From: a virus | Direction: 5' to 3' (one strand) | Virus record (IMG/VR): IMGVR_UViG_3300048501_000005 | Location: 1-37,029 of that record | Length of the DNA stretch: 37,029 nucleotides | Shown: one piece after another, positions 1 to 37,029 of the stretch | Numbering within the stretch: the first letter of the stretch is position 1 | How the letters are laid out: the number at the start of each line of letters is the position of its first letter | The notes under the pieces: generated by a model | The model's database searches: none | Seen by the model: only the letters and a program-made list of their open reading frames with translations | What the model was told of the DNA's origin: nothing | Program-made: the position numbers and the translations under genes

Positions 1-1167
1 TCAAGCGAATTTCTTTACTATAACAGCACCCTTTGACTCATCATACCGAATCGCCACACGGCCAACGCTTCCTTCCAGATCAACCACAATCAACCCCTGC
101 CCCTTATCACCCAGAACCAAACAAGAACATGCATCTTCGACCGCGATCACATTCCCGACTTTGTATGGCCCATTTTCTGGATAAACGATCCAGGTCTGGC
201 CTGCAGGCAAGTACAGTGTGGAGGAAACGACGACCGGCTCTTTTTCGGCTGCGCGTTTATCAATCCAACCCAAGCTAGTGCTGATGTACTCGCCGGATGC
301 ATTTTCTTCGATTACTGGGATCGTTTTACCAATAAATGCATCCGTTGTGCCCCAATTTGCGAAGCCAGGCTCCCCCCAGGGCCTAGAATCAATCGAATAG
401 CCACCAGTCTTAATAATCACATTGTAACTGACGGAAACGCGCACGGGAACGTCAATCAAGGCACGCTGGTCAATCCATCCGACTTTTACGGCATTCGCGT
501 ACTCACCGCTACCGTTCTCCTCGTAGAATGAGAATACTTTTCCAACGTGATCAGAAGTGTTGCCCCAGTTTACTAGACCAGGCTCGCCCCAGGGCTTGGA
601 GTCAATCGAGTATCCCGGATAGGCAACCATTTTATTGTAATTTACCGGGACACGCATCGGCGCAACTGGTTCCGATGCTGCTGCAGCTTGCCCCAACCTA
701 GCGCGGAAAGAATCCATCTGCGCTTTCGTATATCCGGGACAAGCTGAATTGTTGTATACTTCCCAATGCCCTTCGACTTTGCTTGCTGGAACGCTCAAAT
801 CACCCATGATCTTGCGCGTCAGCCATTCCCTAGCATCGATTTGCGCTTGTGAGTAATCATTGCCGTTTCCGGCCTCTACACTGATGTGCACACAATAGCC
901 GTTATTATTGTATACTCCCCAAGTAATGCGTTCATAGTCATAGTTCTGCCAGATATTTCCATCCGCATCAATGTAAAAGTGGTACCCGCCACGGTCCCAC
1001 CCAAGCGTGTTTTTCCAGTATTCTTCATGGCCAGTGATAAATTTTCGTACCTTACGCATGACAGCCGAATAGTGCCATACGATCGTTGTGATTGCCGATC
1101 GGTTGCGATCCTTGCTTTGGCCACCTAGTGCAGAAGTGCGTCTATCGTTGATTACATAACCCATCAT
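1..1167 (-). CDS. Phage endolysin: N-acetylmuramoyl-L-alanine amidase with SH3-like cell-wall-binding repeats
   Basis: Lyses the host wall at the end of infection, probably by cutting the MurNAc-L-Ala amide bond. Residues 1-160 look like an amidase_2/PGRP fold, with candidate zinc ligands His32 (WHYSA), His134 (EGHWEV) and Cys143 (ACPGY). The C-terminal half holds two clear repeats of about 60-70 aa (residues about 176-234 and 248-304), each with YSID-(K/R)-PWGEPG and ending GWID-R-A, then a more divergent segment (317-388). These resemble GW/SH3-type wall-binding modules of Lactobacillales lysins. No signal peptide is visible, so export through the adjacent holin is expected. The start overlaps the holin stop by 4 bases (ATGA). 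AAGGAGG lies just upstream of two consecutive ATG codons, so either could initiate. The gene ends exactly at the window edge and is complete. Confidence 0.93.
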   Translation of the reverse strand: MMGYVINDRRTSALGGQSKDRNRSAITTIVWHYSAVMRKVRKFITGHEEYWKNTLGWDRGGYHFYIDADGNIWQNYDYERITWGVYNNNGYCVHISVEAGNGNDYSQAQIDAREWLTRKIMGDLSVPASKVEGHWEVYNNSACPGYTKAQMDSFRARLGQAAAASEPVAPMRVPVNYNKMVAYPGYSIDSKPWGEPGLVNWGNTSDHVGKVFSFYEENGSGEYANAVKVGWIDQRALIDVPVRVSVSYNVIIKTGGYSIDSRPWGEPGFANWGTTDAFIGKTIPVIEENASGEYISTSLGWIDKRAAEKEPVVVSSTLYLPAGQTWIVYPENGPYKVGNVIAVEDACSCLVLGDKGQGLIVVDLEGSVGRVAIRYDESKGAVIVKKFA

Positions 1168-1406
1168 TTCCCCTCCTTAAGCGTCTTCGTAGCTGCGTCC
1201 CACATGCCTGATGCAGATGCCCCATACAGTAATCCCTCAAATGCATTGATAAAGATATCGCCATTGTAGATCAAGCCGTACAAGGCGCCGAATAGCCCCC
1301 CAAAAACTACAGCCACAAATGCCAGATACTTACTTTCCAATCCTGCGCGTTTTGCCATTTCCACGGCAATCATGGTAATCGGTGCGATAAAAATATTAAA
1401 TTCCAT
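1164..1406 (-). CDS. Phage holin
   Basis: An 80-aa protein with two hydrophobic segments (roughly residues 3-18 and 27-47), a less hydrophobic third stretch and a lysine-containing C-terminus. This is the usual size and topology of a Gram-positive phage holin. It would form membrane lesions that let the amidase reach the wall and time lysis. It sits immediately before the endolysin gene with a 4-base overlap and overlaps the end of the upstream coiled-coil gene by about 10 bases. The call rests on size, hydrophobicity and position next to the endolysin; the exact holin family was not determined. Confidence 0.8.
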   Translation of the reverse strand: MEFNIFIAPITMIAVEMAKRAGLESKYLAFVAVVFGGLFGALYGLIYNGDIFINAFEGLLYGASASGMWDAATKTLKEGK

Positions 1407-1734
1407 TTTCTTTATCCCCTTTCAGGACGGCATTTTCGATTTTCAGTCCTTCGTTTTCTTCCCGTAGCGCCTCGTTTTCATCTTCCAGTTTCTCTACAAT
1501 CACCTTGTATCCGTTTATGTCCTTGATATACTTGCTTTCGATTTCTTTGATCTGTGATTTTAGCAGATTAACTTCTTTTTGCATCGCATCCACCTGATCT
1601 TTATAAATCGTAAACAGATTAGTGATATTTTTGGTGTACTCTTGCTCGATCGATCCGTTTGTCTGTTTGTTTGCGACAGAGAACGTCACCACTCCCGTGA
1701 TGGCACTTGCGATTAATGCAGATATCCACTCCAT
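1396..1734 (-). CDS. Small membrane protein with long coiled coil, first gene of the lysis cassette
   Basis: About 112 aa. An N-terminal hydrophobic segment (WISALIASAITGVVTFSVA) is followed by a heptad-rich, strongly charged coiled coil to the C-terminus (EDENEALREENEGL and similar). The start is placed at the internal ATG at 1734. An AAAGGAG ribosome binding site lies seven bases before it, whereas the earlier ATG (1755) sits in the T-tract of a terminator. Proteins of this shape commonly precede holin genes in Gram-positive phages and are annotated as haemolysin XhlA-like or accessory lysis proteins. A role in tuning holin action is an inference from position. Confidence 0.7.
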   Translation of the reverse strand: MEWISALIASAITGVVTFSVANKQTNGSIEQEYTKNITNLFTIYKDQVDAMQKEVNLLKSQIKEIESKYIKDINGYKVIVEKLEDENEALREENEGLKIENAVLKGDKENGI

Positions 1735-1755
1735 TGTCCACGCTCCTTTTTCCAT

Positions 1756-1785
1756 AATAAAAAGGCTCCTGGCATCAGGAACCTT
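1756..1785 (-). terminator. Intrinsic terminator after the 218-aa accessory gene
   Basis: Read on the - strand, AAGGTTCCTG and CAGGAGCCTT form a 10-bp stem (one G-U pair) with a 4-base loop, directly followed by TTTTTATT. It lies between the stop of the 218-aa gene and the ribosome binding site of the lysis cassette. Confidence 0.8.
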
Positions 1786-1807
1786 CTTGTAATAGTTGTA
1801 ATTAGAT

Positions 1808-2464
1808 TTAGATATTATTGTAGATATCTACCATCTCTTGCGTGATTATTGAAAGAGGACCTACAATCTTCACGCCCTTCTTTATCGTCATTAAAGTCTT
1901 AATCTCCCAATATATCCTATCTTCATATTTAATAAATTCTAAATAAACGACAGCATACACTAAGCTGCCGATAGCCAACGATTTCGTCTCGATGTCGTTG
2001 TAAATCCTTTTATATTTTTTATTAGTAAGCTTTTCAGGAAATGTTATTGGTCTATCAATCAAGCTATATACTAAGATAGACGCGAACGACTTCCAATTTT
2101 CAAAATCACTAACAAATTCAAACCCGCATGGGTGCTTCTTATTAAACTCCAGCAATTCCAACTGCAATTTGTGCAAACCTAATCCTTCGATAATAGCATC
2201 GTTAATCCACTTTCCGCTTTCTGAACCATTATCATGCAAAATTAAAGAATCAGTTAACATCTCGAGTATCTTAAATGCATCATACGATGCGTTAATCTTA
2301 CTATGAACTATCCAATTACAATAAAGTTTTATAATTGGATAGTCATCTTTTCCAGAGTTCTCTTCTAAGAAAACTCTCAAATTAACCATTATTGTCAATA
2401 CTTCACTCTTACTCAATTTACCCAAGCTTATTATAGTGTGAATTTCATTTAAACTTTTCTTCAT
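1808..2464 (-). CDS. Hypothetical accessory protein (218 aa)
   Basis: Not recognised. The protein is mixed helical, soluble-looking and rich in Ile, Leu and Lys, with a noticeable YCNWIVHSKI stretch near residue 50 and no clear membrane segment or enzyme motif. The gene is visibly more AT-rich than the flanking tail and lysis genes. It lies alone between two intrinsic terminators, with its own candidate promoter, in the slot between tail fibre and lysis genes. That is the classic layout of a moron: an independently transcribed accessory gene often expressed from the prophage. A host-modifying or anti-phage function is possible but is inferred from position only. Confidence 0.6.
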   Translation of the reverse strand: MKKSLNEIHTIISLGKLSKSEVLTIMVNLRVFLEENSGKDDYPIIKLYCNWIVHSKINASYDAFKILEMLTDSLILHDNGSESGKWINDAIIEGLGLHKLQLELLEFNKKHPCGFEFVSDFENWKSFASILVYSLIDRPITFPEKLTNKKYKRIYNDIETKSLAIGSLVYAVVYLEFIKYEDRIYWEIKTLMTIKKGVKIVGPLSIITQEMVDIYNNI

Positions 2465-2494
2465 AATTAGACTATTCCTTTTATCTTTTTTCTT

Positions 2495-2522
2495 TTAATA
2501 GTACCATTTATTTTTAGGTAAA
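2495..2522 (-). promoter_or_regulatory. Candidate promoter of the 218-aa accessory gene
   Basis: Read on the - strand, TTTACC (-35) and TATTAA (-10) are separated by 16 bases and lie 30-60 bases upstream of the ATG. The match to the housekeeping sigma consensus is moderate. The terminator upstream makes a local promoter necessary unless there is read-through. Confidence 0.35.
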
Positions 2523-2580
2523 AGGGATGTGGTCTACTTAAATAAATACTTTCTTTCCATTATTTCAGTCATTTTCCCAT

Positions 2581-2607
2581 AATAAAAAGGCAGCCGCTTA
2601 GACTGTC
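2581..2607 (-). terminator. Intrinsic terminator after the 80-aa accessory gene
   Basis: Read on the - strand, GACAGTC and GGCTGCC form a 7-bp stem with one mismatch and a 5-base loop, followed by TTTTTATT. It lies 14 bases beyond the stop of the 80-aa gene. Confidence 0.55.
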
Positions 2608-2620
2608 ATTTTTGTTTGAT

Positions 2621-2863
2621 TCATTCTGAAAATAGATCAATCTCATTAATGTCAACCGAGATTAATCCTCCATCTACATCAAGAAGTTCTGCAACACTCT
2701 TCTGAAAATCTCGGTCTGGGTATTCTAAATTACCTATCAAGTTGCTTTGTTCGATTATTCTTTCAATTCTTTCCTTTTCAATAGGATCCTTAATGTTCAC
2801 TGAAATGTCCGAAAGGTAGGTATAATTTTCGGTGGATGAATGATCAACTAAAATTTCTATCAT
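2621..2863 (-). CDS. Hypothetical small acidic protein (80 aa)
   Basis: Not recognised. An 80-aa acidic protein with alternating strand- and helix-like segments and no membrane segment. It has a clear AAAGGGG ribosome binding site about nine bases before the ATG, with a TATAAT-like element just upstream (+ strand 2884-2889). It is a separate transcription unit, with terminator-like hairpins both upstream (after the tail fibre gene) and downstream. Together with the 218-aa gene it forms an accessory pair between tail and lysis genes. Function unknown. Confidence 0.5.
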   Translation of the reverse strand: MIEILVDHSSTENYTYLSDISVNIKDPIEKERIERIIEQSNLIGNLEYPDRDFQKSVAELLDVDGGLISVDINEIDLFSE

Positions 2864-3021
2864 TTGAAAAACCCCTTTATTTTTATTATAGCAAACAGGA
2901 TTCCCATTTTTATACCGTTGACCTGTTGAATAAATTATAAAATCTAGGATGTTGTTATAATAATCACTTTAGCTTTTTTAGCGAACCCGGTCGCATGCAC
3001 TTGTACAATGAGCTTACAATA

Positions 3022-3050
3022 TTAAAAGGCTGCCCGGATGGATAACTTTT
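3022..3050 (-). terminator. Possible terminator after the tail fibre gene
   Basis: Read on the - strand, GTTATCC and GGGCAGC can pair over 7 positions (one mismatch, two G-U) around a 4-base loop, followed by CTTTTAAT. It is weak, but it sits about 40 bases beyond the tail fibre stop and resembles the two clearer terminators nearby. The rest of the 2864-3086 gap holds AT-rich sequence with no further gene that I can support. Confidence 0.35.
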
Positions 3051-3086
3051 TATGATTTTTTATTCACGATCCTATTCAAACTAAGT

Positions 3087-6000
3087 TTATTTGATAAAAT
3101 ATCCTTCGCCTAGAACTGATTTAATTGCAGCTGACAGTTTCAAGCCTGCAGTTATACCTCCGGCAACGTCTGGATGAGTTCCGTCTATATAGGTTACTCC
3201 CCATCCGGAAGTTTCAACTAGGTAGCAGTCGTTTCTACCTGATACGCATGCTCTAATATCTGCGGCCTTTGCTTGATTGAAAGGTATCATCGTGAATATA
3301 GGTACTCCGGCATACTTGACTCTAAGTCTATTTAATACTGCATTGTACGCAGCTTGAAAGACTTGAGAAGTTGAGCCTGAATCATTAGTTCCATGGTTGA
3401 CTACAATAGCATCAGGTTCAAAGTAAGGAGCATCACGCAACGAAGTCATTTTGTCAATGTATTGTAGGCAGTCTGGAACGCCACCACTTCCTCCGTGAGT
3501 AACGCCAGAAGCTCCAAATCCTACTCGGTAAGATATAGCGTTTAAGTTTGAGCAAGTCGTGAACGGAAATGCTCCTGAACCACTATTGCCGTCTGAATTA
3601 GCATTCATATTCAATACTCGAATACCTTCAGTAATACTGTCACCAAAGAACATAATTTTTCTATTCTTGGGAAGTATGCCTGTGACTACTCCTCCACCAT
3701 CTACAGTTACGCCGGTTACTGCAAAACCAATTTCGCCTGCCCATTTGTTCTCGCCTTCAGTCAGTCCGTCACAAACTATTCTAATAATATGCTCTCCAGC
3801 TGTCACTGCAGGTAAATTAGGGTTAGTTATTAGCTGTCTCACTAACGGTGCGCCATCAATTGAGTATGCAAAGTAAGGCATCACACTAGAAGTGATTACT
3901 TTGAAGTTCACTGCTATAGCTAAAGTGTTTTTGACTTTGAAATAAAACTCTGAGCCCTCGTTGATGGTTACTTTACAAGGGACTCCATCAATTGTTTTGT
4001 CAAACCATCTACCTAGATAGGCAATAGGGTCAACTATTTCTGAATAGTGAGGTAGGTAGAAGTCTGTCAATTCTACACTAGCTATATCAGTTGTCGGGTC
4101 AGGAATAACTAAGGCATCCAACTCTTGACGTAGACTTTTCACTTCGTCAATCACTTGAACCGGTGTTCCGGTATATTCATAGTAGACACCAAAATCGAAC
4201 GCAGCTCCTCCGCCTACAGTTGAATCAGCAGGAGTGAAGGTTTGTCCCTCGACTACGGCTACTGTTGATTCATACATTCCGCTACCGCCGATATTCTTGT
4301 AGAATGACCTAGCAAAGTAACCAAAATATTCATTGCCGCTACCTGAGCATAAATACTCCATATCAATAATATTCTCGCCTGCAGTTACTGATACAGTTTT
4401 CGCTTTCTTCACGGTAAAGTTTGAGCCAGATTTTTCAAGTATATAGAAAGTCCCAGTTTCAACTACACCCTTCCAATGCGCTACTAAGTTTCCTGAACCT
4501 AGAATCACGTTAGGTATGTATAGATACTGATTACCGCCTTGAGCTGCATTAACGTAAGTATTCAAGTCCTTTACTACAGTATCACTTACTATGCTAAATG
4601 TGAGTGCCTGCTCTACATAATCAAATGAAGCTTTATCCTTTACTTGGTTGACAAGCTCAATACTTGAATATGTCGGGTACACTGAAAAGTCATATAGCGC
4701 TCCAGCTGTAGTGAGCGGAGCTGAGAATAGATTACTTTCCGGATTAGCGCCTTGAGCCTCATAGAATCCAACACCGCCAGTATGTCTAAAGTACACCTTA
4801 CCTATAAATCCAATATACTCGTCGCCTGAACCCTCAGCCCAAAAGTCAGTGATAACTGAACTTACTCCTGCAGGTACCGTTTTAGTGACTCGCTTTTGAA
4901 CTACGAAATTCCCACCTATTTTTTTAAGTAGGTAGAATTCCATAACACCTTCACCAAATTTACCGACTAGGTTCACAATGCCTTTTTGCAGCGGCGTGAA
5001 CGGGATGTAGACGCTAGGTGTTGCGGCCATTGTTATATAGTTCGCAGGATTCTTCATTAGCGGAACCTCAGTTGACTTGAGCTTAGAAGGAGTGACGCTC
5101 CCATCTTCAGCCTCAGTTGCTTGATAAATTCCACCATCAGTCCAAGCGCTTCCGCTCCAGAAGTAACGATGATAGTTAGCTGCTTCGCCTAATACAGTTC
5201 TAGCGATTGAAGCTGCTGCGCCGGTAGTTCCGCCGCTGAATGTAGGTGCAGTTCTAGTTCCAGGAGTTGTAGACGTGAACGTTACTACTGAACCAGTTCC
5301 GCCTGTAGTCCATCCTGTATATGTTGCTGCTCTAATTGCAGTCGCGACAATGATAGTAGTAGCTGCAGCAATTCCTTCAACTGTAGTAGTCATTGTTCCG
5401 GCTGCGCCTGTAGTGCCTGCACTATATGTCGCATTTGTTTTAGTGCCTACTGTCGTTGAGGTAAAGATAACGGTGGAGCCTGTTCCTGTATTGAGCCATC
5501 CTGCAAACAATGCCGCTCTAATTTTAGCTGCGACTAGGTCTGTAGTAGTTTCAACTGCAGGGTCTATAGCTACTGTTTGAGCTACTCCGTTTAAGTAGAT
5601 AGTTACGTCGCCTGCTACTGTAGGAACTGCCGTTAATAATAATGAGGCTACTTCTGCTCTTCCTACTGTCACGGGAACTGTTTTAGCTACCCCATTCAAT
5701 GTGACAGTTACGTCGCCTGCCGTTGTCGGAATGCCTGTGACAGTCAATGTATCAACCTCGGCAATGTTTCCGGCAACGATGTGGTCTTTAGTGTCACCTG
5801 TTGGGTAAGTTGAATTGAGTAATGCAAGGCTCGACATCGTTTCCCCTAGTCCGCGATTCAACAAATCCACTTGCGCTTCAACGGCCGCTACTGACTGTTC
5901 TGCAGCTGAAAGCCTCACCGGATAAGCCCCATCCAAAGCATCCGCTCGATCCTTAAAATCCTGCTCTACCACATCGATTCGCGCATTCCAGCCATTCACT

Positions 6001-6428
6001 TCCACGAGTGCATTCTCCAACGTGCTAAAACTAGTCTCACCCTGAATCGCTGCTGCATTAATCGCGCTGTTCTTGACAGTAAGTTTGAAATTATTGGATT
6101 CTATCGGTCTTCCCTCTCCAGGAGGAACGAGCTGTAATGATGCATTCAGCGGACCAATATTCGTAAGCATGCCGCTTGTATATTCAATCTCAAAAATCCC
6201 TTTTGTGGTGTCAACGTCATCGAAAGCATCCAGTCCAAACTTGGAAGGATCTCTTACGCAGGTCCAACCGAGGTTCAATGTATACCCCGTTAGATCCTCA
6301 ACGGTGCCGGCATTCACAACTTGCACGCGCATAATTCGACCGGCTTTGGCTTCCGGATTTTCGAAAAACGTTTTGCCGACCTGGTCCCAAATAATGTCGG
6401 CATCAATTATAAATTGTTCCAAGACCAA
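3087..6428 (-). CDS. Baseplate/receptor-binding tail fibre with C-terminal SGNH esterase domain
   Basis: A 1113-aa structural protein likely to contact the host surface. Residues 1-115 resemble the BppU N-terminal domain, which anchors receptor-binding proteins to Gram-positive phage baseplates. Residues about 135-200 look coiled coil. Residues 229-414 are Thr/Gly/Val-rich degenerate repeats. Residues about 464-600 and 625-765 are two copies of a homologous domain of about 135 aa. Residues about 790-905 look like a jelly-roll carbohydrate-binding module. Residues 918-1113 are an SGNH/GDSL hydrolase with block I FFGDSITEG (Ser931), block III NHGTND (1011-1016) and block V DGTHP (Asp1082, His1085), so the triad is complete. 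Deacetylation of wall polysaccharide or teichoic acid during adsorption is a reasonable inference. It follows the tail tip gene by 14 bases and is probably co-transcribed with it. Confidence 0.85.
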   Translation of the reverse strand: MVLEQFIIDADIIWDQVGKTFFENPEAKAGRIMRVQVVNAGTVEDLTGYTLNLGWTCVRDPSKFGLDAFDDVDTTKGIFEIEYTSGMLTNIGPLNASLQLVPPGEGRPIESNNFKLTVKNSAINAAAIQGETSFSTLENALVEVNGWNARIDVVEQDFKDRADALDGAYPVRLSAAEQSVAAVEAQVDLLNRGLGETMSSLALLNSTYPTGDTKDHIVAGNIAEVDTLTVTGIPTTAGDVTVTLNGVAKTVPVTVGRAEVASLLLTAVPTVAGDVTIYLNGVAQTVAIDPAVETTTDLVAAKIRAALFAGWLNTGTGSTVIFTSTTVGTKTNATYSAGTTGAAGTMTTTVEGIAAATTIIVATAIRAATYTGWTTGGTGSVVTFTSTTPGTRTAPTFSGGTTGAAASIARTVLGEAANYHRYFWSGSAWTDGGIYQATEAEDGSVTPSKLKSTEVPLMKNPANYITMAATPSVYIPFTPLQKGIVNLVGKFGEGVMEFYLLKKIGGNFVVQKRVTKTVPAGVSSVITDFWAEGSGDEYIGFIGKVYFRHTGGVGFYEAQGANPESNLFSAPLTTAGALYDFSVYPTYSSIELVNQVKDKASFDYVEQALTFSIVSDTVVKDLNTYVNAAQGGNQYLYIPNVILGSGNLVAHWKGVVETGTFYILEKSGSNFTVKKAKTVSVTAGENIIDMEYLCSGSGNEYFGYFARSFYKNIGGSGMYESTVAVVEGQTFTPADSTVGGGAAFDFGVYYEYTGTPVQVIDEVKSLRQELDALVIPDPTTDIASVELTDFYLPHYSEIVDPIAYLGRWFDKTIDGVPCKVTINEGSEFYFKVKNTLAIAVNFKVITSSVMPYFAYSIDGAPLVRQLITNPNLPAVTAGEHIIRIVCDGLTEGENKWAGEIGFAVTGVTVDGGGVVTGILPKNRKIMFFGDSITEGIRVLNMNANSDGNSGSGAFPFTTCSNLNAISYRVGFGASGVTHGGSGGVPDCLQYIDKMTSLRDAPYFEPDAIVVNHGTNDSGSTSQVFQAAYNAVLNRLRVKYAGVPIFTMIPFNQAKAADIRACVSGRNDCYLVETSGWGVTYIDGTHPDVAGGITAGLKLSAAIKSVLGEGYFIK
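5187..5744 (-). repeat. Three degenerate Thr/Gly/Val-rich repeat copies inside the tail fibre gene
   Basis: The encoded unit reads GDVT-(V/I)-x-LNGVA-(K/Q)-TV, then IRAA-x(4)-GW, then GTGS and FTST-x-(V/P)-GT, ending at SxGTTGAA. Three copies are visible. The first keeps only the front half (residues about 229-256), the second is complete (about 264-353), and the third keeps only the back half (about 360-414). This is the pattern expected from unequal recombination between tandem copies. Confidence 0.75.
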
Positions 6429-6442
6429 TATGTATCACTCCT

Positions 6443-8650
6443 TTATTTTCCTTCTAACGTGCGAACTCTCGCTTCCAACGCCTCAATCCTCACCAATAAC
6501 TCCTGGACTCCTTTTGTGGCCAGCGCATTCGCCTTGTATAGACTAATCGCATCGTTCGTTGGGTTCGAAATGGAAGGACTGTTCTCAGCGATGAAGCCAA
6601 GCTGTTTATCAACTGTCCCGTCTTCCACATCCTTAACAAGATCGTATTCAACTACGGTTAAGTCCTTGATCTGATCCAAGGCACTGATTGTCGATTCAAT
6701 GATGTTCGTCTTGATTGTTTCGGATGAGGATACGACGAAATCGGATGCCTTGATATTATAAAATGCCGCCATTGCTGGATCAGAAATATAAAGCGATCCA
6801 GTCCCATTCGGGCTTATCACCAAACTGCGGTTACCATCCCTTGGCGTCTCCCAGCGATCGGCATAGTGGTAGGTTGGGTTATAAGGATCCACGGTCTTGA
6901 AATTCCTGGCCAGAATATCTCTCGCTGCTCCAGCCCAATCCACAACCCTCACCGACTCCCCATAAGCGGTTTTAAGATTGATGTATTGTCCATTAGTCTC
7001 TATGCGTGCTCTGGGGTCGGTCTCTTCGTAATCATCATCACCATCGCCGGGGAAGAAATCGATATAAGTGACCCCGCCATGCAAGCGAAGCGAGGTGTTC
7101 AAATTCGTTCCGGTGTTATTCGGGCCCGGTCGCATCCGCAAACCTTCAGACGTATACTCCAAGATCCGCTCATAAGTGGTCCCTGCGCCAAAGATGATTT
7201 TAGCTTGATCCAGATTCAGCGTGTCGCCGGATTCCGGGTTCGTGAACTGCATGATGCCGGTGATGAGGTTCAGCCAGAAGTTGGCGCCGGATAGTGTTCC
7301 GGTTGAAATAGCATTGGCATCGATGTTAATGGCTTGTACAGTAGCAAAATCAACTGTTCCGGCTAAAGCATTGGCACTTGTCTTTTGCAGGACCCAAATG
7401 ATACCGTCCCATCGATACATCTCTACCGCTCCGGACTCGACTGGCTTGTACCATAAATCGTTAATGTTTGAAGCAACGGGTTCTGCAACACCGATGTAAA
7501 TTTTCGTTTTGCCGTCTGCAGCTAATCGAATCGTGTTCAGGTTTACGGCTACTGTCTCCAACTTACCGTCGACTGTGGTGTTAATGCTCTGCGCCAAACT
7601 TGCCCGGGCCTCGCCAACTTCAATGGAATCGTATTGCTGCAGCAAGTCATCCCAAACGGTTTTTATGATTTTCTCGTTTGTTTTGATGCCGTACTCTTCA
7701 AAATAGATCGTTACCCAATCGCAGACATTCACTTCCTCAATCGCTTGCGTCGCTTCATAGTCCAATGTTTTGGCCAAATCTACATACTTGATTTTAAGAT
7801 TCACTTTCGGAACACCGATTCGATTATTGATGATGTAAGCCTCGGCTTTGGCCCGGAGCTGTTCGACAGTCGTGACATCATTTCCCGAAAAATCAACGGT
7901 GAGAATTTTCCTTCTTGCGTAATTGCTAACGTATTCGCTGTCGAGATAGTATTCCGGCACCGTCAGAATGATTTCATTCTGGTTATCGTCAGTCATCACC
8001 GCATAGGGATAGATTGAAGTGTAGGTCTCCGCTATATTCTCTTCTTGTTCGAGATCCGTCAGATTGCGGCCGTATGCAATGAGGGCTCCAGACTGTTTCC
8101 CGCGGTTCGCATAAAGCTTGATATCGTAGTTATCAAACAAATACTCCCCGCCATACGTATCCAACAGTGACCCGTCTACACCTCCGAGCGCATCTCTGGC
8201 ATTCTTGACGTCTTTGATAGACCAGGAGCCACTGCCCGGCAGCGAAATATCAGAAAATACCGTGAACGGATTCGGATCAATTCCGATAATGGAATGCTTC
8301 CACGTATTCAATGCGCTTGTGGCATCACCCGAGTAACTCACATTTGGTGGTAATGGCAGGTCACGCGTCAACATACTGACGTGTTCTGCATAAACGGTTA
8401 CGATCCCATTCAATGGCTTGGTAATCCGGATGATCTTGAATCGTTGATTCTTTAATGAATGGCCAGCATCAGCCTTAATCAGACGATCCAGTTTCAAATC
8501 TGCAAACCGATTACCGCTGACGGGGTACTTCATTTCCAATTCAAAAACGCCGTTTCGCTCTTCAGTTACAAAGATCTGAATAGCATCATGCAGCATTCCC
8601 AACCCCAAATGTGTAAAGTCCGTTTCATTCGCCTTGTACAAAATAGCCAT
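6443..8650 (-). CDS. Tail tip protein (prophage tail endopeptidase family) with C-terminal S74-like chaperone domain
   Basis: About 735 aa. The N-terminal ~350 residues match the phage minor structural protein/tail endopeptidase family (Tal-like), which forms the hub at the tail tip below Dit. The middle is beta-rich and describes a shaft. The C-terminus has SSSETIKTNI, then a VVEYDL and LGFIAEN core, then a coiled coil (LLVRIEALEARVRTLEG). This order is typical of the Peptidase_S74 intramolecular chaperone that trimerises and can be self-cleaved. The start is set at the ATG that overlaps the stop of dit (TAATG), with GGGAGG ten bases upstream. An earlier in-frame ATG (8668) lies inside dit and has no better site. 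Confidence 0.83.
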   Translation of the reverse strand: MAILYKANETDFTHLGLGMLHDAIQIFVTEERNGVFELEMKYPVSGNRFADLKLDRLIKADAGHSLKNQRFKIIRITKPLNGIVTVYAEHVSMLTRDLPLPPNVSYSGDATSALNTWKHSIIGIDPNPFTVFSDISLPGSGSWSIKDVKNARDALGGVDGSLLDTYGGEYLFDNYDIKLYANRGKQSGALIAYGRNLTDLEQEENIAETYTSIYPYAVMTDDNQNEIILTVPEYYLDSEYVSNYARRKILTVDFSGNDVTTVEQLRAKAEAYIINNRIGVPKVNLKIKYVDLAKTLDYEATQAIEEVNVCDWVTIYFEEYGIKTNEKIIKTVWDDLLQQYDSIEVGEARASLAQSINTTVDGKLETVAVNLNTIRLAADGKTKIYIGVAEPVASNINDLWYKPVESGAVEMYRWDGIIWVLQKTSANALAGTVDFATVQAINIDANAISTGTLSGANFWLNLITGIMQFTNPESGDTLNLDQAKIIFGAGTTYERILEYTSEGLRMRPGPNNTGTNLNTSLRLHGGVTYIDFFPGDGDDDYEETDPRARIETNGQYINLKTAYGESVRVVDWAGAARDILARNFKTVDPYNPTYHYADRWETPRDGNRSLVISPNGTGSLYISDPAMAAFYNIKASDFVVSSSETIKTNIIESTISALDQIKDLTVVEYDLVKDVEDGTVDKQLGFIAENSPSISNPTNDAISLYKANALATKGVQELLVRIEALEARVRTLEGK

Positions 8651-9423
8651 TACGCAATCGCCTCCCATCGAGGAGTGATGCTAACCGTAAATCCTGTTTC
8701 GGCCCAGGTAATGACGTTCGTTCCTTCATCCAGCAGTGGAAATAGTGGGGACAAAGTGGCATTCATTTTTTCAAATTCGTTTGTATCTTTATAAACACTT
8801 TTTGACTCCGAATCAATCATAATGGAGCCATCTATATCACTCAAAATAAGCCAGTTTGCGCCGTTTTTCTTCAGAGTAATGTTACCGGTACCTGCGATGG
8901 TAATCAGCGGCTTGGCTGCTCTTTTCTCTGGATTGAGTAGCGTTTGCCCGGAGGTTATCTCCAAGGCTTGCTGACCACTAGCCAGATACTTGATGGGGTG
9001 ACACTTGAAATTCAACGCGATTTTGCCGAACCTTGGCAGGATATCCGTAATGCTGAACTGCTCATTATAAACAGCCTTGTAGATATATCTTGGGTCCCAG
9101 GAGAGGAAAAGTTCATGATAACGAACGTCCCCCTTCAGCCACTGCGAAATGCAGGCAGCTGCTTCATGTATATCTAATTCTAGTTCTGGCCTTAGATACG
9201 TATGAATCGGATAAATGAAGTTATTCAATCGCTTGTTATCGATGATCAGACTGCCGTCCCGGCCCGGGATATTCTGGAAGGAGATCGAGGCTTCCGGGCT
9301 CGTTTGTGTCGTCTCGTTGCTGATCACAAGCCCCATATCTTTCGATACGATCCCGCCATAAGCGAATGCCGCCTGATCCGTGCCATTCAGTAATTGTTCA
9401 TACAAATCTGCATCAGTAGGCAC
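8650..9423 (-). CDS. Distal tail protein (Dit)
   Basis: 257 aa, the usual length for a siphovirus Dit. It would form the hexameric ring joining the tail tube to the tail tip complex. The N-terminal part carries the family's typical pattern, with a GRDGS turn before a strand-rich ring domain. The C-terminal half is a beta-sandwich (galectin-like) region ending in VSITPRWEAIA. It overlaps the end of the tape measure gene by 11 bases and the start of the tail tip gene by one base. The order tape measure, Dit, tail tip is the standard one. Confidence 0.88.
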   Translation of the reverse strand: MPTDADLYEQLLNGTDQAAFAYGGIVSKDMGLVISNETTQTSPEASISFQNIPGRDGSLIIDNKRLNNFIYPIHTYLRPELELDIHEAAACISQWLKGDVRYHELFLSWDPRYIYKAVYNEQFSITDILPRFGKIALNFKCHPIKYLASGQQALEITSGQTLLNPEKRAAKPLITIAGTGNITLKKNGANWLILSDIDGSIMIDSESKSVYKDTNEFEKMNATLSPLFPLLDEGTNVITWAETGFTVSITPRWEAIA

Positions 9424-11761
9424 TCAATCTCCCCCTTTCTTTCTTCGTCATCCACGCTAAGTTGTAAGCCAATGTTTCCAAGTCTCGATCTGTATTATTT
9501 TCGAAGCGATCAATAGTAATATTCACGTCCCCCTCGTTATAAACGCCGGAACCACTCTCCGATTCTCCAACTGTGTTTCTCGCTGCTTCCTTGGCGTATT
9601 TCATGGAGACATCATGCGGAATAACCTGCGAACCATTCGGAAGATTCACCAATTCACCGCGTCCGCCTTCGTTCATTCTGGCAAACCCGCCTTGCCAGTT
9701 ATTCGTTCCGTTAACTAGGTAAGGTATTGTTCCAATTGAAACACCCGGTATCTTATTGATGATGCCGATAGCTGAATTGATCCCTCCTATCACGCCATTT
9801 ACGAAACCTTTTACTTGTCCAACAAGAGATTCCGCCGCGCTTGCTACACCATCAAATACACCACTGACAAAACCTTTCAGGCCTTCCCACGCGCCTTTAA
9901 TATTTTCAAAAGTACCGCTGATTACATCCGAAACAACGCCCATGACGGTAGAAACGATGTCTCCGATCGTGTTGAACACCCCACCTACTACAGGAGACAG
10001 CGCGTTAATAATTTCTACAATGCCAGCGAATATTTCGCCTGTATAAGAAAGAATTGTTGAGAATACATCTGAGAAGATCCCCCAAGCGGCCGCCAACACT
10101 TCCCCAAAAACAACAGCAATCGGCGTAATCGCTCCAATGATGCCCGTCATAATATCGATGATGAACGACAGGATAGGACCCACTACAGAAATAACTTGCG
10201 CTATTAGAGAAACTACCAAATCTAAAATGCCGGTGATGATCGTTGTAACAACCGGCATGATCGGGGCAATGAATCCCATAACTGCCGTGAATAGTCCTTG
10301 TAGCGATCCCCATATCTGGGTCACTGCACTTGTTACCGCATTGCGGAATGTTTCCGATGTCTGCCAGCCATAGATCAGGATTCCCACTAATGCCGCAATC
10401 CCCGCAACCACTAACCCAACCGGGCCAGTAATAGCTGCCAGGGCTGATGCAAATACCCCTGAGAAACCTCCTGCTGCAGCAAATGCGGCCCCAATGGTCC
10501 CAACTGAAGTGATTAAGCTACCGATACCCATCACTATAACGCCTAACACCGCTAATATTGGACCACTTATGGCGACAACCGCGGCAGAAATTGCCAGAAA
10601 TCCTTTGGTGCTTTCCGGCAACGCATTGAATTTCTCGACCAATCCAGTAACTTTGTCGGCTATTGCTGCGATAGTTGGAGTCAGTGTACTCATTAATGAA
10701 ATAGTAGCTGATTCAACTGCTCCGGAAAGGTTATCCAAAGCGCCGTTCATGTTGTCCTTCATGGATGCGGCAGCCTCTGCTGATGCTCCTTCTGAATTTT
10801 GCAGTTCTGTTGTCATCCCTGCTAATCCTTCTTGACCAGCATCCAACAATACAAGCATGCCACTTGCCGCTTCCGTACCAACTAGAGTGGAAAGGGTCGC
10901 CAACTTTTGGGCATCAGTCATGCCTGCCATGGATCCGTTCAGATCTCCAATGATTTGATTCAAAGGTTTAAAGCTTCCATCTGCATTTATTGCACTGAAT
11001 CCCATTGCCTCCATCGCTGCTCTCGCTTCGTCTGTTGGCGATGCAAGGTTAGTCATTACGGCTCTTAACGTTGTCCCTGCCTGGGAACCTTCTAAACCAC
11101 TGTCGGCCATAATCCCAGTAGCGGCTGCCAGTTCTTCCAATCCGATCCCTAAACTGCTTGCAACCGGAGCCGCATATTTAAATGCATACCCCAAATCACC
11201 CACACCGGCCGCGGTTTTATTTGCGGACATTGCTAAGATATCAGCGACTCGGCCCGATTCACTCGCCTCCAGGCCAAAGCCGTTCAATGCACTTGTCACC
11301 GTATCAGCCACCAATGAAAGATCATCTCCCGAAGCTTCCGCTGCACTGATAACGCCAGGCATTGATGCAATAACCTGATTAGCGTCAAATCCTTTGGCAG
11401 CCATGTTACTCATCGCATCAGCCACTTGCGAACTGGATAATGATGTAGTAGAACCCATTTCTAATGCTGCTTGCTTCATTGCATCGAGTTCAGACGTGCT
11501 CGCTCCTGCAATGGTTCCGGCTTTTGACATCGCTGACTCAAAGTCACCTGTTGTTTTTACCGCGGCAACAAACGGAACCGTCACACCGGCAGTAATTGCA
11601 GCACCAGCCGTAGCTATGTTTTTGCCGTTATTTTTTAGCGTGTCTCCGATTCCTGCAGTTTTATCTTTCAAAGTTTTCAATTCGTCCAAAGCAGACCTTA
11701 CTGCAGCATTAAATTTATCCGCGTCTGCCGTCAAACTTGCACTCAATACATAATCAGCCAT
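9413..11761 (-). CDS. Tail tape measure protein (TP901 family)
   Basis: 782 aa. It sets tail length and is ejected during DNA entry. After a helical N-terminus (LKDKTAGIGDTLKNNGKNI) comes the TP901-type core (about residues 60-330), with the recurring Ala/Ser/Gly-rich pattern and MADSGLEGSQAGTTLRAVM. Hydrophobic segments follow in the middle (around 390-480 and 490-560), typical of tape measures that insert into membranes. The C-terminus carries the common PYLVNGTNNWQGGFA and MNEGGRGELV motifs. At about 0.15 nm per residue, a tail of roughly 115-120 nm is expected (estimate). It follows the tail chaperone frames directly. Confidence 0.93.
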   Translation of the reverse strand: MADYVLSASLTADADKFNAAVRSALDELKTLKDKTAGIGDTLKNNGKNIATAGAAITAGVTVPFVAAVKTTGDFESAMSKAGTIAGASTSELDAMKQAALEMGSTTSLSSSQVADAMSNMAAKGFDANQVIASMPGVISAAEASGDDLSLVADTVTSALNGFGLEASESGRVADILAMSANKTAAGVGDLGYAFKYAAPVASSLGIGLEELAAATGIMADSGLEGSQAGTTLRAVMTNLASPTDEARAAMEAMGFSAINADGSFKPLNQIIGDLNGSMAGMTDAQKLATLSTLVGTEAASGMLVLLDAGQEGLAGMTTELQNSEGASAEAAASMKDNMNGALDNLSGAVESATISLMSTLTPTIAAIADKVTGLVEKFNALPESTKGFLAISAAVVAISGPILAVLGVIVMGIGSLITSVGTIGAAFAAAGGFSGVFASALAAITGPVGLVVAGIAALVGILIYGWQTSETFRNAVTSAVTQIWGSLQGLFTAVMGFIAPIMPVVTTIITGILDLVVSLIAQVISVVGPILSFIIDIMTGIIGAITPIAVVFGEVLAAAWGIFSDVFSTILSYTGEIFAGIVEIINALSPVVGGVFNTIGDIVSTVMGVVSDVISGTFENIKGAWEGLKGFVSGVFDGVASAAESLVGQVKGFVNGVIGGINSAIGIINKIPGVSIGTIPYLVNGTNNWQGGFARMNEGGRGELVNLPNGSQVIPHDVSMKYAKEAARNTVGESESGSGVYNEGDVNITIDRFENNTDRDLETLAYNLAWMTKKERGRLSAY

Positions 11762-11764
11762 TTT

Positions 11765-12217
11765 TTACTCCTTTCTTTTAGCGATAGCCTTTTTCATTCC
11801 GGCGGCTTTTAATATCTTCTCGATCCAACCTTGACCATTGTTTCGGTCCATTTCTTCGATGATTTTTACAGCGTTCTCGTTGTATTCCTTGTCCACCTTG
11901 GTAGGTTTTTTAGGGAACAATTCGATAAAACGCTTGTGCTTTTTACGGTTGAGGTTTGCCTCAGCGTTCAGAAACGCATTTCGCGTCCAGGTTGTGTCCG
12001 AAATCAATTTATTCTCATGCTCTTTCCGGATGAACATCTTCTCTTTCTCGGTCAGCATGCCGAATTCAGCCGGTGTCATGTGAAAATGGACAACAAAAAA
12101 AGCCAGATCTTTCTCGTAAGAGAAATCCCTGGCTAATTCCGCGCGGCGTAAATCAGCTGGAGTAGGATTGTCGTTTTCAGGAAAATCGCTCTCAATGAGC
12201 TCTAGCGGAACATAAAC
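11765..12217 (-). CDS. Tail assembly chaperone, GT-type extension made by -1 frameshift
   Basis: The frame reached by a -1 slip near the end of the upstream chaperone gene stays open to 11765. It encodes LELIESDFPENDNP, then a charged helical region that continues without a stop into MTPAEFGMLTEKEK and ends in AIAKRKE. It has no ribosome binding site of its own: the first ATG in frame (12079) is preceded by sequence with no Shine-Dalgarno match. The position directly before the tape measure gene and the overlapping frames match the G/GT pair of lambda-like and Gram-positive siphophages. There the fused form binds the tape measure during tail assembly. The fusion would total about 246 aa. Confidence 0.75.
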   Translation of the reverse strand, partial: VYVPLELIESDFPENDNPTPADLRRAELARDFSYEKDLAFFVVHFHMTPAEFGMLTEKEKMFIRKEHENKLISDTTWTRNAFLNAEANLNRKKHKRFIELFPKKPTKVDKEYNENAVKIIEEMDRNNGQGWIEKILKAAGMKKAIAKRKE

Positions 12218-12504
12218 CCCAAGTCATCTTTCAACTTTTCAATGATCGCCATGTTTAAGCTGATCAATCCATTTTCTTCGACCACACCTTCAAACAATTC
12301 GAGTGCTTTTTTCTGCTTTACTGCCTCATTTGTTTTTTCTTCAACTAAACCGAAAGAAAATAGCTGTTCAATCAGAGAGTAGCGAAGAATCCCATTATTC
12401 TTTGTGATTTCTCCAATCACACTTGTATTAGCAGTCAGCTCAATCGTCTTCAGTTTCTGTTTGTTAAATTTCAATGTATAGCTTACGCCGTCAACTTCAA
12501 ACAT
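12202..12504 (-). CDS. Tail assembly chaperone (G-like, zero-frame product)
   Basis: 100 aa, small and helical, beginning MFEVDGVSYTLKFNKQKLKT. This N-terminus is typical of Gram-positive phage tail assembly chaperones. It lies between the major tail protein and the tape measure gene. The stop TAG at 12202-12204 follows a GGGGTTT stretch by three codons, and the -1 frame then stays open for about 150 codons. The short product is expected in excess, with the fusion as the minor form. Confidence 0.8.
   Translation of the reverse strand: MFEVDGVSYTLKFNKQKLKTIELTANTSVIGEITKNNGILRYSLIEQLFSFGLVEEKTNEAVKQKKALELFEGVVEENGLISLNMAIIEKLKDDLGFMFR
12214..12220 (-). promoter_or_regulatory. Candidate -1 ribosomal frameshift site
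   Basis: The zero frame reads TTG GGG TTT ATG TTC CGC TAG. At G-GGG-TTT the Gly tRNA can move back one base onto GGG with perfect pairing; the following codon then becomes GTT. The heptamer is not the full XXXYYYZ consensus. A small stem (CGCT with AGCG, and CTC with GAG around ATT, positions 12187-12207) begins about six bases downstream and could stimulate the slip. The -1 frame first opens only a few codons earlier, so any slip must occur in this short stretch. Confidence 0.6.
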
Positions 12505-12534
12505 AGTTCCACGCTCCAGTTATTTATTAAGCCA

Positions 12535-12795
12535 CTAGCCAACCGTAATGATTGCTGTAGCCGCTTTTGTGCCGTCCTCTGTTGAGGTAGCGGTGATTGT
12601 TGCCGTTTGTCCAGTTGTCGCTGTTTCCAGGACTGTGACCAGACCATTTACGTCCACAATTGCTACTGCAGCAGCGCTTGTTGTCCAGGTAACGGTATCG
12701 ATATCGGTCCCTGTTACCGTAGCGACTAGTTGTTCCGATTCGCCAGGTAGGACGGTAGCGCTAGCCGGCGCCACCGTTACCATTATTGGCTCACT
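12535..12795 (-). CDS. Ig-like (Big_2) C-terminal extension of the major tail protein, reached by +1 frameshift
   Basis: Encodes about 86 residues forming one bacterial Ig-like group 2 domain: ASATVLPGESEQL, then VTWTTS, VDVNGLVTVL, ATITATSTEDGT and a final AAIITVG-like strand. It has no plausible start of its own: the first ATG (12781) has no ribosome binding site. It is the direct +1-frame continuation of the major tail protein across CCC TAG. Ig-like domains on tail tubes are known to decorate the virion and bind surface carbohydrates weakly, and in Listeria phage PSA one is added by the same kind of proline-codon slip. The fused protein would be about 244 aa. Confidence 0.78.
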   Translation of the reverse strand, partial: SEPIMVTVAPASATVLPGESEQLVATVTGTDIDTVTWTTSAAAVAIVDVNGLVTVLETATTGQTATITATSTEDGTKAATAIITVG

Positions 12796-12799
12796 AGGG
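12794..12799 (-). promoter_or_regulatory. Programmed +1 frameshift site at CCC-TAG
   Basis: The major tail protein ends ACA CCC TAG and the next zero-frame codon is TGA, so tandem stops slow the ribosome. The Pro tRNA on CCC can re-pair with CCT one base forward, after which AGT GAG CCA continues in the open Ig-domain frame. This is the arrangement described for Listeria phage PSA structural genes. Confidence 0.72.
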
Positions 12800-13270
12800 T
12801 GTAATAGTGGACGCGGCATCAGCCAGGTCAACCAATTCACCAGTGCCTTGTAATCCGATTGTGTACGTTACCGCATCATCGTAAGGCGCTTCGATTGGGT
12901 AGCTATTCAGGATAGCCAACCCGCCGAACAGGTCTTTAGAAGCTTTAATGTTCACGACCTTGATTAAAATAGGTTCCCCTGAAGCATATGCCTCTTTCAG
13001 CGCGGTATGCGTTTCGTCCGAACGAACATAAATACCGTCATTATCGATGGACCATTCATTCAGGCCACCGATAAATTCTTTCCAACCGTTAGAGTTTTTT
13101 GAAGTCACTTCGAAAGTGTCCTTATCGCGGTTGATTGTCAGTCCTTGTTGACCGGCAACGGCCAAAAGGGTGAAGGTTGTACTGTTGTATAAAGCTAACA
13201 CCAAATCTTTCCCGGCAATTGCACTGGTTAATGCGCTTGTAAGTTGTGTGTACAATGGATCTGCTGGCAT
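12794..13270 (-). CDS. Major tail protein (tail tube), short form
   Basis: 158 aa. Forms the stacked hexamer rings of the tail tube. The protein is rich in beta strands and begins MPADPLYTQLTSALTSAIAGKD, with LAVAGQQGLTINRDKDTFEVTSK, as in TP901-1/phi13-type tube proteins. It lies between the tail terminator and tail chaperone genes. Ribosomes that do not slip end at TAG after ITP; those that shift +1 add an Ig-like domain. The gene starts 12 bases after the stop of the tail terminator gene. Confidence 0.9.
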   Translation of the reverse strand: MPADPLYTQLTSALTSAIAGKDLVLALYNSTTFTLLAVAGQQGLTINRDKDTFEVTSKNSNGWKEFIGGLNEWSIDNDGIYVRSDETHTALKEAYASGEPILIKVVNIKASKDLFGGLAILNSYPIEAPYDDAVTYTIGLQGTGELVDLADAASTITP

Positions 13271-13282
13271 TTAATCATCCTC

Positions 13283-13693
13283 CTAAATTTTGGTTTTGAA
13301 TCCGTAGAATATAGTGAAGTCATAGCCCATGATGGCATGCTTCGAACCATCTGCTTCATCATAAATTTGTTGTACCCCTGTCGGTGTCTGCATGATTAAT
13401 TCATAGCCGGCAGGTAATTCAATTGCCATTGTCATGGCTTCAGCAAGCTTATCGATTATCTCGAATAAAGCGACAGAGCCGTTTGAACCATCAGCGAACG
13501 CATGAATGACAATTTGATAACGTTCTTTCCACATCGTTTTTGATGGATCCGGAATCTGACCGATGATTTCCGCCGAATAGTACGGATAAGGAATATCACT
13601 CGGAACCGAATCGTAGCAGCGCATTCCCGTTCCGTTTTGGACCGTCTTGATGACAGCTGCTAAAACCGTGGTGAAACTCAGTTTTCCAATCAT
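13283..13693 (-). CDS. Tail terminator/completion protein (DUF3168-like)
   Basis: 136 aa. Its position between the HK97 gp10-like gene and the tail tube gene, its length, and a sequence pattern of an early conserved PYPYYS followed by alternating strands fit the tail terminator. This protein caps the finished tube and joins it to the head. It starts with ATG at 13693, only four bases after the stop of the gp10-like gene. The family assignment is from pattern and synteny. Confidence 0.72.
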   Translation of the reverse strand: MIGKLSFTTVLAAVIKTVQNGTGMRCYDSVPSDIPYPYYSAEIIGQIPDPSKTMWKERYQIVIHAFADGSNGSVALFEIIDKLAEAMTMAIELPAGYELIMQTPTGVQQIYDEADGSKHAIMGYDFTIFYGFKTKI

Positions 13694-13697
13694 GCGC

Positions 13698-14051
13698 TCA
13701 CTCCTTCAATTTATTTTTCAAGTCTTGTTTGTAGATCGGACGCTGCGTATCCACGTTCCGCTTCAGGTAATATTGACCTGGCACATAACCGCCGTTCCTA
13801 GTCCTGTGGCCGTATTCAACGTGCGGGGCATAGTCCATCAAGTAACCTACGCTGTTCCTAGCGTATTGGGCTGATTTTCGCAGTCCGCCGCCTCCGGTGT
13901 AATCCCCAACAGGCGTTCCGCCAGTTTGTTGCGATCGCTTAAAGATTTCTCGGATGTTCTTCTGATTGACGGAATCGAAATCCATTAGGCTTTTCTGCAT
14001 CAATTTCAGCTGCAGTTCGGTCATCTGCTTCTCGTTCCAAGTAAATTTCAC
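13698..14051 (-). CDS. HK97 gp10-like tail-completion protein
   Basis: 117 aa. It contains GDYTGGGGLRKS and YAPHVEYGHRTRNGGYVPGQ, the characteristic Y-A-x-x-VE-GHRTR stretch of HK97 gp10-family proteins found between the head-closure and tail terminator genes. It probably acts in head-tail joining or tail completion. It overlaps the upstream gene by four bases (ATGA), showing translational coupling. Confidence 0.82.
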   Translation of the reverse strand: MKFTWNEKQMTELQLKLMQKSLMDFDSVNQKNIREIFKRSQQTGGTPVGDYTGGGGLRKSAQYARNSVGYLMDYAPHVEYGHRTRNGGYVPGQYYLKRNVDTQRPIYKQDLKNKLKE

Positions 14052-14368
14052 AGGCTCTCACTTCCATAGCGATCGACAATAAGGATGCGCCAACGATCAT
14101 AATCTGAACCCTTCACTTCTTTCACAGAATAGTAACGGTCCTCGAATTTTACTTTGTCGGCTTGCTCCAGGTAGCTTTTTGATGCCCGGGTGATAATTTT
14201 GCGGTTGTTGATCGTGACATTGCGGTTGTCCAAAGCAATCTCTTGGGCGGTCCAACTTGAGAAGATCCCATCCGCTTTCCAGAATTTCTCCAGCGTGTTG
14301 ATTGGATTCCCAAGCGCGTCCGTCTCTAACGATTCCTTTTTATAAAACAAAAGGGGCTGAAATCTCAT
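14048..14368 (-). CDS. Head closure protein (SPP1 gp16-like)
   Basis: 106 aa, a small beta-barrel-like protein. It begins MRFQPLLFYKKE, contains DALGNPI, then a KVKFEDRYYSVKEVKG core and RWRILIVDRYGSE near the end. This pattern is usual for phage head-tail joining (stopper) proteins that close the portal after packaging. It overlaps both neighbouring genes by four bases, within the conserved connector gene order. Confidence 0.8.
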   Translation of the reverse strand: MRFQPLLFYKKESLETDALGNPINTLEKFWKADGIFSSWTAQEIALDNRNVTINNRKIITRASKSYLEQADKVKFEDRYYSVKEVKGSDYDRWRILIVDRYGSESL

Positions 14369-14703
14369 AGAAATCTCAACACCCCTCTGTTTGTATTTGC
14401 TTGTTTTTCTTTGATGGCCAGATACCTGGAGAACTCCGTTTCGTACTCCTTCAGGATGTCATCCACGAAAGTTAAGCTGAAGGTGTCAACACCCTCTGTC
14501 TTGATACCCTCACGGAACGATCGGTTATACATCGCGCAAATCACTTCAACGGCGATGGAATTCAATTCAATCGGAAACTCAGTAAGCCCCAATCGCAATT
14601 TGATTCGATCCAATGCGGTTGTTTCCAATTCATAAATCAAATCCAACCCAATTTCAGGAATTCGGGTTCTAACTCGGTCGATAATGCTGATTTCAAAAGC
14701 CAC
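14365..14703 (-). CDS. Head-tail adaptor protein (SPP1 gp15/HK97 gp6-like)
   Basis: 112 aa and mostly helical, with a conserved LRLGLTEFPIELNSIAVEV segment. Connector adaptors of this family bind the portal ring and the head-closure protein. The position directly upstream of the head-closure gene, with a four-base overlap, supports the assignment. Confidence 0.78.
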   Translation of the reverse strand: MAFEISIIDRVRTRIPEIGLDLIYELETTALDRIKLRLGLTEFPIELNSIAVEVICAMYNRSFREGIKTEGVDTFSLTFVDDILKEYETEFSRYLAIKEKQANTNRGVLRFL

Positions 14704-14705
14704 GA

Positions 14706-15014
14706 TTACTCACCGGCTTTCAGTGCGTTCTCCGCTTCAATCGCCACTTCCTTGCCCTTCACTTTTTCACCGTTAGAAAGCTCATATCTACCGCCTCCGA
14801 TGTGTTTAGGGAAACCTTTCGCAACTTCTTCATCCGTTTCAGCATCCGGAACGAATTTGATGAACGGCTTTCGCTGTTGATTGGCATCGCTCAACAAATA
14901 ATCGATATGACTCGGTTTGACATCGATCCCATCGCCTGGATAGGGTAGTCCCACTCGATAACGGATATCGCCATACTGCGTATCGTTAAATTCTCTGACT
15001 GCCATATAAGCCAA
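14706..15014 (-). CDS. Hypothetical head-region protein
   Basis: 102 aa, not securely recognised. The N-terminal half has AVREFNDTQYGDIRYRVGLPYPG; the C-terminal part has GGGRYELSNGEKVKGKEVAIEAEN, which resembles short DNA- or capsid-associated proteins such as Bacillus YqbF-type proteins. It lies between the capsid and adaptor genes, where phages often encode a small decoration or structural protein, and is translated in the late operon. A capsid-associated role is inferred from position only. Confidence 0.55.
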   Translation of the reverse strand: MAYMAVREFNDTQYGDIRYRVGLPYPGDGIDVKPSHIDYLLSDANQQRKPFIKFVPDAETDEEVAKGFPKHIGGGRYELSNGEKVKGKEVAIEAENALKAGE

Positions 15015-15030
15015 TTGCTTTCATCCTCTC

Positions 15031-16017
15031 TTATGTGTTCGCTACTGTACCAAATACCAGTTTAGCGACACGGATTTTCTTGTTGTCATACACACGCGTC
15101 CAGTTCGTTCCTGTTTGAATCTCAGCATTCGTAGGGAACTCGCCAGCTACAGCAGTTTCAGTCCATTTAATTCCACGAGGGTGCAGTAATTGAATTCGGC
15201 GGTTAATCAAGTAGTCGATACCGGCAGAGTTTTTAGCATCACGGGCAACTTCAGTCGCTAGAATATTAGGGTTAGCACCGTTCCCTTGACCGATTGCTCC
15301 TTCTCCAAACAAGAAGATTTCACCTACGCCAGTTCCAGTGTTAAATGCAACCGCATCATCAACAATTACACGTTTGCCCATGAAGTAAGCCATAGGTTTG
15401 CCTTGGTCAGCTACCGGAACATATTCGATTAAGTTTAATTTTTTCAAGAATGTTTCAGTGTAAGAATTCATCATTGTTGCAGTTAGAAGGTCTTTAGAAT
15501 CACCTAGCAATTGTTGAGCGTCCAAGAATGCTTCCGCACCCAATACGTTGGCACCTGCTGTTTTCCCTGAAATATCCAATACATTGCCGGACATGCTAGT
15601 TGCGCCGAAAATACCCTTCAACATTGCCAATACAATGCGTTGGTCTTGGCGTACCCAGTAATCAGATACCAGCTCTCCAATTTTAGCCAATGGATCAGTT
15701 CCTGACAAAGCTCCAGCCAAGTTGTTCGCACCCCACATTTGTGCACGCATCAATTTACGCGCAATATCTTTGCCGGTTGTGATCCCTTGCGCCGTTAAAT
15801 CCGTCGCTTCAGCAATGGACGTTGCTTCCGTATCAGCCAAATCATTCCAGAAAGGCATATCCATTAATTTGGATGGCCCGCTTGCCAACTCGTTGAATTG
15901 TGGGTCGTTCACGACAATCCCTGATTGATAAAGTGCTGATTTTTCCGCTGTTCGATTCATGACGTATTCAGTGAATACCTCCGGTTGAATAACATCTGTT
16001 AATTTTACTACTGTCAT
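15031..16017 (-). CDS. Major capsid protein
   Basis: 328 aa. Shell-forming coat protein. It starts MTVVKLTDVIQPEVFTEYV, and IQPEVF near the start is common in one coat-protein family of Gram-positive phages (Gp13-like, HK97 fold). It follows the scaffold gene by 13 bases. The sequence is of uniform, highly expressed character and ends with KLVFGTVANT and TAA. Unlike the tail protein there is no CCC-stop slip site, so no frameshifted capsid form is expected. Confidence 0.88.
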   Translation of the reverse strand: MTVVKLTDVIQPEVFTEYVMNRTAEKSALYQSGIVVNDPQFNELASGPSKLMDMPFWNDLADTEATSIAEATDLTAQGITTGKDIARKLMRAQMWGANNLAGALSGTDPLAKIGELVSDYWVRQDQRIVLAMLKGIFGATSMSGNVLDISGKTAGANVLGAEAFLDAQQLLGDSKDLLTATMMNSYTETFLKKLNLIEYVPVADQGKPMAYFMGKRVIVDDAVAFNTGTGVGEIFLFGEGAIGQGNGANPNILATEVARDAKNSAGIDYLINRRIQLLHPRGIKWTETAVAGEFPTNAEIQTGTNWTRVYDNKKIRVAKLVFGTVANT

Positions 16018-16030
16018 TTATAACCTCTCC

Positions 16031-16687
16031 TTATTTGCCTGCTAAGGCTTTTAGTGTTTTGTAGCGTTCAGGATCTTCTTTTTTCAGACGACCTTGTTCG
16101 GTTAAGTTGAAATGCTCTTTGCTGAATGGGTTCTTCGCCCCGCCAGTAGTCGTTGCGCTTGCCTTTGGTGGTGTTCCGGATAGCGCTTGTTTCACGCCAT
16201 CAGATACCTTTGTATTGACTAAAGCCACAAACGAATCCACGGCTAACTTTGTAGCCTCTGCATCACCCTTCACCACGAAAGCGAGCAATTCATCATCTGC
16301 GTGAATGTTATGCTCAGAAAGCATTTTTGATGCCTCTTTGGATAAACCATTGAAAGCATCCTTTTTCTTGTACTCAGCCAGTTCACTTTGAAGTTTTTCC
16401 AGTTCATACTTGGCCTTTTCATCTTCATTCATTTTTGCAAGTTTCTTAGCCTCTTCCACAGCTTCCTCTGTCGCTTTTTTCTCGCGAGCTACCCATTCTT
16501 TAATAATTTTTTCAAGTTCTTCTTGTGTGTATGTTTTGACAGGCGGCTTAGGGTCAGCTGGTGGAGTCGGATCTGCAGGCGGGTCTGTCGGATCGGCTGG
16601 TGGCGTCGGATCAGCTGGTGGCTCAGCGAACAACTGTAATTTCAACGGTAAATAGGGTCTTGATTGTTTGAATCTATCGGTTTTCAT
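16031..16687 (-). CDS. Capsid scaffolding protein (DUF4355-like)
   Basis: About 218 aa. The start is the ATG at 16687, which has GAGGAG eight bases upstream; a longer in-frame extension to 16732 lacks a site. The N-terminus carries LPLKLQLFAE, then a Pro/Ala/Asp repeat (PPADPT units, residues about 23-48), then a long charged coiled coil (about 53-125) and a flexible C-terminus. This is the standard shape of phage scaffold proteins, which template procapsid assembly and are removed before packaging. It lies directly before the capsid gene. Confidence 0.83.
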   Translation of the reverse strand: MKTDRFKQSRPYLPLKLQLFAEPPADPTPPADPTDPPADPTPPADPKPPVKTYTQEELEKIIKEWVAREKKATEEAVEEAKKLAKMNEDEKAKYELEKLQSELAEYKKKDAFNGLSKEASKMLSEHNIHADDELLAFVVKGDAEATKLAVDSFVALVNTKVSDGVKQALSGTPPKASATTTGGAKNPFSKEHFNLTEQGRLKKEDPERYKTLKALAGK

Positions 16688-16821
16688 AGGAATTCTCCTC
16701 ACGTTTAGAGTCTCGGTTGACTGTTTACTCATGCGGCTTTTTGAGTCATCGGCACGGTGCGGACAATAAAATAGCCATATGTCAATAAATAGATGGCTTT
16801 GTGAAATACATTAAATATATA

Positions 16822-16850
16822 TTGATACTTAAACTTGTAAGCGGTACACT
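16822..16850 (+). promoter_or_regulatory. Candidate promoter of the + strand accessory gene
   Basis: TTGATA (16822-16827) and TACACT (16845-16850) are 17 bases apart. Transcription would start almost at the ribosome binding site, so the leader would be very short. Other -10-like AT-rich stretches lie just upstream. Confidence 0.35.
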
Positions 16851-16873
16851 TTGTAGAAGGAGGTGATAATAAT

Positions 16874-17269
16874 ATGAGTGAAAAAATGGAATTAGACTAC
16901 TTCAAATCCGTGATTAAGCCTTTAATATATGATGGCTTGTCATCAGCAAAAAACAGCCACGATATCGCCTTTGGAGATAATCGAGAAATTGATGATCTGT
17001 TAGCCGGAGTCTTTTTGAATGATGCAACAAGTCATATAAATTCAGCAAAAATCTTTTATCTTCAAAATCCAGATTTCGGACATTATGAATTTGATGATTT
17101 TTTCAACAAGTATGACACTTATCGTGGGGAAATATTAAATAACATCCGCACAAAGCATAGCCACCAATGGACAGATATTGAATATCTGAGTTTTTTGGAA
17201 GCAGCAAAGCCGCTTGCTGACCTTATAGATTTAAAAATTACCCATTTTTACAAAGAAGATTTAGACTAA
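16874..17269 (+). CDS. Hypothetical accessory protein inserted in the head operon (131 aa)
   Basis: Not recognised. A helical, acidic soluble protein with an excellent AAGGAGG ribosome binding site and ATG start. It is on the strand opposite to the whole late operon, between the minor-head and scaffold genes, with its own candidate promoter and a strong terminator. It is AT-rich compared with its neighbours. The region around residues 52-115 looks like a helical bundle and contains RTKHSH, which fits an Rx4H spacing, but this is too weak to call HEPN. Placement suggests a moron expressed from the prophage; a role in immunity to other phages is speculation. Confidence 0.7.
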   Translation: MSEKMELDYFKSVIKPLIYDGLSSAKNSHDIAFGDNREIDDLLAGVFLNDATSHINSAKIFYLQNPDFGHYEFDDFFNKYDTYRGEILNNIRTKHSHQWTDIEYLSFLEAAKPLADLIDLKITHFYKEDLD

Positions 17270-17282
17270 ACACTACATTACA

Positions 17283-17307
17283 AAGAGAGCTGTCTAGCTC
17301 TCTTTTA
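17283..17307 (+). terminator. Intrinsic terminator of the + strand accessory gene
   Basis: AAGAGAGCT and AGCTCTCTT form a perfect 9-bp stem around GTCT, followed by TTATTTTG. It lies about 14 bases after the stop codon. Confidence 0.85.
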
Positions 17308-17377
17308 TTTTGTCCTTCTCCACCTCTATTATTTACAACAGCCGTCTACACCTGGACGGTAGGAGATAGATTCTGGA

Positions 17378-17500
17378 TCACAACTCCTTTCTTTTCTTGA
17401 CCTCGTTGAAACTGATGCCCACGATCAGAATGCTTAGAGCAACAAAAATAGAGAATACAACTAGATAAAATCCATATAAAAGAACGGTCAACATTGTCAT
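17378..17500 (-). CDS. Small single-span membrane protein (40 aa)
   Basis: Starts at the ATG at 17500, preceded by GAGAGGAG about nine bases upstream, immediately after the stop of the minor head gene. One hydrophobic span of about 24 residues (LLYGFYLVVFSIFVALSILI and on) is followed by the positively charged tail NEVKKRKEL. A longer in-frame reading to 17617 runs inside the minor head gene and is unlikely. The function is unknown. It is the last gene of the packaging/portal segment before the inverted accessory gene. Confidence 0.55.
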   Translation of the reverse strand: MTMLTVLLYGFYLVVFSIFVALSILIVGISFNEVKKRKEL

Positions 17501-17516
17501 CAAATCAACTCCTCTC

Positions 17517-18440
17517 TCAATCGTTCTCGATGCCGAATATCGTTGTACGACACCACGGATGGAACGGCGGGAAATTCGAGCCGACTTTCGCATCCTTAAA
17601 CTTAAACTGCTGCCCATCTAAATGCTCACATGTTTGACTTGTCCGCTTATCCAGAACGGCCGATATCTCATACCGCTCTATCCCTGCGTCCATAAACGCC
17701 TGTTTGTTGGCTTGATTGGTAACGAATGAACTTTCGGTAACTGTCAGCCGCAAAGACTCATAAGCGCCGACCTCGGTCCGTTTCCGAAGCGTCATGTTCA
17801 TCTTCTGATAACTGTCGCCGCGAATGATGCCGTCTCGAATCTCATTGTTAAGCGTATTGATCAGTTTTTCTTTGTTCTCCCAGATGCGATCAGAGAAGTT
17901 CGCCCCATTGGTCCACTTCTCGTTTATCGTCTGAGCCATTGCATTGTTGTTCACGCTAAAAAATGAAGAAGCACTATCCAGCCCCTTCATCGTTGATAAG
18001 TATCCATTCTCATAAGCTTCTTGAAGCAGTTTTTCCAATCCTTCTTGCTCAAACGCGCCTAATTCTACCATCTGCATCCGAGTGGAGAGTTGCAGCCCTT
18101 CTAACCGGTTCAGCTTGTATATGCTTTCCCTGACCGGCATCAAGTGGGAATACTTTGGATTTCTTCTCATGAACTCGTCGTAATCCTTATACAGGAGATT
18201 CCTTTCAGAGTCTGTCAAGGAAATGACTAGTTTCCGGTACTCGATCACGTCATCTTTGCCGTATTTCTGATAATAGCTAGCGATATCTTTGCTGATGCTA
18301 TCTTCCAAAGCGTGATACTGCTTCCGCATTGCCTTTTCAAATGTATTATTCCGTTTGTCCTGGGCGGCATCCAGTTGCGTCATCCGATCAAGCCAATAGG
18401 TTTTATTATCTTTGGATTTAACCTTCTCTTCAGTAGCCAT
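17517..18440 (-). CDS. Minor head protein (SPP1 gp7/Mu F-like)
   Basis: 307 aa. Binds the portal and is packaged in the head, where it affects DNA ejection. The C-terminus carries the family hallmark: AVLDKRTSQTCEHLDGQ, then FPPFHPWCRT, including the conserved Cys, His-Pro and Cys-Arg positions. The N-terminal two thirds is helical. It follows the portal gene by eight bases. Confidence 0.9.
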   Translation of the reverse strand: MATEEKVKSKDNKTYWLDRMTQLDAAQDKRNNTFEKAMRKQYHALEDSISKDIASYYQKYGKDDVIEYRKLVISLTDSERNLLYKDYDEFMRRNPKYSHLMPVRESIYKLNRLEGLQLSTRMQMVELGAFEQEGLEKLLQEAYENGYLSTMKGLDSASSFFSVNNNAMAQTINEKWTNGANFSDRIWENKEKLINTLNNEIRDGIIRGDSYQKMNMTLRKRTEVGAYESLRLTVTESSFVTNQANKQAFMDAGIERYEISAVLDKRTSQTCEHLDGQQFKFKDAKVGSNFPPFHPWCRTTIFGIEND

Positions 18441-18448
18441 TTAATCGC

Positions 18449-19777
18449 CTAACTTCCTTCGGCAGCTATAAAACCGCCTCTTGAATCAGTAGCATATCCG
18501 CTGGTGCTCGAATTGTTTTCCTCGGCCATTTTCTCGATCTCATCATCGACATTATCGACAATGGACAAAACGCTCAATTGTGTCTTTTTCGATACGACGC
18601 CTTGCAATGATGAGGCAGTGTCCGCTTCATCGGCAATATTCCGCGGGATATTCCGGGTAAAGCGGTAATTCAGATTGCGCCATTCGTCTTTCTTGCTGGC
18701 TTCGATGTTCGTCGGGAGGTTGAACAGCATTTTAAAACGCCGGTTCATGCCTGAAGTGAATTTGCGCTCCTTCATCGCAGCTAAATTCTTCATCGGCTGA
18801 AGCTTAAATTCGAGCGCTACCCCTGAAGCATTGCCAAAACTCTCATCGTTTATATTCGAGACCATAGCAATCTGATAGATCAAGCGCTCCAAGCGGTCCA
18901 GCAAGTGCTCCTGAGTGGTATCGCCATCCGGCTTCTGCAGGAATTCGACGACAATCTTACTCGCGTCGTCAGTCCCAAAGATATTAATGATCCGATTATC
19001 CCTTATCCTCATGACGCCCTCTTCGTCCAGTTCTGCACCCAGAATGGATAGATAGGCATCCGCGAAATAATCAACATCGTTGGCCTTCTCAGATAGTGCC
19101 TTATCATACGCATTAATCAGCGACTCAATCGATTCAAACAACGCCTGCCGTTCCTCGTTTTCGATGTATTCGATCACGGGAACATCACCGTAATAGTGCG
19201 GCTTTGTTTCTGTGAACACTAAATCCTCTTCACCCTGGACAATAGATATCTCCTCGTTGATAGTGAACACCTGTCCATTTATCTTCCCTTCCGAATCGAA
19301 CTGATACCGAACCGCAATCAACGGCTTCTGGGCAATCGTATTATCGTAAACGATAAACATATCGAGAGGGTTGTTATACGTGCAGCAGGTCTCAGATTCT
19401 TCGTTCTGATAAAGCAATTCGAATCCATGACCATAGATCGAAGTGATCTTGCTCAACTCCGCGAAATTATCGTCCATGTCATTCAACTTCAGGAACTGTT
19501 CAACTCTCTCGCCGACGTTTTTATCTTCATGGCTGATCTTCACCGGTATTCCAGCAAAGTAGCCATTAAAGGTTTCAACGGTGTACTTTGCATGATTCAC
19601 TACCAACCGATTGTCCGGCTTATAGGGTTCTTTCTTTTTCAAGCTGAGTATCGGAGCCTGGCTTTCAAACAGGTTCTTCAGCCGCATGTATCGTGCTAGT
19701 TCAGCTTGGTGCAATTCTATGAAATTAATCACTACTTCTGCGGTTATTTCTTCCTCTGCAGGATGAATGAATATCAC
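18449..19777 (-). CDS. Portal protein (SPP1 gp6-like)
   Basis: 442 aa, the usual length for the family. Forms the 12-subunit ring at the head vertex through which DNA is pumped. Recognisable elements are RLVVNHAKYTVETFNGYFAG near residues 57-77, DNRIINIFGTDD in the middle, and the helical stretch with GNASGVALEFKLQPM around residue 315. The C-terminal region is variable and acidic. The start follows the terL stop directly, and the order TerS, TerL, portal, minor head is canonical. Confidence 0.92.
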   Translation of the reverse strand: MIFIHPAEEEITAEVVINFIELHQAELARYMRLKNLFESQAPILSLKKKEPYKPDNRLVVNHAKYTVETFNGYFAGIPVKISHEDKNVGERVEQFLKLNDMDDNFAELSKITSIYGHGFELLYQNEESETCCTYNNPLDMFIVYDNTIAQKPLIAVRYQFDSEGKINGQVFTINEEISIVQGEEDLVFTETKPHYYGDVPVIEYIENEERQALFESIESLINAYDKALSEKANDVDYFADAYLSILGAELDEEGVMRIRDNRIINIFGTDDASKIVVEFLQKPDGDTTQEHLLDRLERLIYQIAMVSNINDESFGNASGVALEFKLQPMKNLAAMKERKFTSGMNRRFKMLFNLPTNIEASKKDEWRNLNYRFTRNIPRNIADEADTASSLQGVVSKKTQLSVLSIVDNVDDEIEKMAEENNSSTSGYATDSRGGFIAAEGS

Positions 19778-21037
19778 TTAGATCCCTCCTTTGATTGTTT
19801 TTAGTTTGACCTTGCCTCGAATGCCTTCGACCGCATACCGGCAAGCATCGATAACGTGGTTGTAACTGTCCACTGGTCTATTGATGTACTCGTTTGTCTT
19901 TTTATCTTTATACCAGGTGTAGTTCTCCAACTCCTCGATTAATTTCACGCAGCGTTCATCAACGATAAATTCATACTGCGAAAGAAATTGAATTCCTTGA
20001 ATGACTGAATCAGGACCCTTTTTCGCCTCTCTGATCCGACTGATTCCCTTTTGCCTTATCTCAGCAATGGATTTTTTCTCAGCCGAGTCAGCGGTTATGA
20101 CTTCTTTCGAATAGCCAAGATCCTTTAAGGCCTCAGCAATCTTGTCATTTAGCAATCCCTTTCGCACATATTCCTCAAGAAAATAGATCCTTTTGTTCGG
20201 TTCATCTATCTTCAGGTGGATAAACGCAGACGGGTCATTGATATATCCAAAGTCGAGACCGAAGAATGACGTCAGCTGAGCCACTTCATCGCGGTTTATC
20301 AGCCGTTTCTGATATGTTGGAAAGACTAGCTTGTCCAGCGTTGCAAACTCGCCAAGCGCATATATTTTGTAGTATGCCGGATTGCGATTCGCTAACTCTT
20401 CGATATTCTGCTTCGTCAATTCATCCAAGAAACGGTTGCTCTTGTATGTCGTCTGATAAATAACCGTGTTAGCCGGTTTCTTTACGAAGAAATACTTAAA
20501 AACCCAGTTAGTTTTGCTAACTGGGTTGAACATTAGGTATATTTGTTTTTGTTTATGGCCTTTATCCCGTAGCCGCAGAGTGAGTTGGGTAAAATCATCG
20601 ACCGTAAATTCGGAAGCCTCTTCCATAACCACATCTGAAACTGCTTTGATGGATTTGATTTTCTCCGGGTTATCCATTCCCTTAAAGATCAGCTCTGCAT
20701 CATTCGGCAGCTTGATCCGGTAGTCTGTCATGTTAACTTTGCAGTAATCGAACACGCCGTATGTAATCAAGCATTGCTTCACATCTTCAAAAATGGAATC
20801 CTTGAGAGTTGCGCCCACCTTACGCAGGAACAACACTTTGCGAGGCTTTTTCCATTCTCCTAAAGCTTTCAGCACTACCTTTTGAACTACACCGTGAGAT
20901 TTGCCCGATGACGCGCCGCCATAGTGGGCCTCAGTGAAGGTGTCGTAATCGTATAGCTTATCGTATATATGCTTATTAAAAACTTTGGATGGGTACTTAA
21001 ATTCAATTTTTATCGATGGTTTTTTTTCAGTCTTCAT
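19778..21037 (-). CDS. terL: Terminase large subunit
   Basis: About 419 aa. ATP-driven DNA packaging motor and nuclease of the PBSX/Terminase_3 type. Walker A is GGASSGKS (residues 40-47) and Walker B with the catalytic glutamates is DVVMEEASEF (from residue 135). The nuclease domain contains FGLDFGY, ITADSAEKKSI and DSYNHVIDACRY, supplying the three acidic sites. The start is set at the ATG at 21037, which overlaps terS by 11 bases; an upstream in-frame ATG (21046) and TTG (21064) are alternatives because no strong ribosome binding site separates them. A perfect hairpin lies in the coding sequence at 20501-20527. Confidence 0.93.
   Translation of the reverse strand: MKTEKKPSIKIEFKYPSKVFNKHIYDKLYDYDTFTEAHYGGASSGKSHGVVQKVVLKALGEWKKPRKVLFLRKVGATLKDSIFEDVKQCLITYGVFDYCKVNMTDYRIKLPNDAELIFKGMDNPEKIKSIKAVSDVVMEEASEFTVDDFTQLTLRLRDKGHKQKQIYLMFNPVSKTNWVFKYFFVKKPANTVIYQTTYKSNRFLDELTKQNIEELANRNPAYYKIYALGEFATLDKLVFPTYQKRLINRDEVAQLTSFFGLDFGYINDPSAFIHLKIDEPNKRIYFLEEYVRKGLLNDKIAEALKDLGYSKEVITADSAEKKSIAEIRQKGISRIREAKKGPDSVIQGIQFLSQYEFIVDERCVKLIEELENYTWYKDKKTNEYINRPVDSYNHVIDACRYAVEGIRGKVKLKTIKGGI
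20501..20527 (-). other. Perfect terminator-like hairpin inside terL
   Basis: On the coding (-) strand AACCCAGTTAG and CTAACTGGGTT form an uninterrupted 11-bp stem around a 5-base loop, followed by TTTAAG. It encodes the conserved NPVSKTNWVFK stretch of terL. The U-tract is short, so it may pause rather than terminate. Confidence 0.6.
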
Positions 21038-21464
21038 CGTCAGCATCCCAATCGCCGACAACAATTTCGATGTTGCGGTTGGTCTGTTCTATTTTCTCCG
21101 TCCACATGCCGTATCGTTTGCCGAGATCGACTGCAGCCGCTCGCCTTGCTTGGACGTTTGGTTTTAAGTCTTTCACCTCTTGAAAGCCGTCCCCAACGAA
21201 AATGGGGACCGGCTCCGTAACCTCTCCGCGCATAACGGAGGTCAGAAACTCCATTACCTCTTGTTGGTCAGCTACCTTTTCAGAATTCAACGCTTCAAGC
21301 CGTTCATCTATATAAGCTTTTACACCAACATTTTCCAACAGTTTACTTGATTGAGCCTTAGCATAATTCACACTATAACCTGCTGCGATAGCCGATTTAT
21401 AAAGATTTCCGCTGATGATGTACTCATCCGCGAACCGCTGTTGCTTCAACGTCAATCCTACCAT
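21027..21464 (-). CDS. terS: Terminase small subunit
   Basis: 145 aa. Recognises the packaging site and hands DNA to TerL. The N-terminus LTLKQQRFADEYIISGNLYKSAIAAGYS is the standard Terminase_2 start, containing the helix-turn-helix. The C-terminus is acidic (DWDADDED). An AGGTGG site lies about nine bases before the ATG. It is the first gene after the intrinsic terminator at about 21.5 kb, so its transcription needs read-through or antitermination from the late promoter. Confidence 0.9.
   Translation of the reverse strand: MVGLTLKQQRFADEYIISGNLYKSAIAAGYSVNYAKAQSSKLLENVGVKAYIDERLEALNSEKVADQQEVMEFLTSVMRGEVTEPVPIFVGDGFQEVKDLKPNVQARRAAAVDLGKRYGMWTEKIEQTNRNIEIVVGDWDADDED
21185..21214 (-). other. 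Long hairpin inside terS
   Basis: AGCCG-TCCCCA pairs with TGGGGA-C-CGGCT (11 bp with one bulged C, 7-base loop). It encodes EPVPIFVGDGF. No U-tract follows, so it is more likely an mRNA structure than a terminator. Confidence 0.4.
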
Positions 21465-21492
21465 TTTCCATCACCACCTGTTCTTTTGTATT

Positions 21493-21521
21493 AAAAAAAA
21501 GACCTCGAGCGAGGCCTTTTT
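21493..21521 (-). terminator. Intrinsic terminator between the zinc-ribbon gene and terS
   Basis: The - strand reads AAAAAGGCCTC-GCTC-GAGGTCTTTTTTTT. The stem has one A-C mismatch and is followed by an eight-T tract. The A-run on the other side makes it potentially bidirectional. It begins directly after the zinc-ribbon stop codon. Confidence 0.75.
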
Positions 21522-21522
21522 A

Positions 21523-21690
21523 CTAATCCTTATTTATTGCATAGTCCCAACAAACTTCACATGTTGCGCCATCATCTTGTTGCGGTTTGTACAAGCTACC
21601 GCAATTTGGACATTTCTTTTCACCTTTTGCCATCCTCGCTTTCTCCTGCAAGAAATTTTTGTATTGCTCATCGTCGTACGCTTTAGACAT
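21523..21690 (-). CDS. Small zinc-ribbon protein (55 aa), first gene of the late transcript
   Basis: Starts at ATG 21690 with AATAGGAG upstream and ends TAG at 21523. The N-terminal 20 residues are a charged helix (SKAYDDEQYKNFLQEKARM). The C-terminal half contains two CxxC knuckles, CPNC and CEVC, separated by 13 residues, forming a rubredoxin/zinc-ribbon fold. Its function is unknown. It sits directly downstream of the presumed late promoter and upstream of a terminator before terS, so it is the first product of late transcription. Confidence 0.72.
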   Translation of the reverse strand: MSKAYDDEQYKNFLQEKARMAKGEKKCPNCGSLYKPQQDDGATCEVCWDYAINKD

Positions 21691-21720
21691 GATTTCACGC
21701 TCCTATTTCTTTATATCTTA

Positions 21721-21767
21721 ATTATATCAGAAAAGAAGCTTTCTCTTGTCCGCGTTAAAAATGCGTT
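21721..21767 (-). promoter_or_regulatory. Candidate late promoter with activator-type direct repeat
   Basis: The - strand has an extended -10 TGATATAAT (TATAAT at 21721-21726) but no good -35 (ACAAGA). Just upstream is a direct repeat AACGC-N6-AACGC (21752-21756 and 21763-21767) spaced 11 bases, one helical turn. This is the layout of an activator-dependent promoter. It lies between the late regulator gene and the first late gene. Confidence 0.6.
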
Positions 21768-21850
21768 GACGAAGAAGATTCGAGGATCGTAAAAACTTTT
21801 GAGCCTGGTTTTAAGCAGACCCCTTCAAAGACAGTATATACCTTTTTAGT

Positions 21851-22396
21851 TCACCTTTCGTCCACTCTTTTTCCGCTCGTCTGCAATACGTAGGCATCAA
21901 TTCCGAAGAGGACGACGGAGAATTCTTCGATAGCTTTCTTCAAATCTTTATATAAAGTCGTCTTTTCGACGCCGTAGCGTTCCATCAACGCTGTTGGATT
22001 TTCAAAGTCGGGTTTTAGATACATATCACGGAGAATCTTATGCCTGCGGTTTGCGACTTCCCCGCCTCGTTCGGCTAATGATCGATATGCCAGCAGCATG
22101 GCATCAATATAATCCATGATCATTTTTGTTTTCTGCTTGGACTTCATGACCTCTTTTAGATTCAGGTCAATGTGTTCCAGCAACCCCATATCAATCTCTT
22201 GATGTATGATTCCAATTTGCTCCGGCAAGTTCTCGCAATGCGCGCTCAACTTACGGTAATTTTTCACGAGGAGTTCGGTATTTCGAAACCGTCGATCATG
22301 TTGTTCTTTGGAAGCGATACTCTCTTGTTTCTTCTGCTCTCTCAGTACTGTTGTTGTAATAACTTCAATCCATTTTTCTGGTATTTGTTCTGTCAA
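21851..22396 (-). CDS. Late transcriptional regulator (ArpU/RinA-like, sigma-70 region 4-type HTH)
   Basis: 181 aa, mostly helical, with a C-terminal helix-turn-helix (NPTALMERYGVEKTTLYKDLKKAIEEF, about residues 130-158) like sigma region 4 proteins. In Gram-positive phages such a gene sits at the end of the early operon just before terS and activates late packaging, head and tail genes. The gene order and the activator-type promoter 60-130 bases downstream fit this. It overlaps the upstream gene by four bases (ATGA). The exact family (ArpU, RinA or related) is not settled by eye. Confidence 0.72.
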   Translation of the reverse strand: MTEQIPEKWIEVITTTVLREQKKQESIASKEQHDRRFRNTELLVKNYRKLSAHCENLPEQIGIIHQEIDMGLLEHIDLNLKEVMKSKQKTKMIMDYIDAMLLAYRSLAERGGEVANRRHKILRDMYLKPDFENPTALMERYGVEKTTLYKDLKKAIEEFSVVLFGIDAYVLQTSGKRVDER

Positions 22397-22716
22397 TTAC
22401 ATCCACCTCTTTCTACATATTCGAACGTGTACCCTTTCACGCTCCTGCGTTCCCCACGCAGACATTTGTATATCGAATCCCGCTTGCTGTTGACGCACTC
22501 CTCTGCTTCCCTTATGCGCTGCGCCGTCATCACAAGCACGCCATCTTTAAATATGTGAATGGGCTTAATTTTGCGCTCGTAGCCGCTAATCTTTTTGCCT
22601 ACTTCTACCCCAGCCAGTGCGTGCAACTTTATGATACGGATATCGTCATTTGGCAGCAGTTCCCATTTTTCGGGCAGCTCTTCCAGGTAATCATAAAATT
22701 CATTTGAGAAGGTCAT
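22393..22716 (-). CDS. Small protein with NUMOD1-like DNA-binding motif
   Basis: About 107 aa. The start is placed at ATG 22716, with GAAGGTGG nine bases upstream; a GTG at 22725 is the alternative. The C-terminal 45 residues (VLVMTAQRIREAEECVNSKRDSIYK and then CLRGERRSVKGYTFEYVE, a contiguous motif) resemble the NUMOD1/IENR1 helix-turn-helix modules usually attached to homing endonucleases. Here no nuclease domain is present. The N-terminal half is of unknown fold. It is coupled to the late regulator by a four-base overlap, so it may act in regulation. Confidence 0.55.
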   Translation of the reverse strand: MTFSNEFYDYLEELPEKWELLPNDDIRIIKLHALAGVEVGKKISGYERKIKPIHIFKDGVLVMTAQRIREAEECVNSKRDSIYKCLRGERRSVKGYTFEYVERGGCN

Positions 22717-23035
22717 TCTGATCACCCACCTTCTTCGGAATGATCAACGAACTTCCCTTTCCACCAGGACCAAAATAGTTGTAAAGGACGATTTCCAGAA
22801 GCTCAATGCGATCGTCGGTTGTTTGTTTGGCATAAAAATGTCTGTTGTACTTGTAACTTCTTTTGCTAAGGGAATAAATGCGCATGCCATCCATATAAAT
22901 CCCATACACACCGTTTTTACATTTCATTGTCAAGCCAAGCTCAAAAACTTTCTCCTGAAACTGACCCATCATTTTGTTATGTTCTTCTTCCGGCAACGTG
23001 AGCGCCCTCCTTTTTAGATATGCTGGTAATTTCAT
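22700..23035 (-). CDS. Hypothetical protein (111 aa)
   Basis: Not recognised. Basic and helical N-terminus (LPAYLKRRALTLPEEEHNKM), then a strand-rich centre (KNGVYGIYMDGMRIYSLSKRS), then a helix. It overlaps the upstream gene by four bases (ATGA) and the downstream gene by 17 bases, so it is a translationally coupled member of the early operon's end. A DNA-metabolism role is possible from position only. Confidence 0.55.
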   Translation of the reverse strand: MKLPAYLKRRALTLPEEEHNKMMGQFQEKVFELGLTMKCKNGVYGIYMDGMRIYSLSKRSYKYNRHFYAKQTTDDRIELLEIVLYNYFGPGGKGSSLIIPKKVGDQNDLLK

Positions 23036-23265
23036 CCGGCCACCCCTGAATCTTTCATGTCCCTGACCATCACTTCAATATCTTTTAAGGCCCTGCAGTA
23101 ACCTCTTGGCTCACCCTTGCCTGCCCTAGTCTTAGCAACACTAAAATATGTTTCATGCATCAATCCTATTTGAATGAGTAGCAGATCCGCGTCAATCAGA
23201 TTATTTTTCGGCGGCTCTAGCTGTTCAGGGATATCCTTTTTGCGAACAAAGAAATTAAATGCCAT
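23032..23265 (-). CDS. Hypothetical protein (77 aa)
   Basis: Not recognised. Starts at ATG 23265, with GAGGGAG about six bases upstream; a TTG one codon earlier is less likely. It begins MAFNFFVRKKDIPEQ, then has a helical centre and a DIEVMVRDMKDSG tail. It overlaps rusA by 11 bases at its start and the next gene by four at its end. Confidence 0.5.
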   Translation of the reverse strand: MAFNFFVRKKDIPEQLEPPKNNLIDADLLLIQIGLMHETYFSVAKTRAGKGEPRGYCRALKDIEVMVRDMKDSGVAG

Positions 23266-23674
23266 CAATCTCCCTCACTTTCACAACTACCCTCGGATTC
23301 AGACTGTAAAACTTTCTGACAAACAACTCAACAACCTGACTATCGTCCTTCCACACAATGCCATTACAGGCATCCTTTACACCCTTTGCATAATTATCAA
23401 CGTCTGGCTTGGTAGTCGGCCTCAGCGTCTCATTCTGGAGCGCTATTCGATTCTTCTTCACGCCAGATATCGATTTAGGTGGCGTCTTAAAAACGTCAAT
23501 TTGGACAGTCAACGGGCCCATTAACAAGTCCGGCGGTTTCGACCGCCTCGCATACATGCTGACCAGGCTTTTATAATTTCTCGACTTCTGCGGATCATGT
23601 GCTGTTTTTGTTCTGCTATTGAATCGCGGACGTCCTTGTGCGACAGGTTCACCAGGAACTTCAAATTCAATCAT
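23255..23674 (-). CDS. rusA: RusA-type Holliday junction resolvase
   Basis: 139 aa. Cuts branched DNA to give linear ends or concatemers ready for packaging. The N-terminus shows the family's EVPGEPVAQGRPRF. The catalytic block KPDVDNYAKGVKDACNGIVWKDDSQV (given here as one motif, with key residues Asp-x-Asp-Asn, Lys, Asp and Asp-Asp) matches RusA active-site acids. It follows ssb by 15 bases with an AGAGGTGG ribosome binding site. Together with RecT and YqaJ it completes the phage recombination set. Confidence 0.92.
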   Translation of the reverse strand: MIEFEVPGEPVAQGRPRFNSRTKTAHDPQKSRNYKSLVSMYARRSKPPDLLMGPLTVQIDVFKTPPKSISGVKKNRIALQNETLRPTTKPDVDNYAKGVKDACNGIVWKDDSQVVELFVRKFYSLNPRVVVKVREIDGI

Positions 23675-23689
23675 TCATCCACCTCTTTC

Positions 23690-24157
23690 TTAAAACGGAA
23701 GGTCATCATCACCAATATCAATAGACTCACCAGCGCTACTGAATGGATCAGCTGATTGATTAAACTCGTCAAAACCTTGTTGCTTAGCCCGGTTGTTCGA
23801 TTGACCGCTTGGATTATTAGAATGATCACGCGCATCGCCCTTCTTTTCGAGTAAAGTAAAGTTATCTGTAACAACTTCCGTTACATAAACACGCTGCCCT
23901 TGCTGATTCTCATAATTTCGCGTTTGAATTCTGCCTTGGATACCGATCAGCGATCCTTTGCGAGTGAAATTCGCAAAGTTCTCTGCAGCCTTTTTCCAGA
24001 GAACGCAGTTGATGAAATCAGCCTCTCTTTCCCCTGCTTGGTTTGTATACTGTCTGTTTACTGCAAGAGTAAAAGTCGCCACCGCATCCCCATTTGAGAT
24101 ATAACGCAGATCCGCGTCTTTCGTGATCCTGCCTACTAGCACAACATTATTGATCAT
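23690..24157 (-). CDS. ssb: Single-stranded DNA-binding protein
   Basis: 155 aa. Coats single-stranded DNA in replication and recombination. OB fold in residues 1-108 ([19 protein letters not shown], and [18 protein letters not shown]). Then a Gln/Asn/Ser-rich linker and the conserved acidic tip DDDLPF that recruits partner proteins. It overlaps the glutaredoxin gene by four bases (ATGA). Confidence 0.96.
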
Positions 24158-24405
24158 AAGAATTCTCCCTCCAATACATCGGGCCTGAACCCGCTCCAGC
24201 TTGTTTCCGGCTCATCATGAATGACAACCACCGGAACCGTTTGATAACCGATATTCTTAATCTTTTCGGCTGCTTCCTTGTTCTCGATGATATCCACCGT
24301 CTTATAGTGAACACCATGTTCATCAAGCCATAATTTGGTTAGCTTGCATTGTGGGCATCTTTTTTTCGTGTAGAGCGTTATGTTTTTTCGCAATTTTACA
24401 GACAT
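24154..24405 (-). CDS. NrdH-like glutaredoxin
   Basis: 83 aa. Thiol-disulfide redox protein that donates electrons to ribonucleotide reductase. The active site CPQC lies in [19 protein letters not shown] holds the cis-Pro, and [10 protein letters not shown] matches the NrdH-type end. The start is ATG 24405 with AGGAGGG about seven bases upstream; a longer reading to 24432 overlaps the upstream gene without a site. No ribonucleotide reductase is encoded here, so it would serve the host enzyme. Confidence 0.88.
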
Positions 24406-24415
24406 GCATTCCCTC

Positions 24416-24814
24416 CTATTTCCCGTTCCCACTGATATAAATTAGATTCTTCCGTTCACCGTTATCATAGGTGCAACTATTCCCTATGCACTCAATCGGC
24501 ATGGATACATCAATCAATTCTCCAAATGGCGTCTTGCCGCGAAAATCCAATCTGACCTGAGTGTCATCGCTATACACGGCCAATTTCCGCTTCAAATCCC
24601 CAACAGTCAGGATCCACCCATTGTAGGTTTTAAGATTCGGTTCAGCGTGAAACTCTGATGCCAGGCTTAACTGCCGATCATCTTTCCCGGTGTCATACAC
24701 GTCCCCCGCATGCGGTTCAGCCGGGATCTGCTTCAGCACTTCTTCATCACCTCGGAGAAGCAACTCCATTCCGGTTGCTTGCCGCCATTTATAACCTGTA
24801 TAGATAAGTTTCAT
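24416..24814 (-). CDS. Hypothetical protein (132 aa)
   Basis: Not recognised. It starts MKLIYTGYKWRQATGMELLL and contains TVGDLKRKLAVYSDDTQVRLDF, a pattern seen in small phage proteins of unknown function, with a beta-rich end (NLIYISGNGK). It is coupled to its upstream neighbour by a four-base overlap. It has no membrane segment. Confidence 0.55.
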   Translation of the reverse strand: MKLIYTGYKWRQATGMELLLRGDEEVLKQIPAEPHAGDVYDTGKDDRQLSLASEFHAEPNLKTYNGWILTVGDLKRKLAVYSDDTQVRLDFRGKTPFGELIDVSMPIECIGNSCTYDNGERKNLIYISGNGK

Positions 24815-25074
24815 TCGGCATCTCCTTTTCTTCTAAGAGAATCTGCCCACTCTTGGAACATATCGGCAAAACCTTCTCTTATCCCATCAACAATTCCTTT
24901 AACCACAGCTGTAATTTCATCCCATTGAATGAGAAAGCTTGCCGCCTCTCGTTGCGTGTAATAGCATTTCCCATAGTTCCGGATGAAGTGCCGATCCTCG
25001 AGGCTCAAAATTAAGCCGCGTTCTTTGTTAAGCTTCGCGCGTTTCACTCTCTTTTTGATCTGGCGTTTATTCAT
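24811..25074 (-). CDS. Hypothetical basic/helical protein (87 aa)
   Basis: Not recognised. The start is placed at the second ATG (25074), which has AGGAGG nine bases upstream; the first ATG (25083) abuts AGGAGG with no spacer. The N-terminus is strongly basic (NKRQIKKRVKRAKLNKERG), suggesting nucleic acid binding, followed by a helical acidic C-terminus. Confidence 0.55.
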   Translation of the reverse strand: MNKRQIKKRVKRAKLNKERGLILSLEDRHFIRNYGKCYYTQREAASFLIQWDEITAVVKGIVDGIREGFADMFQEWADSLRRKGDAE

Positions 25075-25091
25075 TGGCTTCATCCTCCTGG

Positions 25092-25454
25092 TTAATTCCC
25101 TATGTATTCGATATCTTCAAAACTCACACGCCGCAAACAATTCATGCGAGTTGCTACAAGGTACGCTTTTACGTGTTTTTCATCCATTTGCCGAATGCCA
25201 ACATCGAGATGCCCCTCATCAAAGACATAAGTTACACCGTAGTTGACCTTAAACTCTCTCATTCCGCAGATGTATCCAACTTCTTCGATTGGTTCTTTTT
25301 TGAATTTGTCGAGGTGCATGCAGTCGCCTACCATTTCATCAGACATCAGGTAGTCTTCGAGATCCGAAATTCCCATTCGCTCTAGCTGTTCCGTTTGATT
25401 TTGCCTTTTCCAGTGATAATGTATCCGCACTTTATCGCCTAATTCGTATTTCAT
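25092..25454 (-). CDS. Hypothetical protein (120 aa)
   Basis: Not recognised. Starts MKYELGDKVRIHYHWKRQNQ. It has a small-barrel-like N-terminus (GDKVRIHY) and a strand-rich middle (VNYGVTYVFDEGHLDVGIRQ). It overlaps the end of the replisome organiser gene by four bases (ATGA). Its position in the replication module is the only hint of role. Confidence 0.55.
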   Translation of the reverse strand: MKYELGDKVRIHYHWKRQNQTEQLERMGISDLEDYLMSDEMVGDCMHLDKFKKEPIEEVGYICGMREFKVNYGVTYVFDEGHLDVGIRQMDEKHVKAYLVATRMNCLRRVSFEDIEYIGN

Positions 25455-26368
25455 TCTGCCATCTCCCTCTTCTGGCTGGTCTTCAGCCGTGCTATGCGTT
25501 CCTGTATTGCCCGCTGTTGGTCCGGGTCCGGCGCCGTCTCCGTCACTGTTGCGGTATTTTCAGCCCATTCAGGAACGACTTCTTTTTTCGGGGGCTGTCG
25601 CCATGAATTTTGCTTCTGTCTTTGGTTACCAACTGATTCCGCTTCGACTGCTTCAATTGTTTTGATTCCTTTATTGGCCCACTTCCTCATGATCCCTTTT
25701 GCATAGCTGTAAGGTTTCTCGGATTCAACAGTCCTTCTCAATGCTTCGATCACCACAGGAGCGCTTAGGTCCTCAATCCAGTAATCAATATCCTGTTGGA
25801 TTGTCGGTGGCTCTACTCCTAAATTCTTTTGAAAGAAAAGATGAACCTCGCTGCTGCTGATTTTTTTTTGCTCTTCTTGCAGTAGCTCTTGCTCTATATC
25901 TATTTCTTTCTCTATATCTATCTCTATCTCTGTGTTACCATTTGTTACCTCAGTGTTACGATGTAACGTTTTAGCGTTACATTGTAACTTTTTTTCTTCT
26001 GATTTCTTGATTTGGCGGTGTTTTCGAACACGTCTTGCACTGTCTGATTCACTACCTATCAGGTTCGGAACGTCGCTCAAAAATCCCTCATATTCGGATG
26101 ATGTAACAAGTAGATTTTTGCCCATCAGATAATTAATCGTAATCTGAACATTTTCCACATCTTCATCGATTTCCAATGCGATTTCCTCTGCCAAATTTGA
26201 TCCGACGCCCTCATATAAGATTTTCCCCTCATCCTTCAGGCTCATGAGCATCATTTTCAGATAAATAATCGTGTAAGTATCACCGCCCGCTATTTTTCGT
26301 AGGAGCTTGATTTCTTTCTGCCTGAAGAAGTCTTCCTTCAGCTGCAGCCAATAATATTGTTTCGCCAT
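25451..26368 (-). CDS. Replisome organiser (DnaD-like phage replication initiator)
   Basis: 305 aa. Binds the phage origin and loads the host helicase. The N-terminal 110 residues (YYWLQLKEDFFRQKEIKLLRKIAGGDTY, one conserved block) are the winged-helix domain of phage replisome organisers. A low-complexity acidic stretch (about residues 144-168, alternating Glu/Ile/Asp) follows, then a DnaD/DnaB_2-type helical domain (about 170-235) and a disordered tail. The internal sequence at 25901-25988 carries repeats that look like the origin it would bind. No dnaC-like helicase loader gene is seen, so this protein probably recruits the host helicase itself. Confidence 0.85.
   Translation of the reverse strand: MAKQYYWLQLKEDFFRQKEIKLLRKIAGGDTYTIIYLKMMLMSLKDEGKILYEGVGSNLAEEIALEIDEDVENVQITINYLMGKNLLVTSSEYEGFLSDVPNLIGSESDSARRVRKHRQIKKSEEKKLQCNAKTLHRNTEVTNGNTEIEIDIEKEIDIEQELLQEEQKKISSSEVHLFFQKNLGVEPPTIQQDIDYWIEDLSAPVVIEALRRTVESEKPYSYAKGIMRKWANKGIKTIEAVEAESVGNQRQKQNSWRQPPKKEVVPEWAENTATVTETAPDPDQQRAIQERIARLKTSQKREMAE
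25901..25988. other. Candidate phage replication origin inside the replisome organiser gene
   Basis: GTTAC elements start at 25934, 25944, 25955 and 25976, spacings of 10, 11 and 21, so they lie on one helix face. The last two are perfect GTTAC-N3-GTAAC palindromes (25955-25967 and 25976-25988). Beside them is an AT-rich TCTATATCTA-type simple repeat (25901-25930) that could melt easily. Origins within initiator genes are common in Gram-positive temperate phages. Confidence 0.65.
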
Positions 26369-26386
26369 TTCCTCACCTCACAATCA

Positions 26387-26407
26387 AGAGGGGATTGATC
26401 CCCCTCT
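26387..26407 (-). other. GC-rich stem-loop between recT and the replisome organiser
   Basis: AGAGGGG and CCCCTCT pair over 7 bp around a 7-base loop. No U-tract follows, and the replisome organiser's ribosome binding site lies just downstream, so an RNA-stability or pausing role is more likely than termination. Confidence 0.4.
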
Positions 26408-26410
26408 CAG

Positions 26411-27334
26411 TTAATCTTTCGGTTTGATTGTCCTTTCTTCAAATAAGGATTCTTGTGCAGCCTCGTCATCCAGATTGATGATTTCGCCATCTTCAGTGAC
26501 GAAGGTGCCAAGCTTTTCAGGCTCTTGTTCCGGTTCTGCGTCGAAATCAACGTCCGGTGTAATATCGCGGATATCCCCGGTGTCCTTATCGAGAGTTTGA
26601 ACCGTTTCGTCCGTTGTGACAGCTTTTTGCATTTCGATGGATAAGATACCCCATTTGGAAAGAATGTTCCGCAGGATAGTCTTTTTGGCCATTGAGTCAT
26701 AGTCTGTCTTCCAAACACCTGAGAGCTCTGTCTTATTCTTAGTTTTGTTGTTGCGAATGCGGTGTGCTTCCACTTCCTGCTTGGTCCAATACACGGTTTT
26801 CTCGAATCCGTTCAGTAATTTGAAGTAGCCGACATATCCGATAACCACATCAGACAGTTTTCCGTTCGGATCAAACTCAAACTTTTCAGTCAGACGGTTC
26901 CATGAAAGCAGCTCGCCTTCATACACTTCGATTACGTTCAAGGCTTCGTATTGGCCAGATCGTTGCGCCAGCTGAATGTATCCCTTATACCCCAGGATGA
27001 ATTGCCCTTTTTGCTTGTTGCCATCTTTGTAGTCCCTGAATGGCACGATATATGCATAACCGAGGTTTTTGTCTAGCGGCAGGTCCAGTGTTGCGGCAGT
27101 CATGGCGCAGGTGATGATGCTCATCGGTTCGCTTTGTGCCAAGTAGGAATCGTTGTTCACCAAACTGAGGACGGATGCCGTAAAGCCTTGGGATTTTTCT
27201 TTCAGCACATCCCGGAATTTCTCTTGCACTACCGGAGAATTCAGAAGTGATTTCAGGCCCAGCTGCTTTGCTTGTCCTGGTGCTTGGGTGCCGCTGTTTT
27301 GTAATTGGTTTTTCAAACTCGAATTAGTTGCCAT
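26411..27334 (-). CDS. recT: RecT-family single-strand annealing protein
   Basis: About 307 aa. Anneals single strands generated by the upstream exonuclease. The core contains LGLKSLLNSPVVQEKFRDVL, ITCAMTAATLDLPLDKNLGYAYIVPFRD (one conserved block) and QFILGYKGYIQLAQRSGQY. The C-terminus is acidic and variable. The start is the ATG at 27334, preceded by GGAG about 11 bases upstream; a longer in-frame extension runs through the interrupted zinc-ribbon gene and is unlikely. It pairs with the YqaJ exonuclease upstream. Confidence 0.94.
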   Translation of the reverse strand: MATNSSLKNQLQNSGTQAPGQAKQLGLKSLLNSPVVQEKFRDVLKEKSQGFTASVLSLVNNDSYLAQSEPMSIITCAMTAATLDLPLDKNLGYAYIVPFRDYKDGNKQKGQFILGYKGYIQLAQRSGQYEALNVIEVYEGELLSWNRLTEKFEFDPNGKLSDVVIGYVGYFKLLNGFEKTVYWTKQEVEAHRIRNNKTKNKTELSGVWKTDYDSMAKKTILRNILSKWGILSIEMQKAVTTDETVQTLDKDTGDIRDITPDVDFDAEPEQEPEKLGTFVTEDGEIINLDDEAAQESLFEERTIKPKD

Positions 27335-27512
27335 TTTTTTTAGCTCCGTTTCTTTTTTGTTTTTTCTTCTTAGAAGCGACATGTCCTTTGATCTGTTGTT
27401 TTTGACAATCTTCACACTCTCACGGATAACCTGGTTCTTCAAAATCTTCCATCCAACTTCCACATTGAGAGCAAATCAACCCATTCATCATCATTTCTAC
27501 AGTTTCACTCAT
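27324..27512 (-). pseudogene. Zinc-ribbon gene interrupted by an in-frame TGA
   Basis: From ATG 27512 the frame encodes 30 residues with CSQC and EDFEEPGYP, then TGA (27420-27422), then continues open with ECEDC and a lysine-rich tail (VASKKKKQKRNGAKK) until TAA at 27324. The two CxxC knuckles lie on either side of the stop, at the spacing expected for one zinc ribbon. The TGA most likely replaced CGA (Arg), as P-R-x-C is the natural reading. It has a GGGG ribosome binding site and sits between exonuclease and recT. It may be a genuine nonsense mutation, a sequencing error, or a stop that is read through. Confidence 0.65.
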
Positions 27513-27513
27513 A

Positions 27514-28461
27514 TTATTTGATCCCCTTTATCGTTAGTCTTCTTGATTGCGATGCATTCAGGTATTGCTCGTAAATGTCCGGCTGTTCTTTTTGCAGTGT
27601 CTTTGTGTCCAGTCGGTTCGTTGTGACGGGTTTCCAGTAAATAAGATTGGTTGGCGTGATGCCGATCTCCGCATCCGCCTCACCTAGTGCCAGTTTGATC
27701 TGATTCTCGTACAAGCTGATAGTTTCCTCGACAGTCTTTTTGGCTGCCTTCGCTTCGTTCAATAGCGAAATTGTTTCATCGAAGGAAGATGCCAGGGTAA
27801 TTTCTTTGCCTGCTTCACTGGTCGCGTATCGTTCCTTCAGAAAATCCGTCACTGCCTGACTCCCATCAATCGGAGGCGCAACATTCTGCTTCACATTGAC
27901 CTCCCAGAACGCAATCAGGCGCTCCTGAATGATGTCTATCAGTTCCTGGTCTCTTTCTACCCGCTTCCACTGGAACTTCTGTCCGCCTACCAATACTGCG
28001 ATATAGGCATACGCTTTATCCAAGACATTCAGATAATGCTGCACCTGGAAGATGTACTGATCTGGGATGTTCTCACCTTCCCATTTGTCGGACAGGAACA
28101 TGCTGGCGGTTTTGCATTCGAGAATGGCGTTCTCTCCGACAACTTGCCGATCCACGTTTGCGCTTAGAAAGTCGTATTCACGGTGGAAGTACATATGATT
28201 ATCGTTCCGAACCTTAGCCCCTGTACGTCTCGTGAATTCCTCCGCCACTGTCTTCTCGAACACATTCCCCCAATAAGCTGCCTCGCTTGGATCCGATGCA
28301 TCAATTTCAATCTGCCCCGTCTTGTCCAACCACAACTGGTAAGGACTCTTGTATTTGTTGAAGCCTAGGATTGTAGCCACATCACTGCCGCCAATAGAGG
28401 TTCTTCTCAACTGCAGCCAGTCTTCACGGTTCATATTTTTGGTTGGGATTCTTTGTCTCAT
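27514..28461 (-). CDS. YqaJ-family viral recombinase/exonuclease
   Basis: 315 aa. A lambda-Exo-like 5'-3' exonuclease partnering RecT. The N-terminus LQLRRTSIGGSDVATILGFNKYKSPYQLW is diagnostic. The nuclease core has WGNVFEKTVAEEF, the ECKTAS strand (Glu-x-Lys active site) and IFQVQHYLNVLD. The C-terminal 100 residues are helical. It overlaps the yqaI-like gene by four bases and is followed by the zinc-ribbon gene and recT, the YqaI-YqaJ-YqaK-like order. Confidence 0.94.
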   Translation of the reverse strand: MRQRIPTKNMNREDWLQLRRTSIGGSDVATILGFNKYKSPYQLWLDKTGQIEIDASDPSEAAYWGNVFEKTVAEEFTRRTGAKVRNDNHMYFHREYDFLSANVDRQVVGENAILECKTASMFLSDKWEGENIPDQYIFQVQHYLNVLDKAYAYIAVLVGGQKFQWKRVERDQELIDIIQERLIAFWEVNVKQNVAPPIDGSQAVTDFLKERYATSEAGKEITLASSFDETISLLNEAKAAKKTVEETISLYENQIKLALGEADAEIGITPTNLIYWKPVTTNRLDTKTLQKEQPDIYEQYLNASQSRRLTIKGIK

Positions 28462-28643
28462 TCTCCTGCCACCATCACTTTCTGCGTTTCCTTAACGAAC
28501 CGGGGAATATCTTCCAAACGGACAAGCCCAAGCTCCGTCTCCACGTATTCATCGCCTTCATAGATTTCGTTTCCTTCCCAATCAGAACCAAATACCTGTG
28601 GTTCATCCGGTTCCAAAAATCGTTCAAAATTTGTTCTGTTCAT
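28458..28643 (-). CDS. YqaI-like small phage protein
   Basis: 61 aa. Contains EIYEGDEYVETELGLVRLEDIPRF, close in pattern to Bacillus YqaI (GDEV, then DYV and I-L-R-E-N-L). It precedes the YqaJ gene with a four-base overlap, as yqaI does in the Bacillus skin element. A GAGGTGAG ribosome binding site lies eight bases before the ATG. Function unknown. Confidence 0.68.
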   Translation of the reverse strand: MNRTNFERFLEPDEPQVFGSDWEGNEIYEGDEYVETELGLVRLEDIPRFVKETQKVMVAGE

Positions 28644-28674
28644 GATATACTCACCTCATAAATGTTTTGTTTAT

Positions 28675-28712
28675 CCACTGATTTTGCTTGCCGGCGATCA
28701 GTGGCTTTTTTT
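28675..28712 (+). terminator. Strong hairpin with T-tract on the + strand
   Basis: CCACTGAT (28675-28682) and ATCAGTGG (28697-28704) form an 8-bp stem with a 14-base loop, followed by CTTTTTTTG on the + strand. The surrounding genes are all on the - strand, so it would stop antisense transcripts. On the - strand it lies at the end of the 86-aa gene but has no U-tract. Confidence 0.5.
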
Positions 28713-28958
28713 GTACCACGCTTGAAACCTCCGTTTGTACTCCGTTTTCGCATCTGCCAACGTCCGCTTGTTTTTGTCAGTTAAACCAGCGTAATGCGGC
28801 ATTTCTAAGAATGAACCATCAACGATATTTACCTGAATCACCGGAACCGACCGACCATCTATCAATTCATAGACTTGTACGAAATTACGGTCTGCCTTGC
28901 TTTGTTTGTGTGTGATTCCGCGCTTACCCAATACATTTGACAGTAATACTAAACTCAT
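28698..28958 (-). CDS. Hypothetical protein (86 aa)
   Basis: Not recognised. Starts MSLVLLSNVLGKRGITHKQ. It is strand-rich in the first half (DRNFVQVYELIDGRSVPVIQVN) with a basic helix at the end (TEYKRRFQAWYKKSH). Its start overlaps the stop of the upstream gene (TAATG). Its stop lies within the stem of the hairpin at 28675-28712. Confidence 0.55.
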   Translation of the reverse strand: MSLVLLSNVLGKRGITHKQSKADRNFVQVYELIDGRSVPVIQVNIVDGSFLEMPHYAGLTDKNKRTLADAKTEYKRRFQAWYKKSH

Positions 28959-29170
28959 TAATACAATTCCTCCGATCCAACACGTTCCTCTGTTCTAGCG
29001 CGTTCCAATTTACGGTAATTGTGGACAATCTCGTCTTCCAGTTCGCGGATATTTCTCGTTAGCGCATCGGCCCGTGCGATGCATTCTGCTTTTCTAGCTG
29101 CTAACCCAGCAAGACCGCCTTCCAATTTTGCGATGTAGGCGTAAATCTGTACTTTTTCTTTCTCGTTCAT
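28958..29170 (-). CDS. Small coiled-coil protein
   Basis: About 70 aa. Starts at one of two consecutive ATG codons (29170 or 29173) behind GGGAGTG. Almost the whole chain is one amphipathic helix with heptads (KVQIYAYIAKLEGGLAGLAA, then IRELEDEIVHNYRKLE). Function unknown; such proteins are common in the early operons of Gram-positive phages. Confidence 0.55.
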   Translation of the reverse strand: MNEKEKVQIYAYIAKLEGGLAGLAARKAECIARADALTRNIRELEDEIVHNYRKLERARTEERVGSEELY

Positions 29171-29175
29171 CATTT

Positions 29176-29436
29176 TCACTCCCATGTTGGTTTCTTGTAG
29201 TGGTACTCTTCAAATACTTTCTTCAATCGATCCTGGTCCGCTTGCTCCAGTTCGCTATATCGATCGCAGTATTTCAGGATGTTGCAGCGGTAGTCGAACA
29301 ATAGGACCGGTGCCAAGACCTTTCCAATTTCCCATCGAATGCAGATATTACCGAACCCGATAAATTCATAGGCGATCTGCTCTCGTGTCAGGATCCACCG
29401 TAATAGTCCGATATTATGGTTTAAATCAATCTTCAC
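29176..29436 (-). CDS. Hypothetical protein with GTG start (86 aa)
   Basis: Not recognised. Starts KIDLNHNIGLLRWILTREQ after a GTG initiator. The GTG overlaps the stop of the upstream 41-aa membrane peptide (GGTGA), so it is probably translationally coupled. The middle is strand-rich (FIGFGNICIRWEIGKVLAPV) and the end is charged. Confidence 0.5.
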   Translation of the reverse strand: MKIDLNHNIGLLRWILTREQIAYEFIGFGNICIRWEIGKVLAPVLLFDYRCNILKYCDRYSELEQADQDRLKKVFEEYHYKKPTWE

Positions 29437-29558
29437 CAGATCAACCCCTGTTCCAGGCCGCCTACAATGCCAAAGACCAGGACAACCAATCCAATCACCA
29501 AGCTGCAGCCGATAACTTTGGTCAAAACTTCCTCAAACTCATTTGTAAATATTTTCAT
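29433..29558 (-). CDS. Small single-span membrane peptide (41 aa)
   Basis: ATG 29558 is preceded by AGGAGG eight bases upstream, and the frame ends in TGA at 29433. The N-terminus is amphipathic (MKIFTNEFEEVLTKV), then a hydrophobic segment (SLVIGLVVLVFGIVGGL). The strong ribosome binding site and the stop-start overlap with the next gene support it being real. Function unknown. Confidence 0.6.
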   Translation of the reverse strand: MKIFTNEFEEVLTKVIGCSLVIGLVVLVFGIVGGLEQGLIW

Positions 29559-29597
29559 GTGTTTTTCCTCCTGTGATGCGCCCTGCCCGGCCGTTTC

Positions 29598-29891
29598 TCA
29601 GTTATATTTGGTGTTTTTGTGAATCCATTTTTCTACTGCCTTCTTCGGATAAAGCCGCTCCCCGCCTCGTTCGCAGTATGGGAAGCCAGGTTGATACAAG
29701 TAATACTTGTCCGCCGTATCAACGGAACAATTCAAGATCCGCTTGGATATTTCTTTCCGTGTCAGCAGTTCTTCATCGAACAAGCTCTCTTGGACGGTTT
29801 CCTTTACCATAGGAAGTGTCACGTCTTGGATTTTTGCAGCCATCCACTGGAAGAATTCCTCCGTTGTTTGACCATCGAAGTGTATTTCCAT
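29598..29891 (-). CDS. Putative DNA-binding/excisionase-like protein
   Basis: About 97 aa. The start is ATG 29891 with AAAGGAG nine bases upstream; an in-frame extension to 29951 overlaps the previous gene. The C-terminal half reads LLTRKEISKRILNCSVDTADKYYLYQPG and then GERLYPKKAVEKWI. This is the arrangement of small winged HTH_17/excisionase-like proteins, where the helix-turn-helix is followed by the wing. It could regulate the early operon or assist excision, but integrase is far away and no partner is proven. Confidence 0.62.
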   Translation of the reverse strand: MEIHFDGQTTEEFFQWMAAKIQDVTLPMVKETVQESLFDEELLTRKEISKRILNCSVDTADKYYLYQPGFPYCERGGERLYPKKAVEKWIHKNTKYN

Positions 29892-29896
29892 GTTGA

Positions 29897-30088
29897 TCAC
29901 TCCTTTCTGAATATGTCTAAGCTGACTTCCAATGCATCGGCTATCTTGCACATCAGTTCGAAGCTGGGCTTCTTAATTCGGCCATGCTTCAAGTCTGAAA
30001 CGGTGCCGGAATGAACCTTCATGCGTTTAGCCAGCTGCTCCTGGTTCAAATTCTTCTCGATTAATAATTTTTCGATGATGTCCCACAT
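29897..30088 (-). CDS. Small Cro/CI-type HTH regulator
   Basis: 63 aa. Start ATG 30088 behind GGGGGTGTG. The whole protein is an HTH_3 domain: NLNQEQLAKRMKVHSGTVSDLKHG (helix 2-turn-helix 3), then KPSFELMCKIADALEVSLD. A 14-bp perfect palindrome in its leader (30107-30120) suggests self-regulation. It is the second Cro-like gene in the lytic operon, besides that at 32.3-32.6 kb. Confidence 0.82.
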   Translation of the reverse strand: MWDIIEKLLIEKNLNQEQLAKRMKVHSGTVSDLKHGRIKKPSFELMCKIADALEVSLDIFRKE

Positions 30089-30106
30089 CTTCACACCCCC
30101 TAAAAG

Positions 30107-30120
30107 CACTACATGTAGTG
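30107..30120. promoter_or_regulatory. Palindromic operator upstream of the small HTH gene
   Basis: CACTACATGTAGTG is a perfect 14-bp inverted repeat about 20 bases upstream of the HTH gene's ATG and just downstream of its candidate promoter. It is a likely binding site for that regulator. Confidence 0.6.
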
Positions 30121-30130
30121 GTTGTTCGCA

Positions 30131-30159
30131 TTGTGTTCCCCATATATATCGTGTATAAT
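30131..30159 (+). promoter_or_regulatory. Promoter for the + strand 71-aa gene
   Basis: TTGTGT (30131-30136) and TATAAT (30154-30159), 17 bases apart, about 75 bases before the ATG at 30233. Confidence 0.55.
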
Positions 30160-30186
30160 AATATTTGTAGGAATCGCCTTCGCCAA
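30158..30186 (-). promoter_or_regulatory. Promoter for the small HTH gene and downstream early operon
   Basis: On the - strand TTGGCG (30181-30186) and TATTAT (30158-30163) are 17 bases apart. Its -10 overlaps that of the opposing + promoter, so the two are mutually exclusive or jointly regulated. Confidence 0.5.
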
Positions 30187-30232
30187 AAGTTGTTTCCTGC
30201 AAATCTATGCATAAGAACCGAGGTGAATACAC

Positions 30233-30448
30233 ATGTGGTCAATTGAAATTTTCTTCCGCGATGGTAACTATGAAAGGGTCGAAAACTTAAAATCTATAAC
30301 TCATAACGCCTTTGGGACAAAACAGGCAACAATAGATTTTTCTGATTTCAGATTTTTTAGCAACATTAGTTACGCTATTGCATCTGAATCGACAAACTTA
30401 TCCGTTTTCGGTTCAGATATCCATTATGTGAAATTTGCAAAAGCTTAA
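30233..30448 (+). CDS. Hypothetical protein on the opposite strand (71 aa)
   Basis: Not recognised. A GAGGTG ribosome binding site, ATG start and good promoter support a real gene. It starts MWSIEIFFRDGNYERVENLK, is rich in aromatic residues and strands, and ends FGSDIHYVKFAKA. It runs against the lytic operon and its last four bases overlap the end of the 30445-30615 gene. It may therefore be expressed in the lysogen or act as an antisense transcript. Confidence 0.55.
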   Translation: MWSIEIFFRDGNYERVENLKSITHNAFGTKQATIDFSDFRFFSNISYAIASESTNLSVFGSDIHYVKFAKA

Positions 30449-30615
30449 TTCAAACGCTGTGCGGTTGGAATTGATTTGTATATTTCATTCATAGCTAACG
30501 AAATCATCGTTATTTCAATAGCGCCTAAAGGCTCGGTTACAGATATTTTTGAAATCAACTCAAACTGTTCTTTCATAATTTCTGTGGGGGTCTTTTTTTG
30601 TTCCAATTTCTCCAT
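30445..30615 (-). CDS. Hypothetical protein (56 aa)
   Basis: Not recognised. The start is placed at ATG 30615, with GGAGG about ten bases upstream. It begins EKLEQKKTPTEIMKEQFELISK and ends in a hydrophobic helix (LGAIEITMISLAMNEIYKSI). It is soluble-looking and follows the 93-aa gene closely. Confidence 0.5.
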   Translation of the reverse strand: MEKLEQKKTPTEIMKEQFELISKISVTEPLGAIEITMISLAMNEIYKSIPTAQRLN

Positions 30616-30620
30616 CCCTC

Positions 30621-30902
30621 TCACACCTCCAACTCTTTCATACATCCCAGCAACGATTGAAATCCAATCAGAATATCTTCTGTTACTTCGAACATATCGT
30701 TAAGCGTGTCGGCTTTGTCTTCGAACAAGTACAGCTTGCCATCATCGAACTGATGAATAATTTTGATCCGTTCACTTAGTGCCATCCCTACACCAGTGTC
30801 TGCATTTGTTTCTGGATCGAAGCAGCGGATATCAGAACAGTCCGCAATTGTTTGCTTTGCCAGGTCTAGCAGTTTTGGCTTATTAATTTCTGTCATTTTC
30901 AT
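30621..30902 (-). CDS. Hypothetical protein (93 aa)
   Basis: Not recognised. Starts at ATG 30902, which overlaps the antirepressor stop (ATGA). It contains RCFDPETNADTGVGMALSER and a long acidic helix (LYLFEDKADTLNDMFEVTED). Translational coupling to the antirepressor suggests a related early function, unproven. Confidence 0.5.
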   Translation of the reverse strand: MKMTEINKPKLLDLAKQTIADCSDIRCFDPETNADTGVGMALSERIKIIHQFDDGKLYLFEDKADTLNDMFEVTEDILIGFQSLLGCMKELEV

Positions 30903-31699
30903 GATTGAACCTCCATTTTTTCTTGTTTGTTCAAAACTTCTAATTCTTTGAACTTTCTCAAAAAGTACGCCTGGCCCTTCCCAGTAACCATTGGAGTGTA
31001 ATCAGTTTCTAAAATCCCACTGTTCCGGAAGTATGACGCAGGCTTTAATTCGAACAGCCCAAGGTCCATCGCTTTCTGAGTAGGCATATTCCGGCTGCTT
31101 CCATACCTTGTAATGAGATAGCCGTTTTCCCGCATCCAGTCGAATAGCCTATTTTGCCCAGTATTGAAGCCGTTCTGTTTCAGTATCGTTGCCAACTTCT
31201 TAACTGAAACGCTATTCTGTGATACTTCCAGCATTTCTCCGACTAAAGCTTTTGGACGCTGCGCCTCAATTGTCTGTTCAGCTTTCTTTCTGGCTTCCTG
31301 TTCTGATTTCAAACTGGACAGCAGTCCGATCATGAAATCAGGATTTCCGATTGCTTGCTCCAGGACATTTTCAGTTGCGTATGCTCCGTGTTTTCGGATT
31401 GACGGGAGGACTTCGTCTGTCACCCAGCGTTTGAAGCGTTTCGCTGATGGTAGTTTTGATTTCAGGACAAGGCTGTAAAGGCCTGATTCATTAATGACTA
31501 TCGTTTCTCTCGCTTGACCTGACAGAACGATTCGTTCGCTCAGCTTATCCTCTTCTTCAACGTGATCTCTAATTGCTTTCGGTGTATTCGTATAACCCAA
31601 AATTTCAGCAACGTCTTTACCGACAAACCAAGGATTTCCATCAACCACGTGAGTGCGGACTTCACTGTTTTCAAAATTGAATATTTTTAGTTGTTCCAT
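30899..31699 (-). CDS. Phage antirepressor (BRO-N plus ANT/KilAC)
   Basis: About 266 aa. Antirepressors inactivate the CI-type repressor or drive the lytic switch. Residues 1-105 are a BRO-N domain (WFVGKDVAEILGYTNTPKAI, then SGLYSLVLKSKLPSAKRFKRW and VLPSIRKHGAY). Residues about 150-265 are an ANT/KilAC-type DNA-binding domain (SVKKLATILKQNGFNTGQNRLFDWMRENGYL, one block). The start is ATG 31699, behind AAGGGA; the 54 codons in front cover the divergent region and are unlikely to be translated. It is in the lytic operon downstream of cro, but a + strand gene lies between them. Confidence 0.88.
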   Translation of the reverse strand: MEQLKIFNFENSEVRTHVVDGNPWFVGKDVAEILGYTNTPKAIRDHVEEEDKLSERIVLSGQARETIVINESGLYSLVLKSKLPSAKRFKRWVTDEVLPSIRKHGAYATENVLEQAIGNPDFMIGLLSSLKSEQEARKKAEQTIEAQRPKALVGEMLEVSQNSVSVKKLATILKQNGFNTGQNRLFDWMRENGYLITRYGSSRNMPTQKAMDLGLFELKPASYFRNSGILETDYTPMVTGKGQAYFLRKFKELEVLNKQEKMEVQS

Positions 31700-31760
31700 T
31701 TGGTTCCCTTCTTTCTTTTGTTTGTTACCTTTGAGATAATGAATTAAAGGAGATGATATT

Positions 31761-32270
31761 GTGGATTCATTAAAATCGCTTGTGACAACCTTGGAATTTT
31801 GGAATTTTTTAATCGCTATTTTAGCTTTGTTCATTTCGCTATATAGTGTCTGGTACACCAAGAAGAATGATAAGCACTCTATTGAAATCGTAAGTTGCTA
31901 CATAGAACAGGTTAAAAACAGGCCTACAATGATTTGGTTTGATATTCTTAATGATTCAACCTCTTCCATCAAACTGCTAAATGTTGAACTTTTCTTTAAT
32001 GACGGCAAACCAGTGATGGCAGTAGATTATGAACCTGAGCAGACATATAGCGGATCTGGTGTGTATAAAGTTCCTGATTTTTTATCTCCTACCGACTATG
32101 CCCAGCGCTTTGATGGAGAAACAATTCTTGGCCCTAACTCAAAAGAAGAATTCCGATATTATCTGGAATCATTCAGCCCAGACATTAAAATTAAAGTCAC
32201 TTGTGACCGGCCAATTAAAGGCTTCAGAAAATCAAAATCAATCCCGGTCCATTTTAAAAAGTTTGATTAA
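31761..32270 (+). CDS. Membrane-anchored accessory protein (169 aa) between cro and the antirepressor
   Basis: Not recognised to family. GTG start with AAGGAG eight to nine bases upstream. One N-terminal membrane span (FWNFLIAILALFISLYSVWY), then a soluble beta-rich domain (residues 40-169) probably on one side of the membrane. It runs opposite to the lytic operon and would be antisense to it. Such anchored proteins in lysogeny-strand positions are often superinfection-exclusion or host-modifying factors, but no family match can be claimed. No clear terminator follows. Confidence 0.68.
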   Translation: MDSLKSLVTTLEFWNFLIAILALFISLYSVWYTKKNDKHSIEIVSCYIEQVKNRPTMIWFDILNDSTSSIKLLNVELFFNDGKPVMAVDYEPEQTYSGSGVYKVPDFLSPTDYAQRFDGETILGPNSKEEFRYYLESFSPDIKIKVTCDRPIKGFRKSKSIPVHFKKFD

Positions 32271-32327
32271 GATGGATACATTTAGGACCAGGTGAATGGC
32301 AAGTAAAATGAATGTTGCTTCTCCCAT
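32238..32327 (-). CDS. Small membrane peptide after cro (29 aa)
   Basis: ATG 32327 lies one base after the cro stop and has AAAGGAG seven bases upstream. The peptide MGEATFILLAIHLVLNVSIL then continues with a basic end (IKLFKMDRD). It is a single hydrophobic helix with a positive tail. It overlaps the 3' end of the + strand membrane gene. The evidence is the strong ribosome binding site and tight spacing; it is short, so moderate confidence. Confidence 0.42.
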   Translation of the reverse strand: MGEATFILLAIHLVLNVSILIKLFKMDRD

Positions 32328-32328
32328 G

Positions 32329-32592
32329 TTATTGCTCCTTTCTATTTTTTAAAATAACGCTAAAAGCGGTATTGTTACCAAAAAAAATATAGTCCTGAGG
32401 AATGTTATAGATTTGCTCAATTTTTAAAATCATTGAATAATCTATTTTGCTGCTATCTCTTTCCAATGCTCTAAGCGTCATTGCTGAAATACCAAGCAGT
32501 TCAGCAGCTTCTTCCTGTTTCATTCCTATCCTAACTCTCAAGCTTCTTAGTGAAAATTTTAAGTTGTTAGGAATTTTTTGTTTGTTTGTCAT
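32329..32592 (-). CDS. Cro-like repressor
   Basis: About 87 aa. Start ATG 32592 with GGGAGGGG seven bases upstream. HTH_3 domain: GMKQEEAAELLGISAMTLRALERDSSKI, one motif with the recognition helix SAMTLRALER. The C-terminal part may dimerise. Divergent from the CI repressor across the operator region, the position of Cro. It would shut off CI synthesis during lytic growth. Confidence 0.88.
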   Translation of the reverse strand: MTNKQKIPNNLKFSLRSLRVRIGMKQEEAAELLGISAMTLRALERDSSKIDYSMILKIEQIYNIPQDYIFFGNNTAFSVILKNRKEQ

Positions 32593-32617
32593 CGTCGTTC
32601 CCCTCCCTTCTGATAAC

Positions 32618-32646
32618 ATCATATACCGCTTAAAGCGTTATTGCAA
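32618..32646 (-). promoter_or_regulatory. Lytic promoter of cro
   Basis: On the - strand TTGCAA (32641-32646) and TATGAT (32618-32623) are 17 bases apart, an excellent sigma-A-type promoter. An operator lies within the spacer. Confidence 0.8.
32623..32641. promoter_or_regulatory. Operator 1, inside the cro promoter
   Basis: ATACCGCTTAAAGCGTTAT is a 19-bp inverted repeat with one mismatched pair, centred on 32632. It fills the spacer of the cro promoter. A half-match with the same GCGTTATT arm recurs at 32664-32671. Confidence 0.75.
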
Positions 32647-32692
32647 GTTTTATTTTGCAAAAAGCGTTATTATTTTTGCTTTAAAGTAGATT

Positions 32693-32713
32693 AATAACGC
32701 TTTTTACGTTATT
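32693..32713. promoter_or_regulatory. Operator 3, near the CI promoter
   Basis: AATAACG (32693-32699) and CGTTATT (32707-32713) are perfect 7-bp arms around CTTTTTA. The half-site AATAACGC is the same as in operator 1. Another CTTTAAAG core (about 32679-32686) lies 21 bases away, suggesting phased weaker sites. Confidence 0.7.
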
Positions 32714-32717
32714 ATTA

Positions 32718-32726
32718 TGTTATAAA
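32718..32726 (+). promoter_or_regulatory. CI maintenance promoter (-10)
   Basis: Extended -10 TGTTATAAA, with TG at 32718-32719 and TATAAA at 32721-32726, upstream of TAAGGAGGTG and the CI ATG at 32747. No good -35 exists, so activation by operator-bound CI is plausible. Confidence 0.5.
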
Positions 32727-32746
32727 ATCATAAGGAGGTGTGTTAA

Positions 32747-33391
32747 ATGGTTGATGAGATTAAAGTTATTTTTTCAAAAAATTTGAATGCGTTAATGAAC
32801 AGAAAAGGTGTAAACGTGAGTGACGTATCTGACAAAACAGGAATTCCCTATTCAACAGTTAACGATTGGAAAAACGGCAAGAAGATGCCTCGTGGTGGAA
32901 ATCTACAGAAGTTGGCAGATTACTTTCATGTTAACCTATCAGATTTAACAGCCGAATCAAACCTGAAAGCAACTCCCTCTAACATAATACCCATAACAGA
33001 CAGTAACATGGTCCGTATTCCTGTTATCGGGACCATAGCTTGCGGTGATCCCATACTGGCAGATGAAAATATCATCGGATATCGTTATCATCTAAGAGAG
33101 ACTCTCCCGAGCGGTGAAACATTTTATCTGAAGGCTGCCGGCGATAGTATGGAACCAACGATTAGAAACGGCGCTGATGTATTGATCAGGCTCCAGGATG
33201 GCGTTGAGGATGGAGAAATTGCCGCCGTACTTGTGAACGGTGACACTGAGGCCACTTTGAAGCGTGTGAAGAAGCAAGGGGATATTATGATGCTGGTTGC
33301 GGAGAACAGTGCCTATGCGCCGTATATCATAACGGAACAAAATCCAGCAAGGATACTAGGCAAAGCTGTAGAGGTTGTTTTTGATTTGTAG
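32747..33391 (+). CDS. CI-type repressor with S24 autocleavage domain
   Basis: 214 aa. Maintains lysogeny by binding the operators to the left. Residues 1-70: HTH_3 domain (NVSDVSDKTGIPYSTVNDWKNGKK, one motif). Residues 90-214: S24/LexA-like peptidase with RIPVIGTIACGDP, catalytic Ser134 in AAGDSMEP and Lys172 in ATLKRVKK. Cleavage is expected at Cys99-Gly100, as in UmuD, following RecA activation, so induction should be SOS dependent. AAGGAGGTG precedes the ATG. Confidence 0.93.
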   Translation: MVDEIKVIFSKNLNALMNRKGVNVSDVSDKTGIPYSTVNDWKNGKKMPRGGNLQKLADYFHVNLSDLTAESNLKATPSNIIPITDSNMVRIPVIGTIACGDPILADENIIGYRYHLRETLPSGETFYLKAAGDSMEPTIRNGADVLIRLQDGVEDGEIAAVLVNGDTEATLKRVKKQGDIMMLVAENSAYAPYIITEQNPARILGKAVEVVFDL

Positions 33392-33424
33392 GATTTTTGA
33401 AATATATTTCAGGAGGAGATTATT

Positions 33425-33529
33425 ATGCATTTTTGTCCAGAATGTGGTAATAATCTCGAGGGTACATTCCGTAAGGAAGTCCAAAATTGCAAACTGAAGA
33501 GTAATACTGATTACAGAATGATTTTGTAA
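33425..33529 (+). CDS. Truncated zinc-ribbon peptide (34 aa)
   Basis: ATG 33425 with AGGAGGAG upstream. Begins HFCPECGNNLEG, one zinc-ribbon knuckle, but the second CxxC is missing and the peptide ends in RMIL before TAA. It looks like the front of a zinc-ribbon protein whose remainder was lost, or a short real peptide. It lies 33 bases downstream of cI. Confidence 0.42.
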   Translation: MHFCPECGNNLEGTFRKEVQNCKLKSNTDYRMIL

Positions 33530-33617
33530 CATATTACTATTAATTAGCAAAAAAACTTTTCTCGTTTAGACAAAATAAACATTTCATTTTGCCTACAATA
33601 TTTCTTGTTTATTAGAG

Positions 33618-33623
33618 TATAAT
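33618..33623 (+). promoter_or_regulatory. -10 element before the Ltp-like gene
   Basis: TATAAT about 55 bases upstream of the start at 33679; no convincing -35. It would give expression in the lysogen. Confidence 0.4.
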
Positions 33624-33678
33624 GATAATGATGACAAGTGGTCTGTCATTAAAATCGATATATTGGAGGAGTAAGATT

Positions 33679-34386
33679 ATGGCGAAGAAGTTTAAAGGCG
33701 AAGATGGTAAATTTTATGTTCAAAAGAAACCGTTTTACAAAAAATGGTGGGTTTGGGTAATTGCTTTATTTGTCATCGGCGCAGCTGGCTCTGGTGGAGA
33801 CGATTCCGCAAAGGAAACAGAATCGAATGACAAGCAAACTGAAGTAGCAGAAAGCGTAGCATCAGATGCAGTTGTGGAAAATGTTCAGGAATCAACCGTA
33901 AGTGAAGAGCCGATTGAGGAAGAGCCTTCAGTCCCCACAGAGTTTAAATCTGCATTAAACTCAGCTAAATCTTATTCTGATATGATGCATATGTCTAAAA
34001 TGGGGTTGTACGGCCAATTAACATCAGAATACGGAGAACAATTTTCACCTGAAGCAGCTCAATATGCTATCGATAATGTTAAAGCCGATTGGAATGCGAA
34101 TGCATTAAAAACTGCAGAAAATTATTCCGAAACAATGTACATGTCTAAGGCTGGTCTATATGATCAATTGGTTTCAGAAAATGGAGAGCAATTCACCGCT
34201 GAAGAAGCTCAATATGCGATTGATAACATCCAAGCCGATTGGAATGCGAATGCGCTGAAAACAGCACATAACTATCAAGAATCAATGAGTATGTCTCCAG
34301 AAGCTATTAGAGACCAATTGACATCAGATTACGGTGAAAAGTTTACGCAAGAAGAAGCTGACTATGCAATTGCAAACTTGAATTAA
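33679..34386 (+). CDS. Ltp-like superinfection-exclusion protein with three repeats
   Basis: 235 aa. ATG 33679 is preceded by GGAGGAG. Residues 1-22 are basic, 23-38 form one membrane span (WWVWVIALFVIGAAG), 41-87 an acidic disordered linker. Residues 92-235 are three near-identical helical repeats with a 50-residue period: ALxxAxxYSxxMxMSxxGLY, then QLxSExGEQFxxEEAQYAI and DWNAN. They match Ltp (PF07553) repeats. Ltp of Streptococcus thermophilus phage TP-J34 blocks DNA injection by superinfecting phages, probably through the incoming tape measure. Here a membrane span replaces a lipobox and there is an additional repeat. Confidence 0.85.
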   Translation: MAKKFKGEDGKFYVQKKPFYKKWWVWVIALFVIGAAGSGGDDSAKETESNDKQTEVAESVASDAVVENVQESTVSEEPIEEEPSVPTEFKSALNSAKSYSDMMHMSKMGLYGQLTSEYGEQFSPEAAQYAIDNVKADWNANALKTAENYSETMYMSKAGLYDQLVSENGEQFTAEEAQYAIDNIQADWNANALKTAHNYQESMSMSPEAIRDQLTSDYGEKFTQEEADYAIANLN

Positions 34387-34393
34387 TAAAAAA

Positions 34394-34432
34394 ACCCCCA
34401 CTCCCCTACTTTGGACGGTAAGGAGTGAGGGT
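34394..34432 (-). terminator. Terminator facing the lysogeny module from the right
   Basis: ACCC-C-CACTCC and GGAGTG-A-GGGT pair (10 bp with one mismatch, 17-base loop). The T-tract (TTTTTTT) lies on the - strand side, so it would stop - strand transcripts from the right. On the + strand, after the Ltp-like gene, it lacks a U-tract and may let transcription continue to the next gene. Confidence 0.6.
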
Positions 34433-34490
34433 GAAAGAAGACATTCATAGATGGCTTTGGACTGTTACAGCATAGGATGGAGGCAATTAG

Positions 34491-35462
34491 TTGGATACAA
34501 TTGAATACACCGAAATGAAAAATTGCTCTAAGTTTTGGGCAGATATACTGATGAAACGCATGCCTGATTTCACTGAAGAACTTGCAAATTTATTTTTAAA
34601 AGAATACAAACAAGATTATATTATTCGAGCCAGAGAAATAATTGGCTCAGAAGATAACAACAAAGATTTATTCTCGTGGCTGAGTAAATCTATGAATATT
34701 TGGATCCTTATTACATCATCTAATTCTAATTTTGATGCAACGTTATTTATTGCTGAATACAGCCATAACGGAAAAGATAATCTTTACATTATGGATTTAC
34801 GGAAAGAGACAAAAGATTTTCAATTTAAGCGCCTTAGTTCACCTTCAGATAAAGTTTCGTATATCCTTAACAATAATCTGATTGAAAATATTGACACTCA
34901 ATCAATTATTCATAGCTCAATTTGGGCTAATGACATAGCATTTGCTACTCGTTTTTGGGTAGATAAGGAGTACAATGCATCAACCGCCAAACTTTCTTTG
35001 CCACCAATCAAGCATGTGGATTTCAATAAATTAAGAATCCATGCTGATCGCTATCAATTTGATACAATGATCAAAGATATTAACGATGACCAATTCTCAG
35101 CGGAATTTTCTGAATGCCTGACAGCTTACGAAAATGAGCAATTTTATGTCTGTGCTGCCGGCCTAGGTGGAGTGTTAGAGCATCTTATGTATCTCACTCT
35201 CGATAAGCATGACATGCTTGACAAGAATTTTTCAGATAACGCAACTTATCAGGATTATGTTACATATTTTGGAAGAGAACCTCTAAACATTGATAAGAGA
35301 CAGAAAACTGCAATCAAAAACACATTTATGATCAGAAATTCGGTCTCTCATTTCAATTCGGGATTCACCGGAAAAGAAAACTGTCAGCTGCTGATGTCCG
35401 GGATAAAAAATGTTTATGCTAATTACTATATTAGAGTTTTTAATTTACCTTCAATCGATTGA
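34491..35462 (+). CDS. Putative defence/accessory protein with C-terminal HEPN-like RNxxxH motif
   Basis: 323 aa with TTG start and GGAGG seven bases upstream; the next ATG (34515) lacks a site. Residues 1-200 are mixed alpha/beta and not recognised. Residues about 205-315 are helical, AENEQFYVCAAGLGGVLEHL-like, followed by RNSVSH (Arg282-Asn283-x3-His287), the exact RNxxxH core of HEPN RNases, then a last helix. HEPN proteins in prophages often act in abortive infection or as toxins by cleaving RNA. The gene follows the Ltp-like gene and lacks a clear promoter, so is likely co-expressed in the lysogen. The motif alone does not prove nuclease activity. (The first helix begins FSECLTAYENEQFYVC.). 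Confidence 0.72.
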   Translation: MDTIEYTEMKNCSKFWADILMKRMPDFTEELANLFLKEYKQDYIIRAREIIGSEDNNKDLFSWLSKSMNIWILITSSNSNFDATLFIAEYSHNGKDNLYIMDLRKETKDFQFKRLSSPSDKVSYILNNNLIENIDTQSIIHSSIWANDIAFATRFWVDKEYNASTAKLSLPPIKHVDFNKLRIHADRYQFDTMIKDINDDQFSAEFSECLTAYENEQFYVCAAGLGGVLEHLMYLTLDKHDMLDKNFSDNATYQDYVTYFGREPLNIDKRQKTAIKNTFMIRNSVSHFNSGFTGKENCQLLMSGIKNVYANYYIRVFNLPSID

Positions 35463-35644
35463 ATCATTTTGTAACGTGTAATTTCAAAATTATCATTCAC
35501 TTCATTTCCATGATTGTCGTAAGCATAAATGTTATCCTCGTCATCCACACGTACTTCTTGTATTGAAGGATGCTCATACACAAATAAACTGATCATCTCT
35601 TCGATGAACTTGATTTCGTCTTTTGAAAAAATAAGCTTATTCAT
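35426..35644 (-). CDS. Small convergent protein next to the HEPN-like gene (72 aa)
   Basis: Not recognised. ATG 35644 with AAGGAGG nine bases upstream and an extended -10 further up. Starts NKLIFSKDEIKFIEEMISLF and contains acidic beta strands (VRVDDEDNIYAYDNHGNEV). Its end overlaps the end of the HEPN-like gene by 37 bases on the other strand, so each mRNA could be antisense to the other. Whether it restrains the HEPN-like protein is untested. Confidence 0.6.
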   Translation of the reverse strand: MNKLIFSKDEIKFIEEMISLFVYEHPSIQEVRVDDEDNIYAYDNHGNEVNDNFEITRYKMIQSIEGKLKTLI

Positions 35645-35677
35645 AATGCATGATTCCTCCTTGATTGTTCTATAGTT

Positions 35678-35686
35678 ATTATAACA
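35678..35686 (-). promoter_or_regulatory. Extended -10 promoter of the small convergent gene
   Basis: The - strand carries TGTTATAAT (TATAAT at 35678-35683) about 35 bases before the ATG. The -35 is poor. Confidence 0.55.
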
Positions 35687-35711
35687 ACACCATTAATTTT
35701 AAGATACTAAA

Positions 35712-35749
35712 AAACACCACTCTCCCCGACCAAAGCGAAAGTGGTGTTT
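35712..35749 (-). terminator. Terminator between integrase and the small convergent gene
   Basis: AAACACCACT and AGTGGTGTTT form a perfect 10-bp stem, with TTTTTTAG following on the - strand. It would shield the lysogeny module from transcription entering from the integrase side. Confidence 0.65.
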
Positions 35750-35753
35750 ATCG

Positions 35754-35781
35754 AAAAAGCGCCTTTATTCAAGGGCTTTTT
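35754..35781 (+). terminator. Second hairpin upstream of integrase
   Basis: AAAAAGC-G-CCTT pairs with AAGG-GCTTTTT around TATTC (11 bp with a one-base bulge), a + strand terminator-like structure. A possible -10 TACAAT (35785-35790) follows, so integrase may be transcribed from there. Confidence 0.5.
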
Positions 35782-35868
35782 GTGTACAATCATTTTATCA
35801 CACGAAAGGAATTGATGCCAGATTTCCTTATGCAACGCCCTGCCCGGCAAGTTGAAGGAGAAACTACA

Positions 35869-37029
35869 ATGACAAAAAGAATAAAAACTAATTACCCGAA
35901 CATCTATAAATACGAAACAAAAAAAGGAACGCGTTACCAGGTTCGGCGCGCGTATGTGATCAATGGCGTTCCTGGTGAATTCGATAAATCCGGATTCAAA
36001 ACGATAATGGCCGCCCGTGCAAAGTTACGAGAGATCGAAGAATTCATTGAGAAAGAAGAATTCGGAATGCTCAGCAATCCCAATATCACACTGGACGAAT
36101 ACTATCAGAAATATAAAGAAAAGCGGATCGCCCGAAAAGAATGGACGGCCGACTCTCTTTCCAGCCTCGACAGCCACTTCCGGAATCATCTGTCGAACCG
36201 CTTTGGCCAGACACCCCTGAAAAAAATCGATCGGCATAGCTATGAACTCTATCTGAATGAGATGCTGCACGATGAAGAGCTTGCTGAAGAATCCGTCAAG
36301 ACTTATCACCATCTGATGTGCGCCATCCTGAATGATGCCGTGCGTTGCGGCGTCCTGGAGCGCAACCGGCTCTCTTACGTTAAGATCCGCAAGGAAGGCG
36401 CCAAGCCGAAAACAAAGAACATCGATATCGCGAACTACAATCTGTTCATGGATAAAGCGAAAGAAATTCTGACAAAACAGAATTATGCGATGCTCTATCT
36501 CACGACTTTCGGACTCCGTCGTGGTGAAGTAATGGGTCTGACACAAAAGAACGTGGTTTTCCGGCCGGACGGGACGTTCATCAGGGTTTTACTCACCCGC
36601 ACGCTCAAACGTCCTGACGGCAAAGGAACGAAGACTCCGAGCAGTGAGAGAATGATCGCATTGAATGAGGAAGCGGCAGTTCTTCTGGAATACTGCATCC
36701 AGGAAGCACGCGACACCAAAGCGGACTTCGGCCAGATCCTGAACCAGGATGATTTTATCTTCTTGAATCCGAAGCGAGGCGTCCCCTACTGTGTAACACA
36801 CTTGAACCGCATTATGTCCTACGTCTCTGAAGAAAGCGGCGTGAAGGCCAGTCCACACATGATGCGGCACACCTTCACCACCCAGGCATCTCTGGCGGGT
36901 GTGAATGGAAGAGCCCTGGCGGATTACCTTGGACACAAAAAAACCTCCATGACGGAGCATTATACTCACGCCACGGAGGAAGGCAGTCAAAAGGTTATTC
37001 AGATCGCCAGCACCCGCATGCATGGCTAG
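35869..37029 (+). CDS. int: Tyrosine integrase
   Basis: 386 aa, integrates and excises the prophage. Start ATG 35869 with GAAGGAG upstream; a longer in-frame reading to 35665 crosses the terminators and is unlikely. Arm-binding AP2-like N-terminus (YKYETKKGTRYQVRRAYVIN), SAM-like core-binding domain (about 70-175) and catalytic domain (about 180-386). Catalytic residues: Arg217 in LTTFGLRRGE, His330 and Arg333 in SPHMMRHTF, His356 in YLGHKK, and Tyr365 in EHYTHAT. All are present. The gene ends at the window edge, so the attachment site lies beyond. Confidence 0.95.
   Translation: MTKRIKTNYPNIYKYETKKGTRYQVRRAYVINGVPGEFDKSGFKTIMAARAKLREIEEFIEKEEFGMLSNPNITLDEYYQKYKEKRIARKEWTADSLSSLDSHFRNHLSNRFGQTPLKKIDRHSYELYLNEMLHDEELAEESVKTYHHLMCAILNDAVRCGVLERNRLSYVKIRKEGAKPKTKNIDIANYNLFMDKAKEILTKQNYAMLYLTTFGLRRGEVMGLTQKNVVFRPDGTFIRVLLTRTLKRPDGKGTKTPSSERMIALNEEAAVLLEYCIQEARDTKADFGQILNQDDFIFLNPKRGVPYCVTHLNRIMSYVSEESGVKASPHMMRHTFTTQASLAGVNGRALADYLGHKKTSMTEHYTHATEEGSQKVIQIASTRMHG

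Follow-up and report, generated by a model that had tools for sequence, protein, structure and literature searches.

Probable +1 frameshifting at a CCC-stop junction that would append an Ig-like domain to the tail tube protein of Trichococcus phages

The extension of phage tail proteins by a +1 frameshift at a CCC codon that stands directly before the stop is a known phage trick, for which gp17.1* of the Bacillus phage SPP1 and the Tsh proteins of the Listeria phages A118 and A500 are real precedents. The nearest well-described case is that of SPP1, in which a CCC to CCU shift at a CCC UAA site provides the tail tube protein with an 87-residue FN3 extension with an Ig-like fold, so that two products of one start, gp17.1 and gp17.1*, are found in tails in a ratio of 3:1 (PMC6316719). 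Under laboratory conditions the phage can do without the gp17.1* extension (PMC6316719, PMC8718954). SPP1 also has a second, putative -1 frameshift in its tail chaperone genes (PMC6316719). A review that records CCC_UGA for the phages PSA, A118 and A500 describes phage Ig-like domains as being reached by +1 shifts, by -1 shifts or in frame, probably via the chance landing of mobile domains (PMC5009743). In lambda gpV and T5 pb6, the Big_2 domain is located outside the tail tube (PMC8718954).

The locus described here is found in IMG/VR record IMGVR_UViG_3300048501_000005, the 37,029 nucleotides of which (hereafter the window) represent a prophage-like Trichococcus virus. The tail tube gene (12794..13270, minus strand) begins with an ATG at 13270, is preceded by a strong Shine-Dalgarno (SD) sequence (AGGAGG, pairing -10.7 kcal/mol) and encodes a short product of 158 aa (16.9 kDa). 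This protein is a member of the Pfam Phage_tail_2 family (PF06199; E 1.5e-29, with 103.1 bits against a curated cut-off of 23.8) and of phrog_1407 in PHROGs (major tail protein, E 6.5e-41). The tube family profile matches PDB chain 8qhs_A, named 'Antigen A' (E 2.9e-61), and the chains of that name that are akin to the family by sequence are those of 8qhs, 9j1j and 9j1k. A structure model of the tube protein was too poor (pLDDT 56) and was left out of the structural reading.

Direct reading of the 3' end of the gene gives ATT ACA CCC TAG TGA, confirming the tandem stops of the original prediction. The predicted +1 shift site and the in-frame TGA that follows it occupy 12791..12799 on the minus strand (CCC 12799-12797, TAG 12796-12794, TGA 12793-12791), and re-pairing one base forward would move from CCC to the CCT at 12798-12796. 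A tail tube gene that ends in CCC directly before its stop has the arrangement of +1 CCC-stop recoding of the SPP1 and A118 kind. CCC is the rarest proline codon in the window, at 10% of proline codons, and is the last codon of one of its 50 genes only, the tube gene.

The +1 frame is open from 12795 for 86 codons (SEPIMVTVAPASATV...AIITVG) and is closed by a TAG at 12537-12535 (12535..12795, minus strand). The Big_2 Ig-like domain that had been recognised in this stretch was recovered by a Pfam search (E 2.8e-10), and the Ig part, when predicted alone, takes up an Ig fold (pLDDT 96) that matches, among solved structures, the Big_2 domain of a glucanase, the T5 tail tube pb6, the phi29 capsid protein and lambda gpV. 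The length of the open frame is by itself weak evidence for coding; about 2% of sequences of the same composition would contain an 86-codon open frame by chance. A chance open frame is nevertheless excluded by the Big_2 match taken together with the recurrence of this layout in two further prophages and with selection that is specific to the frame.

These two prophages belong to T. palustris (L018), in which the tube gene ends ACG CCC TAG TGA, and T. patagoniensis (L019), in which it ends ACA CCC TAA TGA. In both, a Big_2 domain equal in length to that of the window follows in the +1 frame, and the stop after CCC thus interchanges between TAG and TAA among the three Trichococcus phages. CCC itself is retained in all three, in a tube gene that is near synonymous saturation (dS 1.1 to 1.5). 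In the Ig frame, where synonymous sites are saturated, dN/dS is 0.044 between the window and T. palustris and 0.025 between T. palustris and T. patagoniensis, and in the other two frames of the Ig stretch the ratios for the same pairs are at least 1.9. For the window and T. patagoniensis, a close pair here with 20 differences, the Ig-frame value is 0.19. Substitutions are concentrated at third positions of the +1 frame (47/66 and 51/70; p 4e-10 and 2e-11). The comparison covers three sequences, two of which share a recently exchanged Ig cassette, and indicates that the Ig frame, and no other frame, is under strong purifying selection; judged by dN/dS and third-position bias in these three sequences only, the +1 extension has been kept by selection in the relatives.

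How does the locus compare with those described previously? SPP1 and the window both combine a CCC-stop tube gene with a +1 Ig-like extension but differ in the domain (FN3 versus Big_2) and in the stop (UAA versus UAG), the comparison being with the published description of SPP1 rather than with its tail protein sequence. The Tsh proteins of A118 and A500 have the CCC-stop, the +1 Big_2 domain and the gene order in common with the window, but their tube belongs to phrog_820, has no Pfam match and is encoded with AAA or AGA before CCC. All 62 A118-type (phrog_820) tube loci, which are close relatives and not 62 independent cases, have CCC as the last codon before the stop and encode an Ig-like domain in +1; the stop is TGA in 58, TAA in four and TAG in none. 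The original prediction had pointed to the TAG followed immediately by TGA at this locus. The UAG is a real but modest difference, but tandem stops do not define the locus, since 13 of the 62 A118-type genes have TGA TGA (the other 49 do not).

The prediction had also likened the site to that of PSA, a comparison that holds for the slip but not for the Ig tail. PSA Tsh resembles the window in having ACA CCC before the stop and an extension in the +1 frame; in PSA, however, the stop is TGA, the tube belongs to phrog_117 and the extension has 24 residues without a Pfam domain, and PSA was rejected as a precedent for the Ig domain on that account. The PSA tsh gene (L030, 3283-3291) reads ACA CCC TGA, and the (AAA) CCC_UGA given for all three Listeria phages (PMC5009743) has an AAA that fits A118 and A500 only.

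Lambda gpV and T5 pb6 are, like the window's product, tail tube proteins with a C-terminal Big_2 domain, and the predicted Ig fold matches both; in these phages, however, the domain is in frame and is therefore carried by every subunit. By analogy, the Ig domain would lie outside the tail tube in the Trichococcus phage too. Most members of the Phage_tail_2-type tube family have no Ig domain and ordinary stops, but apparent Ig-like or FN3 domains are found in frame in L060, L193 and L026 (from sequence, and for L060 also from alignment); such an extension is therefore tolerated on this tube.

Several other extensions came to light amongst these sequences. Tube relatives L069, L076, L077, L078, L085, L092, L098 and L103 have an in-frame C-terminal extension of ~107 residues that is of another type (...YPSYGEVISQTSWDG...IMIIETDADGKALKAGVATVT...). 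The tail protein of Enterococcus phage KEN03 (L180, annotated at 1204-1893) has an in-frame Ig-like domain and ends TAG TAG, after which the -1 frame reads an FN3-like start (VVEAPTELSASDISEDSVTLTWK) over 23 codons. In three phage contigs of 82-90 kb (L209, L210 and L226), a Big_2-like stretch at around position 1499 follows a 312-codon ORF and is in the -1 frame relative to it; the ORF ends AAG GTA AAG GCG TAA, a possible site of -1 recoding. Among 395 genomes of the host's order, 18 contained a tube relative, and in these no out-of-frame Ig domain was found next to a tube relative outside Trichococcus; searching with a profile of the Ig domain likewise returned the Trichococcus CCC-stop junctions and no further ones.

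The domain had been said to possess neither a start nor a ribosome binding site of its own. A start codon is in fact present: the sole ATG near the beginning of the frame (12781..12783, minus strand) is the fifth Ig codon and is a possible reinitiation codon, replaced by GTG in both relatives. The second part of the claim fared better. SD pairing before this codon is very weak (-2.7 kcal/mol in the window, -2.7 and -1.9 kcal/mol in the two relatives) compared with most of the window's genes, which lie between about -8 and -15 kcal/mol. Judged from predicted pairing, there is no credible ribosome binding site ahead of the Ig frame, a coupled restart being still conceivable.

The main rival to a frameshift is accordingly one in which translation terminates at TAG TGA and begins anew at the ATG/GTG lying 10 nt downstream, yielding a free 82-aa Ig domain. 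We consider this improbable. All three sequences do have a start codon at this position, and the first strand of the model begins at the ATG/GTG residue, so that the free domain could fold, but the weakness of the SD is compounded by the lack of conservation of the stronger start, ATG. Furthermore, the residues encoded upstream of the ATG/GTG (S/N-E-P-I) are retained in the Ig frame back to CCC in the three sequences, and reinitiation leaves the constancy of CCC as the last codon unexplained.

Pattern searches of two Trichococcus genomes identified tRNA-Pro with the anticodon UGG only, although an unusual isoacceptor could escape the pattern. It is established for sites of this sort that tRNA-Pro(UGG) is a poor reader of CCC and is able to re-pair on CCU. 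Downstream of the site, a 10-bp hairpin with the loop CGGCTA is predicted at 12752..12777 (minus strand), beginning 19 nt 3' of CCC. The window and T. patagoniensis both form it in the predicted fold; in T. palustris it is weaker and is absent from the minimum-energy fold. We do not accept it as a frameshift stimulator, 19 nt being a long distance and the hairpin being shared via the exchanged cassette. No Rfam match was obtained at the slip site, and no conserved stimulator was found there among the three Trichococcus sequences.

Programmed +1 frameshifting from CCC to CCU at the stop, placing the Ig domain on a fraction of the tail subunits, is the best explanation for these observations, as originally proposed, and we put its probability at roughly 0.87. 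A fraction of ribosomes finishing the tube gene would pause with peptidyl-tRNA-Pro(UGG) on CCC and UAG in the A site; the tRNA would then shift forward by one base to pair with CCU, after which the ribosome would go on in the +1 frame through the 86-residue Big_2 domain. One start would in this way give rise to two tail proteins, of 158 aa and 244 aa, both of which would be built into the tail, the Ig domain facing outwards and possibly touching the cell surface. The sequences themselves give the layout of the junction, the conservation of the site, the coding constraint on the Ig frame, its predicted fold and the want of a credible ribosome binding site; the slip itself, its frequency, the presence of the extended protein in virions and any role in adhesion are inferred from these. 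Frameshifting is favoured because the CCC-stop and +1 Big_2 layout is common to three Trichococcus phages, because purifying selection is confined to the Ig frame, because the rare CCC has been kept despite saturated synonymous sites, and because tRNA-Pro(UGG) was the only one found and no credible SD precedes the Ig frame. It is favoured too by the occurrence of the same arrangement throughout the A118-type loci and, on experimental descriptions, in SPP1 (PMC6316719) and the Listeria phages (PMC5009743), and by the in-frame Ig-like domains on tubes of this family (L060, L193). The fusion would have a mass of 25.3 kDa, about 8.4 kDa more than the short form. Digestion of the predicted fusion with Glu-C or Asp-N would release the junction peptides LVDLADAASTITPSE and DAASTITPSEPIMVTVAPASATVLPGESEQLVATVTGT, respectively, whereas the tryptic junction peptide would exceed 100 residues and would probably be missed in mass spectrometry.

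Two further rivals are very unlikely. In the first, an Ig domain that was once in frame has been displaced by the loss or gain of a base, through decay or sequencing error. In-frame Ig-like fusions are indeed known in the tube family (L060 and L193 again), but the layout is common to three different Trichococcus phages and the out-of-frame Ig domain is under strong purifying selection; on the selection data, decay is rejected along with a chance open frame. RNA polymerase slippage, in which the frame would change in transcription and not on the ribosome, would give an identical fusion protein, but the junction has nothing longer than CCC in the way of a single-base run, and ribosomal +1 shifting has been described at CCC-stop sites (PMC5009743, PMC6316719).

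The history of the Ig domain differs from that of its surroundings. In a three-way alignment, 56 sites of the Ig domain group the window with T. patagoniensis and 8 with T. palustris; the corresponding counts are 34 and 34 in the tube gene and 20 and 84 downstream (Fisher p 5e-6 for the Ig domain versus the tube gene and 6e-19 versus the downstream DNA). The switches fall at 12783-12778, just after the slip site, and at 12506-12493, where the next gene begins, setting the outer limits of the exchange at 12493..12783 (minus strand). These site patterns indicate that the Ig cassette was exchanged in one piece, the slip site remaining on the tube side. A single event of this kind is not evidence that breakage is favoured at the slip site. 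A tentative and rather doubtful extension of this is that the CCC-stop junction serves as a docking point, with +1 Ig cassettes that move between related phages and abut the slip site on their left, the tube being protected and the stop free to vary, UAG included.

A probable -1 frameshift is also present nearby, at G GGG TTT (12220-12214, minus strand), joining two tail chaperone ORFs of the gpG/gpGT type (12504-12202 and an ORF ending at 11765, minus strand); the heptamer is retained in L018, L019 and L008. The predicted recoding pair of the window, +1 in the tube and -1 in the chaperone, is also that of SPP1.

What is new here is the UAG stop, the Phage_tail_2-type tube, the interchange of stops among relatives and the exchange, as a unit, of an Ig cassette whose left boundary adjoins the slip site. 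A literature look-up found no earlier report of CCC UAG as a shift site, though it could not exclude one, nor any of CCC-stop recoding in this tail-protein family. In automated annotation the long form is easily overlooked, or the Ig stretch appears as a gene in its own right, as happened in the records of A118 and A500. With the Trichococcus phages, CCC-stop recoding extends to a further tail-tube family and to a third stop codon, and an Ig cassette is caught in exchange right at the slip site. Taken together, these phages suggest that a slow proline codon and a pause at the stop may count for more than which stop codon, or which release factor, is involved.
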